From: an uncultured Clostridia bacterium
GTDB lineage: Bacteria > Bacillota > Clostridia > Oscillospirales > Ruminococcaceae
Length of the DNA stretch: 64,000 bases
NCBI GenBank assembly: GCA_947589215.1
Contig: CANQCL010000004.1
Location: forward strand, 1 to 64,000
Direction: 5' to 3'
Positions 1 through 64,000 of the stretch are shown in pieces; position 1 is the first letter of the stretch; each line of letters begins with the position of its first letter. The notes under the pieces were generated by a model that worked only from the letters and a program-made list of their open reading frames with translations, was not told the origin of the DNA and searched no databases. A program made the position numbers and the translations under genes.

Positions 1-2
1 TG

Positions 3-299
3 TCGTTTGATAATTGGATGAAACAATATGATTTGCAAGGTCACGTTGTAGTAAAAAAAGAGGAGCTTATAACCTTTGAGATCGTAACAAAGAAAGGCAA
101 TCTCGGACTTTACAAGTCAAGCAGTATCAAAAAGAAAAACAAGGTCAAGACCATTAATGCAAAAAGCGTAAAGGTAATTGCAGGAAGCGGAAAAGTTAAA
201 GGCGGTCGAGAGCTTGTTAAGGTTCTTTATAATAACCGTTACTACTGGGCGATAAGAAAAACCATAACTAAAAAACAACAGTTAAGGAGGAAAGGATAA
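3..299 (+). CDS. Partial phage-type gene, function unknown
   Basis: The reading frame is open to the left edge and ends with TAA at 297-299. A Met codon lies at 18, but no Shine-Dalgarno precedes it, so I read this as the C-terminal part of a longer gene cut by the window. About 98 residues are visible. They are rich in Lys and Val, look beta-rich, and have no membrane segment or signal peptide. The stop overlaps the start of the holin gene by one base, so the two genes are translationally coupled. The position just before a holin suggests a late phage or tail-region protein. That is inference from context; I do not recognise the family. Confidence 0.55.
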   Translation, partial: SFDNWMKQYDLQGHVVVKKEELITFEIVTKKGNLGLYKSSSIKKKNKVKTINAKSVKVIAGSGKVKGGRELVKVLYNNRYYWAIRKTITKKQQLRRKG

Positions 300-712
300 T
301 GAAAGAGTATTTTTTAATAGTTTGTGGAATAGTAGGCGGAGCAATATCCGCTTTATTCGGAGGTTGGAATCACTTGCTTACAACACTTTTGGTCGCTATG
401 GGAGTTGATTTTGTTACAGGTCTTGTAGTAGCAGGAGTGTTTAAAAAGAGCCAAAAAACACCTAACGGAGCGCTTGAAAGTAATATCGGCTGGAAAGGTA
501 TTGCCAAGAAGGGTGTAACGCTTTTGATAGTTTTAATAGCTCACAGGTTGGATTTAGCGATAGGTACAACAATAATTCGAGATGCAGTTGTAATAGCCTT
601 TATAGTAAATGAAGTTATATCAATAACTGAAAATGCAGGGCTTATGGGAGTGCCTGTTCCGCCGCCTATTAAAAAGGCAATCGAGGTTCTAAAAGAAAAG
701 GAAGAAAAGTAA
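299..712 (+). CDS. Phage holin family protein
   Basis: 137-residue small membrane protein that resembles the toxin secretion/phage lysis holin family (Phage_holin_4 type). Holins form lesions in the cytoplasmic membrane that let endolysin reach the wall. There are hydrophobic segments near residues 4-22, 28-48, 75-95 and 98-115. The pattern DFVTGLVVA followed by a GWKGIAKKG loop is typical of the family. The C-terminus is charged (VLKEKEEK). A strong AAGGAGG lies at 284-290 and the start overlaps the preceding stop (TAATG). No endolysin gene is visible to the right, so it would lie to the left or be missing. Confidence in the family is good; that a functional prophage is present is not shown. 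Confidence 0.8.
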   Translation: MKEYFLIVCGIVGGAISALFGGWNHLLTTLLVAMGVDFVTGLVVAGVFKKSQKTPNGALESNIGWKGIAKKGVTLLIVLIAHRLDLAIGTTIIRDAVVIAFIVNEVISITENAGLMGVPVPPPIKKAIEVLKEKEEK

Positions 713-730
713 ACTACATAAGGTATAGGA

Positions 731-775
731 AAAGCCCTCCAAGTTGGACAAAATCCACCTGGAGGGCTTTATTAT
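731..775 (+). terminator. Rho-independent terminator after holin
   Basis: AAAGCCCTCC (731-740) pairs with GGAGGGCTTT (761-770), with further pairing inward, followed by a U-rich tail. It closes the phage-type operon. Confidence 0.85.
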
Positions 776-850
776 ATTGAAAATATAACACTTATAAATT
801 TGATTCTCAACATTTTATTGCAGTACAATAGCAGTACATATAATAACAAA

Positions 851-880
851 AGCACGATAAATAGGTTTACATCGTGCTTT
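851..880 (-). terminator. Terminator of tRNA-Ser
   Basis: AGCACGAT (851-858) pairs with ATCGTGCT (871-878). T-runs on both sides make it usable from either strand. It lies just past the 3' end of the minus-strand tRNA, so that is its most likely role. Confidence 0.7.
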
Positions 881-886
881 TTAATC

Positions 887-975
887 TGGCGGAGAGAGTG
901 GGATTCGAACCCACGGTACCTGACGGTACGACGGTTTTCAAGACCGTTCCGTTATGACCACTTCGGTATCTCTCC
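887..975 (-). tRNA. tRNA-Ser (anticodon TGA)
   Basis: Read on the minus strand, the sequence starts GGAGAGATACC and ends in CTCTCC-G-CCA with CCA encoded (887-889). The anticodon loop reads CTTGAAA, so the anticodon is TGA and the tRNA reads UCN serine codons. A long variable arm (GTACCGTCAGGTACC region) fits a type II tRNA, and the T-arm contains GGTTCGAATCC. The 3' end faces the phage-type genes at 3-712, which is the usual orientation when an element has integrated into a tRNA 3' end. Confidence 0.95.
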
Positions 976-1097
976 ATAAATTATTCAATTAGCTGTATGA
1001 TATGCTTCATCAAAGACAGCTTTATTATTTTATCATATGAAAATATTCTTGTCAAGCATTTTTTGCAAGAAGTTTGAAGAAAAATTTTTCTTAAATA

Positions 1098-1126
1098 TTG
1101 ACAGGCAAAATGTTTGGTGATATAAT
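1098..1126 (+). promoter_or_regulatory. Sigma-A promoter of the thiT riboswitch transcript
   Basis: TTGACA at 1098-1103 and TATAAT at 1121-1126 with a 17-bp spacer, both perfect matches. Transcription would start about 20 bases before the TPP aptamer. Confidence 0.85.
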
Positions 1127-1149
1127 GAATAGGTAAATTAAATATTTGG

Positions 1150-1236
1150 ACCGGGGGGCTTGTTTGGCAGGCTGAGATAAAGTGATCTAACTTTGACCCG
1201 TTTAACCTGATTTGGATAATGCCAACGTAGGAAAGT
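1150..1236 (+). promoter_or_regulatory. TPP (thiamine pyrophosphate) riboswitch
   Basis: The conserved THI-element blocks occur in order: GGGGGGC, GGCTGAGA (1180s), GACCCG (1195-1200), TTTAACCTGATTTGG (1201-1215) and AATGCCAACGTAGGAA. The aptamer precedes a thiamine transporter. A weak G-U rich hairpin (GGTATGCC with GGTGTGCC) followed by a CTTTTT run at about 1248-1280 is a plausible terminator-type expression platform. High TPP should therefore shut off thiT. Confidence 0.95.
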
Positions 1237-1350
1237 TTTTAAAGCAGAGGTATGCCGATTTGGGTGTGCCCTTTTTGTTTTTGGTTTTGAAATTACAAAG
1301 CGGTTAGCTTCAAATATTGATTTAAAATATTTTACAAGGAGAGTGTTTAT

Positions 1351-1926
1351 ATGAAGAACACTAAAACTATCAAGCTGGTCGAGGGAGCGGTAATGGTTGC
1401 GCTTGCCGTCGTATTGAGTTTCGTGAAAATCATTAAATTCCCGTGGGGAGGTTCGGTTACACTGCTTTCAATGCTTCCTATAGTAATTTACAGCATCCGC
1501 AACGGTGTAAAATGGGGTATGTTAGTTTCAGTAGTGTATGCTTTGCTTCAAATGTTTATTGATTTAGGCGAGGTCGTAAGCTGGGGGCTAACCGCATCGG
1601 CACTTATCGGAACATTGGTTTTTGACTATATCATTGCGTTTTCTGCTTTAGGTCTTGCAGGAATTTTCAGAAGCAGGCGAATTTTAGGCGAAATTGCAGG
1701 AATTGTTTTAGCAGTATTTTTGAGATATGCATCTCACGTTGTGAGCGGAGCAGTAATTTTTCACTCAGCGGGAAAAATATGGGAAAGCTTTGCAACAGAT
1801 AATTCGTGGATTTACAGTCTACTTTATAACGGAGCATATATGCTTCCTGAAATGATATTTACCGTAATAGGCGCAGTAATACTATTTGCTGTTCCTCAGA
1901 CTAAAAAGTTGATAGTGAAAGAATAA
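1351..1926 (+). CDS. thiT: Energy-coupled thiamine transporter ThiT
   Basis: 191-residue integral membrane protein, the substrate-binding S-component of an ECF transporter that imports thiamine with a shared EcfA/EcfA'/EcfT module encoded elsewhere. Six hydrophobic segments are visible. Family hallmarks are the N-terminal EGAVMVALAVVLS helix, the KFPWGGSVTLLSMLPI stretch near residues 29-45 and the aromatic-rich C-terminal half containing YNGAYMLPEM. The start follows GGAGAG at 1339-1344. The upstream TPP riboswitch independently supports thiamine as the substrate. The gene is monocistronic, closed by a terminator at 1941-1970. Confidence 0.95.
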   Translation: MKNTKTIKLVEGAVMVALAVVLSFVKIIKFPWGGSVTLLSMLPIVIYSIRNGVKWGMLVSVVYALLQMFIDLGEVVSWGLTASALIGTLVFDYIIAFSALGLAGIFRSRRILGEIAGIVLAVFLRYASHVVSGAVIFHSAGKIWESFATDNSWIYSLLYNGAYMLPEMIFTVIGAVILFAVPQTKKLIVKE

Positions 1927-1940
1927 TTTAATTACATATG

Positions 1941-1970
1941 AAAGCCTCCGTTGACGGAGGCTTTTATTAT
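1941..1970. terminator. Bidirectional terminator between thiT and CDF gene
   Basis: AAAGCCTCCG (1941-1950) pairs with CGGAGGCTTT (1955-1964), with T-rich flanks on both sides. It serves thiT on the plus strand and the convergent cation transporter on the minus strand. Confidence 0.9.
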
Positions 1971-1975
1971 ATAAT

Positions 1976-3190
1976 TTAATCACTCTCTTCCTCTTCAATT
2001 ATACTGCTTATCTGCTGTTCAACATAGCTGTTGTCTAAATTGATTATTGCAAAACAACGGCTGTCGTATTCTTTTATTTTCCTTTTTATGTTGTCAACAA
2101 TTTTCTTTTCCTGCTCAGGAGAAGTCTCAAGGTCAACAACCAAATCAAATATGACCTTTGTTTCTTCATCACCGTCGGCAATTCTAAAATCGTGTATCGA
2201 AAAGCTAGGGTTTTCTTCCCTTACTATCGACTTCACCGCTTCTTTAAGACGCAGAGCCTTCTCGTTGCTGACCGAAACAGGGTCCATATGAATCACAAGG
2301 TCTATGCCAAGCTCGCTTTTTACCTTTTTTTCAAGCGAGTCTATTGTTTCGTGAATTGCAACTATGTCGTCGTTGTCGGGTATTTCTGCGTGAACAGAGG
2401 CAAATACCCTGTTCGGTCCGTAGTCGTGAACTATAAGATCGTGAATACCGATAATGTCATTTGTATTAGTTAATATGTTGTATATACTTCTTATTGTTTG
2501 TCTGTCAGGAGCCGAGCCGAGAAGAAGCCCTATCGTTTCCTTTGCGATTTTTAAACCGTTGAATACTATAATAACTGATACGATTATGCCGATTATTCCG
2601 TCGAATGGAAGTCTTGTAAAGAAGGAGCCTATGACTGTTGCGATAATAACCGCAGAAGTCGAAAAAATGTCGTTTAAGCTATCCTTAGAGTTTGCAATAA
2701 GTATGCCTGAGTTGATTTGCCTGCCTGCGTATTTGTAGCTGAAATACATCCACAGCTTTATCAAAACAGAAATGACAAGCAAAACAATAAGAGCGATATT
2801 AAAATTCACAGGCTCGGGATTTCTGATTTTTTCGATAGACGACTGAAAAAGCTTTAAGCCTACCAGCAAAATTAAAAACGAAATAATCAGAGACGATATG
2901 TATTCAACACGTCCGTGACCAAAAGGGTGTTCGGCATCGGGCTTTTTATTGGACAGCTTAGCTCCGATAATTGCAACAACACCTGAGCCTGTGTCGGAAA
3001 GATTGTTGAAAGCGTCGCCCATAATTGCTATGCTGTTCATAGCTATGCCGATAAACAGCTTCATAAGAAATAAAATAATATTGCAAATAACACCTACCGT
3101 TCCGCAGAGAACAGTGTAGGCTTCTCTGACCTTTTTGTCGTTTACATTTTTATATTCTTTGATAAATTTTCTTACAAGCAGTTTTATCAT
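1976..3190 (-). CDS. Cation diffusion facilitator (CDF) family transporter
   Basis: About 404 residues. It is a proton-coupled divalent metal exporter of the CDF family (Zn, Mn, Fe or Co; the metal cannot be assigned from sequence). The membrane half has six predicted helices with the metal-site motifs IMGDAFNNLSD near residue 55 and HPFGHGRVEY near residue 87, and ANSKDSLNDIF near residue 167 supplies the second pair of ligands. The C-terminal part (about 230-404) looks like two consecutive CDF cytoplasmic dimerisation domains, with HETIDSLEKKVKSE in the first and KIKEYDSRCFAIINLD in the second. That makes it longer than the roughly 300-residue minimal family. I chose ATG at 3190 because its Shine-Dalgarno lies within the alternative GTG start at 3199. 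Confidence 0.9.
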   Translation of the reverse strand: MIKLLVRKFIKEYKNVNDKKVREAYTVLCGTVGVICNIILFLMKLFIGIAMNSIAIMGDAFNNLSDTGSGVVAIIGAKLSNKKPDAEHPFGHGRVEYISSLIISFLILLVGLKLFQSSIEKIRNPEPVNFNIALIVLLVISVLIKLWMYFSYKYAGRQINSGILIANSKDSLNDIFSTSAVIIATVIGSFFTRLPFDGIIGIIVSVIIVFNGLKIAKETIGLLLGSAPDRQTIRSIYNILTNTNDIIGIHDLIVHDYGPNRVFASVHAEIPDNDDIVAIHETIDSLEKKVKSELGIDLVIHMDPVSVSNEKALRLKEAVKSIVREENPSFSIHDFRIADGDEETKVIFDLVVDLETSPEQEKKIVDNIKRKIKEYDSRCFAIINLDNSYVEQQISSIIEEEESD

Positions 3191-3412
3191 TGTAATCACC
3201 GTTTAGAATTTATGTGTAGTTATACTATAGTATATCACAATTAATAAAAAATGAAACTGCGAAATAAATCAGTTATTTGAATTATATAATTTTAGAACAA
3301 TAAATTTTCAGTATAATGATGGACTCTGATGATAAAAACAGCTGTAATATAGTGATTTAAAAAGGCTAAATACAAAAAAATAAAAAAAATAAAAAAAATT
3401 TTAAAAAAGGGG

Positions 3413-3441
3413 TTGACATTCTATTTTAAATCGAATATAAT
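3413..3441 (+). promoter_or_regulatory. Consensus promoter of the c-di-GMP riboswitch transcript
   Basis: TTGACA at 3413-3418, a 17-bp spacer and TATAAT at 3436-3441, both perfect. The predicted start near 3448 is about 15 bases ahead of the aptamer. Confidence 0.85.
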
Positions 3442-3462
3442 AAGAATGTAAAAAAGAATATT

Positions 3463-3582
3463 GATCGGCAAAGCAGTTGAAAAGCTGTGACGCAAAGCTA
3501 TAGGGCCTTTAAAATGGTAGCCAGTTGCATTTTATAAATATAATTATAATTGCCGATTTCTATTGAAATAAGGCAATTTTTT
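3463..3582 (+). promoter_or_regulatory. c-di-GMP-I (GEMM-I) riboswitch with terminator platform
   Basis: The GEMM-I signature is visible: GATCGGCAAAGCAG, then TGACGCAAAGCTATAGGGCC (3488-3507), then GGTAGCCAGTTGC (3516-3528). Downstream, ATTGCC (3549-3554) pairs with GGCAAT (3572-3577) followed by a TTTTTT run, an intrinsic terminator. The terminator's ATTGCCGAT can alternatively pair with the 5' GATCGGC, giving a possible switch. Whether ligand binding turns expression on or off, and whether the ligand is c-di-GMP or cGAMP, cannot be read from sequence alone. Confidence 0.9.
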
Positions 3583-3631
3583 GTTTTCTTGAAATTGACT
3601 TATTTCAAAATCAAAAAGAAGAGGTGCTAAT

Positions 3632-5911
3632 ATGAAAACAACAAAGAGAACAATAAGCATGATAGCGGCATTGGCAATGGTATTTAGTACAATGACAGTT
3701 TCAGCACAGGCAGCATCATCTAAATTGGATTTTTCAAAAACAATTGTCAGCGGCAATTACCGTTACAAGGTTGTTTCTTTAAAGGGCAAAAAAGGAACGG
3801 CAACTCTTGTCGGTGCTAAATCAAAGAAGATTGCAATTGTAAAGATGCCAAAAACAGTAAAGGTAAAGGGATACAAGTTTACTGTAACCGCTATTGGAAA
3901 CAATGCATTCAAAAAGTATAAGAATCTTAAAACAGTAAAGACTAATACTGTTTTAAAGAAAATCGGTAACAACGCATTTGCTAATTGCGCTAAATTAAGC
4001 AAGATCACAATTTCTTCAAAGAAGTTGGAGAGCGTTGGCAAGAATGCGCTGAAGGGCATCAATAATAATGCTGTTATAGAAGTGCCCAGCAGTTCGAGCC
4101 AAACTTACAATCAGTTGTTAAGCAGTAAGGGTCAGACTTCATCTGTTAAGATTTTGACATCCGGCGTAGAAACATTAAGCGTAGATGCAGCACAGATAGC
4201 TCTGCAGGTTCCAGTGGCTACAGTACAAGTGGCTGCAACTCAAGCTATAAAAACACAGGCTGTTAAAAATGAAACAGTAGCTAAAAAGGCTGTAACAAAA
4301 GAAGCTGAAACATCTGCGAATGAAGCTGCAACACAGGCACAACCTGAGGAAGTAACTTCACAAGCGGCAGCTACAACAGCAGCAGTTACAATGCCTGAGA
4401 CAACGGCTCCTGCACCTGCAACAACAACGGCAGCAGTTACAAAGCCTGCGACAAAAGCTACAGAGCCGACGACAACGGCAGTTGTTGTTCCGGAAACTAC
4501 AACTACAGAGGAAGTTACAACAGCGGCAGTTACAATGCCCGAAACTACAACTACAGAACCGGCAACTACAACGACGACAACAATTACAACAACAACTACT
4601 ACTGTTAAGCCTACAACTACAACAACTACAACAGCTAAGCCGAAGACAACAACTACTACAACAACTACAACGGCTAAGCCAAAGACAACAACTACTACAA
4701 CTACAACGACTAAGCCGAAGACTACAACAACAACTACGACGGTTAAACCTACGACAACGACAACCACAACTACAACTACAACAACTACTACAACTACACC
4801 AAGAACAACAACTACTACAACAACTACATCCGCAAAACCGGCAACAACAAAGCATACAACTCATACATACGGTGAATGGAAAATAACTAAAGAAGCTGCA
4901 TGTAATGCTTATGGAGAAAAAACACATAGATGTACAGTATGCGGATATGAAGAAACAGTAAGAACTACATTAGGCGACCACAAACTGGTTAAAGGCGAAA
5001 CAGTAAAAGCAACTTGTACAGAAAGAGGCAGACAGTATTCATATTGTTCAGTTTGCGGTCAGGTGTTCTTCCATTATACAGATTTTGCATTGGGTCACAG
5101 ATATTCAGATGAGTATACAGTTGACGTTGCAGCTACATGCACTAAGGCTGGAACAAAGTCAAAGCATTGTATGAATGATGGTTGTACAGAGAGAATAGAT
5201 GTAACAGTTATTCCTGCTCCGGCAAGCGGACATAATTATGTTATTGAATCTCAAACGGCTGCTACTTGTACTGAAAATGGTGTTATAACTAAAAAATGTA
5301 CTAACTGCGGAGATATACTGAAAGAGTCTAAAGCTAAATTAGGTCATAGTTATGATTCAGAATATACAGTTGATGTAGAAGCTACATGTACAACTCCGGG
5401 TGAGAAGTCGAGACATTGTACAAGAGAAGGCTGTAAAGCAAGAACGAATATAACAAAAATCAATTACGGCGGACACACTTGGGGCAAAGTAACTGTAACA
5501 AAGATGCCGACTAGCAAGGATACAGGTACTGGTACTCAAATTTGTGATGCTTGCAGAACAACCAGAACCGTTACGATTGAGACGACAGAAGAAGGTTTAA
5601 TTAATCAAAATCCAATTGAAGTTACTTGGATAGGCTATGAAGAAACAGAAAAATTTGTTGAAAAGTATGGAGAAGTTGGCACAATTTGGTTTGCAAAGTT
5701 TAAATGCGATACAGCTAAATGTGAAGGTTTTGACGGTGGTAACTCTAGCGTTATGGTAAGCAGAAGAGCAGAAAAGAAGACAATAACCAAAGAAGCACCT
5801 CAAGCTAGAGCCGGTTACGTATTTGTTGGTTGGAAAGTTTCTATAGAAGAAATTGGAGAAGAAAAAGTACCTGTTAAGGTATATGAAGCTAAATATGCTT
5901 CTATAGTTTAA
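3632..5911 (+). CDS. Secreted LRR / Thr-rich / Cys-repeat surface protein
   Basis: 759 residues. A Sec signal peptide covers 1-28 (KTTKRT start, cleavage near AQA-AS). BspA-type LRR_5 repeats lie at about 75-150 (IGNNAFKKYKNL, IGNNAFANCAKL). An Ala/Thr stretch follows, then a very Thr-rich linker at about 246-406 built of TTT runs spaced by AKPK or VKP. About four Cys-rich repeats occupy 410-645, each with a HxYGEW- or GHxYxxE-type lead, an ATCTExG core and a CxxCG or CxxxGC pair. A unique domain follows at 660-759. There is no LPXTG motif or transmembrane anchor. It is probably an adhesin or cell-surface protein with a mucin-like spacer. It sits behind a c-di-GMP riboswitch, which fits a sessile-lifestyle factor. 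Function is inferred; antisense reading frames over the Thr tract are artefacts of the repeat. Confidence 0.85.
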   Translation: MKTTKRTISMIAALAMVFSTMTVSAQAASSKLDFSKTIVSGNYRYKVVSLKGKKGTATLVGAKSKKIAIVKMPKTVKVKGYKFTVTAIGNNAFKKYKNLKTVKTNTVLKKIGNNAFANCAKLSKITISSKKLESVGKNALKGINNNAVIEVPSSSSQTYNQLLSSKGQTSSVKILTSGVETLSVDAAQIALQVPVATVQVAATQAIKTQAVKNETVAKKAVTKEAETSANEAATQAQPEEVTSQAAATTAAVTMPETTAPAPATTTAAVTKPATKATEPTTTAVVVPETTTTEEVTTAAVTMPETTTTEPATTTTTTITTTTTTVKPTTTTTTTAKPKTTTTTTTTTAKPKTTTTTTTTTKPKTTTTTTTVKPTTTTTTTTTTTTTTTTPRTTTTTTTTSAKPATTKHTTHTYGEWKITKEAACNAYGEKTHRCTVCGYEETVRTTLGDHKLVKGETVKATCTERGRQYSYCSVCGQVFFHYTDFALGHRYSDEYTVDVAATCTKAGTKSKHCMNDGCTERIDVTVIPAPASGHNYVIESQTAATCTENGVITKKCTNCGDILKESKAKLGHSYDSEYTVDVEATCTTPGEKSRHCTREGCKARTNITKINYGGHTWGKVTVTKMPTSKDTGTGTQICDACRTTRTVTIETTEEGLINQNPIEVTWIGYEETEKFVEKYGEVGTIWFAKFKCDTAKCEGFDGGNSSVMVSRRAEKKTITKEAPQARAGYVFVGWKVSIEEIGEEKVPVKVYEAKYASIV

Positions 5912-5966
5912 AAATTTAAGGCTCTATGTCACATATTTGAGACAAAATTTAAAAGAAAATGTTATG

Positions 5967-6000
5967 CGAGCAGCTGCCGTAAGGTGGCTGCTCGTTTGTT
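5967..6000 (+). terminator. Terminator after LRR surface protein
   Basis: CGAGCAGCTGCC (5967-5978) pairs with GGTGGCTGCTCG (5983-5994) around a GTAA loop, followed by TTTGTT. Confidence 0.85.
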
Positions 6001-6088
6001 ATTTATAAAGTTTTCTTACAGCATTGGCATATTGAAGGTTAAACAAAAATATTATAAATTTATATTTAAGAAAATATTTCTTTTATTC

Positions 6089-6117
6089 TTGACAATATAC
6101 AAGCGCAGCAGTATAAT
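6089..6117 (+). promoter_or_regulatory. Consensus promoter of the yfhO-PIG-L-eamA-GH74 set
   Basis: TTGACA at 6089-6094, a 17-bp spacer and TATAAT at 6112-6117. It is the only clear promoter before four tightly spaced plus-strand genes. Confidence 0.85.
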
Positions 6118-6179
6118 TGTATTAATCAGATAGTACAATTTATTTTATTATCAAAAGGCTATAATTAAGAGGGGACAAA

Positions 6180-8843
6180 ATGTTAAAAAAATTAAAAAGC
6201 AAAAAAACAGATTTTATTAGCATAGGAATATTGCTGATTATATATTTGGTGATGTTGATAATAATAACGAGGTTCAAATTTGCATACGGCTCGACAGTTG
6301 ACTGGAACAGCCAGCACTATGCCTTTGCAGAGTATTTCAGAAATCTGTTTTATGAAACCAAAAACTTTTTTCCAAGCTTTGCTCCGCAGATAGGCGCAGG
6401 TCAGAATATATATAATTTTTCATATTACGGTCTTTTTAATCCGCTTGTACTGCCAAGTTATTTACTGTCCTTTGTGTCGATGTCGGATTACATTCAGGCG
6501 GTAAGTATGATATGTGTTCCTGTATCGGTAATAATGTTCTACTTTTGGATAAAAAGGCGTTATGAAAGCAAAATCGCTTTTTTTGTAAGCTGTTTGTTTT
6601 TGCTGGCTGCACCTATAATTTTTCACAGCCACAGGCATATTATGTTTGTATGGTATTTTCCGTTTTTGATTGGAGCATTGTTCTGCTGCGACAGATTTTT
6701 TGAAAAGAAAAACCGTGCCGGACTCATTTTTTGCTTAACTATGATAATGCTTACAAGCTATTATTTCAGCATAGGAAGCTATCTTGCAGTTTTTGTTTAT
6801 ATCACTGCTATTTATTTGAACCAAAACTCTGTTTTTAAAATAAAAGATTATATCAAGGCAGTTGTGAATTTGGGTATATGTATGCTTGTATCAGTTATGA
6901 TATCTGCGGTTCTTTGGCTGCCGACATTAAATGCAATCATACAGGGCAGAGCTAACACTAATACTAATGTATCTATTAAGGATTTTTTATTACCGACGCT
7001 TGATTATAGTACGATTCTCTATAATTTTTATTCATTGGGGTTGACTGCGATTTCGATTATTGCGATTGTTTTTGCAGTTATAAGAAGTAAAAAAGGATAT
7101 AGGTTTATCGCAATTTTACTTTCTGCTTTTGCAGTATTTAAGATTTTGTCTTATGTAATGAACGGGTTTATGTACAGCGAGAGCAAAGCAATAATTCCTT
7201 TTATACCCATTGCTTTGCTGTTGACTGCCGAGTTTTCTAAAGCGGTATTTGATAAAAGTATATCGCTGCGTTTTTGGACATTGATGAATTTAGGTATTGT
7301 ATTAGGAGGGGTCATATATTTACTGATCTATAAGGAAAATACTGTTTTATTGATTTTGTTAATAGATGTTGTTATTGTCAATTTAGCTTATTGTATTTAT
7401 AACAAAAGCCACAATGCAATAGCGTTTATATCCGTTGTTTCAGCTGCGGTATTCTTAATTTGTATTTCTGAAAACTTATACGATACTCTTAGTTTAAAAG
7501 ACAGTGTAATTAAAGTGGATAAAGAATATGTCAGGGATATTGAAAATTCGGATTTTTCAACAGCAGATAAAAACCTGTATCGTGTTTCTCAATATGCCGG
7601 CGAAGATGTGACTATCAATAAGGTTTACGGAGAAGATTATTACCAGACAACGGTATATTCTTCGCTTCAAAATCAGTTATATAATCATTTTTATTATAAT
7701 GAATTTCAAAATGAAATGCCTCACAGAAATTCAGCTATGGTTACTGAAACTATGAATCCGTTTTTTTCCTCATATATGGGCAATAAGTATTTGTTTATTG
7801 AAAATGAAAAGCTTGAAAACCAAAGTGTTACTGTTCCATACGGCTATATTGAGGTCAAAAAGGGAGATTATCTTACTTTTTTCATTAATGACGATGTAAT
7901 GCCTTTGGGATATGCTTCTTCTAAGCTTATGAGCAGTTCTCAATATGAAAATTTAGATTACCCTTACAATATGAAAGCGTTGATGGATTATACTATTGTA
8001 GATGAGAGATTGCCTAACGTTTCTGTTGATGGTATAGACAAAGGTATTGATTTAGCTAATGAGCTTTTTGCAAAGCTTCCTGACAATATCAGTTTTGATA
8101 AAGAAAGTAATACCGTTTATGTTGACACGGCTGAAAGAAGAAAAACCTTTAAAACCTCAGGTACGAAAAATTCGTTTGACTCAGATAAGTGCAGTGTAGA
8201 TCTGCAAAATCCGATTGAGGATTATTTAATTATCACTTGTAAGGCTGATAACAAAATTTCAAAAAACGCTACTGATATTCATTTAACTATAAACGGAATA
8301 AAAAATAAGCTTACAGAGCCAGATTGGAAGTATTATAACAATAATGAGAGATTCTGCTTTGTACTTTCATCAAACGAGTCTATAAAAAATATTACTCTTC
8401 AGTTTTCAAAAGGAGAATATAAGCTATCTGACTGGAGGTTTTACACAGTTAAAAAGAGCGAGCTTGAGAGCTTGAAAAACAATGTCGATGAGTTTATAAT
8501 AGATAAGTCAAAAACTAAGGGTGATTTTTTAGAGGGAACGATAAACGTAACTAATGACAACAGCTATTTTAAGCTGTCAATTCCCTATGATAAGGGTTTC
8601 AGCGCTTATGTTGACGGTCAAAAGACCGGTATTCAAATAGTTGATAAAGCGTTTATTGGTTTTAAAATATCAAAAGGAAATCACAGTATTAAAATAGTAT
8701 ATAAAGCTCCGCTTTTGAAAGAAGCTAAAATCATTTCGCTTTTAGGTGTTTTACTGTTTGTCATTATACTGTCAGTACAAATTATATTAAGACATTTTAA
8801 TTTGAGGTCGGGTAAAAATTATAATAAATGTCAAGATAACTAA
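6180..8843 (+). CDS. YfhO family membrane protein (putative glycopolymer glycosyltransferase)
   Basis: 887 residues. The N-terminal ~450 residues carry about 12 membrane helices in a GT-C-like arrangement, the middle ~400 form an extracellular domain, and a single helix with a basic tail closes the protein near residue 855. Family landmarks are VDWNSQHYAFAEYFRN near residue 40, IGAGQNIYNFSYYGLFNPL near 77 and a jelly-roll-like C-terminal part containing PYDKGFSAYVDGQ. In Bacillus, YfhO transfers a sugar from a polyprenyl-phosphate carrier to lipoteichoic acid; that role is inferred here. The Shine-Dalgarno is AGAGGGG. The PIG-L deacetylase gene starts 36 bases downstream, so the two may act on the same glycan. 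A second YfhO homologue lies at 31195. Confidence 0.85.
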   Translation: MLKKLKSKKTDFISIGILLIIYLVMLIIITRFKFAYGSTVDWNSQHYAFAEYFRNLFYETKNFFPSFAPQIGAGQNIYNFSYYGLFNPLVLPSYLLSFVSMSDYIQAVSMICVPVSVIMFYFWIKRRYESKIAFFVSCLFLLAAPIIFHSHRHIMFVWYFPFLIGALFCCDRFFEKKNRAGLIFCLTMIMLTSYYFSIGSYLAVFVYITAIYLNQNSVFKIKDYIKAVVNLGICMLVSVMISAVLWLPTLNAIIQGRANTNTNVSIKDFLLPTLDYSTILYNFYSLGLTAISIIAIVFAVIRSKKGYRFIAILLSAFAVFKILSYVMNGFMYSESKAIIPFIPIALLLTAEFSKAVFDKSISLRFWTLMNLGIVLGGVIYLLIYKENTVLLILLIDVVIVNLAYCIYNKSHNAIAFISVVSAAVFLICISENLYDTLSLKDSVIKVDKEYVRDIENSDFSTADKNLYRVSQYAGEDVTINKVYGEDYYQTTVYSSLQNQLYNHFYYNEFQNEMPHRNSAMVTETMNPFFSSYMGNKYLFIENEKLENQSVTVPYGYIEVKKGDYLTFFINDDVMPLGYASSKLMSSSQYENLDYPYNMKALMDYTIVDERLPNVSVDGIDKGIDLANELFAKLPDNISFDKESNTVYVDTAERRKTFKTSGTKNSFDSDKCSVDLQNPIEDYLIITCKADNKISKNATDIHLTINGIKNKLTEPDWKYYNNNERFCFVLSSNESIKNITLQFSKGEYKLSDWRFYTVKKSELESLKNNVDEFIIDKSKTKGDFLEGTINVTNDNSYFKLSIPYDKGFSAYVDGQKTGIQIVDKAFIGFKISKGNHSIKIVYKAPLLKEAKIISLLGVLLFVIILSVQIILRHFNLRSGKNYNKCQDN

Positions 8844-8879
8844 AATTAAAAAGGTTTATATTAAGGAGATTTGCTGACG

Positions 8880-9626
8880 ATGAACAGTTCTATAAAAAAA
8901 TTTCAAAGCTGGGGATTATTAAAAAAACTGATCGTTATTACAACAACGGCATTTGTATTGTTTATACTATTATCAGGTGTGTATTGGGAGAATAGAGTTG
9001 GTACAAGCTATTATGATAAAAATATTATTGAAAACGTTGACATTTCAGATGTAGATAAGCTTATGATAGTTGCTCACCCCGATGATGAAACTATTTGGGG
9101 CGGAGGGCATCTTGAAGAAGGAGGGTATTTAGTAGTATGCTTTACTGACGGTTATAACAATGTCAGAAAAGATGAGTTTATTAACGCTGTGACTTCTTTA
9201 AACAATTCTAATATTCCGGTTATATTTGATTTTCCAGATAAGACATTTCGTAAAAGAGATAATTGGTACGGAATTAAATATAAGGTATTTAAAACTGTGG
9301 ATAATTTGCTGAAAATGAAGGACTGGAATTTGATAGTTACTCACAATAAAGACGGAGAATACGGTCATATTCATCATAAGGCGATAAGCGAGATAGTAAG
9401 CAGTGAATGTGAAAAGCTAGGAAAACAAAATAATCTTTATTACTTTGGTAAATATCACAGCAAGAAGAAAATATCTAAATATGAAAGTCAAATGACGCCG
9501 TTGGATGATAAATTGTATAATAAAAAGATAGACATTTGCAAAGGGTTTTCATCACAAAAATGGGTCATAGACGGCTTGCAGCATATGCTGAAATATGAAA
9601 ATTGGACTGCGTATAACGGTCAATAA
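8880..9626 (+). CDS. Membrane-anchored PIG-L (LmbE-type) deacetylase
   Basis: 248 residues. There is an N-terminal membrane anchor at about 14-34 and a PIG-L fold domain from residue 55. The zinc/active-site motif AHPDDE lies near residue 65 and the second metal ligand set is the HIHH in EYGHIHH near 161. The family removes N-acetyl groups from GlcNAc-type sugars on lipids or small thiols. Here a membrane anchor and an adjacent YfhO gene suggest a lipid- or wall-linked glycan. The start chosen is ATG 8880, 11 bases after AAGGAG (8863-8868); an in-frame TTG at 8871 is too close to that site. The downstream transporter gene follows after 17 bases. Confidence 0.85.
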   Translation: MNSSIKKFQSWGLLKKLIVITTTAFVLFILLSGVYWENRVGTSYYDKNIIENVDISDVDKLMIVAHPDDETIWGGGHLEEGGYLVVCFTDGYNNVRKDEFINAVTSLNNSNIPVIFDFPDKTFRKRDNWYGIKYKVFKTVDNLLKMKDWNLIVTHNKDGEYGHIHHKAISEIVSSECEKLGKQNNLYYFGKYHSKKKISKYESQMTPLDDKLYNKKIDICKGFSSQKWVIDGLQHMLKYENWTAYNGQ

Positions 9627-9643
9627 TTCGGAGATAGTTAGAA

Positions 9644-10618
9644 ATGACAGATAAAGTAAATAATACAAAAGAGAAAAATAAAAAGCAAAGTTTTATGTCA
9701 AATACAATAGTTGTAGCCTTAGTTGCAATGATATGCTGTGCATTATGGGGAAGTGCTTTCCCGTGTATTAAAATCGGTTACAGGCTTTTTGAAATAGAAA
9801 ATAACGATGCGTTTTCACAGATCTTATTTGCAGGAATACGGTTTTTCTTAGCAGGTGTTTTTACAGTTCTGATAGGAAGTGTTATAGAGAAAAGACCTCT
9901 GCTGCCCAACAGAAAATCAGCCGGCAAAATAGTAATACTTTCTATGTTTCAGACGATAATTCAGTATCTGTTTTTCTATATAGGTCTTTCGCATACAACG
10001 GGAGTTAAATCGTCTGTACTCGACGGAGCAAGCGTGTTTATTGCTCTTTTTGTTTCGTGCGTAATATTCAGACTTGAAAAGATAACGCCTGCAAAAATAA
10101 TTGGAAGTCTTATAGGTTTTGTCGGGGTTATACTTATCAATTTAACCGGACTTGACTTTCAGTTTAAACTTACAGGCGAAGGGTTTATTCTGCTTTCTGC
10201 AATAGGTTATGCGCTTTCGTCTGTGTTTATGAAAAGGTATTCATCAAATGCAAGTCCAATTCTTTTAAGCGGCTGGCAGTTTATTTTCGGCGGTGCGGTT
10301 ATGACAATAGTAGGAATGATTTTTGGCGGAACACTAAAAATAACTTCCGCTAAAGCTGTATTTATGCTCGTATACTTAGCGCTCCTTTCAGCAGTTGCAT
10401 ATAGCCTTTGGTCTGTACTTTTAAAATATAATCCTGTTTCTAAGGTCACCGTTTTTGGATTTCTGAATCCTGTGTTCGGTTCGGTTTTCTCGGTTATTTT
10501 TCTGGGTGAAACCGAGTCTTTCGGAATATCGGCTGTTTTATCGCTTATTTTAGTAAGCGTTGGAATTTATATTGTAAACCGTAAAGAAACCGAACTAAAA
10601 GAAAAAAAGTATTCATAA
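9644..10618 (+). CDS. EamA/DMT family transporter
   Basis: 324 residues with ten predicted helices in two EamA halves. The first half holds CALWGSAFPCIKIGY near residue 26 and the second SAIGYALSSVFMKRY near 185. The C-terminal half contains LNPVFGSVFSVIFLGE, a conserved end-of-repeat pattern. These proteins move small metabolites or sugars across the cytoplasmic membrane; no substrate can be assigned. The gene is within the YfhO/PIG-L/GH74 set, 17 bases after its upstream and 22 bases before its downstream neighbour, with no terminator in between. Confidence 0.9.
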   Translation: MTDKVNNTKEKNKKQSFMSNTIVVALVAMICCALWGSAFPCIKIGYRLFEIENNDAFSQILFAGIRFFLAGVFTVLIGSVIEKRPLLPNRKSAGKIVILSMFQTIIQYLFFYIGLSHTTGVKSSVLDGASVFIALFVSCVIFRLEKITPAKIIGSLIGFVGVILINLTGLDFQFKLTGEGFILLSAIGYALSSVFMKRYSSNASPILLSGWQFIFGGAVMTIVGMIFGGTLKITSAKAVFMLVYLALLSAVAYSLWSVLLKYNPVSKVTVFGFLNPVFGSVFSVIFLGETESFGISAVLSLILVSVGIYIVNRKETELKEKKYS

Positions 10619-10640
10619 TATTCTGAAAGAGGTTGTGTTT

Positions 10641-12944
10641 ATGAATAAAGTCAAGTATGAATATAAGAATTTCAAGATAGGCGGCGGAGGATTTGTAACG
10701 GGTTTTGTTTTTCATAATAAAACGCCAAATATTCTTTACGCAAGAACCGATATAGGCGGAGTTTACAGGTTCGATTTTGAAAACAGAAAGTGGATATCCC
10801 TCATTGACAGCGTTACGTCGATAGAGCCAAATCAGTGCTATCCCTTGTCTATTGCGTTAGACCAAAACGACGAGAACGCTTTGTATATTGCTTGCGGAGA
10901 TCATAAAAAAGGTGAGCTTTGCATAAGTCATAATAAGGGTGAGAGTTTTGAAATAAAACCTATTCCGTGCGGCATTCACGGAAACTGTATGGGCAGGGCA
11001 ACAGGTGAGAGGTTAATTAAAATCGGGGGCGATTTGTTTTTTGCCTCTCAATCGTCGGGTCTTTTGCGGTCGAGAGACGAGGGCGATAGCTGGGATAAGC
11101 TTGATGTGAACGGAGAAACTAATTTAACATTTGTAAACGCAATTCAGTCGGGAGAACATCGTACTGTTTTTGTAGGCACAAGCGGAGGCGGAAATATATC
11201 TGATAAGGACGGTAAAAAATTCAGAGGTCATTCGCTTTACGCTTCATATGATAACGGAGAGAGCTTTTTTAAAGTAACTCAGCCGAAGGCGGATACTTTT
11301 TTGACATCTGCTTTAGCAGGGTTTGTTGCCCAAAGAAGTTCATTCGGCACGGATATAAATACCGGCAAGAGGTTTTTTTATGTAACCTTCAGCCAGACGG
11401 GAAAGGATAGAGAGCCATACAGGTACACCTGTGATTCGGCTGAAATCGTAAGCGGAAGAATATTCAGATACGAGCTTGATAATCAGGGAAAAATAATTGA
11501 AAACAAGCAAAAGGATATTACGCCTGTAAATGTCTTAGGCGTGGGGCTAAGCGGTGTGGATTTTTGCAATGGTATGCTTGTTTTATCTGAGATAGGTGAA
11601 TCCCACCCTAACAGCGTTTACATAAGCTATGACAACGGCGATAGCTGGAAACAGATCTTATATAATTTAAGTGTCGGTAAAATGAATTTTACAGTGCCGT
11701 ATATGAAGCCTGAGTATAATTCGGGAAGACTTTTAGTGCATTGGATGAGCGATATAAAAATTAATCCTTTTGACTCTGATATGGCGGTGTTTAATACAGG
11801 TACTGGTGTTTTTGCATCAAAGAATTTAACTGCGTCTGAAAACGGCGGCACAGTTGAGTGGGAGCCTTTTTGCGAGGGTATGGAGGAAACCGTTCATATC
11901 AATGTATACAGTCCTCCAAAGGGTGAAATAAGGTGTATTGATATCGTGGGAGATTTGGGGGGATTTGCGTTTTCAAGCGTTGATGAAATTCCCGAAAACT
12001 CATTTGCAAACGATAACGGAGACAGGTATATAACCTGTCTTAATGCTGATTTCACTGACAATAACCCTGAGGTGGTAGTTGCAACTCCTAGAGGAAACTG
12101 GACGGGAGAAACAGTCGGAGGAGTTATTATTTCCCACGACCAGTGCAGAACATGGAGACACTTAGGCTTCCCTTACGGGTTAAGCGATAAGATAGACAGA
12201 CTTTGCGATAATATTAAAAAACCCAATATAGATTCAGGTTGGGCGGCATTATCAGCGGACGGAAAAAGAATAATCTGGTCTATAGCTCAACAGCACGAAT
12301 TTTTAACCGACAGCGTTGTTTACACAGATGACGAGGGAAAGACTTGGGGTAAATCTGTTTTTGTAGGGAAATGTGACTATGAATCAGAGCCTGTACCTTT
12401 ATATATTTTGGCAGACAGGGTAAATCCAGATATATTTATGGCTGTTAATAAAGAGTCTTTGATGTTTATAAGCACCGATAAAGGTAAAACCTTTTATGAG
12501 TGTACTCCGAGTGATGTGTTTGAACAACCGCAAAGCAGAGAGAATTTAAAGCTTCGCAAAATCGAGGTAAGAGCAGAAAGTTGTAAGGAAAAAACTCTTT
12601 GGGTATCTTTTGGACCTGCCGGACTTTGGCGGCTTGAATTTGATGATGCGTCTAAATCAGTAGACTGCATTCGTATCACTAAACCAAATGATTTTACACT
12701 CGGAGTAGGCTTTGGTAAGCCTAAAGATGGTTCAGATGCTCCTGCTATATACACTAGCGGAGTTATAGACGGTAAATACGGCTTTTGGAGAAGCTGTGAT
12801 TACGGTAAAAGCTTTGAGCTTTTAAGTGAAGATAACCAGCATTTCGGTACGGTTATAAGTATTTCGGGAGACCCGAGAGAGTTCGGCACATTCTATATCG
12901 CAACAGGCTCAAGAGGTCTTTTCTGCGGCAGAGAGATAAAATAG
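10641..12944 (+). CDS. GH74-like beta-propeller glycoside hydrolase, no signal peptide
   Basis: 767 residues. The protein opens with the GH74 hallmark IGGGGFVTGFVFH, followed by YARTDIGGVYRF near residue 35 and several BNR/Asp-box strands (SRDEGDSWDKL, SYDNGDSWKQI, STDKGKTFYEC), fitting the tandem seven-bladed propellers of the family. Candidate catalytic aspartates are in ARTDIGG and in GDLGGF near residue 436, by analogy with characterised xyloglucanases. GH74 enzymes usually cut xyloglucan outside the cell. Here no signal peptide is visible, so the protein may act on imported oligosaccharides in the cytoplasm. ATG 10641 follows AAGAGG by 8 bases and is preferred over the in-frame GTG at 10635. 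Substrate is inferred. Confidence 0.85.
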   Translation: MNKVKYEYKNFKIGGGGFVTGFVFHNKTPNILYARTDIGGVYRFDFENRKWISLIDSVTSIEPNQCYPLSIALDQNDENALYIACGDHKKGELCISHNKGESFEIKPIPCGIHGNCMGRATGERLIKIGGDLFFASQSSGLLRSRDEGDSWDKLDVNGETNLTFVNAIQSGEHRTVFVGTSGGGNISDKDGKKFRGHSLYASYDNGESFFKVTQPKADTFLTSALAGFVAQRSSFGTDINTGKRFFYVTFSQTGKDREPYRYTCDSAEIVSGRIFRYELDNQGKIIENKQKDITPVNVLGVGLSGVDFCNGMLVLSEIGESHPNSVYISYDNGDSWKQILYNLSVGKMNFTVPYMKPEYNSGRLLVHWMSDIKINPFDSDMAVFNTGTGVFASKNLTASENGGTVEWEPFCEGMEETVHINVYSPPKGEIRCIDIVGDLGGFAFSSVDEIPENSFANDNGDRYITCLNADFTDNNPEVVVATPRGNWTGETVGGVIISHDQCRTWRHLGFPYGLSDKIDRLCDNIKKPNIDSGWAALSADGKRIIWSIAQQHEFLTDSVVYTDDEGKTWGKSVFVGKCDYESEPVPLYILADRVNPDIFMAVNKESLMFISTDKGKTFYECTPSDVFEQPQSRENLKLRKIEVRAESCKEKTLWVSFGPAGLWRLEFDDASKSVDCIRITKPNDFTLGVGFGKPKDGSDAPAIYTSGVIDGKYGFWRSCDYGKSFELLSEDNQHFGTVISISGDPREFGTFYIATGSRGLFCGREIK

Positions 12945-13051
12945 ACAAAAATTTTTGTATTGCCGTTATTTATAAGTTCAGTGTTAAAAGGGTTATCACA
13001 TTTTACAAAAATATCAATAAATTTTAGTGCAATATTTCATTTGGTATTTCG

Positions 13052-13080
13052 TTGACGAAATAAGTTATAAATGGTATAAT
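13052..13080 (+). promoter_or_regulatory. Promoter of the DUF4867-isomerase operon
   Basis: TTGACG at 13052-13057, a 17-bp spacer and TATAAT at 13075-13080. The leader contains ATAACAC (13108-13114), which can pair with GTGTTAT (13140-13146) or, as an alternative, AACACT (13110-13115) with AGTGTT (13127-13132). Confidence 0.75.
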
Positions 13081-13169
13081 TATGTTTAGCAAATTAATTA
13101 TAAAAATATAACACTTTATTATTTCTAGTGTTTTGTAAGGTGTTATTGTAATCTGGGGAGGATTGTAGT

Positions 13170-13808
13170 ATGGCAGATTATAAGATAAAATCAGTTTTTG
13201 ATTCGGAATTTAAAAAATACGGAAGAGTGATCGAGGGTTATAACCTGAGTGATGTTTTAGACGCTATGGAAAACACTCCGCTGCCGTCTGATGTCGCTTA
13301 TGTTCCGAGCGTTCCGTCGCTTGAGTCTCTCAACATCAAAAAGGCTTTAACTGCTGAGGTATACGGAGGACTTCCGTGTCAGATAGGGTATTGCAACGGT
13401 AATAACTATGCTCTTAATGCGCTTGAATATCACCGCTCAAGCGAGATAAATATTGCGGCGACTGACCTTATTCTTATGCTCGGCTGGCAGCCTGATATTG
13501 AGGACGACTTTACATATGATACAAGCAAGGTAGAGATGTTCAAGGTTCCAAAGGGAGTTATGATCGAGGTTTATGCTACAACACTTCACTACGCTCCTTG
13601 TAATGCGGATAAGGACGGCTTTAGATGTGTTGTTGTGCTTCCAAAGGATACTAATACCGACCTTTTAGGAAGTGTTGATAAGTCAATAGGAGATAACAAG
13701 CTTTTGTTTGCAAAAAATAAATGGCTTATCGGTCACGAGGAATCGGGCGGCGTTCAAAACGACGGCGGATTTATCGGTCTTAAAGGTGAGAATCTAAGAC
13801 TTGATTAA
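13170..13808 (+). CDS. DUF4867 family protein
   Basis: 212 residues, soluble, no signal peptide or membrane segment. It matches in style the DUF4867 family: an N-terminal YNLSDVLDAMENTPLP segment, a central YGGLPCQIGYCNGNN block near residue 68, a YHRSSEINIA motif near 90, and VPKGVMIEVYATTLHYAPC near 129, which looks like a cupin-type metal-site strand pair. Members of this family occur next to L-fucose-isomerase-like genes, as here (54 bases apart, same operon), so a sugar-binding or isomerisation role is likely but unproven. The start follows GGGGAGG. Confidence 0.8.
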   Translation: MADYKIKSVFDSEFKKYGRVIEGYNLSDVLDAMENTPLPSDVAYVPSVPSLESLNIKKALTAEVYGGLPCQIGYCNGNNYALNALEYHRSSEINIAATDLILMLGWQPDIEDDFTYDTSKVEMFKVPKGVMIEVYATTLHYAPCNADKDGFRCVVVLPKDTNTDLLGSVDKSIGDNKLLFAKNKWLIGHEESGGVQNDGGFIGLKGENLRLD

Positions 13809-13862
13809 ATAATTGTACAAAAAGCTTTTAGCTTTTAAATAATACTAAATGGAGGAATCACA

Positions 13863-15344
13863 ATGTTTGATAATATGCCAAAAGTAAAAATCGGAATTGT
13901 AGCAGTTTCAAGAGACTGCTTTCCTGAAAGCCTTTCGGTTTCAAGGAGAGAAGCGTTAGTTAAGGCTTACAAAGAAAAATACGGAGCAGACGATATTTAT
14001 GAGTGCCCTGTATGTATCGTAGAAAGCGAGATACATATGGTCCAGGCACTTGAGGATATCAAGAAAAATGGATGCAATGCTCTTTGCGTTTATCTCGGAA
14101 ACTTCGGTCCGGAGATTTCGGAAACTTTGCTTGCAAAGCACTTTGACGGGCCTTCTATGTTCATAGCGGCTGCTGAGGAGAGAGGTGACAATCTCTGTCA
14201 GGGCAGAGGAGACGCTTACTGCGGAATGCTCAATGCAAGCTATAACCTGAGACTTAGAAACATAAAGGCTTACATACCTGAATATCCTGTCGGAACAGCA
14301 GATGAATGTGCCGATATGATAAACGAGTTTGTACCTGTTGCAAGAGCGATAATCGGACTTAAAGATTTGAAAATAATTTCGTTCGGACCACGTCCGCTTA
14401 ACTTTATGGCTTGCAACGCTCCTATCAAGCCGCTGTTTGATTTGGGTGTTGAAATAGAGGAAAACTCGGAGCTTGACTTGTTTGAGGCTTATAAGCTGCA
14501 CGACGGTGATGAGAGGATTCCCGATGTTGTTAAGGATATGGAGGCAGAGCTTGGAGAGGGCAATAAAAAGCCTGAGATACTGCCAAAGCTTGCTCAGTAT
14601 GAGCTTACTCTTCTAGACTGGATCGAAACACACAAGGGATATAGAAAGTATGTTGCGATAGCAGGAAAATGCTGGCCTGCATTTCAAACTCAGTTTGGGT
14701 TTGTTCCGTGCTATGTAAACAGCCGTCTGACCTCAAGAGGAATACCTGTTTCCTGCGAGGTTGATATTTACGGCGCTCTCAGCGAGTTTATAGGAACCTG
14801 CGTAAGCGACGATATAGTTACGCTTCTTGATATAAACAACACAGTTCCTTACGATTTGTATGACGAGGATATCAAGGGTAAGCACGACTACACGACAAAA
14901 GATATATTTATGGGCTTCCACTGCGGTAACACAAGCTCAAAGAAGCTTACAAGCTGTTCTATGAAGTACCAAATGATTATGGCAAGAAGTCTGCCTGAGG
15001 AGGTTACTCAAGGTACTCTTGAGGGAGATATTATACCGGGTGATATTACATTCTTCAGACTTCAAAGCACATCTGACGGAAAGCTTCGTTCGTATATTGC
15101 GCAGGGAGAGGTTCTGCCTGTTGCAACTCGTTCGTTCGGAGCAATCGGTATATTTGCTATTCCTGAGATGGGACGTTTCTATCGTCACGTTCTGATTGAG
15201 GGCAACTTCCCGCATCACGGAGCTGTTGCGTTCGGTCACTTCGGAAAGGCTATTTTCAGCGTATTCAGATACTTGGGTATCGAGGAGATAGGTTTTAACC
15301 AGCCTAAGGGAATGCTCTATAAGAGTGAGAATCCTTTTGAATAA
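13863..15344 (+). CDS. L-fucose/L-arabinose isomerase family protein
   Basis: 493 residues, about the size of L-arabinose isomerase and somewhat shorter than FucI. It converts aldose to ketose in pentose or deoxyhexose catabolism, using a divalent metal. Visible family features are the Rossmann-like N-terminus (KIGIVAVSRDCFP), EERGDNLCQGRGDAYCGM near residue 103, the CEVDIYGALSEF segment near 299 and the C-terminal PHHGAVAFGHFGKAIF near 457, whose histidines are likely metal ligands. GGAGG precedes the ATG. The DUF4867 partner lies just upstream. With GH127 elsewhere in the window L-arabinose is one candidate substrate, but sequence alone does not choose between sugars. Confidence 0.85.
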   Translation: MFDNMPKVKIGIVAVSRDCFPESLSVSRREALVKAYKEKYGADDIYECPVCIVESEIHMVQALEDIKKNGCNALCVYLGNFGPEISETLLAKHFDGPSMFIAAAEERGDNLCQGRGDAYCGMLNASYNLRLRNIKAYIPEYPVGTADECADMINEFVPVARAIIGLKDLKIISFGPRPLNFMACNAPIKPLFDLGVEIEENSELDLFEAYKLHDGDERIPDVVKDMEAELGEGNKKPEILPKLAQYELTLLDWIETHKGYRKYVAIAGKCWPAFQTQFGFVPCYVNSRLTSRGIPVSCEVDIYGALSEFIGTCVSDDIVTLLDINNTVPYDLYDEDIKGKHDYTTKDIFMGFHCGNTSSKKLTSCSMKYQMIMARSLPEEVTQGTLEGDIIPGDITFFRLQSTSDGKLRSYIAQGEVLPVATRSFGAIGIFAIPEMGRFYRHVLIEGNFPHHGAVAFGHFGKAIFSVFRYLGIEEIGFNQPKGMLYKSENPFE

Positions 15345-15365
15345 TTGGCAGATTAATATTAAATT

Positions 15366-15400
15366 AGGGACAGCTTGTATAGGTTGTCCCTTTTATTTTT
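15366..15400 (+). terminator. Terminator after isomerase operon
   Basis: GGGACA (15367-15372) pairs with TGTCCC (15385-15390), followed by TTTTATTTTTT. The rest of 15400-15620 is AT-rich with no gene visible. Confidence 0.8.
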
Positions 15401-15627
15401 TAATTAATTTAATAAAAATTAACTTATTGATAAGATTTTCAATTTTAAACATTTATTTAAATTATAATGTTATTTTTTAATTAATATATTGGTTATAAAA
15501 TTCAGTATATTTAAAGCGGTAAACGAAGTATAATAATATTAGATAAATGTCAGAATTAAATATTTTGTGCTGAAAAAAGAAGAAACGTGCTATGTGTGTT
15601 TAAAGATTTTTAAAAGGTTAGGGGAAT

Positions 15628-16701
15628 ATGAAAGCATTTTTGAAAAATATTAATTATAAATTAATATCCTGCATATTTGCAGTATTTTTGCTGGTCGTTT
15701 TGCTTTTTACTTCATTTTTTTCAATTAATGAAACAGAAAAACAGCCGATAGCAAAGATGGTAAGCGGTAATGCCGTTGAAGAAATAAGTGAAAAAGAGTT
15801 TGACTTAAACAGCTTTTTAAATGCTGAGATTAAATTAACATTGAATCCGAGTACAAGCGGATTTAAGCTTGTATATACGGCTGTTCCAAACAGTACGGAA
15901 TACGAAATTTACAGAAAGGTCAACGGCGAAAAGGGCTTTACTCTTATCGGCACAACTAAGAAAAATATTTTTACAGATACGTCTATTATAACCGGTAATA
16001 TTTATATATATAAGGTAAGAGCCGTTTTAAAGCAAAAGGAAGGTCAGTTGACTAGCGGATTTTCCAACAAGGTAAAGAAAAAGTTTGTATGGTTTGATAA
16101 AAATAAAAAAATGGTGGCTCTTACTTTCGACGATGGACCGGGCAAGTATACAAATAAAATATTAAAGTGCCTTGATAAGTATAATGCGCACGCTACGTTC
16201 TTTACTTTGGGATTGCAGGTTAATAAATACAAATCTTCTTTAAAAAAGGCAGACTTGATAGGGTGCGAGATAGGAAGCCACACGTTTGACCATACTAACT
16301 TGACTGTTTTATCTAAAAAGGAAATTAAAAGCGAGATAAAGAAAGCGGACAAGCGTATTAAAGCTATAATAGGACGTAAGGCTACTCTTGTGCGTCCTCC
16401 GTATGGAGCGGTCAATTCAAAGGTTAAAAAGACAATTAAAAAGCCAATCGTAACATGGAATGTCGATACCCGTGACTGGGCGACATTGAGTTCTTCAAAA
16501 ACATTCGATAATGTTATGAAAAGCGTCAGCGACGGAGATATTATACTTATGCACGACATATATCGCTCTACGAAAGACGCAGTTTTGCAAATTATCCCTG
16601 CGCTAAAGCAAAAGGGCTATCAGATAGTAACCGTTTCCGAGCTTGCCGAGTATAAAGGAGTAAAGCTAAAAAACGGCGAGGTTTACAGAGAAATCAATTA
16701 G
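15628..16701 (+). CDS. Membrane-anchored polysaccharide (NodB/CE4) deacetylase with FnIII-like domain
   Basis: 357 residues. An uncleaved signal-type helix lies at about 12-33, a fibronectin-III-like domain at about 75-150 (FKLVYTAVPNSTEYEIYRK), then a NodB domain from about 160 to 345. CE4 motifs are complete: TFDDGP near 167, the HTFDH metal pair near 218, RPPYG near 256, DTRDW near 274 and LMHD near 308. The enzyme probably removes acetyl groups from peptidoglycan or another cell-surface polysaccharide. The ATG follows a GGTTAGGGGA ribosome site. The gene is transcribed alone, ending at a terminator shared with rubrerythrin. Confidence 0.9.
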   Translation: MKAFLKNINYKLISCIFAVFLLVVLLFTSFFSINETEKQPIAKMVSGNAVEEISEKEFDLNSFLNAEIKLTLNPSTSGFKLVYTAVPNSTEYEIYRKVNGEKGFTLIGTTKKNIFTDTSIITGNIYIYKVRAVLKQKEGQLTSGFSNKVKKKFVWFDKNKKMVALTFDDGPGKYTNKILKCLDKYNAHATFFTLGLQVNKYKSSLKKADLIGCEIGSHTFDHTNLTVLSKKEIKSEIKKADKRIKAIIGRKATLVRPPYGAVNSKVKKTIKKPIVTWNVDTRDWATLSSSKTFDNVMKSVSDGDIILMHDIYRSTKDAVLQIIPALKQKGYQIVTVSELAEYKGVKLKNGEVYREIN

Positions 16702-16721
16702 TTTAGACCATTATTAATAAT

Positions 16722-16764
16722 AAAAGCCTGACGGCAGAGCTGTTCTGTCATCAGGCTTTTTTTA
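16722..16764. terminator. Bidirectional terminator, deacetylase / rubrerythrin
   Basis: AAAAGCCTGA (16722-16731) pairs with TCAGGCTTTT (16751-16760), followed by a long T-run. It separates the convergent deacetylase and rubrerythrin genes. Confidence 0.9.
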
Positions 16765-16779
16765 TTGATATTAAGCAGA

Positions 16780-17331
16780 TCAATAGTTTTCTGCTTTTAC
16801 CTCAAAGTATGACTTAGGATGTGCGCATACAGGACAAACCTCCGGCGCTTTCTTGCCTACCACGATATGTCCGCAGTTGGAACACTGCCAGATAACGTCG
16901 CCGTCTTTTGAGAACACGCAGTCGCCCTCTATGTTTGCAAGCAGCTTTCTGAACCTTTCTTCGTGGGTCTTTTCTATCTCCGCTACCTTTTCAAATAAGA
17001 ATGCTATTTGGTCAAAGCCTTCCTCTTTGGCGGTCTTTGCAAAGCCTGCGTACATATCTGTCCACTCGTAGTTTTCACCAGCGGCAGCGTCGGTAAGATT
17101 TTTTTCAGTACCAGGCATAGTTCCGTCATTTATAAGCTTGAACCAAATCTTAGCGTGCGCTTTTTCGTTGTTGGCGGTTTCTTCAAAAAGCTTTCCTATT
17201 TGAACATATCCGTCTGATTTTGCTTTCTTCGCATAGTAGCCGTACTTCGTGTACGCTTGTGATTCCCCTGCGAATGCTGCAAATAAATTTGCCTCCGTTT
17301 TTGATCCCTTTAATTTTTTTGAGTCGCTCAT
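16780..17331 (-). CDS. rbr: Rubrerythrin
   Basis: 183 residues. It is a peroxide-scavenging protein of anaerobes. A ferritin-like diiron domain occupies about 1-145, with metal-site elements [15 protein letters not shown] and [10 protein letters not shown] in the first half and [14 protein letters not shown] in the second. A C-terminal rubredoxin domain has CSNCG and CPVCAHP cysteine pairs binding one iron. ATG 17331 was chosen because AGGAGG lies 8-9 bases upstream; a longer reading frame to 17385 has no such site and adds residues foreign to the family. It gives the cell cytoplasmic defence against hydrogen peroxide. Confidence 0.95.
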
Positions 17332-17431
17332 AATTTTTTCCTCCTGTGAATTTATTAACAATCGGGATGACCCGACAGCTATCAAATTAATTATTGGCAG
17401 TTAAAGGCATATTAAACATAGCTTAAAGTGT

Positions 17432-18793
17432 TTAAAGTATTTTTCTTGCGAAATTCATTAGCTCGCTTTTTGTATTTACGAGTTTATTCTCCAACACAAG
17501 CGTTAGAATTTCATTCAGTATTTTTCCTATAGCATCACCTGCAAAGCCCATTTCAATAAGATCGTTTCCGTTTATCTCAAGGTCTTTTAAATTAAGCGGA
17601 ACATCTGATTTAATGACCTTGTTACCTATATTTTTTACTTCGCTGATTGTTCTGAGCTTTTCTTCACGCTTATAGTCAGACTGTGCTAATGTGTCAGCTA
17701 TTCTTATTTTTATATAGTCTTTGAAAAAATCCTTGCCATACTTTGATATAAACTTCTTTACCGTCCTTTCATTTGCCGGAAATCTGTTGTCGTGCTGTTC
17801 AATAAGCCTGCAAATATAGCTTATATCTTTATTTGAAAATCTGAGACGGCAAAGTATTCTTTCAGCCATTTGTTTACCTACATACGGGTGGGTTTTAAAG
17901 TGTGAAATTCCTTGCTTGTCTGTTTTCAGTGTGCTCGGCTTGCCTATGTCGTGAAGAAGCATTGTCATACGCAGATGAGGCAAAGGCTCTATATTTGAAA
18001 CCGAGTGCGCTGTGTGTTCATAAACATTATAGCAGTGATGAGGTGTGTTCTGAGGTGTTAAGTCACATTTTTTCAACTCGGGTATTATAGAAAAAATAAT
18101 CTCTTTATATTCAAGTAAAACGGGCAATACATTATCTCCTGTGAGAAGCTTTAAAAGCTCGTCCCGAATTCGCTCTTTGGACACAAAGCTAAGCAGGTCT
18201 GCTTTTTTGTATAGTGCGGATTTCGTTTTCGCATCGATTTTAAATTTGAGCGTTGACGCAAACCTTAAAGCACGAAGTATTCTCAGAGCGTCTTCATCAA
18301 AGCGAGTATACGGCTCTCCGACACAGCGGATTATTTTGTTTTCAATATCATTCACTCCGCCGAAATAATCTATAAGACCTAACTTATTGTTGTAAGCAAT
18401 TGAATTTACCGTAAAATCACGCCTTGAAAGATCTTCTTTAAGACTGATAACAAATTCAACGCTTTTAGGGTGGCGGTGATCTTGATAGCTTAAATCCTTT
18501 CTGAAGGTTGTTATCTCAATTTGCATACTGTCAATTACAACTGTGACAGTTCCGTGCTTTAAGCCGGTTTCTATGATTTTACAGTCGTAAAATATTTCTT
18601 TCAGCTTTTCTGGCTTGCAGCTAGTACAGATATCCCAGTCGGCAGGTTCTTTGCCCATAAGAGAATCACGCACACAGCCGCCTACGCAGTATGCTTCAAA
18701 GCCGTTTGCTTCAAGAGTATCAATGATTTTTTCTGCTGGATAAGGGATTTTTATTTTAATATCCGATTTATTGTATTTATTTCCTATACTCAT
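17432..18793 (-). CDS. cca: CCA tRNA nucleotidyltransferase with HD domain
   Basis: 453 residues. It adds or repairs the 3'-CCA of tRNAs. The class II nucleotidyltransferase head shows GGCVRDSL near residue 38 and the carboxylate pair DWD near 54, then the RDFTVNSIAYN motif near 125 and the EDALRILRALRFAS neck motif near 165. An HD phosphohydrolase-type domain follows near 280 (LLHDIGKPS), then a C-terminal RNA-binding region. Length fits the clostridial form. It lies 15 bases downstream of the YoaK-family gene on the same strand, so the two are probably co-transcribed. The start follows AAAGGTGA. Confidence 0.95.
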   Translation of the reverse strand: MSIGNKYNKSDIKIKIPYPAEKIIDTLEANGFEAYCVGGCVRDSLMGKEPADWDICTSCKPEKLKEIFYDCKIIETGLKHGTVTVVIDSMQIEITTFRKDLSYQDHRHPKSVEFVISLKEDLSRRDFTVNSIAYNNKLGLIDYFGGVNDIENKIIRCVGEPYTRFDEDALRILRALRFASTLKFKIDAKTKSALYKKADLLSFVSKERIRDELLKLLTGDNVLPVLLEYKEIIFSIIPELKKCDLTPQNTPHHCYNVYEHTAHSVSNIEPLPHLRMTMLLHDIGKPSTLKTDKQGISHFKTHPYVGKQMAERILCRLRFSNKDISYICRLIEQHDNRFPANERTVKKFISKYGKDFFKDYIKIRIADTLAQSDYKREEKLRTISEVKNIGNKVIKSDVPLNLKDLEINGNDLIEMGFAGDAIGKILNEILTLVLENKLVNTKSELMNFARKIL

Positions 18794-18808
18794 TTTTCAC
18801 CTTTTATA

Positions 18809-19483
18809 TTAATCTTTTTTGATGGTAAAAATTAAAAACACAGATAGAAGTATTATGTCGCAAAACCAAATACAATGATAACCTATGCATTTTGACAGAA
18901 CAGCTCCTATGAATGCGCCTAGAATAAACATAAGAATTATGCCTATATATTTAATACAGCTTTTAAGCCCATCTTTGTTTTTATAATGAGTGTATTTGAA
19001 AAGATTTTCAAAACAGCTTCTCAAATTTCCCGTACACATCGTAGAGGCATAAGGTATGCCTTCTATTTTTCTGAAGCTGTTTACCTGTATTGAGCATATA
19101 AGCGATATCGTAACATTTACTATTCCGTTAGGAACGTTTAAGGGTATAAAGCCTATTATAAAAAGCAATACCGTTTCAATTATTATAACAAAATGCTCCC
19201 ACTTTATAAACAGCTTTTTGGTAAAGCTGGTTTTAATAATTTCTGTTATGTATACGCCCAGACCGAATGCAAATATTGGAATCAAGTAATAGCTTGCATG
19301 ATAAAAAGCTCCTCTTGCGGTATTTACAGCAAGCAGAACTATATTTCCTGTTTGAGCGTTTGCGAACACTCCTCCTCTTAAAACAAATGTATAAGCGTCT
19401 AAAAAGCCGCCTACTATGGCTAACAGACCGCCTGTTAAAAACATTTCGTATGCCGAAATGCTTTTTTTGGTTTTATCTGACAT
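18809..19483 (-). CDS. YoaK (DUF1275) family membrane protein
   Basis: 224 residues with six or so predicted helices. The family signature GGLLAIVGGFLDAYTFV lies near residue 18 and ANAQTGNIVLLA near 42; STMCTGNLRSC near 145 is the matching second half-repeat. Function is unknown; DUF1275 proteins are suspected small-molecule carriers. It lies just upstream of cca on the minus strand. The Shine-Dalgarno is weak (AGAGAAGA), as often seen for this type. Confidence 0.85.
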   Translation of the reverse strand: MSDKTKKSISAYEMFLTGGLLAIVGGFLDAYTFVLRGGVFANAQTGNIVLLAVNTARGAFYHASYYLIPIFAFGLGVYITEIIKTSFTKKLFIKWEHFVIIIETVLLFIIGFIPLNVPNGIVNVTISLICSIQVNSFRKIEGIPYASTMCTGNLRSCFENLFKYTHYKNKDGLKSCIKYIGIILMFILGAFIGAVLSKCIGYHCIWFCDIILLSVFLIFTIKKD

Positions 19484-19598
19484 TTATGATCTTCTCTTTC
19501 ATAAGGTGTATTCCATTTCCTTTCGGTATGTAAAAAATTTAATATCTATGCAGTATTGAAAATTAATTATTTTATCTTTATAGGATAAAATAATAGAT

Positions 19599-21158
19599 AT
19601 GAAAAATTTAAGGTTGAATAAAAAACAAATAATTTTTATTAAACGAATTTACCTGCCTTGTATATCCGCCGTTATAATGGGACTTCTTCAAACCTGTTTC
19701 GACGCTCCGCTTTTGTGCTTTGTCGGGCTTGTTCCGCTGTGTATAAGCGTAATCAATGAGCACAGCCTTTCTGTTTATATCAAGAAGTTTTCAGCCTTTG
19801 CGGTTTTATATAGTATAATCAATTTCAGCTTTTTAGTCAAAATCGTTGATTTACTAAACTCCCCGAGAGCTTTTGGAACTGCCGTTTCGCTTTTGGTGAT
19901 AATTCTTATGTCGGTATTTGCATCATTGATTTTAGTTTCGGTGATGTCGGTTTTTCAGAAAATAAGCAAGGGAAGAGTTGCGGATTCGTTTTTGTTTGCT
20001 TTTCTGTTTGTGTTCGGAGAGTATGTAATGGAAATTGTTCCGTTTGTTTCGTTCCCGTGGTCAAGAATAGAGCTTTCCTGCATAAGCTTTACGCCATTTA
20101 TGCAGATAGCTTCTTTGTTCGGAGGGAGATTGGCAGGAATAATAATTGTCTCAATAAATGCCCTTATCGCAGTCGGGATAAAGTCTTACTCACTCAATAA
20201 AAAGACTGTTACTTCATTTGTCTCGGCAATTATTATATATATGCTGGTTTTCAGTTTCGGATTAATAAAAATCAACTCCGAATTAAAGACTAACAATTTC
20301 AGCGAGGGGGAGAATATAAATGTGCTAATTGCACAAGGTTCGATTATGGGAGCTGAGAAGTGGGATATTTCAAAAAACGAGGTCTTTTTAGAGTACGATG
20401 AAATTTTAAAAAGCGTCGATTTGAGTAAAATTGACCTAGCAGTTATGCCTGAGACGGCTTTGTGTGAAAATATAAATGAAAGCTCTGTTACTTCCTATCT
20501 TAAAAATATTTCAAAAAACACCGATACTGTTATCGCAACGGGAAGCTTTTTCTATGACAGAGATAAAGATAAGCGTTATAATACACTGTCGTATATCAGC
20601 CCTGACACGGATAAGGTTTTTTCGTATTATAAACAGCGGCTTGTACCGTTTGGGGAGTATGTGCCGTTTGGCAAGCTTTTGTCAGATAAGGACAGTCTTG
20701 AGGCAGGCAAACAAAATTTTGCAGTTTTAACGCCTTATGGAAAAATGGCGTCGGTCGTGTGTATTGAATCAATATATTCGTCAATCGCAAGAAAACAGGT
20801 CAAGGACGGCGCTGAGGTCATATTGGTACCGACAAATGATTCTTGGTTTGAAAACACAGCGGCGAGAGAACAGCACTTCAGACATTCAAGGCTTAGAGCT
20901 ATTGAAAACGGAAGATATATTCTAAGAGCTGCAAACTGCGGTATCTCCGCAGTAATAATGCCTTGCGGAGAAATAAAAGATGCAATAACGAACAGTGAAA
21001 GCGGAAAAATCATATCAAAGGCTAGTCTTATTTCAAAGCGTACCCTATACACAATGACTGGCGATCTTTTTTGGTGTGTTTCGCTGGTTATAATTTTGAT
21101 TGGTATAAATAAAATGATAAAACAGAAGTATAATTATAAAATTTTCAACAAGGTATGA
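19599..21158 (+). CDS. lnt: Apolipoprotein N-acyltransferase homologue
   Basis: 519 residues. Six to eight N-terminal helices (to about 225) precede a nitrilase-type domain at 235-480 and a final helix near 490. The Glu-Lys-Cys catalytic set is in place: PET near 284, K of RLVPFGEYVPFG preceded by YYKQ near 344, and VVCIES near 386. In Gram-negative bacteria Lnt adds the third acyl chain to lipoproteins; homologues also occur in some Gram-positive groups. A lipoprotein with a clear lipobox is encoded directly downstream (21387). No strong Shine-Dalgarno precedes the start, which follows an AT-rich stretch. Activity as a true Lnt is inferred. Confidence 0.85.
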   Translation: MKNLRLNKKQIIFIKRIYLPCISAVIMGLLQTCFDAPLLCFVGLVPLCISVINEHSLSVYIKKFSAFAVLYSIINFSFLVKIVDLLNSPRAFGTAVSLLVIILMSVFASLILVSVMSVFQKISKGRVADSFLFAFLFVFGEYVMEIVPFVSFPWSRIELSCISFTPFMQIASLFGGRLAGIIIVSINALIAVGIKSYSLNKKTVTSFVSAIIIYMLVFSFGLIKINSELKTNNFSEGENINVLIAQGSIMGAEKWDISKNEVFLEYDEILKSVDLSKIDLAVMPETALCENINESSVTSYLKNISKNTDTVIATGSFFYDRDKDKRYNTLSYISPDTDKVFSYYKQRLVPFGEYVPFGKLLSDKDSLEAGKQNFAVLTPYGKMASVVCIESIYSSIARKQVKDGAEVILVPTNDSWFENTAAREQHFRHSRLRAIENGRYILRAANCGISAVIMPCGEIKDAITNSESGKIISKASLISKRTLYTMTGDLFWCVSLVIILIGINKMIKQKYNYKIFNKV

Positions 21159-21226
21159 AAAGGTTTTACCAAAATTAATAATATCACAGATCAATTAAAA
21201 AATCTATACCTTTGTATAATATTTAA

Positions 21227-21370
21227 AAGAATGTGCAATAATATCTACAAGTCCCTAAAGGGCTTTAAAAAAGGCAGTGCAAAGGAGCAGTGCCATAAAG
21301 GCGAAGACTTGAATTTTCAAATCCTTTAGTATTTTAATGTAAGAAGCTTTTCAGGTCTCTCGTTTTAATA
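21227..21370 (+). promoter_or_regulatory. Structured leader of unknown type upstream of small lipoprotein
   Basis: A TATAAT at 21215-21220 suggests transcription from about 21227. In the leader CAAGTC (about 21248-21253) pairs with GACTTG (about 21306-21312). It encloses a CCCTAAAGGG element and a GGCAGTGC / GCAGTGCC hairpin (one G-G mismatch) with loop AAAGGA. I do not recognise it as a known riboswitch class. No T-run terminator follows directly. Confidence 0.4.
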
Positions 21371-21386
21371 AGAAAGGATGGTTAAA

Positions 21387-21671
21387 ATGAAGAAGTTTAT
21401 TGCAATGAGCTTGAGTCTGGTAGTTTGCGCTATGATGTTTGCAGGATGCAGTGACAATAAGAACAATAATGATAAGGCATCAAGCAACGAGACAACAACG
21501 ACAACTAGATCTGAAACTACAACTACAACAGAAAGAGACACAGACAGCACTGACACTTCAAGAACAGACGACGTCGAGAGCGACGCAGAAGATTTGGGCG
21601 ACGACATTAAAGACGGTGTTAATGACGCAATGGACGGTGCTTCAGACGCAGTATCTGATGTTGTAAGGTAG
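21387..21671 (+). CDS. Small Thr/Asp-rich lipoprotein
   Basis: 94 residues. The lipoprotein signal ends in a MMFAGC lipobox, with Cys near residue 20 as the lipidation site. The mature part is a Thr-rich spacer (TTTTTRSETTTTTERD) followed by an acidic amphipathic helix (DLGDDIKDGVNDAMDGASD). Function is unknown; it would be tethered to the outer face of the membrane. I prefer ATG 21387 because GAAAGG at 21372-21377 is at proper distance; the ATG at 21378 abuts the ribosome site. It ends at a strong terminator. Confidence 0.75.
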   Translation: MKKFIAMSLSLVVCAMMFAGCSDNKNNNDKASSNETTTTTRSETTTTTERDTDSTDTSRTDDVESDAEDLGDDIKDGVNDAMDGASDAVSDVVR

Positions 21672-21720
21672 GTCAAAAACCTTTTTGGCATACATCATTA
21701 CAAACTCAATAATCCATTTG

Positions 21721-21767
21721 ATTCGCAGCTTTAATGCAACGGCGCATAAAGACTGCGAATTTTTTTT
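21721..21767 (+). terminator. Terminator after small lipoprotein
   Basis: ATTCGCAG (21721-21728) pairs with CTGCGAAT (21753-21760), with additional inner pairing, followed by TTTTTTT. Confidence 0.9.
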
Positions 21768-21836
21768 GAAAAAGCCTTGAAATTTGGATTTTTTTGTGCT
21801 ATACTTTATGCATTGACTTTATTGGAGGAGTATATT

Positions 21837-22085
21837 ATGACTAAAGTTGAAATCATTAGCGGTATTTTACTGTTAATCTCGAGTATATTAATAATTCTTG
21901 TCGTTCTTGTTCAGGAAAGTAAGGAACAGGGAATGACATCCGCAATCGGCGGAGGTCAAAACGATTCGTTTTACTCTGGGAATATGAGAAATACCCGTGA
22001 CGCAAAGCTTTCAAAGCTTACAAGAGTTTGCACTGTTATCTTTTTCGTGGTAACGCTTGTCGTTAACTTTATTACCTATCGTTAA
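21837..22085 (+). CDS. secG: Preprotein translocase subunit SecG
   Basis: 82 residues with two membrane helices (about 5-25 and 60-78). The conserved loop VLVQESKEQGMTSAIGGG near residues 24-42 is diagnostic of SecG, the accessory subunit of the SecYEG channel. ATG 21837 follows TTGGAGGAG; an upstream extension to 21777 has no family support. It sits upstream of rnr, an arrangement common in Firmicutes (secG-rnr), but a terminator separates them here. Confidence 0.95.
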   Translation: MTKVEIISGILLLISSILIILVVLVQESKEQGMTSAIGGGQNDSFYSGNMRNTRDAKLSKLTRVCTVIFFVVTLVVNFITYR

Positions 22086-22099
22086 CAGTAGAAATTCCA

Positions 22100-22130
22100 C
22101 CCTGCGTAATAAAATTACGCAGGGATTTTT
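22100..22130 (+). terminator. Terminator after secG
   Basis: CCCTGCGTAA (22100-22109) pairs perfectly with TTACGCAGGG (22115-22124), followed by ATTTTT. Confidence 0.9.
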
Positions 22131-22220
22131 CATACATAGAATTAAGATGTGCACAATATTATTGTGAAAAACAAAAGGAAAATGCAGTTTTGTAATTTGA
22201 AAATATATCTAGGAGAAAAT

Positions 22221-24368
22221 ATGGGCAAGAGAAAACATAAGTCAAATAAATCAAAAAAAGAAAAGATAAAAAAGGAATATTCTGATAGTATTCTTCGTGT
22301 GCTTAAGGAAAGTGATTATCCTGTTTCGTTCAGCAGGATTAGAAAAAAATGCAATATCAAAGATTACAACTTTAAGCGTTTTGCAATGTGTATGAAGATT
22401 CTGAAAAAGGAAAGAAAAATCAGTAAATTGGAAGATGGCTTTATTCTGATGGATAAGGTTAAACCTCTAAAATGCGAGGTGGTTAAACTCACTCAAGATT
22501 ATGCATTTGTTCGTGACTGTGAAACTGACGAAGATATATTTATCAGAGGTAAAGACCTTTTGGGTGCAATGCCGGGAGATATAGTCTCTGTAAGAACTTT
22601 ATCGAAAAAAGGTGTTCACATTGAAGGTGAGGTCGTTGACATTGAGGAGGAGAATTACTCAAGGTTTATAGGAAACATTGTCTTAAAAGACGGGTCATAT
22701 GTGATAGAGCCTGATTCAATTCCAAAATTCTCAATAAAATTTTACAACCCTCTTGAAATACCGTATAAAGAAAACGACAAGGTAATGGCATCAATAACCA
22801 AAAGGGGAAAAAGACACAGCGAACATATATGCGAGATTGTCACAAATTTCGGCAGTTCGCTAAAAGCGTCATGCTGTGCAATCGGTATACTTGAATTAAA
22901 CGGGATAACTCCGGTTTTTCCCGATAATGTGTTAAGCGAGGCTAAAGCCGTTTCCGATGAAGGTAAGATAAGTCAGGAGATAAAAAACAGAGTCGATTTG
23001 AGGGATTTGCCCATCTTTACTATTGACGGTGAGGATACTAAAGATATTGACGACGCAATATCTGTGGTTAAAACAAAAAGCGGCTTTGAATTGGGAGTTC
23101 ACATTGCCGATGTTTCTCATTATGTAAAGCAAAAATCTGCGCTTGATAACGAAGCTTTTAATCGAGGAACAAGCGTTTATTATGCTGACAGGGTTGTTCC
23201 TATGCTTCCAAAAGAGCTTTCAAACGGGATATGCTCTCTTAATCCGATGACCGACCGCTTGGCTTTTTCTTGCATTATGAATATCGACAAAAACGGGGTC
23301 ATCAAAGATTATAGATTTGAAAAGACGGTGATACGCTCAAGAGTTAAGGGTGTTTATTCTGAAATAAATAAAATTATTTCAGGTGAGGCTGATAACGATA
23401 TATTGATAAAATATTCTGAGGTTTTAGACAGTATTCCCGTTATGCTTGAGCTTTTTAAGCTTCTTGACAGGAATAAAAAAGCTAGAGGCTGCCCGAACAT
23501 TGAAACGAGCGAGAGCAAGCTTATTATAAGCGATAATGACGAATGTATCGGCGTTGAGGGGAAATCTAGAGGAGTAAGCGAGGAAATTATCGAGGACTTT
23601 ATGCTTGCAGCAAATGAGTGCGCAGCGAGATTCGGAACGGAAAATGATTTGCCTTTTGTGTATCGGATACACGAAAACCCTCCTAAGGACAAAACCGAAT
23701 ATCTTTTTAACGGACTGACAAACTTAGGAATCCCTTTTAATTCAAACGGAGAGGTTACAGCAGGCTTTTTAAATGATATTCTTATTAAATCAAAGGGTAC
23801 GCAAAAAGCTGTTGTTGTAAATAATCTGGTTTTGAGAAGTATGGCAAAGGCTAGATATTCGGTTGAGCCTATAGGACATTTTGGATTAGTGCTTAAAAAC
23901 TATGCGCATTTTACGTCTCCGATAAGGCGTTATCCTGATTTGACCATTCACAGGATAATGAGCGATTATTTGGAAAATCCGAACAGCTCTGAGATAATGA
24001 AAAAGTATAATAAGTTTTCTTATGCGTCGGCTGACAGGTCAACAAAGCGGGAGATTGCTGCAATGACTGTTGAACGTGACTGCGAGGACTGTTATAAAGC
24101 AGAGTATTTAAGCGAACATATAGGCGAGGTCTTTAACGGTGTGATAATGTCTGTTAAGGAGTTCGGATTTTATGTGGAGCTTGATAATACCTGTGAGGGC
24201 TTGGTGAGGGTCGAATCGCTTCCGTCGGGAGAATATGATTATGACGGCTCAATTACTCTGCGAAATAACTTGACGGGTCAGAGTTATATGGTGGGAGACA
24301 ATGTTTCTGTAAAGGTTGTAAACACAAACATCAGCTCGGGAAATATTAGTCTTGAGCTGAGTGAATAA
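22221..24368 (+). CDS. rnr: Ribonuclease R
   Basis: 715 residues. It is a processive 3'-5' exoribonuclease of the RNB family that degrades structured RNA. A basic N-terminus (KRKHKSNKSKK) is followed by a winged-helix region, cold-shock domains (about 80-230), and the RNB catalytic core starting DLRDLPIFTIDGEDTKDIDDA near residue 258, which holds the Mg-binding aspartates. A C-terminal S1 domain lies at about 635-713 (GEVFNGVIMSVKEFGFYVEL). ATG 22221 follows AGGAG at 22211-22215; a longer frame from 22149 lacks a ribosome site. Confidence 0.95.
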   Translation: MGKRKHKSNKSKKEKIKKEYSDSILRVLKESDYPVSFSRIRKKCNIKDYNFKRFAMCMKILKKERKISKLEDGFILMDKVKPLKCEVVKLTQDYAFVRDCETDEDIFIRGKDLLGAMPGDIVSVRTLSKKGVHIEGEVVDIEEENYSRFIGNIVLKDGSYVIEPDSIPKFSIKFYNPLEIPYKENDKVMASITKRGKRHSEHICEIVTNFGSSLKASCCAIGILELNGITPVFPDNVLSEAKAVSDEGKISQEIKNRVDLRDLPIFTIDGEDTKDIDDAISVVKTKSGFELGVHIADVSHYVKQKSALDNEAFNRGTSVYYADRVVPMLPKELSNGICSLNPMTDRLAFSCIMNIDKNGVIKDYRFEKTVIRSRVKGVYSEINKIISGEADNDILIKYSEVLDSIPVMLELFKLLDRNKKARGCPNIETSESKLIISDNDECIGVEGKSRGVSEEIIEDFMLAANECAARFGTENDLPFVYRIHENPPKDKTEYLFNGLTNLGIPFNSNGEVTAGFLNDILIKSKGTQKAVVVNNLVLRSMAKARYSVEPIGHFGLVLKNYAHFTSPIRRYPDLTIHRIMSDYLENPNSSEIMKKYNKFSYASADRSTKREIAAMTVERDCEDCYKAEYLSEHIGEVFNGVIMSVKEFGFYVELDNTCEGLVRVESLPSGEYDYDGSITLRNNLTGQSYMVGDNVSVKVVNTNISSGNISLELSE

Positions 24369-24386
24369 AACACAGGAGTGGTTGTT

Positions 24387-26291
24387 TTGAAAAAACAACA
24401 TCAGATTTCAGTAAAGGCATTTAAGGCTGAAGGCTTTGTTGAAAAGTATCAGAGGTTGGTAAATGAAACGGTAATTCCATATCAGTACAGTGTGCTTAAC
24501 GATAAAGCTCCTAATACTGAAAAAAGCCATGTGGTTCAGAATTTTATTAATGCAGGCAAGGCTATTAAAGGCGATGCAAGCCACGACGGTTTCTTTGGAA
24601 TGGTTTTTCAGGATAGCGACGCTGCAAAGTGGATAGAAGCTGCGGCATATTCGTTGTCAAATTACCCTGACAAAGAGCTTGAGAAAACAGTTGATAAGCT
24701 TATTGATATAATTTCAAATGCACAGGAAAGCGACGGTTATCTAAACACTTATTATACAATCAAGGATAAGAAAAAACGTTGGACAAATCTGCTGGAGGGT
24801 CACGAGCTGTATTGCAGCGGACATATGATGGAGGCGGCTTGCGCATACTTTGAAGCTACGGGAAAGGATAAGCTTCTCAATGTTATGCTCAAAAACGCTG
24901 AGCATATATACAAGGTGTTCATTACTGACGGTCACGAGGGATATCCCGGACACCCTGAGGTTGAACTTGCGTTGCTGAAGCTTTACCGTACAACAGGTAA
25001 TAAACATTGCTTGGAACTTGCTAAGCATTTTATAAATATTCGAGGCGTAGATTCTGATTACTATAAAAAAGAGAAAGAAAAGCGAAGTTGGACCGTTTGG
25101 GGAAATAATGCTGAGGATAAAAATTATCAGCAGAGCGGTATGCCTGTGAGAAAAATGAGCGATGCAGTCGGTCATGCAGTCAGGGCGGTTTATTTGTATA
25201 CAGGTATGGCGGATCTTGCGTCGTCGACTGGGGATATAGAATTGTTTTCAGCCTGCCGCAGGTTATGGGAAAGTATTACTCAAAGACAAATGTATATAAC
25301 AGGAGGAATCGGCTCAACAGTAATAGGAGAGTCGTTCAGCGTTGACTACGATTTGCCCAATGATACCGCTTATGCTGAAACCTGTGCGTCGATAGGTTTG
25401 ATGTTTTTTGCTTCAAGAATGCTTGAAAACGATATTAACGGAGAATATGCCGACGTAATGGAACAGGCTTTTTATAATACTGTTCTTGCGGGAATGCAGC
25501 TTGACGGAAAACGCTTTTTCTATGTCAATCCTCTTGAAGTTATACCCGGTATTTCTGGGGTCGCTCCTACACATCGTCATAATTTGACTGTGCGTCCCAA
25601 ATGGTATGCCTGCGCTTGCTGTCCTCCGAATGTTGCCAGACTGATTTCCTCAATTGCTATGTATGCCTACGGAGAAAACAGTAACACGGCATTTTGCCAT
25701 ATGTTCGCCGCAGGTAAGGTTTCATTTGAAAATGGTATGAAGATACATTGTAAAACGTCATATCCGTATGGCTTCAGTGTTACATATGAAATTCAAAACG
25801 GTGGAAAGCTTGCAATAAGAATTCCTCATTGGAGCAAGACATTCACATTAAATGTAAACAAAAAGAATAGTAATGTAAAACCGATAAAAGGGTATATATA
25901 CCTTGATGTTTCTGACGGAGACATAGTAGAATTATTACTTGACGATATGCCGAGATTTATTTATGCGTCTACAAAGGTTCCCGAACTTACGGGACGTACT
26001 GCTCTTTGCAGAGGACCTTTAGTTTATTGCTTTGAGGGAGTTGATAATAATGGTGATGTGTTATCTCTTTCTCTTAAAAGAAACGGAAAGGTAACTGTTT
26101 CAGACGCTGATGACTTCTTAAACGGGGCGGTCAAGCTTAAAGTTGAAGCAGTTTACACACAGACAACAGATAAGTTGTATTCAGACGCACCGCCTGTAGA
26201 AAAGTCTTGTACGGCAGTGGCTGTACCTTACTACACCTGGGGCAACAGAGGAGAAAACCAAATGCGTGTGTGGATGAATGAAATTACTTGA
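24387..26291 (+). CDS. GH127 family beta-L-arabinofuranosidase
   Basis: 634 residues, the size of the GH127 (formerly DUF1680) family. These enzymes release beta-L-arabinofuranose using a zinc-bound cysteine nucleophile. The cysteine cluster WYACACCPPNVARL lies near residues 405-418, with the Glu zinc ligand probably in the ETCAS segment near 331. Upstream are (alpha/alpha)6-barrel elements such as SDGYLNTYY and EGHELYCSGHMMEAACAYF. There is no signal peptide, so it is probably cytoplasmic. I chose TTG 24387, 8 bases after AGGAG (24374-24378); the in-frame GTG at 24378 overlaps that site. Its product could feed the isomerase at 13863 (inference). Confidence 0.9.
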   Translation: MKKQHQISVKAFKAEGFVEKYQRLVNETVIPYQYSVLNDKAPNTEKSHVVQNFINAGKAIKGDASHDGFFGMVFQDSDAAKWIEAAAYSLSNYPDKELEKTVDKLIDIISNAQESDGYLNTYYTIKDKKKRWTNLLEGHELYCSGHMMEAACAYFEATGKDKLLNVMLKNAEHIYKVFITDGHEGYPGHPEVELALLKLYRTTGNKHCLELAKHFINIRGVDSDYYKKEKEKRSWTVWGNNAEDKNYQQSGMPVRKMSDAVGHAVRAVYLYTGMADLASSTGDIELFSACRRLWESITQRQMYITGGIGSTVIGESFSVDYDLPNDTAYAETCASIGLMFFASRMLENDINGEYADVMEQAFYNTVLAGMQLDGKRFFYVNPLEVIPGISGVAPTHRHNLTVRPKWYACACCPPNVARLISSIAMYAYGENSNTAFCHMFAAGKVSFENGMKIHCKTSYPYGFSVTYEIQNGGKLAIRIPHWSKTFTLNVNKKNSNVKPIKGYIYLDVSDGDIVELLLDDMPRFIYASTKVPELTGRTALCRGPLVYCFEGVDNNGDVLSLSLKRNGKVTVSDADDFLNGAVKLKVEAVYTQTTDKLYSDAPPVEKSCTAVAVPYYTWGNRGENQMRVWMNEIT

Positions 26292-26301
26292 TACAAAAAG
26301 A

Positions 26302-26330
26302 GCGTTCAGAAAAATTCTGAACGCTTTTGT
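26302..26330 (+). terminator. Terminator after GH127
   Basis: AGCGTTCAGAA (26302-26312) pairs with TTCTGAACGCT (26316-26326), followed by TTTT. Confidence 0.9.
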
Positions 26331-26438
26331 GTTTATATCTGTTCTTTCTTTTTGCATCTAGGTACTAGTCTGCCGTTGTACGAAGTAAACACATATCACA
26401 TAACTTACAAAGGCAGAGAGCCATCGGCGGCTCGCCGG

Positions 26439-27098
26439 CTAGTTGTAATAGTATCCTCCGTCATTGCTGTCGTTGTTGTCGTTGCTGAAGTTATTATTCT
26501 GATTATATTGAGCATAGCTTGTATAGGTGCTTTCTGCATTTGCGCTGTAAGCATCTCTTGATGAGGTTGATTCAGGCAATGAACCCGATATATATCCGCT
26601 GTATACATAAGCGTCTGTCGAGCCGTTAAACGATATTCTGTACCAACCGTTTACGTTCTCATAAACCGTAACCTCTCTTCCTGTTGCGAGCTCACCAATT
26701 TGCTTATAGCTTGAACCCGGTCCTGAACGTACATTTACACTTGAGTTCACGGTCATAACAGTGCCTTTCATATTATTGCTGTCATCGTCGTTGTCATCGT
26801 AATCATTATCATATTCATTATCATATTCGTTGTCATATTCATCGTTTTGTGAGGAGTCATTTTCTTCGGTTTTAACAGTAACAGGCTTTGTAGTAGTATC
26901 GGTGTGAATACCAAGATTTGAATCAGCTACCAGCATACTGCTTGCAGAACTTCCGCTGCTAGGCAGTATCGACTTTGTAAGTATTATAATTACTATAACT
27001 ATCAAAATAAACATTCCAACAAAAATAGCTAACCCGATAAGATTATTCTTTGAGTTGTTGCTCTTTGAGTTGCTGTTATTTTTTTTACTGTCCTGCAT
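26439..27098 (-). CDS. Membrane-anchored SH3b domain protein
   Basis: 219 residues. The N-terminus is Asn/Ser/Lys-rich and cytoplasmic, a single membrane helix lies at about 20-42 (LIGLAIFVGMFILIVIVIIIL), followed by an acidic linker encoded by short DNA repeats (EYDNEYDNEYDN, about 90-105). A bacterial SH3 domain occupies about 112-172 (VNVRSGPGSSYKQIGEL, VNGWYRISF), and the tail is Asn/Tyr/Ser-rich. SH3b domains typically bind peptidoglycan, so the protein may contact the wall; no catalytic domain is present. Ribosome site AGGAGTG. The stop lies close to a short GAGCC/GGCTC hairpin on the minus strand. Confidence 0.85.
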   Translation of the reverse strand: MQDSKKNNSNSKSNNSKNNLIGLAIFVGMFILIVIVIIILTKSILPSSGSSASSMLVADSNLGIHTDTTTKPVTVKTEENDSSQNDEYDNEYDNEYDNDYDDNDDDSNNMKGTVMTVNSSVNVRSGPGSSYKQIGELATGREVTVYENVNGWYRISFNGSTDAYVYSGYISGSLPESTSSRDAYSANAESTYTSYAQYNQNNNFSNDNNDSNDGGYYYN

Positions 27099-27181
27099 TA
27101 AAATCGCACTCCTAATAATTATATTATTATTTATATGTTTGACTTTTTTGAATAATAAAATTCATATTTACAATTTTATAT

Positions 27182-27210
27182 ATTATACGATAATTAGACA
27201 TAAAAGTCAA
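27182..27210 (-). promoter_or_regulatory. Promoter of SH3b protein gene
   Basis: On the minus strand, TTGACT (27205-27210) and TATAAT (27182-27187) with a 17-bp spacer. Confidence 0.7.
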
Positions 27211-27402
27211 ACTAAAATAACAAAATATCTTATGTATTATCATATTTAACAAAACTTGATTCAAAAGCTTATAGATTATTTATTATTATGTATAATTAAT
27301 GAATTTTATATAATCTCAAAAATCATTTTAAAACGGTATATTTGAATTTTATTCTTGTTTCAAAGAGATTATGAATAATTAAATAATTAATCCTGCAAAA
27401 CA

Positions 27403-27420
27403 GTGTTAATTTTTTAACAA
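27403..27420 (+). promoter_or_regulatory. Rex operator upstream of pckG
   Basis: TGTTAA-TTTT-TTAACA with flanking G and A, matching the Rex consensus TTGTTAA-N4-TTAACAA. It ends 8 bp before the -35 hexamer. The same motif with the same spacing occurs at the rex promoter in this window (42350-42367), where the cognate regulator is encoded. Rex senses NADH/NAD+. Confidence 0.8.
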
Positions 27421-27428
27421 TTCGCCTA

Positions 27429-27457
27429 TTGACAACGGTTAAGATTATTAGTATAAT
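27429..27457 (+). promoter_or_regulatory. Consensus promoter of pckG
   Basis: TTGACA at 27429-27434, a 17-bp spacer and TATAAT at 27452-27457. Positions 27211-27402 are AT-rich with no gene visible. Confidence 0.85.
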
Positions 27458-27518
27458 GTTATTTGTGGAAAGTTGGTTTATTTCAACTATAATACCTAAT
27501 AATGAGAGGAGTCAGACT

Positions 27519-29312
27519 ATGGCTAGTTTAACAAAAAACCCAAATGTTAATGCGTGGGTCGACGAAATGATAGCATTGACAAAGCCGGATAAGGTAGTTT
27601 GGATAGACGGCAGCGATGAACAGCTTCAGGCTTTAAGAGATGAGGCTATATCAACAGGTGAAATGATAAAGCTTAATGAAGAAAAGCTTCCGGGATGTTT
27701 ATATCACAGAACTCTTCCTAACGATGTTGCAAGAGTTGAGGACAGAACATTTATCTGTACAAATACAAAAGAAGAAGCAGGCCCTACGAACAACTGGTGC
27801 GACCCTGCTGAGATGTATGCAAAGCTAACACCTATGTACGACGGCGTTATGAAGGGCAGAACAATGTATATTATCCCTTATTCTATGGGTCCTATCGGTT
27901 CGCCTTTAGCAAAGGTTGGAGTTGAAATTACAGACTCTATCTATGTTGTTCTCAATATGGACATTATGACAAGAATGGGTGCTAAGGCATTTGAGAATCT
28001 CGGCGATACTTCAAACGACTTTGTAAGAGGTCTTCATTCAAAGGCAGATGTTGACCCTGATAAGAGATATATCGTACACTTCCCTCAGGATAACACGATA
28101 TGGTCTATAAACTCGGCATACGGCGGAAACGTACTTCTCGGCAAGAAGTGCTTTGCGCTTAGAATTGCATCGTATCAGGGTAAAAACGAAGGCTGGATGG
28201 CTGAGCATATGCTTATTCTCGGCGTTGAAAAGCCAAACGGAGAGGTTAAGTATATTACTGCTGCTTTTCCGTCAGCTTGCGGAAAGACAAATCTTGCTAT
28301 GCTTATCCCTCCTGAGGTTTATACAAAGAAGGGCTATAAGGTTTGGACAGTCGGCGACGATATCGCTTGGCTGAAACAGGGCGATGATGGCAGACTATAT
28401 GCTATCAACCCTGAAAACGGTTTCTTCGGAGTTGCTCCGGGAACAAATGCTAAATCAAACTTCAACGCTTTGGAGTCAACAAGAAAAAATACGATTTTCA
28501 CAAACGTTGCTATCAACAATGACGATATGACAGTTTGGTGGGAAAAGCTTGATAAGAATCCTCCTGTAAACGCTACAGAGTGGAAGGGCGCTAAGGTAAA
28601 CGGACCTGAGTATGTTGCTGAGGGCAACAATCTTGCACATCCTAACTCAAGATTTACCGCACCTGCTGAAAACTGTCCTTGCATTTCGCCTGAGTTTAAC
28701 AATCCAGAGGGAGTTCCTATCTCAGCTATTATCTTCGGTGGAAGAAGAGCTAAGACAACTCCGTTGGTTTACCAGTCATTTGACTGGACTCACGGTACAT
28801 TCGTAGGCTCGGTAGTATCGTCTGAGACAACTGCCGCTGCAACGGGCGCTGTAGGTGTTTTAAGACACGATCCTATGGCTATGAAGCCTTTCTGCGGTTA
28901 CCATATGGGCGACTATTGGGCTCACTGGGTCAAAATGGGCAAAAAGCTCGGAGACAAGGCGCCTAAGATATTTAACGTAAACTGGTTCAAGCAGGACGAC
29001 GAGGGTAACTTTATCTGGCCGGGATTCGGCGACAATATGAGAGTTCTCGACTGGATCATCAAGAGATGCGAGGGAACTGTTGATGCTCAGGAAACCGCTA
29101 TCGGATACCTTCCAAAGCCTGAGGACTTGAATCTTGAGGGAATTGAGGACGAGATAACACCTGAGATTTTAGATCAGCTTTTATCTGTTGACAAGGATCT
29201 CTGGAATGATGAGGTTGCTGATATTCGTGAGTTCTATAAGCAGTTCGGCGACAGACTTCCAAAGGAGATGTCTGACGAGCTTGATAAGCTTGAGGAAAGA
29301 CTTAATAAGTAA
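27519..29312 (+). CDS. pckG: Phosphoenolpyruvate carboxykinase (GTP)
   Basis: 597 residues, the length of the GTP-dependent family, unlike the ~530-residue ATP type. It interconverts oxaloacetate and PEP with GTP/GDP. In rumen-type fermenters it often runs toward oxaloacetate, feeding succinate. Signature segments are YIIPYSMGPIGSPL near residue 115, the P-loop FPSACGKTNLAMLIP near 250 (with the reactive cysteine), the WTVGDDIAWLK metal site near 280 and NFNALESTRKN near 315. ATG 27519 follows GAGAGGAG; an in-frame extension to 27429 overlaps the promoter itself and is rejected. Codon use is regular, consistent with high expression. The upstream Rex operator ties it to redox state. Confidence 0.95.
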   Translation: MASLTKNPNVNAWVDEMIALTKPDKVVWIDGSDEQLQALRDEAISTGEMIKLNEEKLPGCLYHRTLPNDVARVEDRTFICTNTKEEAGPTNNWCDPAEMYAKLTPMYDGVMKGRTMYIIPYSMGPIGSPLAKVGVEITDSIYVVLNMDIMTRMGAKAFENLGDTSNDFVRGLHSKADVDPDKRYIVHFPQDNTIWSINSAYGGNVLLGKKCFALRIASYQGKNEGWMAEHMLILGVEKPNGEVKYITAAFPSACGKTNLAMLIPPEVYTKKGYKVWTVGDDIAWLKQGDDGRLYAINPENGFFGVAPGTNAKSNFNALESTRKNTIFTNVAINNDDMTVWWEKLDKNPPVNATEWKGAKVNGPEYVAEGNNLAHPNSRFTAPAENCPCISPEFNNPEGVPISAIIFGGRRAKTTPLVYQSFDWTHGTFVGSVVSSETTAAATGAVGVLRHDPMAMKPFCGYHMGDYWAHWVKMGKKLGDKAPKIFNVNWFKQDDEGNFIWPGFGDNMRVLDWIIKRCEGTVDAQETAIGYLPKPEDLNLEGIEDEITPEILDQLLSVDKDLWNDEVADIREFYKQFGDRLPKEMSDELDKLEERLNK

Positions 29313-29332
29313 GAAATTTTATAAAAAGAAAC

Positions 29333-29366
29333 AAAGGACAAATCCGTTTAGGGTTTGTCCTTTTTA
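29333..29366 (+). terminator. Terminator after pckG
   Basis: AAAGGACAAA (29333-29342) pairs with TTTGTCCTTT (29354-29363), followed by TTAG. Confidence 0.85.
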
Positions 29367-29440
29367 GAAGTAAGAAGTTAGAAGTAAGAAGTAAGAAGCA
29401 AGAGGCAAGAACAAGAGACAAAAGGCAAGAGGCGAGCAGG
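29364..29440. repeat. Purine-rich degenerate tandem repeat
   Basis: An array of about 7-base units on the theme AGAAGTA, drifting into AGAGGCA and AGAACA, starts exactly at the end of the pckG terminator. A related string lies at 38865-38890. No reading frame of interest runs through it. Confidence 0.7.
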
Positions 29441-29452
29441 GTCACTCCTGCC

Positions 29453-29481
29453 TTGACACAAATAGTCAAGTATAGTATAAT
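29453..29481 (+). promoter_or_regulatory. Consensus promoter of the membrane protein-GT2-yfhO set
   Basis: TTGACA at 29453-29458, a 17-bp spacer and TATAAT at 29476-29481. Confidence 0.8.
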
Positions 29482-29533
29482 TTTTTATAATAAATATGAA
29501 TGAATTATTTGTTAATATTAAACAGGTGAAAAA

Positions 29534-30130
29534 ATGTTACAGGTGCTTTGGGGCTTTATTTTTTTATTATTCGATATTAATGTATCGTTATACAGCATTG
29601 ATATTCTTCCTGATTTTATAGGTTGGATTTTAGCTGTTTACGGATTAAGCAAGCTTTCCAATCATACCGAAATGTTTATCTGTGTTAGAATTGCAGGCAT
29701 ATTTATGATTTTAACAAGTCTTTTGCAGTTTGTAATCTCATTTATGGGCAGCGGTAATTTCATTTATACATATTTATCTAAGCTTTTCAGTATAGAAAAT
29801 GCTGACGCAGCAAATCTATTATCCAATATATTTTGGGGTCTAAAGCTTATTGCCTTAACGTTAGTGGTTATTGCACTGATTAATATAAGAAACAGACTTG
29901 GCGATATAAAAAGAGTTAAAATACTAAGGACTGTATGGTTTGCAATTCTGATAATAGAAATCGCAACATTTTTATTCAATAATTTTATAATGGCTTATCT
30001 TCCAAATTCGGTTCGTAATGCAATTATGCAGATTTTAGTAGTGGGAGTAATATTCTTAAAAATATGGCTTATTTTCAGCGCTTACAAAATCAATAAAGCT
30101 GTAAGCTCTTTAAATGACGGCACCGCATAA
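29534..30130 (+). CDS. Membrane protein of unknown function
   Basis: 198 residues with about five predicted helices. Near the N-terminus is the segment SIDILPDFIGWILAVYGL, a pattern I have seen in small uncharacterised Firmicutes membrane proteins. There is no enzymatic motif. It begins after AGGTGA and is followed 54 bases later by a GT2 glycosyltransferase and then a YfhO homologue, with no terminator between, so it belongs to that envelope operon. It does not look like the shorter GtcA-type flippase that usually completes a GT2/YfhO module, though a lipid-sugar role cannot be excluded. Confidence 0.75.
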   Translation: MLQVLWGFIFLLFDINVSLYSIDILPDFIGWILAVYGLSKLSNHTEMFICVRIAGIFMILTSLLQFVISFMGSGNFIYTYLSKLFSIENADAANLLSNIFWGLKLIALTLVVIALINIRNRLGDIKRVKILRTVWFAILIIEIATFLFNNFIMAYLPNSVRNAIMQILVVGVIFLKIWLIFSAYKINKAVSSLNDGTA

Positions 30131-30184
30131 TTTTAATATGCGGTAAAATATATTGAGACTGAAATAATTTCGGAGTGTGAAAGA

Positions 30185-31120
30185 ATGCTATCAATTATAA
30201 TACCCAGCTATAACGAGGAAAAGAATATTGACAACACAGCTAATGTGGTGTCAGACGTTATGGAGGAAAATAAGATCGACTATGAAATGGTCTTTGTGAA
30301 CGACGGTTCTAAGGATAAAACGTGGGAGCTTATTTCCCGTTTGGCTGATGAAAGAGATAATATAGTCGGCATTAATTTTTCAAGAAATTTCGGGAAGGAA
30401 AGTGCGATTTTTGCAGGTTTAAAAGAAGCTAAGGGAGACGCTTGTGTTCTGATGGATTGCGATCTTCAGCACCCTCCGCAGGTTATTGTTGAGATGTATA
30501 ACATTTGGAAGAATAACGACAGCATAGACATAGTTGAGGGAAGAAAGTCAAGCAGGGGAAAGGAAAACCCTGTTTACAAGTGCTTCTCATTGCTGTTTTA
30601 CAAGCTTATAAAGAGCGCTTCCGGTCTTGATATGAAAGCGTCGTCTGACTTTAAACTGCTTGACAGAAAGGTTGTTGACAGCTTAAACGAAATGCCCGAG
30701 AGACTTACGTTTTTTAGAGCAATGTCTAGCTGGGTCGGGTTTAATACCGAAACTGTTTATTTTGATGTTGCAGAACGATTTGAAGGCGAGTCAAAATGGT
30801 CTTTTAAATCGCTTGTAAAATATGCGGTCAATTCAATATCGTCGTTTACATCAGCACCGCTCCATATTGTCACGGTTATAGGCTTTATAATGCTTTTATG
30901 TTCTATTATTTTGGGTATACAGACTCTTTGGAGGTTCGCTCACGGAAGCAGCGAGGGATTTACGACCGTTATTCTTCTTATTCTTTTTACCTCAAGCCTT
31001 ATAATGATAAGCTTAGGCATAATCGGTTATTATATATCAAAAATATACGAAGAAATCAAATGCAGACCAAGATATATAATTTCTGATAAAAAGAAAAGTA
31101 ATAATTTAAAAAATATATAA
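30185..31120 (+). CDS. Polyprenyl-phosphate glycosyltransferase, GT2 (GtrB/CsbB type)
   Basis: 311 residues. The N-terminal GT-A domain has IIPSYNEEKNI near residue 6, FVNDGSKDKT near 38, FSRNFGKESAIFAGL near 66 and the nucleotide-sugar motif MDCDLQHPP near 91. Two C-terminal helices (about 225-245 and 260-285) anchor it. Enzymes of this type load a hexose from UDP-sugar onto undecaprenyl phosphate at the inner face of the membrane. The YfhO-family gene follows within 75 bases, matching the CsbB-YfhO pairing known from Bacillus lipoteichoic acid glycosylation. The particular sugar is not determined. Ribosome site GGAGTG. Confidence 0.9.
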   Translation: MLSIIIPSYNEEKNIDNTANVVSDVMEENKIDYEMVFVNDGSKDKTWELISRLADERDNIVGINFSRNFGKESAIFAGLKEAKGDACVLMDCDLQHPPQVIVEMYNIWKNNDSIDIVEGRKSSRGKENPVYKCFSLLFYKLIKSASGLDMKASSDFKLLDRKVVDSLNEMPERLTFFRAMSSWVGFNTETVYFDVAERFEGESKWSFKSLVKYAVNSISSFTSAPLHIVTVIGFIMLLCSIILGIQTLWRFAHGSSEGFTTVILLILFTSSLIMISLGIIGYYISKIYEEIKCRPRYIISDKKKSNNLKNI

Positions 31121-31194
31121 TTTGTTTATATCGTGCATAAGTCAGATTATGCGATGTATTATTTATAATAAAAATGCAAAGGGGTATTGAAGAT

Positions 31195-34038
31195 ATGAGT
31201 AAGAGTGAAAAAATTATGCTGACGCCGCCTGCTGGTACGGTTTCGCCTAACAAGAAAGGTGTAAAGCAGTGGATATATCAGCACAGAATTTATGGGTTGG
31301 TATTTCTTATTCCGTTCGTAATAATGTATATTGTATATGCGGTGTTTAAGGTTCACCCTTGGGGAGATAACTCGGTATTAGTTCTTGATTTGAACGGACA
31401 GTATGTGTACTATTACGAGGCTCTGAGAGACGCTTTTTGGGGAGACGGAAGTTTTATTTACAGCTGGAACAGAAATCTATCGGGAGAGATGTTCGGCATT
31501 TTCGCATATTATTTGTTAAGTCCTTTTATGCTGATTATATGTATTTTGCCCAGAACAATGATGTGCGGTGCTATTGAGATAATTCAGCTTTTAAAAATCG
31601 GTACGGCTGCTGCCTCGTTTGCGTTCTTTATAAGAAAAAGCTATAAGCCTAAAAATGTTACTACCATTATATTCTCTACCTGCTATGCCCTTATGACGTA
31701 TATGGTCGTCGAGCTTATGGATCCTATGTGGCTGGATGGTCTTATATATTTGCCGTTTATTTGCTACGGCGTCGGAAAGCTTATAGATAAAGGCAAAGCG
31801 CTGTTTCTTATAATACCTCTTGCGCTGATGTTTATCGCCCATTTTTATATCGGATATATGGTTGCGATTTTTACAGTCTTGTATTTTTTGTATTATCTTT
31901 TTACAACCAAAACAAAGCAGACGGCAAAATCTGTACTTCTGAATGTTATCAAGTTCATAGGCTCTGCGGTTGTAGCGGTAATGCTTGCCTGTGTGGTTTT
32001 AATTCCTGTTTATAAATCGTTAAGTCTTGGTAAGCTTGAATTCAGCACTCCTGATTTTTCGCTGAAAGGTCAGTTTAACCTGCTTGATTTCTTTACAAAG
32101 CTTTTTCCTTTAAGCTATGATACGGTGCGCCCTGAGGGTCTGCCTATGATTTTCTGCGGAACGCTTACGCTTATTATGGCACCGCTGTTTTTCCTAAATA
32201 AAAAAGTAAACGTAAAACAGAAAGCAGGTCTGGGCGCTTTGGCGGCTGTACTGTTTGTCAGTATGTATTTAGCGCCCGTCGATATCGCATGGCACGGCTT
32301 TCAGGTTCCGAACTGGCTACCGTACAGATACTCCTTTGCATTTTCTTTTGTACTTTTGCTTATGGCGGTAATTACTTTTGACAGATTAGATGGCGTTAGC
32401 CCGAAGGCTGTCGGCGGAACGGTTTTTGTTCTTGCTTGTATGCTTGCTTACTATGAGACGACCGATAGTTCAAGCTTTTATACTGTAACAGAAAAAACGC
32501 TTGACGACGGAACAACCTACAGCAAGCTTGGCGGAATATGGTTCTCGGCAATAATGCTTGTTTTATACTTTATTCTGTTGCTTCTTTTAAAGAAGAGAAA
32601 TAAAAGGTTTATAACTGTATTTATTTCGGTGGTTGTGTTTGCCGAGCTTTATTTGGTATCGCTTGATACGGTAAGAAAAATAGATACAGACGTTGCTTAC
32701 AGTAATTATACCAGCTATGAGAATTATATGACCGATATAAGGGAAATAGTTGATGACATAAAAGAGAATGACAAATCCTTTTACCGAATGGAAAAGACCT
32801 TTGACAGAACGGTCTGCGATCCTATGGGAATAGGTTATGCCGGTATTTCTCATTCTTCTTCGACTATGAATACAAAGGCACTCTTGTTTCTTAAAAAGCT
32901 GGGATACGGCTACGGCGGGAATTTCACCTGCTATAACGGCTCGACATATATAAACGATTCACTTTTGGGAGTAAAATATCTTGTTGATAAGGACGATGAG
33001 CTTTGGTCGGCTTATTGTTCGACGAGAATTGAAAATGTTCCGGTAAAGTACAGCAAGGTAAAGGATTATAATGCGTCTGACGAGTCAACCGACGGAACTG
33101 TTACACAGTATGAGAATCCGTATGCGTTATCTGTAGGTTTTCAGGCGGATTCAAGCGTGTGCAGTTTAAAGCTTGTTGATTCCAATCCATTTGTTAATCA
33201 AAATGATATTTTTAACGAAATTATTTCAAACGGTACAAATAAGCATATTAATCAGATACTAATGCCTTTGCACTACACAGTTGATGATATGATAAATGTA
33301 GAGTCGGAGCCTTACGGAGATAATTTGACAAGGTATTATAATACTGCCGAAGAGGGTTCTGAAAGCCATATAGATTATCTTATCAGTGTACAAAGCAACG
33401 GACCTGTATATATTTATTTCCCGACGACATATGAAAAGGCTTGCAATCTTTGGTATTACGACGAGGAGGAGTTTCAGCGGTATAAGTCTGAAAACGGCAG
33501 CGAGCCTGAAATGAATTATGCAGGCGGTTACTTTGAGGGGGATAATTACAGAATAGCAGACTTAGGAGATTTTGAAAAGGGCAGTACAATAAGACTGAGA
33601 ATTACTCTGGACAGAGAGGCTTTCTGGAGCGAGGAGCAGTTTTATACACTGGATTATCAGGCTTTTGAGGAAGCTGTTAATATTATCAAGCAAAACGAGC
33701 TTAAGGTAACTGAGTATACTGACAGAAGCTTAAAGGGCAATATTAAAATAAGCGGAAACGATAAGGTCATGCTTACCACGATTCCTTATGAAGAGGGCTG
33801 GAAAATTACTGTTGACGGCAAGAAGACAGAGCCTGTATGTGCTATTGATTCGTTGATAGCGTTAAGGCTTGATGAGGGAGAACACGAGATAGAGATGGTC
33901 TTTATGCCGAATTACTTTGTTGTTTCTGTTATTATATCAATTATCGGTTTGATAATTTGCGGAGTGATATTTGTATTTCAATATAAAGACGGTGTTTTAA
34001 AAGAGAAGATAATAAAAAAATTCTCTAAAGCTAAATAA
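31195..34038 (+). CDS. YfhO family membrane glycosyltransferase
   Basis: 947 residues. The first ~490 hold about 13 helices and the rest is extracellular, followed by a last helix near 915 and a basic tail. The N-terminal landmarks are NSVLVLDLNGQYVYYYEALRD near residue 52, WNRNLSGEMFGIFAYYLLSPF near 80, and EGLPMIFCGTLTLIM near 315. It is the presumed acceptor-side transferase using the polyprenyl-phosphate sugar made by the GT2 enzyme just upstream, decorating teichoic acid or a similar polymer (inference from Bacillus YfhO). ATG 31195 is preferred: AAAGGGG lies 10 bases upstream. The Met at 31174 has no ribosome site. Confidence 0.85.
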   Translation: MSKSEKIMLTPPAGTVSPNKKGVKQWIYQHRIYGLVFLIPFVIMYIVYAVFKVHPWGDNSVLVLDLNGQYVYYYEALRDAFWGDGSFIYSWNRNLSGEMFGIFAYYLLSPFMLIICILPRTMMCGAIEIIQLLKIGTAAASFAFFIRKSYKPKNVTTIIFSTCYALMTYMVVELMDPMWLDGLIYLPFICYGVGKLIDKGKALFLIIPLALMFIAHFYIGYMVAIFTVLYFLYYLFTTKTKQTAKSVLLNVIKFIGSAVVAVMLACVVLIPVYKSLSLGKLEFSTPDFSLKGQFNLLDFFTKLFPLSYDTVRPEGLPMIFCGTLTLIMAPLFFLNKKVNVKQKAGLGALAAVLFVSMYLAPVDIAWHGFQVPNWLPYRYSFAFSFVLLLMAVITFDRLDGVSPKAVGGTVFVLACMLAYYETTDSSSFYTVTEKTLDDGTTYSKLGGIWFSAIMLVLYFILLLLLKKRNKRFITVFISVVVFAELYLVSLDTVRKIDTDVAYSNYTSYENYMTDIREIVDDIKENDKSFYRMEKTFDRTVCDPMGIGYAGISHSSSTMNTKALLFLKKLGYGYGGNFTCYNGSTYINDSLLGVKYLVDKDDELWSAYCSTRIENVPVKYSKVKDYNASDESTDGTVTQYENPYALSVGFQADSSVCSLKLVDSNPFVNQNDIFNEIISNGTNKHINQILMPLHYTVDDMINVESEPYGDNLTRYYNTAEEGSESHIDYLISVQSNGPVYIYFPTTYEKACNLWYYDEEEFQRYKSENGSEPEMNYAGGYFEGDNYRIADLGDFEKGSTIRLRITLDREAFWSEEQFYTLDYQAFEEAVNIIKQNELKVTEYTDRSLKGNIKISGNDKVMLTTIPYEEGWKITVDGKKTEPVCAIDSLIALRLDEGEHEIEMVFMPNYFVVSVIISIIGLIICGVIFVFQYKDGVLKEKIIKKFSKAK

Positions 34039-34108
34039 TCTGATAAATAGTCGTTTCATTCGGCATTTATCTTCGTTGACATCAAAAACTAAATAGGTTT
34101 ATTATTAT

Positions 34109-34138
34109 AACAGGAGGAATAATCCCCTCCTGTTTTTG
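34109..34138 (+). terminator. Terminator after second yfhO
   Basis: AACAGGAGG (34109-34117) pairs with CCTCCTGTT (34126-34134), followed by TTTG. Confidence 0.85.
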
Positions 34139-34273
34139 TTTTATTTTTTATATTTTTTATATTTTGTATGTAGAAATTTTAGGAGGTAATAGTCGAGAAA
34201 CTAATTTTAGCATTGAGTCCGTATGGTTTAAACCTTTCGGGCTCGGGAATTTTAAGAAAGGATGGACAACAAA

Positions 34274-35083
34274 ATGAGAAAAAAATTAACCTATGGTGAC
34301 GGAGCACCCCTTGCGCTTTCGGTTTTTGCTGTGATACTTAGCGCTGTTGCTGTGTTTTCAGAGTTTATCGGACGTGCTGTGTTTAACTACTTTTTTGAAA
34401 CAAAACGCGGTTACATATTAAGTGCGGGAAAGTATATGTTCTTTCAAAGTTACGGAAGAGCGCTGACTGTTTTCGTTATATCCGCTGTGTTTTGCTATAT
34501 ATTGCTTAAATCAAGAAAAAAGAAGTGTGTAGGCTCGTCTGAATGTTCGCTGGTTTTGCTTGCGTCTATATCACTTGGAGCTTATTCTTTTGCACAGCTA
34601 GGCCATGAGCTTAAAACCGGAAGCTTTTTGAATTTTGCGGGACTTGATGATTCTGAGCTTTTTATTTCACTGTTTAGATACAGCGTTGAAGCGTTTACAA
34701 TTTTGCCTTCAGTGTTTTTAATTCTCTCCTCGCTGACTATGTTTGCAAGACTGTCAGCGGAAACATTCAAGGTAAGAGTTGAGAAACAGCTTCCGTTGGC
34801 GTTTGAGGTGGACAACAGCGAGCCTGTTGTGGTTGAAGGCATTAAGAGCGTTGTTGATGAAAGTAAAGAAAGCCTTGCTGATTTGCCAAAATCTCAGGCA
34901 GAAAATTCACAAAGCGGCACAAGCTCTATTCTTGAAATTATCAAGGAAGAAGAGACTTCTGATGAAACTGAAAGCGATATGACTTCTGTTTCAAATGAAG
35001 ATTTGGATAATGAAAATTCAAAAGAAGAGCTTGAAAATCAAGTTACATTTGACAGCTTAAATCAACCTGTTGCAGGGAGTTAG
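34274..35083 (+). CDS. Four-helix membrane protein with acidic tail, unknown
   Basis: About 269 residues. Hydrophobic segments lie at about 10-30, 60-80, 94-112 and 140-160, followed by a roughly 105-residue cytoplasmic-type tail very rich in Glu and Ser (EEETSDETESD, NSKEELENQ). No motif is recognised. Two in-frame ATGs occur: 34262 directly abuts the AAGAAAGG site and 34274 lies at better distance, so I chose 34274. The upstream leader contains GAGTCCG/CGGGCTC pairing (34213-34250). The gene is monocistronic as far as can be seen and precedes asnB. Confidence 0.65.
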   Translation: MRKKLTYGDGAPLALSVFAVILSAVAVFSEFIGRAVFNYFFETKRGYILSAGKYMFFQSYGRALTVFVISAVFCYILLKSRKKKCVGSSECSLVLLASISLGAYSFAQLGHELKTGSFLNFAGLDDSELFISLFRYSVEAFTILPSVFLILSSLTMFARLSAETFKVRVEKQLPLAFEVDNSEPVVVEGIKSVVDESKESLADLPKSQAENSQSGTSSILEIIKEEETSDETESDMTSVSNEDLDNENSKEELENQVTFDSLNQPVAGS

Positions 35084-35252
35084 TTATTTTCTTTAAGAAA
35101 AACACTCCGTCAGCAATATATACTAATAATTTTCACTTCTAAAATTTATACAGCTTTTAAAGGGTATCTTTTGATGCCCTTTCTTTTTGTGATATGCGGA
35201 AATTAAGTACCCGATTTTAAATATAAACATATAATAATTTGAGGTGATTATT

Positions 35253-37091
35253 ATGTGTGGAATAGCAGGTTCGGTGAACTGCAATGATGTTTTTGAAAAA
35301 GATATAAGATATCTTTACGATATTAAAAATGTTCTCAAGAGGAGAGGTCCCGATCAGGACGGAGTTTACATAAATAACGACGTAGCCCTTGTACATACCA
35401 GATTGGCAGTAATAGACGTTATGAACGGAATACAGCCAATGATAACGAAAGAATACGGTGAAGATTACATAATTGTTTACAACGGAGAGATATACAATAC
35501 AGATGAAGTTAGAAACGAACTTAAATACAAAGGACACAGTTTTAACGGTCATTCGGATACAGAGGTTGTGTTAAAAGCCTTTATCGAGTGGGGAGAGGAA
35601 AGCGTTAAAAAGCTAAACGGCATTTTTGCCTATGCTATTTGGAGCGAAAAGGAGCACAGTCTGTTTATGGCTCGTGACAGAATGGGTGTAAAGCCTTTAT
35701 TTTATTCTCAAAAGGGTGACAGGCTTATCTTTTCAAGTGAAATAAAAGGTATGCTGGCGCATCCGCTTATAAGACCGCAGGTGGATTTAACATCAATAGC
35801 TGAGATTATGCTTATAGGTCCGGGACGGACGATGGGCTACGGAGTATACAAGGATGTAAGCGAGCTTCTTCCTGGTTATTCTGCGACCTTTAAAGACGGA
35901 CGGCTTAAAATTCAGCAATACTGGAAACTGGAGGATAAGGAGTGCAACGATACTTTTGAACAGTGCCTTGATAAAGTAACATATCTAGTCACAGACTCAA
36001 TAAAGCGTCAGATTGTATCTGATGTTTCGCTGGGAACATTTCTTTCCGGCGGGCTTGATTCAAGCGCAATTTCAGCAATAACTAACAGAGAGTACAAAAA
36101 GCAGAACCGTCAGCTTGATACGTTTTCAGTAGAATACGTTGACAATGAGAAGTATTTTAAGGTAAACAAGTTCCAGCCAAACAGCGACAACATCTATGTT
36201 GATAAAATGGTCGAGTTTCTAGGCAGCAAACACCATTACATAAAGGTTGATACTCCAGAGCTTGTTAAAGGGCTGTTTATGTCAGTCGACGCTAGAGATC
36301 TTCCCGGAATGGCTGATGTTGACTCTTCAATGCTGCTATTTTGCAAAGAGGTCAAAAACATTTGCAAGGTTGCATTGTCGGGAGAGTGCGCCGATGAAAT
36401 TTTCGGCGGTTATCCTTGGTACAGAGACAAGGAAATTCGTATGACCGACGGCTTTCCTTGGTCGCAGTCAACCGCATATAGAAACAGTCTGCTGAGAGAC
36501 GAAATTAAAATGTCTATTAATGCTAATCAGTATGTGTATGAAAAGTATCTTGAAACTATCGGTAAGGTGAATGTTCCAGATGATTTTGATAAAACAGAAA
36601 AACGTATGCGTGAGATGTTCAGACTGAATGTAGACTGGTTTATGCAAAATCTTCTTGAGCGCAAGGACAGAATGAGTATGTACAGCGGACTTGAGGTGAG
36701 AGTGCCTTTTTGCGATTACCGAATTGCAGAGTATTTATATTCTGTTCCGTGGAAGTATAAGGATTACGAGGGCAGAGAAAAGGGACTTCTCAGAAAAGCT
36801 CTGGAAGTCGATAATTGTCTGCCTGAGGAGATTTTATGGAGAAAGAAAAGTCCTTACCCCAAAACGCACAATCCAAATTATCTTGCCGCTGTTACGAAGC
36901 TTATGGAGGAGGTAATTGAAAATTCTGCTTCGCCGATACTTCACATTGTCAAAAAATCTGAGCTTGAAAAGCTTCTCAAGCGACAGGAGGAAATTTACTG
37001 GTACGGACAGCTTATGGCAAAGCCCCAGACAATAGCATACCTTTTGCAAATAAATTACTGGCTTGATAAGTATAATATTTGTATTGTTTAA
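35253..37091 (+). CDS. asnB: Asparagine synthase (glutamine-hydrolysing)
   Basis: 612 residues. It converts aspartate to asparagine using glutamine and ATP. The N-terminal Ntn-type glutaminase starts MCGIAGS, so ATG 35253 is required to leave Cys as the mature N-terminal nucleophile; the frame's earlier ATG at 35244 would block this. RGPDQDG near residue 32 and GHSDTEVVLKAF near 98 follow. The synthetase domain shows the PP-loop SGGLDSSA near 265, SGECADEIFGGYPWY near 380 and RMSMYSGLEVRVPFCD near 475. Ribosome site GAGGTGA. It is likely transcribed alone. Confidence 0.95.
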   Translation: MCGIAGSVNCNDVFEKDIRYLYDIKNVLKRRGPDQDGVYINNDVALVHTRLAVIDVMNGIQPMITKEYGEDYIIVYNGEIYNTDEVRNELKYKGHSFNGHSDTEVVLKAFIEWGEESVKKLNGIFAYAIWSEKEHSLFMARDRMGVKPLFYSQKGDRLIFSSEIKGMLAHPLIRPQVDLTSIAEIMLIGPGRTMGYGVYKDVSELLPGYSATFKDGRLKIQQYWKLEDKECNDTFEQCLDKVTYLVTDSIKRQIVSDVSLGTFLSGGLDSSAISAITNREYKKQNRQLDTFSVEYVDNEKYFKVNKFQPNSDNIYVDKMVEFLGSKHHYIKVDTPELVKGLFMSVDARDLPGMADVDSSMLLFCKEVKNICKVALSGECADEIFGGYPWYRDKEIRMTDGFPWSQSTAYRNSLLRDEIKMSINANQYVYEKYLETIGKVNVPDDFDKTEKRMREMFRLNVDWFMQNLLERKDRMSMYSGLEVRVPFCDYRIAEYLYSVPWKYKDYEGREKGLLRKALEVDNCLPEEILWRKKSPYPKTHNPNYLAAVTKLMEEVIENSASPILHIVKKSELEKLLKRQEEIYWYGQLMAKPQTIAYLLQINYWLDKYNICIV

Positions 37092-37123
37092 ATATAATTG
37101 AATGATTTGATTTTACTAAGATA

Positions 37124-37153
37124 TTTGACTTTAGTAAATAATAAGGTTATAAT
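37124..37153 (+). promoter_or_regulatory. Promoter of Thr-rich membrane protein
   Basis: TTGACT at 37124-37129, an 18-bp spacer and TATAAT at 37148-37153. Confidence 0.6.
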
Positions 37154-37195
37154 TTAATATGTATTAACAGGTAATTAAGCGAAAGGAAGATAAAA

Positions 37196-37954
37196 ATGTC
37201 AAATAAGATAAAAAGAGTGCTTTGCATTGTATTGTCGCTTGCAGTTGTGCCGACAGCTTGTTTAACCGCTTTTGCAGAGGATCCCTCTGCTGATCCTTCT
37301 AATAACAACAGCGAGCAGGTTTTCGACCCGTCTAGCTCTGTTTCACAGTCGGAGACCGAGACGGTAACCACCCCTGAAACAACAACTACAACGACTACTA
37401 CCACTACTACTACAACTACAACCTCTCCAACCACAAAGCGTTCAAAAAAATCAAAAACTAAAACCACCACTACAACCGCTCAGACGAGCGAATACAGGAC
37501 TGCAACAACTAACAGAAATCCTGCGCAGGTAAAAACGACAACGACGTCAGAAAGCAGTAAAGATGATGATGAAGAAGAAACTGCTTCGGCATCAGTTGTA
37601 ACAACATCTGACACAAACCCAAGAGGAAGTATGACGCTGTTTCAGTCGGTTCTGATGATGGTAATTATAGTGTTGGTCATTGCGATAATAGCAGTAGTTT
37701 TGTGGATGAGGTCAAAGAGGAAAAAGAACGATAACGATTACAACGACTATGATGACTATGACGATTATCAAGACGGCGGAAATGGCGGTCAGGGTTATGA
37801 CGACGGGTATTACGACAATCAAGGCTATAACGGTTACGATGATCCAAGAGGTCAGAATTTTCAGAACAGCTACGATGATGAGCCTGAAATAATTTATGCT
37901 GAGGATTCTGATGATTTTGATAATTACGATTCAAACGATCCTCGTTACAGATAA
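37196..37954 (+). CDS. Secreted/membrane protein with Thr-rich linker, unknown
   Basis: 252 residues. A signal peptide covers 1-27 (cleavage near AFA-ED), followed by a Thr-rich extracellular spacer at about 60-130 with long TTT runs and KRSKKSKTK basic patches. A single membrane helix lies at about 148-170 (VLMMVIIVLVIAIIAVVLW), then RSKRKK as a stop-transfer, and a cytoplasmic tail made of DYDDYDDYQD and GGNGGQGYDDGYYDN low-complexity sequence. It is a type I membrane protein with no recognised domain. Ribosome site GAAAGGAAG. The Thr tract resembles those of the surface protein at 3632 and the lipoprotein at 21387. Confidence 0.75.
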   Translation: MSNKIKRVLCIVLSLAVVPTACLTAFAEDPSADPSNNNSEQVFDPSSSVSQSETETVTTPETTTTTTTTTTTTTTTSPTTKRSKKSKTKTTTTTAQTSEYRTATTNRNPAQVKTTTTSESSKDDDEEETASASVVTTSDTNPRGSMTLFQSVLMMVIIVLVIAIIAVVLWMRSKRKKNDNDYNDYDDYDDYQDGGNGGQGYDDGYYDNQGYNGYDDPRGQNFQNSYDDEPEIIYAEDSDDFDNYDSNDPRYR

Positions 37955-37961
37955 TAAAAAT

Positions 37962-37995
37962 AAAGCTCCCGATTTTTATTCGGGAGCTTTTGTTA
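37962..37995. terminator. Bidirectional terminator, Thr-rich protein / APH-fold gene
   Basis: AAAGCTCCCGA (37962-37972) pairs with TCGGGAGCTTT (37980-37990), with T-rich tail on the plus side and T-rich on the minus side. Confidence 0.9.
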
Positions 37996-38021
37996 TGCTT
38001 GAATACATATTACAGTTGAGT

Positions 38022-38771
38022 TTATTCGTAATCTATTACATTTACCCAGTTCATCAAAAAGTCTTTTTCTTCGGGATTTCCCTTTACCGACTGCGAAGCC
38101 GCAACAATAGGCATCCACTGCTGAACGTACTGTTTAGCGGTATCGCTCTTTTCGCAGAACAGGTTGAGATATTTCTCTCCAAGCTTTTTCTGACCGTGAA
38201 GCATAAAAAGAAGATAAGTTCTTGCAGCGTCTGCGGAAGCGTTACCCTGAGTTGCGTGTGCCCAGTCAATTACATAAGCTTCGCCGCTTTCGGTAATAAT
38301 TACATTCGACGGGTTAAAATCTCCGTGACATACTTTATTGTGCTTAGGCATTCCTGCCAAGCGGGTGTGAAGCTCGTATCTTGTTGTTGCGTCCAAATCA
38401 GTTTGAGAGATCTTACCCTGCATTTTGTCTTTCAGCTTGTTTAAAAGAGGGCTTCGCTTGCTTTGAATTTTAAGCTGTATGTCAACGAATAACTCCATAT
38501 ATTCATCAGTCTTTTCGGGGTTTTCTTCAATTAGCTTTGCTATGGTCTTGCCCTCGATAAACTGACTTGTGATTGCCCACTTACCGTCGATTTTAGAAAC
38601 CTCCAGAATAGAAGGTATGTTAAGTCCTGTTTCTTCAACTCTTGCCTGATTGAGAGCCTCGTTTAATATATCAGACTTCTTGAAATCTTCATTGAAAACC
38701 TTTATAGCCTTGTCGCCGTCTTTATAAATGGTCTTTTTGCTTCTCTTAGCTATTACCTTTTCAAAATCCAT
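38022..38771 (-). CDS. APH-fold phosphotransferase (TIGR02172-like)
   Basis: 249 residues, a small-molecule kinase fold related to aminoglycoside phosphotransferases and choline kinases. The N-lobe has YKDGDKAIKVFNED near residue 17 with the ATP-binding Lys. The catalytic loop is KVCHGDFNPSNVII near 147 and the metal site is AYVIDWAHATQG near 165 (Asp of the DFG equivalent). It resembles the TIGR02172 family of uncharacterised proteins; a resistance role should not be assumed. ATG 38771 follows GGAGGATATTG; an in-frame TTG two codons upstream is not needed. It is convergent with the Thr-rich protein gene and downstream of adhE. Confidence 0.8.
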   Translation of the reverse strand: MDFEKVIAKRSKKTIYKDGDKAIKVFNEDFKKSDILNEALNQARVEETGLNIPSILEVSKIDGKWAITSQFIEGKTIAKLIEENPEKTDEYMELFVDIQLKIQSKRSPLLNKLKDKMQGKISQTDLDATTRYELHTRLAGMPKHNKVCHGDFNPSNVIITESGEAYVIDWAHATQGNASADAARTYLLFMLHGQKKLGEKYLNLFCEKSDTAKQYVQQWMPIVAASQSVKGNPEEKDFLMNWVNVIDYE

Positions 38772-38859
38772 AATCAATATCCTCCAATTTATTTATTTGC
38801 AAACGATATCTTTCTAATTAAATAATACCAAAAATATATGCTAAATGCAAGGGCATTTA

Positions 38860-38937
38860 GATGCAAGAAACAAGATGCAAGATGCTAGAAATATAAATTA
38901 AACTACATCAAAACATTACTTGTTGTTTCTTGTTTCT
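38860..38937. repeat. Inverted repeat and AAGATGCA repeat downstream of adhE
   Basis: AGAAACAAG (about 38874-38882) is inverted as CTTGTTTCT (about 38929-38937). A GATGCAAGAAACAAGATGCA-type string lies on the far side. The inverted repeat starts at the adhE stop codon and could act as a weak terminator for adhE; there is no clean T-run. Confidence 0.45.
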
Positions 38938-41578
38938 AAAAGTCTTCAATCAGCTTTTCGCCATAGTATGCTTTGATATACATATCCTTGATCTCGCTCA
39001 TAAGAGGATATCTCGGGTTAGCTCCTGTACACTGGTCATCAAATGCGTCCTCAGTCATCTTATCGAGAGTAGCCATAAAGTCTTCCTCAGAAATTCCGTA
39101 ATCCTTTATCGATTTCTTAATGCCTACCGTTTCCTTGAGTTTGTCGATAGCCTCTATAAGGAGTTCAAGAGTTTCCTTATCGTCTTTGCCTCTGATGTCT
39201 AAGAAGCTTGCACACTCGCAGTATCTTTCAAGAGTATGAGGGTATTGATATTGTGAGAATGTTCCCATTTTTCTCGGTGATGGGTTAGCATTGAACCTCA
39301 TAACATTGTCAATCAAAAGTGCGTTTGCAACGCCGTGAGGCAGGTGATGATAAGCGCCCAGCTTATGAGCCATTGAGTGGCAAACACCTAAGAATGCGTT
39401 GGCAAACGCCATACCTGCAAGCGTTGAAGCCGTAGCCATCTTTTCTCTTGCGAGAGGGTCGTTAGCTCCTTTTTCATATGCAGACGGCAGGTATGTGAAG
39501 ATGTTTTTAAGAGCCTTTAAAGCAAGACCGTCTGTGTAATCTGTAGCCATAACAGATGCATATGCTTCAAGAGCGTGGGTAACAGCGTCGATACCCGAAG
39601 CCGCTGTAAGTCCCTTTGGTTGATTCATCATCATATCAGCATCTACAATAGCCATATTAGGCATCAGCTCGTAGTCGGCAAGAGGATATTTTGTTCCTGT
39701 TCTTTCGTCGGTGATAACTGCAAAAGGCGTAACCTCAGAACCTGTACCCGATGAAGTAGGAACGGCAACAAAGTAAGCCTTTTCGCCCATTTTAGGGAAC
39801 GTGTAAACTCTCTTGCGGATATCAATAAATCTCATTGCCATATCCATAAAGTCAGCTTCGGGATGCTCGTATAAAACCCACATGATTTTAGCGGCGTCCA
39901 TTGCCGAGCCTCCGCCTATTGCGATAATAACGTCAGGTCCGAAAGCCGTCATCTGCTTTGTACCCTCTAAAGCGCAGGCAAGCGTCGGGTCGGGAGCAAC
40001 GTCAAAGAACGTAGCGTGCTTGATCCCCATTTCGTCTAACTGGTCTGTAACGCATTTTGTGTATCCGTTTTCGTACAAGAACTGGTCTGTAACAATAAAG
40101 CACTTCTTTTTATCCATTACTGTCTTGAGCTCACGCAGTGCGACTGGCAGACAGCCCTTTTTGAAATAAACCTTTTCAGGCGCTCTGAACCAAAGCATAT
40201 TCTCTCTCCTCTCGGCAACTGTCTTTATGTTTAATAGATGCTTAACTCCTACATTTTCAGAAACTGAGTTTCCTCCCCATGAACCGCAGCCAAGCGTTAA
40301 TGACGGGGAAAGCATAAAGTTATAAAGGTCGCCGATACCGCCGTGAGAAGACGGAGTGTTTACAAGAATACGGCAGGTTTTCATCATATTAGCAAACTTA
40401 TCTATTTTTTCTTTTTCGGTAACAGCATTAACGTATAATGAAGCCGTGTGTCCGTATCCGCCGTCTTTTATCAAGTGGTCGGCTTTGTCTAAGGCGTCGT
40501 CGAAGTCTTTTGCCTTATACATACCCAGAACAGGAGACAGCTTCTCGTGAGCAAAAGGCTCGTCGAGAGATACTGATGTGACCTCACCGATAAGAATTTT
40601 TGTACTTTCCGGAACGTCGATACCTGCGAGTTTAGCAATATCATATGCAGACTGTCCGGCGATCTTCGAGTTCAAAGAGCCGTTGATTATCATTGTTTCA
40701 CCGAGCTTCTTTGTCTCTGCCTTGCTGAGAATATAGCAACCTCTTTCTTTAAACTCTTTTTTGACATCTGTGTAGATGTCTTTATCAATTATGACCGACT
40801 GCTCGGAAGCACAGATAACTCCGTTATCGAATGTCTTTGAATGAATAATAGAGTTTACAGCCATCTTAATATCAGCTGATTTATCAATAACTGCAGGTAC
40901 GTTTCCTGCGCCTACGCCGATAGCAGGCTTACCGCTTGAGTAAGCGGCGTGAACCATACCCGGTCCGCCTGTTGCGAGTATAATATCAGCCTCGCTCATT
41001 ACCAAATTTGTAAGCTCTAGTGACGGAACGTCGATCCAAGCGACGATTCCCTCAGGAGCTCCTGCTTTTACGGCTGCCTCAAGAACGATTTTTGCCGCCT
41101 CAATGGTACAGTTTTTAGCTCTTGGGTGAGGGGAGATAATTATTGCGTTTCTTGTCTTTAAGCAGATAAGAGTTTTGAAAATTGCAGTTGAAGTAGGGTT
41201 AGTCGTAGGAATAACCGCCGCAACCACACCTATTGGTTCTGCGACCTTTATAGTTCCGAAAGCCTCGTCTCTTTCTATAATATCGCAGGTTTTAGTATTT
41301 TTATATGCGTTGTAGATGTACTCAGCCGCATAGTTGTTTTTTATAACCTTATCTTCAACGATTCCCATTCCTGTTTCTTCAACAGCCATTTTGGCAAGCG
41401 GTATTCTCTGCTTGTTGGCTGCAATAGCCGCCGCCTTGAAAATCTCATCAACCTTTTCCTGCGGAAACGTTGCAAACTCTTCCTGAGCTTTTCTAAGCTC
41501 TTTCAGCCTTGCCTCTAAAGATTCAACGCTGTCGACAAGTTTTACTGTTGTCTCTGCTGATGTTTTCTTGTTACTCAT
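38936..41578 (-). CDS. adhE: Bifunctional acetaldehyde-CoA/alcohol dehydrogenase
   Basis: 880 residues. It reduces acetyl-CoA to acetaldehyde and then to ethanol, regenerating two NAD+. The N-terminal aldehyde dehydrogenase domain (about 1-440) has IPTTNPTSTAIFK near 110 and the catalytic Cys in NGVICASEQ near 254. The C-terminal iron-dependent alcohol dehydrogenase (about 460-870) has GGGSAMDAAK near 553, and the iron ligands in GIDAVTHALEAY near 665 and HSMAHKLGAYHHLPHG near 733. It starts with ATG after AGGAGAG, 34 bases downstream of rex, so the pair forms an operon controlled by the Rex site upstream of rex. Confidence 0.97.
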   Translation of the reverse strand: MSNKKTSAETTVKLVDSVESLEARLKELRKAQEEFATFPQEKVDEIFKAAAIAANKQRIPLAKMAVEETGMGIVEDKVIKNNYAAEYIYNAYKNTKTCDIIERDEAFGTIKVAEPIGVVAAVIPTTNPTSTAIFKTLICLKTRNAIIISPHPRAKNCTIEAAKIVLEAAVKAGAPEGIVAWIDVPSLELTNLVMSEADIILATGGPGMVHAAYSSGKPAIGVGAGNVPAVIDKSADIKMAVNSIIHSKTFDNGVICASEQSVIIDKDIYTDVKKEFKERGCYILSKAETKKLGETMIINGSLNSKIAGQSAYDIAKLAGIDVPESTKILIGEVTSVSLDEPFAHEKLSPVLGMYKAKDFDDALDKADHLIKDGGYGHTASLYVNAVTEKEKIDKFANMMKTCRILVNTPSSHGGIGDLYNFMLSPSLTLGCGSWGGNSVSENVGVKHLLNIKTVAERRENMLWFRAPEKVYFKKGCLPVALRELKTVMDKKKCFIVTDQFLYENGYTKCVTDQLDEMGIKHATFFDVAPDPTLACALEGTKQMTAFGPDVIIAIGGGSAMDAAKIMWVLYEHPEADFMDMAMRFIDIRKRVYTFPKMGEKAYFVAVPTSSGTGSEVTPFAVITDERTGTKYPLADYELMPNMAIVDADMMMNQPKGLTAASGIDAVTHALEAYASVMATDYTDGLALKALKNIFTYLPSAYEKGANDPLAREKMATASTLAGMAFANAFLGVCHSMAHKLGAYHHLPHGVANALLIDNVMRFNANPSPRKMGTFSQYQYPHTLERYCECASFLDIRGKDDKETLELLIEAIDKLKETVGIKKSIKDYGISEEDFMATLDKMTEDAFDDQCTGANPRYPLMSEIKDMYIKAYYGEKLIEDF

Positions 41579-41612
41579 TTAGAAATCTCTCCTATTCGTA
41601 ATATAAAATATG

Positions 41613-42260
41613 CTATTTATTTAATTGCGTCTTTTTGATGGATTTTGACAAAATCGCTAGTGACGCAGCAAGATTTTCATTCTGAACAATTATATTATCA
41701 GGCACTTTCAAATGCACCTGAGCGAAGTTCCATATAGCTAATATCCCCGACTCAACCATAATATTGCAAATCTCTTGTGCATACTTATCGGGAACAGTTA
41801 CTATCCCTATGTGAACATTCGAGCTTTTGCAAATTTCACTTATACGGTCAATAGGAAAAATCTTTTTCCCGTGAACCTCTGTGCCTATTAATTTTTCGTT
41901 TGTGTCAAAGCCGGCTACAACATTAAGACCGTGATTTTTAAAACCCTCAAATGATATTAACGCACTACCCAAATGTCCGACTCCGACTATGATAGCGTCC
42001 TTAACATTATCATAGCCCAAATACTTTTCAATATCCAAAATCAAGTCTCTCAGCAGATAGCCTGTTCTGGGCTTTCCGCCGCTTTCGCTTACTGCCGCCA
42101 AATCTTTTCTGACCTGTACCTCATTAAGGTTTAATCCCTTAGCGACTATAGGTGCGGAAATATTTATAACGCCTTCCTCTGCCATACCTCTAAGAAAGGT
42201 CAGATATTCAGGAAGCCTTTTGAAAGTTTGTTTGGGTACTGATTTTTCATTCTCTAACAT
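41613..42260 (-). CDS. rex: Redox-sensing transcriptional repressor Rex
   Basis: 215 residues. Rex represses fermentation genes when NADH/NAD+ is low. A winged-helix domain at about 10-80 has the recognition segment LNEVQVRKDLAAVSESGGKPRTGY, followed by a Rossmann NAD(H)-binding domain (IVGVGHLGSAL near 95) and the C-terminal swapped helix. ATG 42260 follows GGGTGG; an in-frame ATG at 42275 lacks a ribosome site. It sits upstream of adhE in one operon, and its own promoter carries a Rex operator, so autoregulation is expected. Confidence 0.95.
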   Translation of the reverse strand: MLENEKSVPKQTFKRLPEYLTFLRGMAEEGVINISAPIVAKGLNLNEVQVRKDLAAVSESGGKPRTGYLLRDLILDIEKYLGYDNVKDAIIVGVGHLGSALISFEGFKNHGLNVVAGFDTNEKLIGTEVHGKKIFPIDRISEICKSSNVHIGIVTVPDKYAQEICNIMVESGILAIWNFAQVHLKVPDNIIVQNENLAASLAILSKSIKKTQLNK

Positions 42261-42312
42261 TAAACCACCCCGCATTTACATTAAAAACAATCAGTATTTA
42301 TTTATCGAAACA

Positions 42313-42341
42313 ATTATAATAGCACTTTTTACCGTTGTCAA
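42313..42341 (-). promoter_or_regulatory. Consensus promoter of rex-adhE
   Basis: On the minus strand, TTGACA (42336-42341) and TATAAT (42313-42318) with a 17-bp spacer. Confidence 0.85.
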
Positions 42342-42349
42342 TAGTAATA

Positions 42350-42367
42350 TTGTTAATTTTTTAACAT
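42350..42367 (-). promoter_or_regulatory. Rex operator upstream of rex-adhE
   Basis: TTGTTAA-TTTT-TTAACA read on the plus strand, a near-perfect Rex site. It ends 8 bp upstream of the -35 hexamer, the same distance as at pckG. Confidence 0.85.
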
Positions 42368-42491
42368 TCTACCTTTTGACTAAAATTAATAATCAATGAG
42401 TGTAATTTTTAAATAATTTAACGCCGATTTTTTAGAAATTCATACATTTTATATTATGAATTTAATATAAAAAATTTATTATACTAAAAAT

Positions 42492-42525
42492 AAAACCGTT
42501 CAAGCGTATCTGCCTGAACGGTTTT
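42492..42525 (-). terminator. Terminator after GH5 cellulase
   Basis: AAAACCGTTCA (42492-42502) pairs with TGAACGGTTTT (42515-42525). On the minus strand it is followed by TTTTATTTTT, and it lies 34 bases past the cellulase stop. Confidence 0.9.
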
Positions 42526-42558
42526 GAATAATTAAGAATTTTATATAAGTATTGTTTT

Positions 42559-44703
42559 TTACTCTGTAGGTTTTGTCCTTAAATTAACTTTAAACTTGAC
42601 TTTCTTCCAAGAACCCTTTACCATATTTGTTTTGCCGTTGGATTTGTAATTCTTATAAGCTCTTACTCTTACCCAATAAGTCTTACCCTTCTTGAGCTTC
42701 TTTATCTTAATTGTGACTTTCTTAGCGTTCTTTTTCAGGGTCTTCTTAGCTATTGGCTTTTTGAACTTCTTATTATCTGATACCTGAATAATGTATCCGG
42801 TAACTTTGTTCGCTTTATTCCATTTTACAGTTATCTTTTTCTTTTCTTTGCTTATAACAGTCAGCTTTTTTATTTTTGCATGATTAATAATATTTTCAGC
42901 ATTCTTTTTGTCCTTTTTAACCTGCTCTGCACTTCTTGTATTACTAGATGTTTTAGGCTGTGTACCTGTTGTTGCAAATACGTAGCTTGGATCCTTTGCA
43001 CCGCATATTGTACAGAAACCGCTGTCAAATATATGTCCCGAAGCGTATAGGATTTTTATTTCCTTTTCGTGACATTCTTCATTTTTACATATACGCTCCA
43101 TACTTCCGTTTTCTGTACAAGTTGCTTTATTTACCAGAGTCCAGTTGCCCCATGTGTGGCCTTCTGCTTTAATTGTATCTGTATAAACCAAACCGCAGGC
43201 TGTGCATTTGTATCTTGTGTATCCGTCAACTATATGTTCAGATTCGACTTTTTCAACTCTTTCAAAATGGTGGTATGTATGTTGTGAATTACTAGGCATT
43301 AAGTTGAAGTATGCTGAGTTAAGAGCATTGTAAGCCTCTAAAAGCTGTTCGTCTGTTGCAGTTCCCGACGAAATAAGTTCTTGAGCGGAGTTTAGAGCAG
43401 TATTTATAGCGCCCCATGTCTCGGCAGTATAGCTTTCGCCGTCAAGGGCTGAGACCTTATCAATATATCTCTCGACATTTTCTTTTGGGGTAAGATAAAC
43501 CTCCATCATAGCGTCGATTATTTCAGGAAATTCAATCTTACAGGTGTTTCTGTTGAAAAGTCCGAAGCTGTTTGAGGGCGCTCCGTTATCCCAATAAACA
43601 GGAATGCATCCGTACTTCTTTGAAAGCTCGCACATATTTTTGCAGTAATAAGCTCTAAACAGGGTATTGGCAGGGTCGGCATACGCTTTGTTTATACAGC
43701 CGTACTCGCCGATAACTACAGGATATCCTGCTTGTACAAATTTATCGCTTACCTTTTCAACTTGACCCTCCATATATTCCTCGTCAGCCCATGTATCGTT
43801 CTTTTTGTCCGGGTTGCCGTCTTTTCCCCATTGTGAATAAGCTGTATCTGTGTTATCTCCGCAGAAAAACCAAGGATCATAATAGTGTACTGATATCATT
43901 ATCCTTTTTTCGTTCTCTGGAATAGACGGATCTCTATTCTCATCAGTCGGAACTTTAAATCCGTAATCACCTACAGTGTTGTCTATATTTGTATACCAGC
44001 CCGGAACTAAGAGCCAACGCTTTGCATTGTTATCACTTGTCTCGCGTACTGTGTCAACAAATACCTGATTGTAATTGTTTATGTTTTCATAAACAGCTTG
44101 AGTAGGATTTCCTGAAGCACCTACCTCGTTCATTGACTCAAAGATAAGATGCTCGTCATAATCTGCGAATTTTTCTGCGATTTGCTTCCAGCACGCCTTA
44201 AATTTATCTACAACAGTATTCTGGTCTGAAGCGGAGCAATCCAGCCACGCACCATTGTTACTGTCACCGTTTCCATCGTGGTGGATATTAATAATTACAT
44301 ATAAGTCGCACTCGATGCACCATTCAACAACTTCTTTAATACGATCAAGCCATTCTGCGTCAATTTCATAAGTAGTAGACGGTCCGATTCTTCCCATATA
44401 TGTAACAGGTATACGAATCGACTTGAAGCCGGCATTTTTAACAGCTTCAATAAGCTCTTTCTTAACGGTAGGATTGCCCCATGCAGTTTCATTTCCCTTT
44501 CTATTAGAATAGGCATCAAACTGATTTCCTAAATTCCAGCTTGCACCCATAGCAGCAGTGATTTCTTCCTGGTTCAGGTCATCAAAAGCAGCAGTGTTTG
44601 GAACACCTTCTTCAGCACTGGATGTAAAAGAAATCATACTTATAGTTGCTGATACTGCCATGACAGCGCTTATAAGCACTGAAAATATTTTTTTGGTTTT
44701 CAT
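42559..44703 (-). CDS. Secreted GH5 endoglucanase (cellulase)
   Basis: 714 residues. A signal peptide covers 1-30 (KKIFSVLISAVMAVSATI). A GH5 barrel lies at about 45-400: WNLGNQFDA near 57, RIPVTYMGRIG near 98, IINIHHDG near 138, the acid/base Glu in ESMNEVG near 191 and the nucleophile Glu in VIGEYGC near 335. Next is a helical FIVAR-like segment (about 410-475), a Cys-rich repeat region (about 480-575; YKCTACGLVY, RICKNEECHEK), a linker, and a very lysine-rich FnIII-like module (about 600-714). There is no dockerin or LPXTG. The last module recurs in the two following extracellular proteins and may bind the wall electrostatically (inference). The start follows GAGGT. Confidence 0.92.
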   Translation of the reverse strand: MKTKKIFSVLISAVMAVSATISMISFTSSAEEGVPNTAAFDDLNQEEITAAMGASWNLGNQFDAYSNRKGNETAWGNPTVKKELIEAVKNAGFKSIRIPVTYMGRIGPSTTYEIDAEWLDRIKEVVEWCIECDLYVIINIHHDGNGDSNNGAWLDCSASDQNTVVDKFKACWKQIAEKFADYDEHLIFESMNEVGASGNPTQAVYENINNYNQVFVDTVRETSDNNAKRWLLVPGWYTNIDNTVGDYGFKVPTDENRDPSIPENEKRIMISVHYYDPWFFCGDNTDTAYSQWGKDGNPDKKNDTWADEEYMEGQVEKVSDKFVQAGYPVVIGEYGCINKAYADPANTLFRAYYCKNMCELSKKYGCIPVYWDNGAPSNSFGLFNRNTCKIEFPEIIDAMMEVYLTPKENVERYIDKVSALDGESYTAETWGAINTALNSAQELISSGTATDEQLLEAYNALNSAYFNLMPSNSQHTYHHFERVEKVESEHIVDGYTRYKCTACGLVYTDTIKAEGHTWGNWTLVNKATCTENGSMERICKNEECHEKEIKILYASGHIFDSGFCTICGAKDPSYVFATTGTQPKTSSNTRSAEQVKKDKKNAENIINHAKIKKLTVISKEKKKITVKWNKANKVTGYIIQVSDNKKFKKPIAKKTLKKNAKKVTIKIKKLKKGKTYWVRVRAYKNYKSNGKTNMVKGSWKKVKFKVNLRTKPTE

Positions 44704-44820
44704 TTTTTTACCTCATTTCTGATTTGTGTTTTTAATAAAAATATTTTCTTGCAAATACATTTATTATAAAATTATGTTATCATATTTGAATGGAAAATAC
44801 AACATAAATACGAAAAATTA

Positions 44821-44849
44821 TTGACGAATTGATATTATTAAAGTATAAT
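44821..44849 (+). promoter_or_regulatory. Promoter of LRR/FnIII protein
   Basis: TTGACG at 44821-44826, a 17-bp spacer and TATAAT at 44844-44849. Confidence 0.75.
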
Positions 44850-44911
44850 TATAAATGAACGGTTTATATAGTTACATAAGTATATCAAAAGTATATTATT
44901 TAGGAGGAAAT

Positions 44912-46357
44912 ATGCAAAAGACTATATCTGTTTTTACAGTGGTTTGTGTTTTGTTTTCATTTATGCTGTTTATAACTAAGCCGTTGCCTGTTTTAGGTGA
45001 TGATAACGGAATAGACTTTGAAAATGCAGATAACATAGACATTAACGCAGTGTATAGGGTTTCTGTTGATAAAGGAGAATACGCATTAACCAGCTTTACC
45101 GCTGCTGAGGACGGATACTATTTATTTGAGGCTCTAGGAGAACAATACAGTAAATCAATTGTACTTAACGAATATTATGAGCCGGTTATAACGCTTTTCG
45201 ACAGCAGCAAAAACGAAGTGCAGTATGTTGAGTTTGACGCTTATGATCCGTCAGTCGACAATAACGCTCCGTATGCAAAAATGGTTCAGAAGATGAAAAA
45301 GGGAGAAACATACTACTTCAAAACAAACTTGCTTGACCCTGATAAGAGCGGTACATATTTAATAAGAGCAATGAAAGCTCCTGATTTGGTTTTTACGTAT
45401 TCATCGGAAGATGAATATTCTGGTTATTATCAAGTTTACAGATATACAGGCTCTGAAAAGGAACTTACTATAAAAACACGATATACAGTCAGCGAGAGTG
45501 AATCCCTTTATATACCTGATAAAAATGTTATTCTTAATGAAATCGGTTTGGGAGCATTCGAGGGCAATGAGTTTTTAGAGACTATTAACTTTCCTTATGA
45601 TTTTGGCTTTATTGCGTCTGAAGCTTTTTTGAACTGCAAGAAACTTAGCAACGTAAATCTAAGCTGGAATATCGACACTATTGGCTATAGGGCGTTTGCA
45701 GGTTGTGATTCGTTGAAGAGTATTACTATCCATTCTTATGATGTCTTGCTAGAACCGCAATGCTTAGGTTACGATGAAAACGGAAATAAGTACAGTGATT
45801 TTACTATATTCTGCAATGAGGGCTCGACTGCGGAGGAGTATGCAAAAGCAAACGGCATAAGCTACTCAATCATAACCATAGATCCTATTCCGTCCGACAG
45901 TTCTCAAAATACTGACAACACAAGCAGCACAGAACCGAGCAATTCAAACACTTCTGACGTTCAGGAGCCTACTTCTGCTGCTCCAAGAAATACAATTGCA
46001 AGTATTCCGAGCAATACGGCAGTTCAAGGCAGTGAGGTTATAGAACCAAAGGTGAAAAAGGCGAAAATTAAGAAGGTAACAAAAACCTCAAAGAAAAGAC
46101 GGTTAAAGGTTAGTTGGAAGAAAGTAAGAGGTGTTTCAGGTTATCAGATAAAATGCGGACTTAATAGAAAAATGAAAAAAGGCAAAAAAGTCATTTTTGT
46201 AAAAGCAAACCGCAGTTCTAAAATTATTAAGGGCTTGAAGCCAAAGAAAACATACTATATCAAAATAAGAGCATACAAGAAATATGTGTCTGCAAAAGGT
46301 GAAATTAAGAAATCTTTTGGCAAATGGTCTAAAATAATAAAGGCGAATACAAGGTAG
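44912..46357 (+). CDS. Secreted LRR protein with lysine-rich FnIII-like C-terminus
   Basis: 481 residues. A signal peptide covers 1-28, a beta-rich N-domain with pre-peptidase-like features lies at about 35-170 (TSFTAAEDGYYLFEA, GETYYFKT), BspA-type LRR_5 repeats follow at about 190-300 (IGLGAFEGNEFLETI, IGYRAFAGCDSLKSI), then a Ser/Thr linker and a basic FnIII-like module at about 375-481 (VSWKKVRGVSGYQIKCG, YYIKIRAYKKY). It is probably a surface-bound binding protein. It is divergent from the cellulase gene, which carries the same C-terminal module. ATG 44912 follows TAGGAGG; an upstream Met at 44855 precedes the signal peptide without a ribosome site. Confidence 0.85.
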   Translation: MQKTISVFTVVCVLFSFMLFITKPLPVLGDDNGIDFENADNIDINAVYRVSVDKGEYALTSFTAAEDGYYLFEALGEQYSKSIVLNEYYEPVITLFDSSKNEVQYVEFDAYDPSVDNNAPYAKMVQKMKKGETYYFKTNLLDPDKSGTYLIRAMKAPDLVFTYSSEDEYSGYYQVYRYTGSEKELTIKTRYTVSESESLYIPDKNVILNEIGLGAFEGNEFLETINFPYDFGFIASEAFLNCKKLSNVNLSWNIDTIGYRAFAGCDSLKSITIHSYDVLLEPQCLGYDENGNKYSDFTIFCNEGSTAEEYAKANGISYSIITIDPIPSDSSQNTDNTSSTEPSNSNTSDVQEPTSAAPRNTIASIPSNTAVQGSEVIEPKVKKAKIKKVTKTSKKRRLKVSWKKVRGVSGYQIKCGLNRKMKKGKKVIFVKANRSSKIIKGLKPKKTYYIKIRAYKKYVSAKGEIKKSFGKWSKIIKANTR

Positions 46358-46402
46358 TATAAAAAAGAGACAAGAAAATTCCTGTCAATATCCTATAAAA
46401 AG

Positions 46403-46440
46403 ATAAGGGCGAACCTGAATAAACAGGTTCGTCCTTATTC
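46403..46440. terminator. Bidirectional terminator, LRR protein / xre
   Basis: ATAAGGGCGAACCTG (46403-46417) pairs with CAGGTTCGTCCTTAT (46424-46438), one mismatch. It overlaps the last codons of the convergent xre gene. Confidence 0.85.
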
Positions 46441-46761
46441 GTTTTGTAAATCTAATAAAGTTTTTATTCTTTCGTTTGCTCTTATTTTATTTTCATACGT
46501 TAATTGGTCGTATAAATACATTATATTTTCGGGGTCAGTATTGTCAGTGTTATTTACTTCTCTTCCGAGAATATAGTCGGTACTTACATTAAAGCAATTT
46601 GCTAAGTCAACTATATAATTTATTGGCGCTTTAATGTTTCCGCTTTCATATCTGCTTATTTCCTGTTGGGAGATCCCTATCAGCTTTGCAAGCTCAGACT
46701 GTGTCATACGACCTTTTCTGACCTTTACTAAATTGGGGTACAAATATAAATTATTTTGCAC
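46435..46761 (-). CDS. XRE family transcriptional regulator
   Basis: 108 residues. A helix-turn-helix lies at about 17-65 (RMTQSELAKLIGISQQEISRYESG), followed by a short charged C-terminal helix (TYENKIRANERIKTLL), probably for dimerisation. It starts with GTG after GGAGG. The gene is divergent from the YD-repeat protein gene; their promoters overlap at the -35 elements (46832-46838) and inverted repeats TTACAA/TTGTAA lie in between, so it likely controls that neighbour and itself. The ligand or signal is unknown. Confidence 0.9.
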   Translation of the reverse strand: MQNNLYLYPNLVKVRKGRMTQSELAKLIGISQQEISRYESGNIKAPINYIVDLANCFNVSTDYILGREVNNTDNTDPENIMYLYDQLTYENKIRANERIKTLLDLQNE

Positions 46762-46809
46762 AATAAACCTCCGTGTTTAATAAATAAAACCGTTAAATCT
46801 TACAAAATT

Positions 46810-46838
46810 ATTATACATCACATATGAAGTATTGACAA
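46810..46838 (-). promoter_or_regulatory. Promoter of xre
   Basis: On the minus strand, TTGTCA (46833-46838) and TATAAT (46810-46815) with a 17-bp spacer. The -35 overlaps that of the divergent promoter. Confidence 0.7.
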
Positions 46839-46860
46839 ACAGCAAAAATGATGTTATACT
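46832..46860 (+). promoter_or_regulatory. Upstream promoter (P1) of YD-repeat gene
   Basis: TTGACA at 46832-46837, a 17-bp spacer and TATACT at 46855-46860. A second promoter P2 follows: TTGTAA at 46925-46930, a 17-bp spacer and TATAAT at 46948-46953. Confidence 0.7.
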
Positions 46861-46867
46861 GTCGTTG

Positions 46868-46930
46868 TTACAATATTTATGTTGTAAAACAAATCTTGTT
46901 ATAAGAAAAAATTTACAAGTAGTATTGTAA
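46868..46930. promoter_or_regulatory. Two TTACAA/TTGTAA inverted repeats (candidate XRE operators)
   Basis: TTACAA-N8-TTGTAA at 46868-46887 covers the predicted P1 start. TTACAA-N6-TTGTAA at 46913-46930 covers the P2 -35. A lone TTACAA half lies at 46800-46805, at the xre start site. Confidence 0.55.
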
Positions 46931-46997
46931 GGCAGTTTAGAATATGCTATAATAAAATGGCATTCTTGCTAAAATTTAAAAATGGAGGAATTTATTT

Positions 46998-48227
46998 ATG
47001 AACAGAATTTTACCGATGCTTACAGCATCAATGATGGCAGTCAGTATGCTTGGAGTTGTACCGGCAATGACCGCAGGGGCTGAATCAACACCTTTATCTA
47101 GGTCGTCTTTCACTAGAAATAGTGTAGAGGAAGGAGAAAACGGTGAAAAATGGGAGTATGACGATAACGGTAATTTGATTTATTATACCGACGGAGATGG
47201 TTATTGGTATGAACAGACCTATGATGCTAATGGAAATAATACATCATATAAAAATAGCTATGGCGAAGAAGAACAATGGACTTACCATTCAAACGGTGAA
47301 GTAGCAACGTATTATAGTAAGGACAGTGACGGTTATTGGTATAAAGAAAGTTATGATGCTAATGGAAAAGAGTTATCTTATGAAAACAGCTACGGTGAAG
47401 CAAGGCAATATACATATTATTCAAACGGAAATGTAGCTACTGAATATTCTAAAGATGATGAGGGTTATTGGTATAAATATACGTATGATACTAATGGAAA
47501 TGAGACATATTATCAAAATAGTGATGGAGACTGGGAAAGATACACTTATAATGCTAACGGATATTTAATGAAAGAAGAGGACGCTAAACGTACTGTTACA
47601 TATGCAAGAAACAGTTTAGGTTATATTACAAGTAAGGTTTACCAGTATAAAGATGGAGACTATGAAAGTTACATTTACGATGTAAGACAGAATTTAGTAA
47701 AATATCAAACTAATTTTGGATACTACGAAAGCTATACATATGATGCTAATGACAATCTAATTACAGAGTACCGTGAATACACGACAGGTCGTTGGTGGAA
47801 ATATACTTATGATGCAAAAGGTAAATTGTTATCAATCACAAAGGGAAATAAAAACGCTATAAAACCTGCAGCAACCAGAAGTGCAAGTACAGTTAAGAAA
47901 GACAAAACAGCAGCTAAAAACGCTATGAAAAAAGCTAAAATAAAAAAGCTTACAACAAAGAGCAATGGAAAGAAAATAAATATTTCTTGGAAAAAGGTCA
48001 AGAACGCAAAAGGCTATAATGTACAAGTTTCTGCTAATAAGAACCTTAAGAAGGCTATAGTAAATAAGAATACAGCAAAGAAAAAGCTCACCGTTACAAG
48101 TAAAAAGATAAAGAAAAATAAGAAATACTTTGTAGGTGTAAGAGCATATACAACTTACAAGGATAAGAATAATAAAATTATTTACGTTTATAGTAAGGTA
48201 AAAAAATCCACTATAAAGATAAAGTAA
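46998..48227 (+). CDS. Secreted YD-repeat protein with lysine-rich FnIII-like C-terminus
   Basis: 409 residues. A signal peptide covers 1-27 (cleavage near AGA-ES). About ten degenerate YD/RHS-type repeats occupy roughly 45-285, with the unit YDANGN followed by a DGYWY or GEWERY half. A basic FnIII-like module lies at about 310-409 (ISWKKVKNAKGYNVQVS, YFVGVRAYTTYK). It is much shorter than RHS toxins and has no C-terminal toxin domain, so I do not call it a toxin. It is likely a wall-associated carbohydrate-binding protein. It is transcribed divergently from the XRE gene. Ribosome site TGGAGGA. Confidence 0.8.
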   Translation: MNRILPMLTASMMAVSMLGVVPAMTAGAESTPLSRSSFTRNSVEEGENGEKWEYDDNGNLIYYTDGDGYWYEQTYDANGNNTSYKNSYGEEEQWTYHSNGEVATYYSKDSDGYWYKESYDANGKELSYENSYGEARQYTYYSNGNVATEYSKDDEGYWYKYTYDTNGNETYYQNSDGDWERYTYNANGYLMKEEDAKRTVTYARNSLGYITSKVYQYKDGDYESYIYDVRQNLVKYQTNFGYYESYTYDANDNLITEYREYTTGRWWKYTYDAKGKLLSITKGNKNAIKPAATRSASTVKKDKTAAKNAMKKAKIKKLTTKSNGKKINISWKKVKNAKGYNVQVSANKNLKKAIVNKNTAKKKLTVTSKKIKKNKKYFVGVRAYTTYKDKNNKIIYVYSKVKKSTIKIK

Positions 48228-48240
48228 AATTTCGATAGGC

Positions 48241-48275
48241 AAAAGCTCTCCTAACATAGGGGAGCTTTTACTTTT
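48241..48275 (+). terminator. Terminator after YD-repeat gene
   Basis: AAAAGCTCTCCT (48241-48252) pairs with AGGGGAGCTTTT (48258-48269), one mismatch. Confidence 0.85.
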
Positions 48276-48306
48276 GTTTTTTCTATGTTTTTCAAGGTTC
48301 GCCCTG

Positions 48307-48335
48307 TTGACATCTCCAATCATATATGCTAAAAT
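48307..48335 (+). promoter_or_regulatory. Promoter of the hydrogenase-maturation operon
   Basis: TTGACA at 48307-48312, a 17-bp spacer and TAAAAT at 48330-48335. The predicted start (about 48341) coincides with the 5' base of the leader's first hairpin. Confidence 0.8.
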
Positions 48336-48340
48336 ATATT

Positions 48341-48520
48341 CGCAAGCAGAAAGGTTTTAGTCCCGACTGCAAGCGTTTAAAAAACATAAATCGTTCTGAT
48401 AACAAAGGCTGACACTGAGTTTAAAGGCGAGAGTATAGCAAAACTTTTATCGAATCGTTTTTTGATTTGGTATGCGGGTTAATTCTATCCTTTTGCCTTT
48501 TGGTGAAAGGATTTTTTGAT
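48341..48520 (+). promoter_or_regulatory. Structured leader with intrinsic terminator upstream of hyd operon
   Basis: The leader opens with CGCAAGCAG (48341-48349) pairing with CTGCAAGCG (48367-48375), leaving an AA/AA internal loop. A middle region holds a GGCTGACACTGAG segment and AGTTT/AAACT pairing. It ends in an 11-bp hairpin ATCCTTTTGCC / GGTGAAAGGAT (48487-48512) with a TTTT loop, and a T-run. The first gene starts at 48539. A terminator between promoter and first gene implies conditional read-through. I do not recognise a known riboswitch class. Confidence 0.65.
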
Positions 48521-48538
48521 TTAGAAAAGAGGTATAGT

Positions 48539-48799
48539 ATGGAGGTCAATAACAGCGATACAAGGCTTGCTATTATAGCGATAATTGTAGAGGAGATTGA
48601 ACAGACTGAACGGCTTAATAAAATTCTGCATAATTATTCTAAGTACATAATAGGCAGAATGGGTATACCGTATCAGAAGAAAAACGTAAATGTAATAAGC
48701 GTTGTTGTCGACGCTCCGAACGATATTATAGGTGCGATTTCGGGCAAGCTGGGAATGATAGAGAATATTACTGTTAAAACAGTTTATTCAAAGCTTTAA
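48539..48799 (+). CDS. TM1266-type iron-only hydrogenase system regulator
   Basis: 86 residues, an ACT/NikR-C-like ferredoxin fold similar to the TM1266 family found with [FeFe]-hydrogenase genes. Visible are LAIIAIIVEEIEQTERLNKIL, the HNYSKYIIGRMGIPY loop near residue 33, the beta strand VNVISVVVDAP, and ISGKLGMIENITVKTVYSK at the end. It has no DNA-binding helix-turn-helix, so its role as regulator is by association only. ATG 48539 follows AAGAGG; a longer frame from a TTG at 48467 runs through the leader terminator and is rejected. First gene of an operon with hydE, hydG and hydF. Confidence 0.85.
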   Translation: MEVNNSDTRLAIIAIIVEEIEQTERLNKILHNYSKYIIGRMGIPYQKKNVNVISVVVDAPNDIIGAISGKLGMIENITVKTVYSKL

Positions 48800-48826
48800 T
48801 GCTTTAATGTAAGTAATAGGAGTTAT

Positions 48827-49885
48827 ATGAATAACAGAGAGTTAATTGAAAAGCTGAAAAGTGAAAGAGCCTTATCAAGAGATGAATTCACGCAGATTAT
48901 CAGTACATATACAAGTGAGGACAGAGAGTTTGCCGCAAAGCTTGCAAGAGAAGAGGCTGACAGAGTATTTGGAAAAAAGATTTTTGTAAGAGGTCTTATT
49001 GAGTTTTCAAGCTACTGCAAAAATGATTGTTACTATTGCGGTTTAAGACGCTCAAACAGAAATGCCGAGCGCTACCGTCTAAGCAAAGAGGATATACTAA
49101 GGTGTGCTGACGAGGGGTATGAACTGGGTTTCAGAACCTTTGTGCTGCAAAGCGGTGAGGACGGTTACTACACTGACGAGATTTTATGCGATATTGTGAA
49201 GAGCATAAAAAGCGCACATTCTGATTGTGCGATAACTCTTTCATTGGGAGAGAGAAGCGAGGAGAGTTATCAAAGGCTTTTCGACGCAGGCGCTGACAGG
49301 TATCTTCTTCGCCACGAGACGGCGAATGCCGAGCATTATGCAAGACTTCACCCTATAAGCTTAAAAGCAGAGCATAGGCAGGAATGTCTGAGAATATTAA
49401 AAAGGATAGGCTATCAAACAGGCTGCGGATTTATGGTAGGCTCGCCGTTTCAGACGGCGGAAAATTTAGCAGAGGATATGCTGTTTATCAAAAGGCTTGA
49501 CCCTGAGATGGTCGGGATAGGACCGTTTATACCTCAGCACGATACGCCTTTCAGAGACGAGCAAAAGGGCAGTCTTGAGGATACGCTTTTTATGCTGTCG
49601 CTTATAAGGCTTATGAAGCCGAATGTACTTCTTCCTGCAACTACGGCTCTTGGAACAATTTCGCCAATCGGCAGAGAGCAGGGTATTTTGGCAGGGGCTA
49701 ATGTTGTTATGCCAAATCTCTCGCCGACGGAGGTAAGGTCGAAGTACCTTTTGTATGACAACAAAATCTGCACAGGTGATGAATCTGCACAGTGTAAGGA
49801 GTGTTTAAATAACAGAATGAAAAGCATTGGATATGAGATAGTTACCGACAGGGGAGATTATCGGGAATTGACAATTGATAATTGA
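48827..49885 (+). CDS. hydE: [FeFe] hydrogenase H-cluster radical SAM maturase HydE
   Basis: 352 residues. It is a radical SAM enzyme of H-cluster assembly that processes the HydG product complex toward the dinuclear iron centre. The 4Fe-4S motif SYCKNDCYYCGL lies near residues 62-73, followed by GFRTFVLQSGED near 103 and TGCGFMVGSPFQT near 200, all typical of HydE. The last residues (ELTIDN) and stop codon come from a short AATTGACA repeat that fills the gap to hydG. Ribosome site AGGAGT. Operon with the TM1266-type gene, 27 bases upstream. Confidence 0.95.
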   Translation: MNNRELIEKLKSERALSRDEFTQIISTYTSEDREFAAKLAREEADRVFGKKIFVRGLIEFSSYCKNDCYYCGLRRSNRNAERYRLSKEDILRCADEGYELGFRTFVLQSGEDGYYTDEILCDIVKSIKSAHSDCAITLSLGERSEESYQRLFDAGADRYLLRHETANAEHYARLHPISLKAEHRQECLRILKRIGYQTGCGFMVGSPFQTAENLAEDMLFIKRLDPEMVGIGPFIPQHDTPFRDEQKGSLEDTLFMLSLIRLMKPNVLLPATTALGTISPIGREQGILAGANVVMPNLSPTEVRSKYLLYDNKICTGDESAQCKECLNNRMKSIGYEIVTDRGDYRELTIDN

Positions 49886-49902
49886 CAATGGATAATGAAC
49901 AT
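49865..49902. repeat. AATTGACA/AATTGATA short tandem repeat between hydE and hydG
   Basis: Units of 7-8 bases on the theme ATTGACA / ATTGATA / ATGGATA occur about five times in a row. The repeat contributes the final hydE codons and stop. Confidence 0.7.
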
Positions 49903-49937
49903 ATTTGTGTTTAAAAAATCAAAATTGGAGGATTATT

Positions 49938-51359
49938 ATGAAGTACGATGTAAAGTCTATGAAGGCAGAGGAATTTATCAACGACGCTGAGATATTAGAC
50001 ACCTTGAAAGAGGCAGAGAAGCGTAAAGACGATAAGGAATATGTTATGTCGCTTATCGAGAGGGCAAGAGACTGCAAAGGTTTAAGCCACAGAGAAGCTG
50101 CGGTACTGCTCGAATGTGAAATTCCGGAATGTATTGAGGCTATGGAAAAGACGGCAATGGAGATAAAGGAGAAGCTGTACGGTGACAGAATAGTAATGTT
50201 TGCACCTCTGTATCTTTCTAACTATTGTGTAAACGGCTGTACATACTGCCCGTATCATCACTGCAACAAGCATATAGCAAGAAAGAAACTCACTCAGGAG
50301 GAAATCAAAAAAGAGGTCATAGCCCTTCAGGATATGGGACATAAAAGGCTTGCTATTGAATCGGGCGAGGATCCTGTGAATAATCCTATTGAGTATATTT
50401 TAGAGAGCATAAAAACTATATATTCTATAAATCATAAAAACGGCGCTATCAGACGAGTTAATGTAAATATTGCGGCAACGACGGTAGAAAACTACAGAAA
50501 GCTAAAGGAAGCAGGAATCGGTACATATATCCTCTTTCAGGAGACTTATAACAAACACGATTACGAGCTTTTGCACCCGACAGGTCCTAAGCACAATTAC
50601 GCTTACCACACTGAGGCTATGGACAGAGCAATGGAGGGCGGAATTGACGACGTAGGAATCGGAGTTTTGTTCGGTCTTGAGATGTATAAATACGATTTTG
50701 TAGGTCTTTTGATGCACGCAGAGCATTTGGAGGCTGTTCACGGGGTAGGTCCGCATACAATTTCAGTGCCGAGAATATGCGGTGCTGACGATATTGATAA
50801 GGCTGACTTTTCAAATGCTATCTCAGACGATATTTTCGCAAAACTGGTAGCGGTAATAAGAATCGCCGTTCCGTATACTGGAATGATAATTTCAACCCGA
50901 GAGTCTAAGAAGTCAAGAGAAAGGGTTTTAAAGCTTGGAGTTTCTCAAATCAGCGGAGGTTCCCGAACGAGCGTCGGCGGTTATGTTGACCCCGAGCCTG
51001 AGGAGGAAAACTCTGCTCAGTTTGACGTTACCGACACAAGAACATTAGATGAGGTCGTAAACTGGCTTTTGGAAATGGGTTATATTCCGAGCTTTTGTAC
51101 GGCTTGCTACCGTGAGGGCAGAACAGGCGACAGGTTTATGAGTTTGTGCAAATCGGGTCAGATAGCAAACTGCTGTCAGCCGAATGCTCTTATGACATTA
51201 AAGGAGTATCTTGAGGATTATGCCAGTGAGGATACAAGACGAAAGGGAGAGGCCTTGATTCAAAAGCAGCTTGAGCTTATCCCCAATGAAAAGACCAGAA
51301 GAATAGCCAAAGAGAGAATTGAAAAGATACATTTAGGCGAGCGTGATTTCAGATTTTAA
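49938..51359 (+). CDS. hydG: [FeFe] hydrogenase H-cluster radical SAM maturase HydG
   Basis: 473 residues. It cleaves tyrosine to supply CO and CN ligands for the H-cluster. A radical SAM cluster motif NYCVNGCTYCPYH lies near residue 95. The C-terminal HydG-specific second cluster site is CTACYREGRTGDRF near 387 with a third Cys about 22 residues later (ANCCQ). It is preceded by the SQISGGSRTSVGGY segment. ATG 49938 follows TTGGAGGA; an in-frame start at 49905 falls in the intergenic repeat. In the operon between hydE and hydF. Confidence 0.95.
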   Translation: MKYDVKSMKAEEFINDAEILDTLKEAEKRKDDKEYVMSLIERARDCKGLSHREAAVLLECEIPECIEAMEKTAMEIKEKLYGDRIVMFAPLYLSNYCVNGCTYCPYHHCNKHIARKKLTQEEIKKEVIALQDMGHKRLAIESGEDPVNNPIEYILESIKTIYSINHKNGAIRRVNVNIAATTVENYRKLKEAGIGTYILFQETYNKHDYELLHPTGPKHNYAYHTEAMDRAMEGGIDDVGIGVLFGLEMYKYDFVGLLMHAEHLEAVHGVGPHTISVPRICGADDIDKADFSNAISDDIFAKLVAVIRIAVPYTGMIISTRESKKSRERVLKLGVSQISGGSRTSVGGYVDPEPEEENSAQFDVTDTRTLDEVVNWLLEMGYIPSFCTACYREGRTGDRFMSLCKSGQIANCCQPNALMTLKEYLEDYASEDTRRKGEALIQKQLELIPNEKTRRIAKERIEKIHLGERDFRF

Positions 51360-51399
51360 TTAAGTGTAACGAGGGAAATTTTTGAAAGGCGGAATGTTT

Positions 51400-52599
51400 A
51401 TGCCGACATTAAATGAAACACCAAGATCAGACAGACTTCATGTAGGCTTTTTCGGAAAGAGAAATGCGGGGAAGTCAACGCTTATAAATGCTTTTGCGAA
51501 ACAGCAAATATCAATAGTGTCAGATGTCGCCGGAACGACGACCGATCCTGTGTTTAAGTCTATGGAGATAGCAGGGATAGGCGCTTGTGTGCTGATTGAT
51601 ACAGCAGGATTTGACGATATAGGCGAGCTTGGAAAAATCAGAGTTGAAAAGACAAAAAAAGCGGCTGAAAAAACAGATATTGCAGTAATACTATTTTCCG
51701 ATTCAGATATAAAAAAAGAGCTTGAGTGGTTTGAATATTTCAAGAAAAAGGGTACGCCTGTTCTGCTGGTAATAAGCAAAGCTGATACTCTGTCAAGTGA
51801 TGAAATTTCACAAATAAGCTCTGAGGTTAAAAAGGCAACAAACAAAGAACCATTGGTTGTAAGCGCTGAGAATGAGAGAATAACAGAAAGGTTTAAAGAA
51901 AATCTGATACGTCTTATACCTGAGGATTTTGGCAGCAGAAGTATAACGGGGGATTTAGTAGGTGACGGCGATTTGGTGCTTCTGGTAATGCCTCAGGATA
52001 TACAGGCGCCTAAGGGCAGGCTTATACTTCCTCAGGTTCAGACAATTCGTGATTTGCTTGATAAAAAATGTATTGTTATGAGCTGCACTACAGACAGGCT
52101 TGATAAAGCTTTAAATGCTTTGGCTTATCCTCCTAAGTTGATAATTACCGATTCGCAGGTGTTTAAAACGGTTTATGAAAAAAAGCCAAAGGAAAGTATG
52201 CTGACTTCCTTTTCAACTCTGTTTGCAGGGTATAAGGGAGATTTGGAATATTATATAAAATCCGCAGAGACTGTAGAGATGCTGACTGAAAAGTCAAAGG
52301 TTCTTATTGCAGAGGCTTGTACCCATGCGCCTTTAGCAGAGGATATTGGCAGAGAAAAGATACCGAGAATGTTGAGAAAAAAGGTCGGGGAGGGACTAAA
52401 AATCGACGTTGTGGGCGGTTCTGATTTTCCTGATGATTTAACAGAGTATGATTTGATAATTCAGTGCGGAGCGTGTATGTTTAACAGAAAATATGTACTT
52501 TCACGAATTGACAAGGCAAAGGCACAAGGCGTGCCTATGTCAAATTACGGAGTTATAATTGCTTATTTGAATAATATTTTAGATAAAATTTCATATTAA
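51400..52599 (+). CDS. hydF: [FeFe] hydrogenase H-cluster maturation GTPase HydF
   Basis: 399 residues. It is a scaffold that carries the 2Fe subcluster precursor to apo-hydrogenase. The N-terminal GTPase has the P-loop GKRNAGKST near 17, AGTTTDP near 45, DTAGFDD near 68 and SKAD near 128. The C-terminal iron-sulfur site shows CTH near residue 309 and CGAC near 364. The residue before CGAC, usually His in HydF, is Gln here. ATG 51400 follows AAAGGCGG by 7 bases; in-frame TTG 51382 and ATG 51394 lie upstream of or too close to that site. Last gene of the hyd operon. Confidence 0.93.
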   Translation: MPTLNETPRSDRLHVGFFGKRNAGKSTLINAFAKQQISIVSDVAGTTTDPVFKSMEIAGIGACVLIDTAGFDDIGELGKIRVEKTKKAAEKTDIAVILFSDSDIKKELEWFEYFKKKGTPVLLVISKADTLSSDEISQISSEVKKATNKEPLVVSAENERITERFKENLIRLIPEDFGSRSITGDLVGDGDLVLLVMPQDIQAPKGRLILPQVQTIRDLLDKKCIVMSCTTDRLDKALNALAYPPKLIITDSQVFKTVYEKKPKESMLTSFSTLFAGYKGDLEYYIKSAETVEMLTEKSKVLIAEACTHAPLAEDIGREKIPRMLRKKVGEGLKIDVVGGSDFPDDLTEYDLIIQCGACMFNRKYVLSRIDKAKAQGVPMSNYGVIIAYLNNILDKISY

Positions 52600-52603
52600 A
52601 AAT

Positions 52604-52625
52604 GGCTGATGAATATTCATCAGCC
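52604..52625. terminator. Perfect palindrome, possible terminator after hydF
   Basis: GGCTGATGAAT is followed directly by its reverse complement ATTCATCAGCC, just past the hydF stop. There is no T-run, so termination may depend on the structured element that follows. Confidence 0.5.
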
Positions 52626-52626
52626 T

Positions 52627-52735
52627 GCAACGGTGACGTTGCATCCTCCCTGCCTTTGAAAAGTTTGAAAAACGGCAGGTCGTACTTAGATAAAAGAAAG
52701 TGCGAGTTGGATGCAGTGTGACCGTTGTATTTTTA
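52627..52735 (+). ncRNA. Multi-helix structured RNA of unknown class
   Basis: Four nested helices can be drawn by eye. P1 pairs CAACGGT (52628-52634) with ACCGTTG (52721-52727). P2 pairs TGCATCC (52640-52646) with GGATGCA (52709-52715). P3 pairs CCTGCC (52649-52654) with GGCAGG (52674-52679). P4 pairs CGTACTT (52681-52687) with AAGTGCG (52698-52704). P2, P3 and P4 meet in a junction. TATTTTT follows P1 on the plus strand. It lies between the convergent hydF and pflA genes. It could be an sRNA, a 3'-UTR element or an elaborate terminator; no coding potential is seen. Confidence 0.55.
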
Positions 52736-52742
52736 TATATAA

Positions 52743-53486
52743 TTATTTTCTCGTAGTTTTTATTCCGTTTAATATGATCTTTTTAGCTTTTAAAGCGTCC
52801 TCTTTAGAAAGCGGAGGAGTATCTTTTAATGGGTAATCTATTCCAAGCGCTTGATATTTAGACTTTCCCATATCGTGGTAAGCTAAAACGTCTATCGACT
52901 TTAAATTTTTAAGCGTTCCGATGTATTTACCCAGATCAAAGAGATAATGCTCATCATAGGTTATGCCCGGCACAACTACATGACGTATACATACAGGAAC
53001 ATTTTTCTCTTCGAGAAATTTAGTAAAATCGAGTATGTTTTTGTTCGAGAAGCCGGTGAGTTTTTTGTGTTCATCATCGTCTATGTGCTTTATATCAAGA
53101 AGCACAAGATCAGTGTATTTGACAAGCTCGTTAAATTCTTTGACTTTTTTCTTGTTATCCTTATCAAACAAGACGCCCGATGTATCAATGCAGGTGTGGA
53201 TTTTTTGGGATTTAGCGGCTTTGAAAAGTTCGGTTACAAACTTCATCTGCAAAAGCGGTTCTCCGCCGCTGACTGTTATTCCGCCGTTTCTGTAAAAACT
53301 CTTTTTTGAGTTATATTTTGAAAGTATCTCTTTAACGCTTATTTCCTCTCCGCCTGTCATATCCCAAGTGTCAGGATTATGACAATACTGACACCGCATT
53401 GGGCAACCCTTTGTGAAAATAACCATTCTCACTCCCGGACCGTCTACTGTTCCGAAGCTTTCTATTGAATGTATGTGACCATGCAT
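52743..53486 (-). CDS. pflA: Pyruvate formate-lyase activating enzyme
   Basis: 247 residues. It is a radical SAM enzyme that installs the glycyl radical on pyruvate formate-lyase. FTKGCPMRCQYCHNPDTW near residues 25-42 holds the CxxxCxxC cluster site. ESFGTVDGPGVR near the N-terminus and ITVSGGEPLLQ near 70 are typical. It lies last in a minus-strand operon after the split pfl genes. Its substrate here should be the separately encoded glycyl-radical domain at 53519. Ribosome site GGAGAG. Confidence 0.95.
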   Translation of the reverse strand: MHGHIHSIESFGTVDGPGVRMVIFTKGCPMRCQYCHNPDTWDMTGGEEISVKEILSKYNSKKSFYRNGGITVSGGEPLLQMKFVTELFKAAKSQKIHTCIDTSGVLFDKDNKKKVKEFNELVKYTDLVLLDIKHIDDDEHKKLTGFSNKNILDFTKFLEEKNVPVCIRHVVVPGITYDEHYLFDLGKYIGTLKNLKSIDVLAYHDMGKSKYQALGIDYPLKDTPPLSKEDALKAKKIILNGIKTTRK

Positions 53487-53518
53487 TTAATTTCTCTCCT
53501 TATAAAAGGGAATTAAAC

Positions 53519-53770
53519 TTATAGCTTATCGTGGAATGTTCTTGAAATTACCTCGTCCTGCTGTGCTTTTGTAAGCTTGACAAAATTCACTGCATACCCG
53601 GATACACGGACAGTAAGCTGAGGGTATTTCTCAGGGTGCTTTTGTGCGTCTATTAAAGTTTCACGGGACAACACATTTATATTAAGGTGGTGTCCTCCTT
53701 CCTCTGCATATCCGTCTAAAATTGAAACTAGATTGTCTATTTGTTCTTTATTTGCCTTTACCTTTGACAT
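53519..53770 (-). CDS. Stand-alone glycyl-radical domain of pyruvate formate-lyase
   Basis: 83 residues. The whole protein aligns in character with the C-terminal end of pyruvate formate-lyase: [34 protein letters not shown], then [13 protein letters not shown] near residues 55-67 with the radical-bearing Gly, and ISRTFHDKL at the end. It has its own AGGAGG site and ATG, so it is an independent gene and not a frameshift fragment. It is similar in size to the tail-repair protein GrcA/YfiD, but the large subunit upstream lacks this domain, so here it is probably an obligate subunit rather than a spare part (inference). Confidence 0.9.
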
Positions 53771-53800
53771 AATTATTCCTCCTAATTTTATTCACTGTAA

Positions 53801-54034
53801 TTATTGAAGAAGCTCGTCGCCGCCGTCTAATCCCTCAAACAATGTAGGCGAACTGCAAGCTGTGTTTCCTTCCATACAGTCTAGTGATTTAGATACTGAA
53901 ACCTTTTTGCGGTTGCCGTTAAATTTCACACCGCCGTTGCTGTTTACCTTAATGTTCATATGTCCGCCCTTTTTAGACATAAAATCATCAAGCATTGCTA
54001 CGATATCATCTATTCTCTCATCTGAAGTTTTCAT
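53801..54034 (-). CDS. Degenerate glycyl-domain paralogue, 77 residues
   Basis: The first ~28 residues (DERIDDIVAMLDDFMSKKGGHMNIKV) match the start of the neighbouring glycyl-radical domain protein, including the GGHxNI block. The rest differs: a basic stretch, then CMEGNTACSSPTLFEGLDGGDELL, and no RVSGYA motif, so no radical can form on it. A strong ACGGAGGT site precedes the ATG. It lies between the large subunit and the radical domain gene. It could be a linker subunit, a regulator or a decaying duplicate; I see no frameshift that would restore the missing motif. Confidence 0.7.
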   Translation of the reverse strand: MKTSDERIDDIVAMLDDFMSKKGGHMNIKVNSNGGVKFNGNRKKVSVSKSLDCMEGNTACSSPTLFEGLDGGDELLQ

Positions 54035-54060
54035 AATAACCTCCGTTATTTATTCTGTGT

Positions 54061-56142
54061 TTAATACTCTCTGTCAAAGCTGTCAGTTTCAGAAAGTTCA
54101 ATATCCACGTCAATATCGCCGACATAAATTTTATTGTCCTTTCCAAGCGATTCAGGAATAATTGAGAATGTATTTGAAATGCCGTCTTGAGCGTCTTTGA
54201 AAGGAAGCTTTGAAACCGACTTGAGCGACGCTACTGCGCCGTTTTTATCACGGGAGTGCATAGGGTTAGCTCCCGGAGCAAATGCCTCTCCGCCTTTGCG
54301 TCCGTCAGGCGTTGAGCCTGTGTTTTGCCCATAAACTACATTAGAAGTAATGGTAAGAATTGAAGTTGTAGGTATGCCGCCCCGATAGGTATGGTTACCT
54401 TTGATGTAGTTCATAAAGATGTGAACTATATCGCTTGCTATTTCATCTACTCTGTCGTCATCGTTTCCGTATCTGGGAAAGTCCCCTTCGATCTCATAAT
54501 CTACGGCGATACCCTGCTCGTTTCTTATTGGCTTTACCTTTGCATATTTTATTGCCGAAAGCGAATCCGCAACAACCGAAAGTCCTGCAATTCCCGTAGC
54601 AAACCACCTTGTGACCTTCTTGTCGTGGAGAGCCATTTGTATTCTCTCATAGCAGTATTTATCGTGCATATAGTGAATGATATTAAGTGCGTTCACATAA
54701 ACCGAAGCGAGCCACTTCATCATATCCTTGAATTTATCCATAACCTCTTTGTAGTCGAGATATTCTGACTTTATAGGTCTGTATTTAGGACCTATCTGCT
54801 TCATTGAAATTTCATCAACGCCGCCGTTTATAGCGTAAAGAAGGCATTTTGCAAGATTCGCTCTAGCACCGAAAAACTGCATTTCTTTGCCTATTCTCAT
54901 AGAAGATACACAGCAGGCGATTGCATAGTCGTCTCCGTGAGTCACTCTCATAAGGTCGTCGTTTTCGTATTGAATTGATGATGATTCTATTGAAGTTTTA
55001 GCGCAGAATCTTTTGAAATTATCAGGCAGGTTTACTGACCATAGAATTGTAAGGTTCGGTTCAGGAGCAGTGCCGAGATTTTCAAGCGTGTGAAGATACC
55101 TAAACGACATCTTTGTTACCATATGCCGTCCGTCGACTCCGATGCCTCCTATTGATTCTGTTACCCAAGTTGGATCACCCGAGAAAAGCTCGTTATATTC
55201 CGGTGTTCTTGCAAATTTTACAAGTCTTAGCTTCATTATGAAGTGATCGACAAACTCTTGGATCTGCTCCTCTGTAAACGTGCCGTTTTTAAGGTCACGC
55301 TCTGCGTAAATATCAAGAAAAGTTGAGGTTCTGCCCAGTGACATTGCTGCGCCGTTTTGCTCCTTAACTGCTGCTAGGTATGCAAGGTATGTCCACTGAA
55401 TTGCCTCCTGAACGTTTTGTGCCGGCTTTGAAATGTCAAAGCCGTAAATTTTACCCAGTTCAATAAGCTCTCCTAATGCCCTTATCTGTTCGGAAAGCTC
55501 CTCACGTTCACGGATAACGTCGGAGTACATTGTTATTCTTGTTGAATCCTTTTGGTGCTGCTTGTCTTCAATAAGCTTGTCAACTCCGTAAAGAGCAACC
55601 CGCCTGTAGTCTCCTATAATTCTTCCCCTGCCGTAAGCGTCGGGAAGTCCTGTTATAATGTGGCTGGAACGGCAGGCTCTCATTTCAGGCGTGTATGCGT
55701 CAAATACGCCTTGATTGTGGGTTTTTCTATGAACGGTGTAGAATTTGCAGATGTCAGGGTCTACCTCATAACCATTCTCTGAGCAGGCCTTCATTGCCAT
55801 ACGGATCCCGCCGTTAGGCTGTAAAGCTCTTTTAAAGGGCTTATCCGTCTGAAAGCCGACTATCTTTTCCTTATCCTTATTAAGATATCCGGGACCGTGC
55901 GAGGTTATGGTCGAAATGATTTTAGTGTCCATATCCAGAACTCCGCCGGCTTCACGCTCTTTTTTTGTTAATTCCATAACCTGCTCCCAGAGGTCTTTTG
56001 TGGCTTGAGTAGGTCCGGCAAGAAATTTTTCGTCCCCGTCATACGGTTCATAGTTTTTTTGAATAAAGTCACGGACGTTTATCTCCCTTTTCCAAACACC
56101 GTGATTAAATCCATTCCATTCTTCAAAATTCATTGTTTTCAT
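54061..56142 (-). CDS. pflB: Pyruvate formate-lyase large part, lacking the glycyl-radical domain
   Basis: 693 residues against roughly 740-760 for the usual single-chain enzyme. It converts pyruvate and CoA to acetyl-CoA and formate. The catalytic Cys-Cys pair is in [12 protein letters not shown] near residue 410. RTSTFLDIY and [14 protein letters not shown] are also typical. It ends after [27 protein letters not shown], the point where intact enzymes run on into the glycyl-radical domain, which is absent. That domain is at 53519. ATG 56142 was chosen; an in-frame TTG at 56163 is possible. Upstream lies a perfect palindrome at 56287 that may control the operon. Confidence 0.93.
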
Positions 56143-56242
56143 ATTCCGTTCTCTTTCTCCCAAATGTAGTTTTACTTTTTACGCTTTTCGGGTCAGCATT
56201 TTTATATTTTAAAAATTTTATCTTTTTTTGAAACATATCATT

Positions 56243-56248
56243 ATTATA
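56243..56248 (-). promoter_or_regulatory. Candidate pfl operon -10 box with poor -35
   Basis: TATAAT on the minus strand; the hexamer 17 bp upstream (GAATAA) is poor. The palindrome at 56287-56306 is centred about 60 bases before the inferred start, a place where activators often sit. Confidence 0.45.
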
Positions 56249-56286
56249 TTAAACTTATATATTTTTTATTCGCCATTTTTTGCAAA

Positions 56287-56306
56287 AAACACTATATATA
56301 GTGTTT
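56287..56306. promoter_or_regulatory. Perfect 20-bp palindrome, NrdR-box-like, upstream of pfl
   Basis: AAACACTATATATAGTGTTT is a perfect palindrome. The core ACACTATATATAGTGT fits the published NrdR-box shape acaCwAtATaTwGtgt as I recall it. A related site with three differences lies at 56638-56657. A CRP/FNR-family target is the other possibility. Confidence 0.6.
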
Positions 56307-56784
56307 GGCTCTATTAGCAAACGTCACCAATAGTTATTATAGTTGGTAAGATAAAAAATTGCAACAGTGAAAATTTTATATAAGGTCATTAATTTTTTTT
56401 GTTTATTAATTAAACAATCTATACATTTTCAATGTTAGACAAAAAATTAATTGGAATTAAAAAATGATATGTTTTCACTAAGAAAAGTAATAATATTTTA
56501 TGAAAATCATATAATGTATTACTTTTTTGTCACGGATATGATGCTATAAATTTTACCAAAAATGCCAATAATAACAAATGGTAAATTTTCTATTAAATTT
56601 TATTAAATACATAAATATTGGATCAAATAATAATGTCAACTACCATATATAGTGTTTTTTAAATAAGGGGATAAATATTCTTTGTTAAAGTTTCACATAT
56701 GTTGGATGCAAATCAAGCAAAGACAAAGGGTTGTTAAAGCGTATTTAAGTGGAATGTAGATATGTCAGTCGTGGTTTAGCGCTA
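56307..56784. other. AT-rich intergenic region between pfl and ddl
   Basis: No gene is visible. It contains the second, imperfect copy of the pfl palindrome (56638-56657, ending CATATATAGTGTTT). Otherwise it is AT-rich without strong hairpins. Confidence 0.6.
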
Positions 56785-56813
56785 TTGCAAAGGATATTGA
56801 TTTGTGATATAAT
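56785..56813 (+). promoter_or_regulatory. Promoter of ddl-murI
   Basis: TTGCAA at 56785-56790, a 17-bp spacer and TATAAT at 56808-56813. Confidence 0.65.
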
Positions 56814-56869
56814 GATGCAGTATGAAAATTTCGACTTCAATACGATAAAGTAATGCAAGGAGGATTGAA

Positions 56870-57937
56870 ATGGCAAAAACAAGGGTCGCTGTCATATTCG
56901 GCGGTGTGTCTAACGAACATGAAATTTCGCTGTTGTCTGCGACAAATATAATAAATAATATACCAAGAGACAGATACGATGTAGTATGTATAGGTATCAC
57001 CAAGAAAGGACGCTGGCTTCTGTATATTGGAGATACTTCAAAGATCGCCGACGGTTCATGGGAGCAGGACGGTGATAATGTTTCTTGTATTCTTTCGCCC
57101 GATCCTCTTCACAAGGGATTTATTGCAATACTAAACGACGGTAAGATTCAGCATATCAAGGTAGACGTTATTTTCCCTGTGCTTCACGGAAAAAACGGTG
57201 AGGATGGAACCATTCAGGGACTTTTTACATTGGCTAAAATTCCGTTTGTGGGGTGCGACTGCATTTCTTCCGCTAACTGTATGGATAAGGAGATAACACA
57301 TATTATACTTCAGTCTCACGGAATTAAGACGGCAGAATGGATGTCAATAAACAGCTATGACATAGAGAGGGTTGACAAGATAGCAGGTGAAATGGAAAGT
57401 AAATTAAAGTATCCTATGTTTGTAAAGCCTGCGAACTGCGGTTCGTCGGTCGGGATATCAAAGGTCAATAATAAAGAAGAGCTTGTTAACGGTATAAAGA
57501 AAGCTTTTGCTCATGATAAAAAGGTGGTTGTTGAAACAGGCATCAATGGAATTGAGTGCGAGTGCGCTGTTATGGGTAACTGCGGAGCTATTGCGTCAAC
57601 GGTAGGCGAGATTGATTCGGCAAATGAGTTTTATGACTACGAGGGTAAATATCATAACGACGAATCCCGTACATACATTCCTGCCAGAATGAGCGAGGAC
57701 AATATTTTCAAGATAAGACAGATAGCACTCAAGGCTTATTCGGCTATGGGCTGTACCGGTCTTGCAAGGGTGGATTTTTTCCTAACTGACGACGGCGAGA
57801 TCATATTAAATGAAATAAACACACTTCCGGGTCATACAGCTATCAGTATGTATCCTCAGCTTATGGAGTACGAAGGACTTTCTCCGTCTGAGCAAATTCA
57901 CAGACTGATAAATTTAGCGTTTGAGGCACAGAGATAG
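56870..57937 (+). CDS. ddl: D-alanine-D-alanine ligase
   Basis: 355 residues. It makes the D-Ala-D-Ala dipeptide of peptidoglycan in the cytoplasm. The N-terminal motif VAVIFGGVSNEHEISLLSA lies near residue 6, FPVLHGKNGEDGTIQG near 100, the ATP-grasp segment YPMFVKPANCGSSVGISKV near 182 and the metal-site EIILNEINTLPGHT near 308. Ribosome site AAGGAGG. The murI start codon follows directly after its stop, so the two wall-precursor genes are co-translated. Confidence 0.97.
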   Translation: MAKTRVAVIFGGVSNEHEISLLSATNIINNIPRDRYDVVCIGITKKGRWLLYIGDTSKIADGSWEQDGDNVSCILSPDPLHKGFIAILNDGKIQHIKVDVIFPVLHGKNGEDGTIQGLFTLAKIPFVGCDCISSANCMDKEITHIILQSHGIKTAEWMSINSYDIERVDKIAGEMESKLKYPMFVKPANCGSSVGISKVNNKEELVNGIKKAFAHDKKVVVETGINGIECECAVMGNCGAIASTVGEIDSANEFYDYEGKYHNDESRTYIPARMSEDNIFKIRQIALKAYSAMGCTGLARVDFFLTDDGEIILNEINTLPGHTAISMYPQLMEYEGLSPSEQIHRLINLAFEAQR

Positions 57938-58747
57938 ATGAATAATAATGCAATCGGCGTTTTTGATTCAGGCGTGGGTGGATTGACCTGTGTGTCTGAG
58001 CTTCAAAAAATTTTGCCGCACGAGGATATAATTTACTTAGGCGATACTGCCAGAATCCCTTACGGAACTAGGAGCAAGGAAACTGTTTTTGAATATGCAA
58101 AGCAGGACGTTGCATTTTTCCGTGAGCACAATGTTAAAATGATAATAGTTGCCTGCGGAACGGTTTCCGCTGTTATGATGACATATCCGATTTTTAATGA
58201 CGGCGAGCTTTCAAGCGGGGTTTTATATCCTGCCGTAAGGGCAGCGTGTGATTCTACAAGAAATAAAAGAATCGGAGTTATTGCTACAAGCGCTTCAATA
58301 AAATCAGGCGGATATGGGAAAGCTATTCGTGAGATAATACCTGATGCTAAGCTTGTAGGTAAGGCTTGTCCTATGTTTGTGCCGCTTGTTGAAAACGGCT
58401 ATACCGACAGGGGTAATGAGGTTGCCAAAATCATAGCAAGAGATTATCTTCAGGTAATGATAGATGAAGATGTCGACACACTTATAATGGGATGTACGCA
58501 TTATCCTCTATTAAGGGATATTATCTCGGATATTATGGGAGAGAAGGTCACTTTGATTTCTCCCGGAGCTGAGGCTGCTAAGTATGCTTTGCGTACTTTA
58601 TCTGAAAAGGATATGCTTACGAGCAATAAGCAAAACGGCAAGCTGGAGCTTTACTGTACAGACAGCGTTGAGCTTTTTACCGAAAATGTGAAAACAATAC
58701 TTGGCTCTGATATTAACGGCAAAATTTACAGAACTGTGCTTAAATAG
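57938..58747 (+). CDS. murI: Glutamate racemase
   Basis: 269 residues. It provides D-glutamate for peptidoglycan. IGVFDSGVGGLTC near residue 6 and YLGDTARIPYG near 34 are typical. The two catalytic cysteines are in VACGTVSA near 72 and GCTHYPLL near 188. The first motif usually reads ACNT; here Asn is replaced by Gly. The ATG abuts the ddl stop (TAG-ATG), a coupled pair. A DUF1934 gene and argS follow. Confidence 0.95.
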   Translation: MNNNAIGVFDSGVGGLTCVSELQKILPHEDIIYLGDTARIPYGTRSKETVFEYAKQDVAFFREHNVKMIIVACGTVSAVMMTYPIFNDGELSSGVLYPAVRAACDSTRNKRIGVIATSASIKSGGYGKAIREIIPDAKLVGKACPMFVPLVENGYTDRGNEVAKIIARDYLQVMIDEDVDTLIMGCTHYPLLRDIISDIMGEKVTLISPGAEAAKYALRTLSEKDMLTSNKQNGKLELYCTDSVELFTENVKTILGSDINGKIYRTVLK

Positions 58748-58805
58748 ATTTGCCTGTTTTGAGCCCTGATAATAAGATGATAATAAAAGGTTAGATGATA
58801 TTATA

Positions 58806-59231
58806 ATGAATGAAAAAGATGTAATGATAACACTAAACACAAAACAGTCTGATGGGTTAAACAGTGAACGTATGGAAATTATCACTGAGGGCAAATATAA
58901 TAAATTTAAAGACGGATATATAATTTCTTATAAAGATTCGGAGGCTACGGGGTTTGACGGTTCTTCAACTGTATTGAAAGCAACACAGAGCAATAAAGTA
59001 GAAATTGAAAGAACAGGTACTTCACAGAGTCAAATAATTATCGAAAAAGCAAACAAGCATCACTGCCATTACGGCACGCCATATGGTGCGGTTATGATCG
59101 GCGTGACGGCTAGTGAGATCAAATCGCATCTTAATGATAACGGCGGAGATCTGTTTTTTAAATATGTAATAGATATAAACTCCAGCTTTATAAGCGACTA
59201 TGAAGTAAATATAAATGTAAAACTAAGCTAG
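58806..59231 (+). CDS. DUF1934 family protein
   Basis: 141 residues predicted as a small beta-barrel, lipocalin-like in pattern, no signal peptide. Features of DUF1934 are the N-terminal VMITLNTKQ strand, YKDSEATGF near residue 41, the FDGSSTVLKA strand and the C-terminal VNINVKLS. The segment HHCHYGTPYGAVMIGV near 80 also fits. Function is unknown. In Firmicutes this family is often found just before argS, as here. The ribosome site is weak (AAGGTTAGATGA). Confidence 0.85.
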   Translation: MNEKDVMITLNTKQSDGLNSERMEIITEGKYNKFKDGYIISYKDSEATGFDGSSTVLKATQSNKVEIERTGTSQSQIIIEKANKHHCHYGTPYGAVMIGVTASEIKSHLNDNGGDLFFKYVIDINSSFISDYEVNINVKLS

Positions 59232-59240
59232 ATATTTTAT

Positions 59241-59291
59241 AATTGATGATCAATGTTAGTCGATAGAAAACGGCTAGTTAGATCATCAATT
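59241..59291 (+). promoter_or_regulatory. Long hairpin upstream of argS
   Basis: AATTGATGATC (59241-59251) pairs perfectly with GATCATCAATT (59281-59291). Inside, TTAGTCG (59256-59262) pairs with CGGCTAG (59271-59277). No T-run follows, so it is not an ordinary terminator. There is no T-box signature. Confidence 0.55.
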
Positions 59292-59314
59292 ACATAAAAG
59301 ATAGGAGAAATTAA

Positions 59315-61075
59315 ATGACAGGTATAATAAACGACTTGACAAAAATAGTCAGCGAGGCATTTGAAGAGTGCGGATATGATAAAAGCTTAGGTACGGTTTC
59401 CGTTTCGGACAGGCTTGATTTATGCCAGTTTCAGTGTAACGGCGCATTTGCTGGGGCAAAGCAGTATAGAAAAGCTCCTTTTATGATAGCTAATGATGTG
59501 GTTGAAAAAATAAGCGGTAATGAGATTTTCAAATCTGTTGAAATGGTAAAGCCGGGCTTTATCAATATGACGCTGAACGATGAGATAATTCTTAAGAAAA
59601 CAAGAGAAATTGAAAGTGATATAAATTTAGGTATTCCGCAGGCGGAAAAGAGTGAAACTATTGTTTTAGACTACGGCGGTCCTAATGTTGCAAAACCGCT
59701 TCACATCGGGCATCTTCGCTCTGCAATTATCGGAGAATCGCTAAAGAGAATCGCAAGAGCAATGGGAAACAAGGTTATATCTGATGTTCACTTGGGCGAC
59801 TGGGGCTTGCAGATAGGTCTTGTTATTGCAGAGTTGTCTGAGCGCAACCCCGACTGGGTATGTTTTTCTCCTGATTTCGACCCAGAAAAGGACAAGGTGA
59901 ACCCTATTGATGTTGACGAGCTTAATGAAATTTATCCTTTTGCCAGTCAAAAGAGCAAGTCTGATGACGCTTTTAAGGAAAAAGCAAGAGCTATTACCGC
60001 TGAGCTTCAGAGCGGTCATAAAGGGTATATAGCTGTTTGGAAAGAGATAATGCGTGTTTCGGTAAAGGACTTAAAAGAGAACTATGAAAAGCTTTATGTT
60101 GATTTTGATTTGTGGTACGGAGAAAGCGACGCTAATAAATATGTGGACGAGCTTATAGATGTTCTCAATAAAAAGGGTTTAATTTATAAAAGCGAAGGCG
60201 CTTTAGTTGTCGATGTTGAAGAAGAAACGGACAAGGCGCCTGTGCCTCCTGTAATTATAAAGAAGTCGGACAATTCAAATATTTATGCAACGACTGATTT
60301 GGCTACCATTATTCAGCGTGAAAAGGATTTTTCTCCGGACAGAATTTGGTATGTGGTAGACAAAAGACAGGGGTTGCATTTAACGCAGGTTTTCCGCTGT
60401 GCAAAGAAAGCAGGTATTGTGCCTGAAAGCACCGAGCTTGCTCACTTAGCGATAGGAACAATGAACGGCAAGGACGGAAAGCCTTATAAAACAAGAGACG
60501 GCGGAGTTATGCGTCTTTCTGATTTGATAAATACGGTTGTTGAAGCGGCTTACGGAAAAATGTTAGATGAGAACTTTGAATCTGATGAGGAAAAGCGTGA
60601 GGCGGCTCAAAAGGTTGCTATTGCCGCTGTTAAGTTTGGTGATTTGTCAAACCATATTCAGAAGGACTATATATTCGATATAGATAAATTCTTATCATTT
60701 GAGGGTAAGACGGGAACTTACTTGATTTACACAGTCACAAGGATTAATTCAATACTTAGAAATCTCGGTGTTGACGATAATCAGCCTTTGTCTTTCAATG
60801 GAATTTACTCTGATATTGAGCGTGAGCTTTTGCTCAATATAATTCTCAGCGGAGAGGCGTTTAAACACGCATTTGAGGAAAGAGCGCCTAGTGTTATATG
60901 CGATAATGCATATAAGCTTGCTTCGCTGTTCTCAACATTTTATCACGATAACCACATTATGGGCGAGACTGATAAGGATAAACAGTCTAGCTGGGTTTCG
61001 CTGTGCATATTGGTAAGACGGCTTCTTATCAAGCATTTGGACGTATTGGGAATAAAGGCGGTTGAAAGAATGTAA
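59315..61075 (+). CDS. argS: Arginyl-tRNA synthetase
   Basis: 586 residues. It charges tRNA-Arg. An N-terminal Add-1 domain (about 1-110) ends at YGGPNVAKPLHIGHLRSAIIGE near 128, which contains the HIGH motif. The class I core continues with DVHLGDWGLQIG near 156 and a KDGKPYKTRDGGVM segment near 390 in place of a clear KMSKS, usual for ArgRS. The C-terminal anticodon-binding DALR domain holds SLFSTFYHDNHIMGE near 540. Start after AGGAGA. It is closed by a terminator. Confidence 0.97.
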   Translation: MTGIINDLTKIVSEAFEECGYDKSLGTVSVSDRLDLCQFQCNGAFAGAKQYRKAPFMIANDVVEKISGNEIFKSVEMVKPGFINMTLNDEIILKKTREIESDINLGIPQAEKSETIVLDYGGPNVAKPLHIGHLRSAIIGESLKRIARAMGNKVISDVHLGDWGLQIGLVIAELSERNPDWVCFSPDFDPEKDKVNPIDVDELNEIYPFASQKSKSDDAFKEKARAITAELQSGHKGYIAVWKEIMRVSVKDLKENYEKLYVDFDLWYGESDANKYVDELIDVLNKKGLIYKSEGALVVDVEEETDKAPVPPVIIKKSDNSNIYATTDLATIIQREKDFSPDRIWYVVDKRQGLHLTQVFRCAKKAGIVPESTELAHLAIGTMNGKDGKPYKTRDGGVMRLSDLINTVVEAAYGKMLDENFESDEEKREAAQKVAIAAVKFGDLSNHIQKDYIFDIDKFLSFEGKTGTYLIYTVTRINSILRNLGVDDNQPLSFNGIYSDIERELLLNIILSGEAFKHAFEERAPSVICDNAYKLASLFSTFYHDNHIMGETDKDKQSSWVSLCILVRRLLIKHLDVLGIKAVERM

Positions 61076-61080
61076 TATTT

Positions 61081-61115
61081 AGCTCTTAGGGCTTATGCCT
61101 TGAGAGCTTTTTATG
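61081..61115 (+). terminator. Terminator after argS
   Basis: AGCTCTTAGGGC (61081-61092) pairs with GCCTTGAGAGCT (61097-61108), followed by TTTTTA. Confidence 0.85.
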
Positions 61116-61195
61116 TTTTAGAATAATTATTCCATTTGCAAAACTAATTATATAATAGTATAATAAGTATACCATTATATAAATGAGGTAATTAA

Positions 61196-62068
61196 ATGAA
61201 CTATAAAGTTGTCGGTGAAGATATTGTTCTTAACCAAAGAGATTTTGATTTAGACGAAACTCTCGACTGCGGACAGGCTTTCCGTTGGGAGAGAATTGAT
61301 AAAGACAGCAAGGATGCTGATTTGCTGCTGAATATTGATTTTGATAAGGCATATAAAGGTTTTAGGCTTAACACGCCGCTTTTGATAAGTCAGAAGAAGA
61401 TAAATGAAACCGGCGATGAAAGTCAGATAACTTTACATAACACATCAGAGAGCGACTTTCTGGGCATTTGGGCTGATTACTTTGACCTTGAGACGGACTA
61501 TTCCCTTTTGAAAAAGGAATTTTCCTCTGACAAAACTATGTGCAGTGCCTGCGAATTTGCTCCCGGCATCAGAATGTTAAAGCAGGATAAGTGGGAAGCG
61601 CTTTGCTCTTTTATTATTTCGCAGAACAACAACATTCCTCGTATAAAGGGTATAATTTCAAGAATGTGCGAGCATTATGAAGGCTTTCCGTCTTATAAGC
61701 AGCTTGCAGAAGAAACAGTGGAAAGTCTTATGTTTCTTCGTGCGGGATTTAGGGCTAAGTATCTGATTGACGCTGCTCAAAGACTTTCAAGCGGTGAGCT
61801 TGATTTAGACGATATTTCTTCAATGAATTTGGAATCTGCAAGGAAATCGCTTATGACTATAAAAGGCGTAGGGCCAAAAGTGGCAGAGTGTGCGCTCCTT
61901 TACGGAATGTACCGCACCGACGCTTTTCCTGTTGATGTATGGATAAAGCGTGTAATGGCGGAGTATTATCCAAACGGGCTTCCCGACTGCGTAAAAGGTA
62001 ATGAGGGAATTGCACAGCAGTATCTTTTTCACTATATTAGAAATTTAGAAAGAACGAAGAATAAATAA
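61196..62068 (+). CDS. ogg: 8-oxoguanine DNA glycosylase, OGG1 type
   Basis: 290 residues. It removes oxidised guanine from DNA. The N-terminal domain has DETLDCGQAFRW near residue 22. The HhH-GPD core has FIISQNNNIPRIKGI near 140 and the hairpin GVGPKVAECALLYG near 223, with the Schiff-base Lys and then the catalytic Asp in PVDVWIK near 246. This matches OGG1 rather than AlkA in the SQNNN motif. Together with rubrerythrin it adds oxidative-damage protection to this anaerobe. ATG follows AATGAGGTA. Confidence 0.93.
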   Translation: MNYKVVGEDIVLNQRDFDLDETLDCGQAFRWERIDKDSKDADLLLNIDFDKAYKGFRLNTPLLISQKKINETGDESQITLHNTSESDFLGIWADYFDLETDYSLLKKEFSSDKTMCSACEFAPGIRMLKQDKWEALCSFIISQNNNIPRIKGIISRMCEHYEGFPSYKQLAEETVESLMFLRAGFRAKYLIDAAQRLSSGELDLDDISSMNLESARKSLMTIKGVGPKVAECALLYGMYRTDAFPVDVWIKRVMAEYYPNGLPDCVKGNEGIAQQYLFHYIRNLERTKNK

Positions 62069-62129
62069 GCATTTAATCTTAGGGCATTTTTTACATTTTA
62101 ATGAACAAATTATTTGTTAAAAAAACTAA

Positions 62130-62290
62130 AAAATCTTTTCAACATTATAGAAGTTTTTTTGGAAAAGCCAAAAAATCGGATAGTTTTCAACCTTTTCAAC
62201 AGAGTTTTAAACACTTTTTATTGAGATTTAAACCTTTTCAACAGATTTTTCAACAGAATTTTGTACTTTTTTAAATTCTTGTTGAATAAT
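62130..62290. repeat. Cluster of TTTTCAACA nonamers
   Basis: Exact TTTTCAACA occurs at 62136, 62193, 62235 and 62247, TTTTCAACC at 62184, and an inverted TTGTTGAAT at 62279. No gene occupies the 287 bases after ogg. The nonamer is one base from the DnaA-box variant TTTTCCACA. Confidence 0.6.
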
Positions 62291-62355
62291 GCAAAAAATT
62301 ACGGTCAATACTAATTTTGAGCGAATTTTATTGATATCGGAGGTTTAACTCGATT

Positions 62356-62619
62356 ATGATCAAAGGGATTAATAAACAAATTGTAGAGATAAAATGTCCT
62401 AGAAATGAACAGTACGAGAAGATACTACTGTTCACAAAGCAAAACAGCGATGTGAACCGTGTAAGCGAAATTGACGAGGATATGCTGGAAATGTATCGCT
62501 CAATTATGAGCCAGTCGAAACAGGACAACCGTGAGAGAAACAATGCAGTAGCGTGTGTTGTTATGCTGTCACTGGCGTGCTTGTTTCTTTTAGGCTTTCT
62601 GGTTTTTACGCTTCTTTGA
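62356..62619 (+). CDS. Small membrane protein, unknown
   Basis: 87 residues. A cytoplasmic-type part of about 62 residues contains KCPRNEQYEKILLFTKQ and a charged helix, and ends in a single C-terminal membrane helix (VACVVMLSLACLFLLGFLVF). Tail-anchored layout, no known domain. GGAGG is 11 bases upstream of ATG. It stands alone between ogg and rlmB; base composition matches neighbours, so it is likely a real gene. Confidence 0.7.
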   Translation: MIKGINKQIVEIKCPRNEQYEKILLFTKQNSDVNRVSEIDEDMLEMYRSIMSQSKQDNRERNNAVACVVMLSLACLFLLGFLVFTLL

Positions 62620-62680
62620 AGCTTTATTTGATGTTTTACAAAATATAAAAATATTTTCAAGAAAAAATCTTCGAAAGCTA

Positions 62681-62709
62681 TTGGCTTTTGGGGATTTTTA
62701 TGTTATAAT
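62681..62709 (+). promoter_or_regulatory. Promoter of rlmB
   Basis: TTGGCT at 62681-62686, a 17-bp spacer and TATAAT at 62704-62709. Confidence 0.65.
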
Positions 62710-62749
62710 GTATTTTGAGTAGTTGGATTTAGATTCAGGAGTAGTATTT

Positions 62750-63628
62750 ATGAGCTTTGATAAAGGGTATAACGATAGAAAAAGTTATGAAAAAAAGCGT
62801 CATAGTAAAAAGAATAATTTAAGCGGAAGCAAGCGTGCTTCTGATTTTAAAAAAACTGCGGATAGCGTTTATGACAACAAGAATTCAGAATTCACAGACG
62901 GAAGTATTATATTAGGGCGCAATCCTGTTATAGAGAGCCTTAAAGCAGGCAAGCTGATTGACTCTATTTATGTAAACAGTGAATCAAGCGGTTCAATTTC
63001 CTTGATTTGCAGGTTGGCAAGGGAGCAGGGAATTGTAATCAAGCAGGTCAATGAGCAGAAGCTCAATAAAATGGCGAACGGAGCCTCTCATCAGGGTGTT
63101 ATTGCAATGACAGCCTGTGCTGAGTATGTTGATATACAGGATATACTTGATATTGCAAAGGAGAAGAACGAACCTCCGTTTATAATCATATGTGATGAGA
63201 TTGAAGACCCGCATAATTTGGGCGCAATTATAAGAACTGCCGAAGCAAGCGGTGCTCACGGGGTGATAATTCCCAAAAGAAGAAGCGCATCTTTAAATCA
63301 TACGGTTTTTAAAACATCTGCCGGTGCGGCGGCTTGGGTGCCGGTTGCGAGGGTGTCAAATCTAAGTCAGGCGGTAGATAAGCTAAAAGAAAACGGCGTA
63401 TGGATATATGGGACCGACTCGAGCGGTGAGGATTATCAGAGCGTGTCATTCGACGGAGCGGTGGGGCTTGTAATAGGCTCTGAGGGCTTTGGAATGAGCA
63501 GACTGTTAAAAGAAAAGTGCGATTTTTTGTTAAGGCTGCCTATGGTCGGTAAAATCACATCGCTTAATGCCTCTGTAGCAGGCGGAATTTTTATGTATGA
63601 GGTTTTAAAATCACGAACAGCCTTGTGA
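62750..63628 (+). CDS. rlmB: 23S rRNA 2'-O-methyltransferase RlmB (TrmH/SpoU family)
   Basis: 292 residues. It has a basic unstructured N-terminus (KKRHSKKNNLSGSKR), a substrate-binding L30e-like part starting ILGRNPVIESLKAGK near 55, and a SPOUT knot with the three motifs EDPHNLGAIIRTAEA near 157, LVIGSEGFGMS near 240 and LPMVGKITSLNASVAGGI near 263. It methylates a ribosomal RNA ribose, G2251 in the E. coli enzyme; the exact target is inferred from family. ATG 62750 follows AGGAG by 8 bases, better than an upstream TTG at 62723. Confidence 0.93.
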   Translation: MSFDKGYNDRKSYEKKRHSKKNNLSGSKRASDFKKTADSVYDNKNSEFTDGSIILGRNPVIESLKAGKLIDSIYVNSESSGSISLICRLAREQGIVIKQVNEQKLNKMANGASHQGVIAMTACAEYVDIQDILDIAKEKNEPPFIIICDEIEDPHNLGAIIRTAEASGAHGVIIPKRRSASLNHTVFKTSAGAAAWVPVARVSNLSQAVDKLKENGVWIYGTDSSGEDYQSVSFDGAVGLVIGSEGFGMSRLLKEKCDFLLRLPMVGKITSLNASVAGGIFMYEVLKSRTAL

Positions 63629-63737
63629 TTGCGTTTAATTATGCGATTTTGTTGATTACAGGGCGGGAGAAATCTTGCCTTTATAAAAATAAAAACAAAG
63701 AACAGGAAACAGCAATAATGAAAAGGAAGTGTAGGAA

Positions 63738-64000
63738 TTGGCAGATAATTTTAATCTTGACGATATTTTAGACGAATATTCTGACAAGGCTAAAAATGTA
63801 ACTCCTCTGTCTGATGCGGATGTTGACGAGCTTATCGGAGCAGAAGTAAAGAAAGAGGAAAAGGCTGACAAAACTGAAAAAAAGTCAATTATTGATGATT
63901 CGATTTTTGATGAGGTAATTGACGATGGACGTCCTAAGGAAACAATTAAGGCTGAGGTGAAAGGTGACAACCAAAACGGAGGTATTGATGACGTAGATGT
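63738..64000 (+). CDS. Partial gene, acidic protein of unknown function
   Basis: The frame is open to the right edge. A TTG start at 63738 is preceded by AAGGAAG and gives MADNFNLDDILDEY. The visible 87 residues are very acidic, with a repeated I(D)DDxIFDE pattern and many Lys/Glu runs, no membrane segment. This looks like the disordered N-terminal region of a larger protein. An ATG at 63718 is in another frame and stops within 18 codons. No family is recognised. Confidence 0.55.
   Translation, partial: MADNFNLDDILDEYSDKAKNVTPLSDADVDELIGAEVKKEEKADKTEKKSIIDDSIFDEVIDDGRPKETIKAEVKGDNQNGGIDDVD

Follow-up and report, generated by a model that had tools for sequence, protein, structure and literature searches.

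Pyruvate formate-lyase (PFL), central to fermentation in gut bacteria, supplies many anaerobes with formate and acetyl-CoA and is a textbook example of a radical enzyme labile to oxygen. In the E. coli enzyme PflB, which is a single chain, a Cys-Cys pair and the radical Gly come together within the barrel. Separate radical domains are represented by GrcA/YfiD of E. coli and by the NCBIfam family GrcA3. In the excerpt of a study of the E. coli system that is cited here, binding of YfiD to PFL cut at residue 695 was not detected and residues 696-733 were proposed as a recognition element (PMC8683613). The locus described here, located within a window of 64,000 nucleotides of a contig from an uncultured Clostridia bacterium (family Ruminococcaceae), shares with E. 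coli PflB the barrel family, the Cys-Cys pair, the RVSGYAV radical loop and PflA, but differs from it in that the chain is cut at E. coli position 680/682 and a cysteine-pair (Cys) module is added.

The locus consists of four genes that follow one another on the minus strand in the order pflB, a 77-aa open reading frame (ORF) denoted Mid, grcA3 and pflA, with intergenic gaps of 26-32 bases. The pflB gene (54061-56136) encodes a catalytic chain of 691 aa from its ATG, without a radical domain, in which the codons of the active-site residues Cys408-Cys409 (E. coli C418-C419) occupy positions 54910-54915. Mid (53801-54034) is preceded by a GGAGG ribosome-binding site (54040-54044), and the stretch from the Cys60 codon to the Cys53 codon, conserved in alignments as the DCMEGNTACSSPTLFEGLD motif, lies at 53855-53878. 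The grcA3 gene (53519-53770) encodes the separate 83-aa glycyl-radical subunit, with an AGGAGG ribosome-binding site (53778-53783) upstream of the ATG and the codon of the radical Gly58 (RVSGYAV) at 53597-53599. The next gene on the same strand is pflA (52743-53486), for the activating enzyme (TIGR02493, 291.7 bits against a cut-off of 231.75), in agreement with the original prediction that grcA3 adjoins pflA. That prediction had counted two genes in the interval; pflB and grcA3 are real, and the third ORF, Mid, had been overlooked. A terminator-like hairpin downstream of pflA (52604-52625, minus strand) and promoter-like sites upstream of pflB come solely from a consensus scan with counts near the shuffled-sequence level (7 sites in the region against 3.7 expected in shuffles). 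Tail to tail with the pfl operon, on the plus strand (49905-52599), are two genes whose translations, judged by eye, resemble the hydrogenase maturases HydG and HydF.

Alignment with E. coli PFL pairs residues 6-670 of the large chain with residues 10-680, and residues 11-81 of the 83 residues of GrcA3 with residues 682-757; the cut between the chains is clean and directly precedes the first helix of the radical domain. The large chain alone exceeds the TIGR01255 cut-off (1103 against 994.2 bits), and the two chains jointly cover this model (2-667 in the large chain and 661-744 in GrcA3). The Pfam Gly_radical profile is likewise divided, with positions 1-51 on the large chain and 49-106 on GrcA3. 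The 83-aa protein exceeds the cut-off of the GrcA3 model NF038360 (163.4 against 158 bits) and falls below those of the GrcA (94.4 against 170) and GrcA2 (106.6 against 145) models. Thus, the main claims of the original prediction hold: the large chain stops at E. coli position 680, the radical domain is an 83-aa gene with its own AGGAGG and ATG, and both catalytic motifs are present, one per chain rather than on a single polypeptide, with Cys408-Cys409 on the large chain and Gly58 in the RVSGYAV loop of the small one. The active-site Cys pair is kept in all 63 split and all 18 fused chains of an alignment of 81 sequences with a sufficiently long large chain, taken from the window and 80 loci. 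GrcA3 has about 10 residues ahead of the conserved IDNL helix and, unlike GrcA/YfiD, has no long N-terminal arm and no full-length partner that we could find in this genome, and carries the helix matching E. coli residues 682-695. Because binding of YfiD to PFL cut at 695 went undetected in the cited excerpt (PMC8683613), the natural split is set apart from the E. coli case.

Profile searches of the genome (1.98 Mb, 99.99 % complete) with PF02901, PF01228 and TIGR01255 detected neither a second nor a full-length PFL. PF02901 produced a single match, TIGR01255 produced two, which are the two PFL pieces, and the sole other match of PF01228 (Gly_radical) is the C-terminus of what appears, judged by sequence, to be an anaerobic ribonucleotide reductase. 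Because no other PFL was found in the genome, GrcA3 is best read as an obligate subunit and not as a spare part. The notion that GrcA3 replaces the damaged portion of an oxygen-cut PFL is implied by its NCBIfam name, 'autonomous glycyl radical cofactor GrcA3', under which the gene is annotated in Collinsella, but it is at odds with the failure to find a full-length PFL here and with the large chains beside separate grcA3 genes, which end ahead of the radical domain; we consider it highly improbable and reject it for this genome. Very probably, as far as sequence comparison can tell, the catalytic barrel with its Cys-Cys pair is one protein and the glycyl-radical domain another; the latter, the only PFL-type radical domain found in the genome, would function as a subunit once activated by PflA.

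The arrangement recurs in related genomes. The GrcA3 model matched at E 0.001 in 213 of the 297 genomes of the family, and among the matches listed, a short separate grcA3 gene was present in at least 54 of the 297; a 112-aa frame in genome G232 was not counted because, close to the end of its contig, it continues out of sequence resembling PFL. In 47 of these 54 genomes, the matches listed for NF038360 at E 0.001 include no second one. The large chains adjoining separate grcA3 genes stop ahead of the radical domain, and those of the close relatives L035 and L147 are split at the same point, as is L146 up to the contig limit. A sequencing artefact or frameshift is ruled out by the separate gene in at least 54 of 297 genomes and by the relatives split at the identical point. 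With the pair conserved in relatives and no full-length PFL found, the proposal of a catalytic chain plus a radical subunit, as opposed to a spare-part system, is borne out.

The split itself is not new, because NCBI names such pieces GrcA3 and two chains lacking the radical domain are present in the PDB; the interpretation of the split offered originally is supported, with the correction that the arrangement was already known at the level of annotation (NCBIfam GrcA3, PDB 38la/38lb). A GrcA3 annotation is found beside pflB in Collinsella aerofaciens. The best PDB matches to the large chain are 38la_A and 38lb_A, both named 'Formate acetyltransferase', which are absent from the 34 PDB matches of the radical subunit; no radical domain was detectable in either, so large chains of this kind are already represented by structures. 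The tail of 38lb reads GECDMCEM, and a plasmid search with part of 38lb gave a nearest match of 73 % identity. In fold searches E. coli PFL ranked at the top, and 38la and 38lb were not among the 50 matches listed; both are probably newer than the fold library, which is dated to 2026-04-08. We found no paper on 38la/38lb and, in a search confined to open-access texts, no text on split PFL or on Mid.

Mid had no Pfam or PHROG match, and no family model was found for it; in NCBIfam, its first part alone gave a sub-threshold match to GrcA3. Among 38 Mids, weak GrcA3 matches were obtained for 15 and a weak Pfam Gly_radical match for 1. Direct comparison of the Mid and radical subunit profiles with hhalign resulted in a probability of 95 % (E 4e-8) over 28 columns that encompass a helix and a GGHxNVxV strand. 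Judging from this profile similarity, the first half of Mid and the beginning of the radical domain are homologous, but in Mid a Cys-pair motif stands in place of the radical loop. The motif is mostly C-x5-6-C, with Ala preceding the second Cys and Pro three residues beyond it; in many cases T-L-x-x-G-L-D and an acidic C-terminus come next. The second Cys lies 6-26 residues from the end of the protein. C53 and C60 are both invariant in an alignment of 23 rows, whereas in one of 38 rows C60 is invariant and C53 is kept at 90 % or more; in these alignments His25 is also almost invariant, and some Mids have a third Cys. The AlphaFold model of Mid (mean pLDDT 68.5) consists of a helix (6-20), two strands (25-30 and 43-48) and an unstructured, low-confidence Cys loop. 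A PDB profile search seeded with Mid returned no glycyl radical enzyme, the best match being a designed protein (E 4e-5).

Given the homology of its first half to the radical domain, Mid could conceivably be a decaying remnant of the original domain, left behind after duplication into a separate gene. Several observations make this extremely unlikely. Among four close relatives, the dN/dS of Mid is 0.05-0.14, with dS over 1 in 5 of the 6 pairs, and Mid is under purifying selection; its motif is conserved across genera; and in three genomes (G190, G111 and G288) Mid and grcA3 are on different contigs and the surroundings of Mid that were retrieved contain no pflB, yet the Cys pair is retained. 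In the excerpt cited here, Anas et al. 2025 write that glycyl radical enzymes may have more accessory subunits that annotation has missed (PMC12590467), and Mid looks like such a subunit.

Examination of the other split enzymes indicates with high confidence that a third element, a Cys-pair module that is either Mid or a tail of the large chain, nearly always accompanies the split. Full-length Mid matches were detected in 42 of the 297 genomes of the family, 41 of them among the 54 genomes listed with a separate grcA3, where Mid is on another contig in three of the 41; in the 42nd (G283), the single case among the other 243 genomes, grcA3 is truncated by a contig end. Nearly all remaining matches of the Mid profile in the family stem from radical domains and are confined to their helix and strand. 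A separate grcA3 without Mid was listed for 13 genomes, in 12 of which the large chain ends in a tail with at least two Cys, whereas one (G177) has neither form; examples of such tails are DCACCEPN, LCENGACFSPTLFEGLD, CPSCANIPN and GCCEGIAE. In a sample of 398 genomes of the phylum, grcA3 scored above the cut-off in two, the same two contained a full-length Mid, and five further genomes matched the Mid model in the helix-strand part only. A collection of named loci (the best 80 of at least 588), with record titles that include Oscillospiraceae, Lachnospiraceae, Erysipelotrichaceae, Collinsella, Atopobiaceae, Gastranaerophilales and Spirochaetales, comprised 70 split loci, 2 fused ones and 8 without a large chain inside 1.5 kb. 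Within these best 80, the 70 visible split loci divide into 41 with Mid (L042, L051 and L067 being scored as such), 25 with a Cys tail and 4 with neither. The Cys module was thus not found in five split enzymes (G177, L076, L096, L108 and L113). In L076, pflA sits between the split large chain and grcA3. Among the 12 loci that have no module beside grcA3, 3 contain a gene for a thioredoxin-like protein next to grcA3 or pflB (L104, 5234-5572; L109, 4507-4863; L113, 2625-2936), against 0 of the 66 loci with a module there (Fisher p 0.003), a post hoc comparison that involves three loci, was seeded with those same three proteins and used flanks of unequal length.

From the association between the module and the split, which was directly observed, we infer a mechanism. 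Departure of the detached radical domain would leave the active-site thiols exposed. Mid could act as a pseudo-radical subunit, with a helix and a strand matching those with which the radical subunit completes the barrel. During absence or activation of the radical subunit, or after its destruction by oxygen, the open active site would be filled by Mid (or the tail). Its dithiol might then maintain or restore the reduced state of Cys408-Cys409, or cap the pair through a mixed disulfide that is reversible, until a new radical subunit displaces the stand-in. This explanation, in which a thiol stand-in replaces the radical subunit and protects the active-site Cys-Cys pair or returns it to the reduced state, is the one we favor, with somewhat better than even confidence. 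Its components taken singly are more tentative: a dithiol redox role of the module is plausible and falls short of probable, and the same assessment applies to docking of Mid in the radical subunit's own site. Still more speculative is the full picture of an undescribed third subunit that alternates with GrcA3 at the active site and serves as guard and reset of an oxygen-sensitive enzyme.

In 59 Mids the second Cys is a median of 29 residues from the His of the strand; in GrcA3 the radical Gly is 30 residues from the corresponding His. On account of this correspondence the dithiol of Mid could come to the position that the radical of GrcA3 would otherwise take, although the range among Mids is wide (25-38). 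Flexible C-terminal tails that carry Cys pairs of variable spacing near a Cys active site are a feature of class I ribonucleotide reductase and mercuric reductase. As in these swinging dithiol tails, the Cys pair of the enzymes analyzed here is near a flexible C-terminus, but here the module is often a separate protein. In the AlphaFold model of L046, the Cys tail has a pLDDT of about 30-47 and is not placed, and no predicted structure puts the module in the barrel.

A role in docking or stapling would fit nearly as well as the thiol stand-in, although on the whole we regard it as rather unlikely. Under this explanation, Mid and the Cys tails are assembly or docking elements that tether the radical subunit close to the barrel or cover the edge of the barrel, with the Cys pair as a structural staple rather than a redox shuttle. 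The module tracks the separation of the radical domain, many Mids and tails have after the Cys pair a PTLxEGLD-like stretch that resembles a docking motif, and there is a parallel in residues 696-733 of cleaved E. coli PFL, the proposed recognition element for YfiD in the cited excerpt (PMC8683613). However, the two Cys are separated by anything from 0 to 8 residues in the various Mids and tails, which is unusual for a structural site, and tail-type enzymes lack the helix and strand of Mid. For the latter reason, and this counts against the favored explanation as well, the module cannot depend in general on docking where the radical subunit binds. It is also improbable that the module ligates a metal or an Fe-S cluster. 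Small accessory subunits have precedents among glycyl radical enzymes, and those of benzylsuccinate synthase and hydroxyphenylacetate decarboxylase, to which Mid is comparable as a small accessory protein, bind [4Fe-4S] according to the excerpt cited (PMC12590467); Mid differs from these subunits in its Cys pair, with just two Cys invariant or nearly so, and in its partial homology to the radical domain, and none of the 38 Mids matched an Fe-S family. If the thiol stand-in is real, the split PFLs of many gut anaerobes would alternate between radical-bearing and thiol-bearing partners, and the Cys module may show how radical enzymes protect an open active site. With the radical on a detachable 83-residue subunit, its installation, loss and replacement become directly testable.

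In a quick tree of the 81 large-chain cores, 15 fused PFLs of the family, including G164 and G231 from the same genus as the window, are placed apart from the remaining chains, 63 split and 3 fused, which group together. A strict single origin of the split state is not supported: a single clade of all 63 split chains is rejected (p-AU 0.00028), and the best quick tree nests the three fused chains (L115, L075 and L090) among them. We read these three as probable re-fusions; repeated splitting is the alternative interpretation of the same topology. The nested fused PFL L115 (genome G122) carries CDNC where its barrel meets the radical domain, whereas the joints of L075 and L090 are without Cys and these enzymes have no module. 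So the module appears, from these sequences, to occur with a detached radical domain and to have been lost or reduced in the three joined forms. The deepest split branch as drawn in the quick tree, L113, is without a module, and therefore the split may predate the module. Cys431, invariant in the 63 split chains and replaced by Ala in 15 of the 18 fused ones, was considered as a large-chain partner of the module and dismissed; the three nested fused chains also carry it, and therefore Cys431 marks a lineage.

Finally, the promoter region of pflB contains a perfect palindrome, ACACTATATATAGTGT (56289-56304), that resembles an NrdR box. The sequence ACACWATATATWGTGT has two exact sites in the genome, one upstream of pflB and the other between the apparent iscU and rsmD genes, and one further site with a mismatch. 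A two-mismatch copy (C12:25083-25098) about the expected start of the anaerobic ribonucleotide reductase gene is not significant when taken alone (30 of 200 shuffles). Copies with 0-1 mismatch are located upstream of pflB in L035, L146, L147 and L046; such copies are thus present in 4 of 64 upstream regions of at least 300 bases against 3 of 1600 shuffled controls, and NrdR is encoded in the genome.
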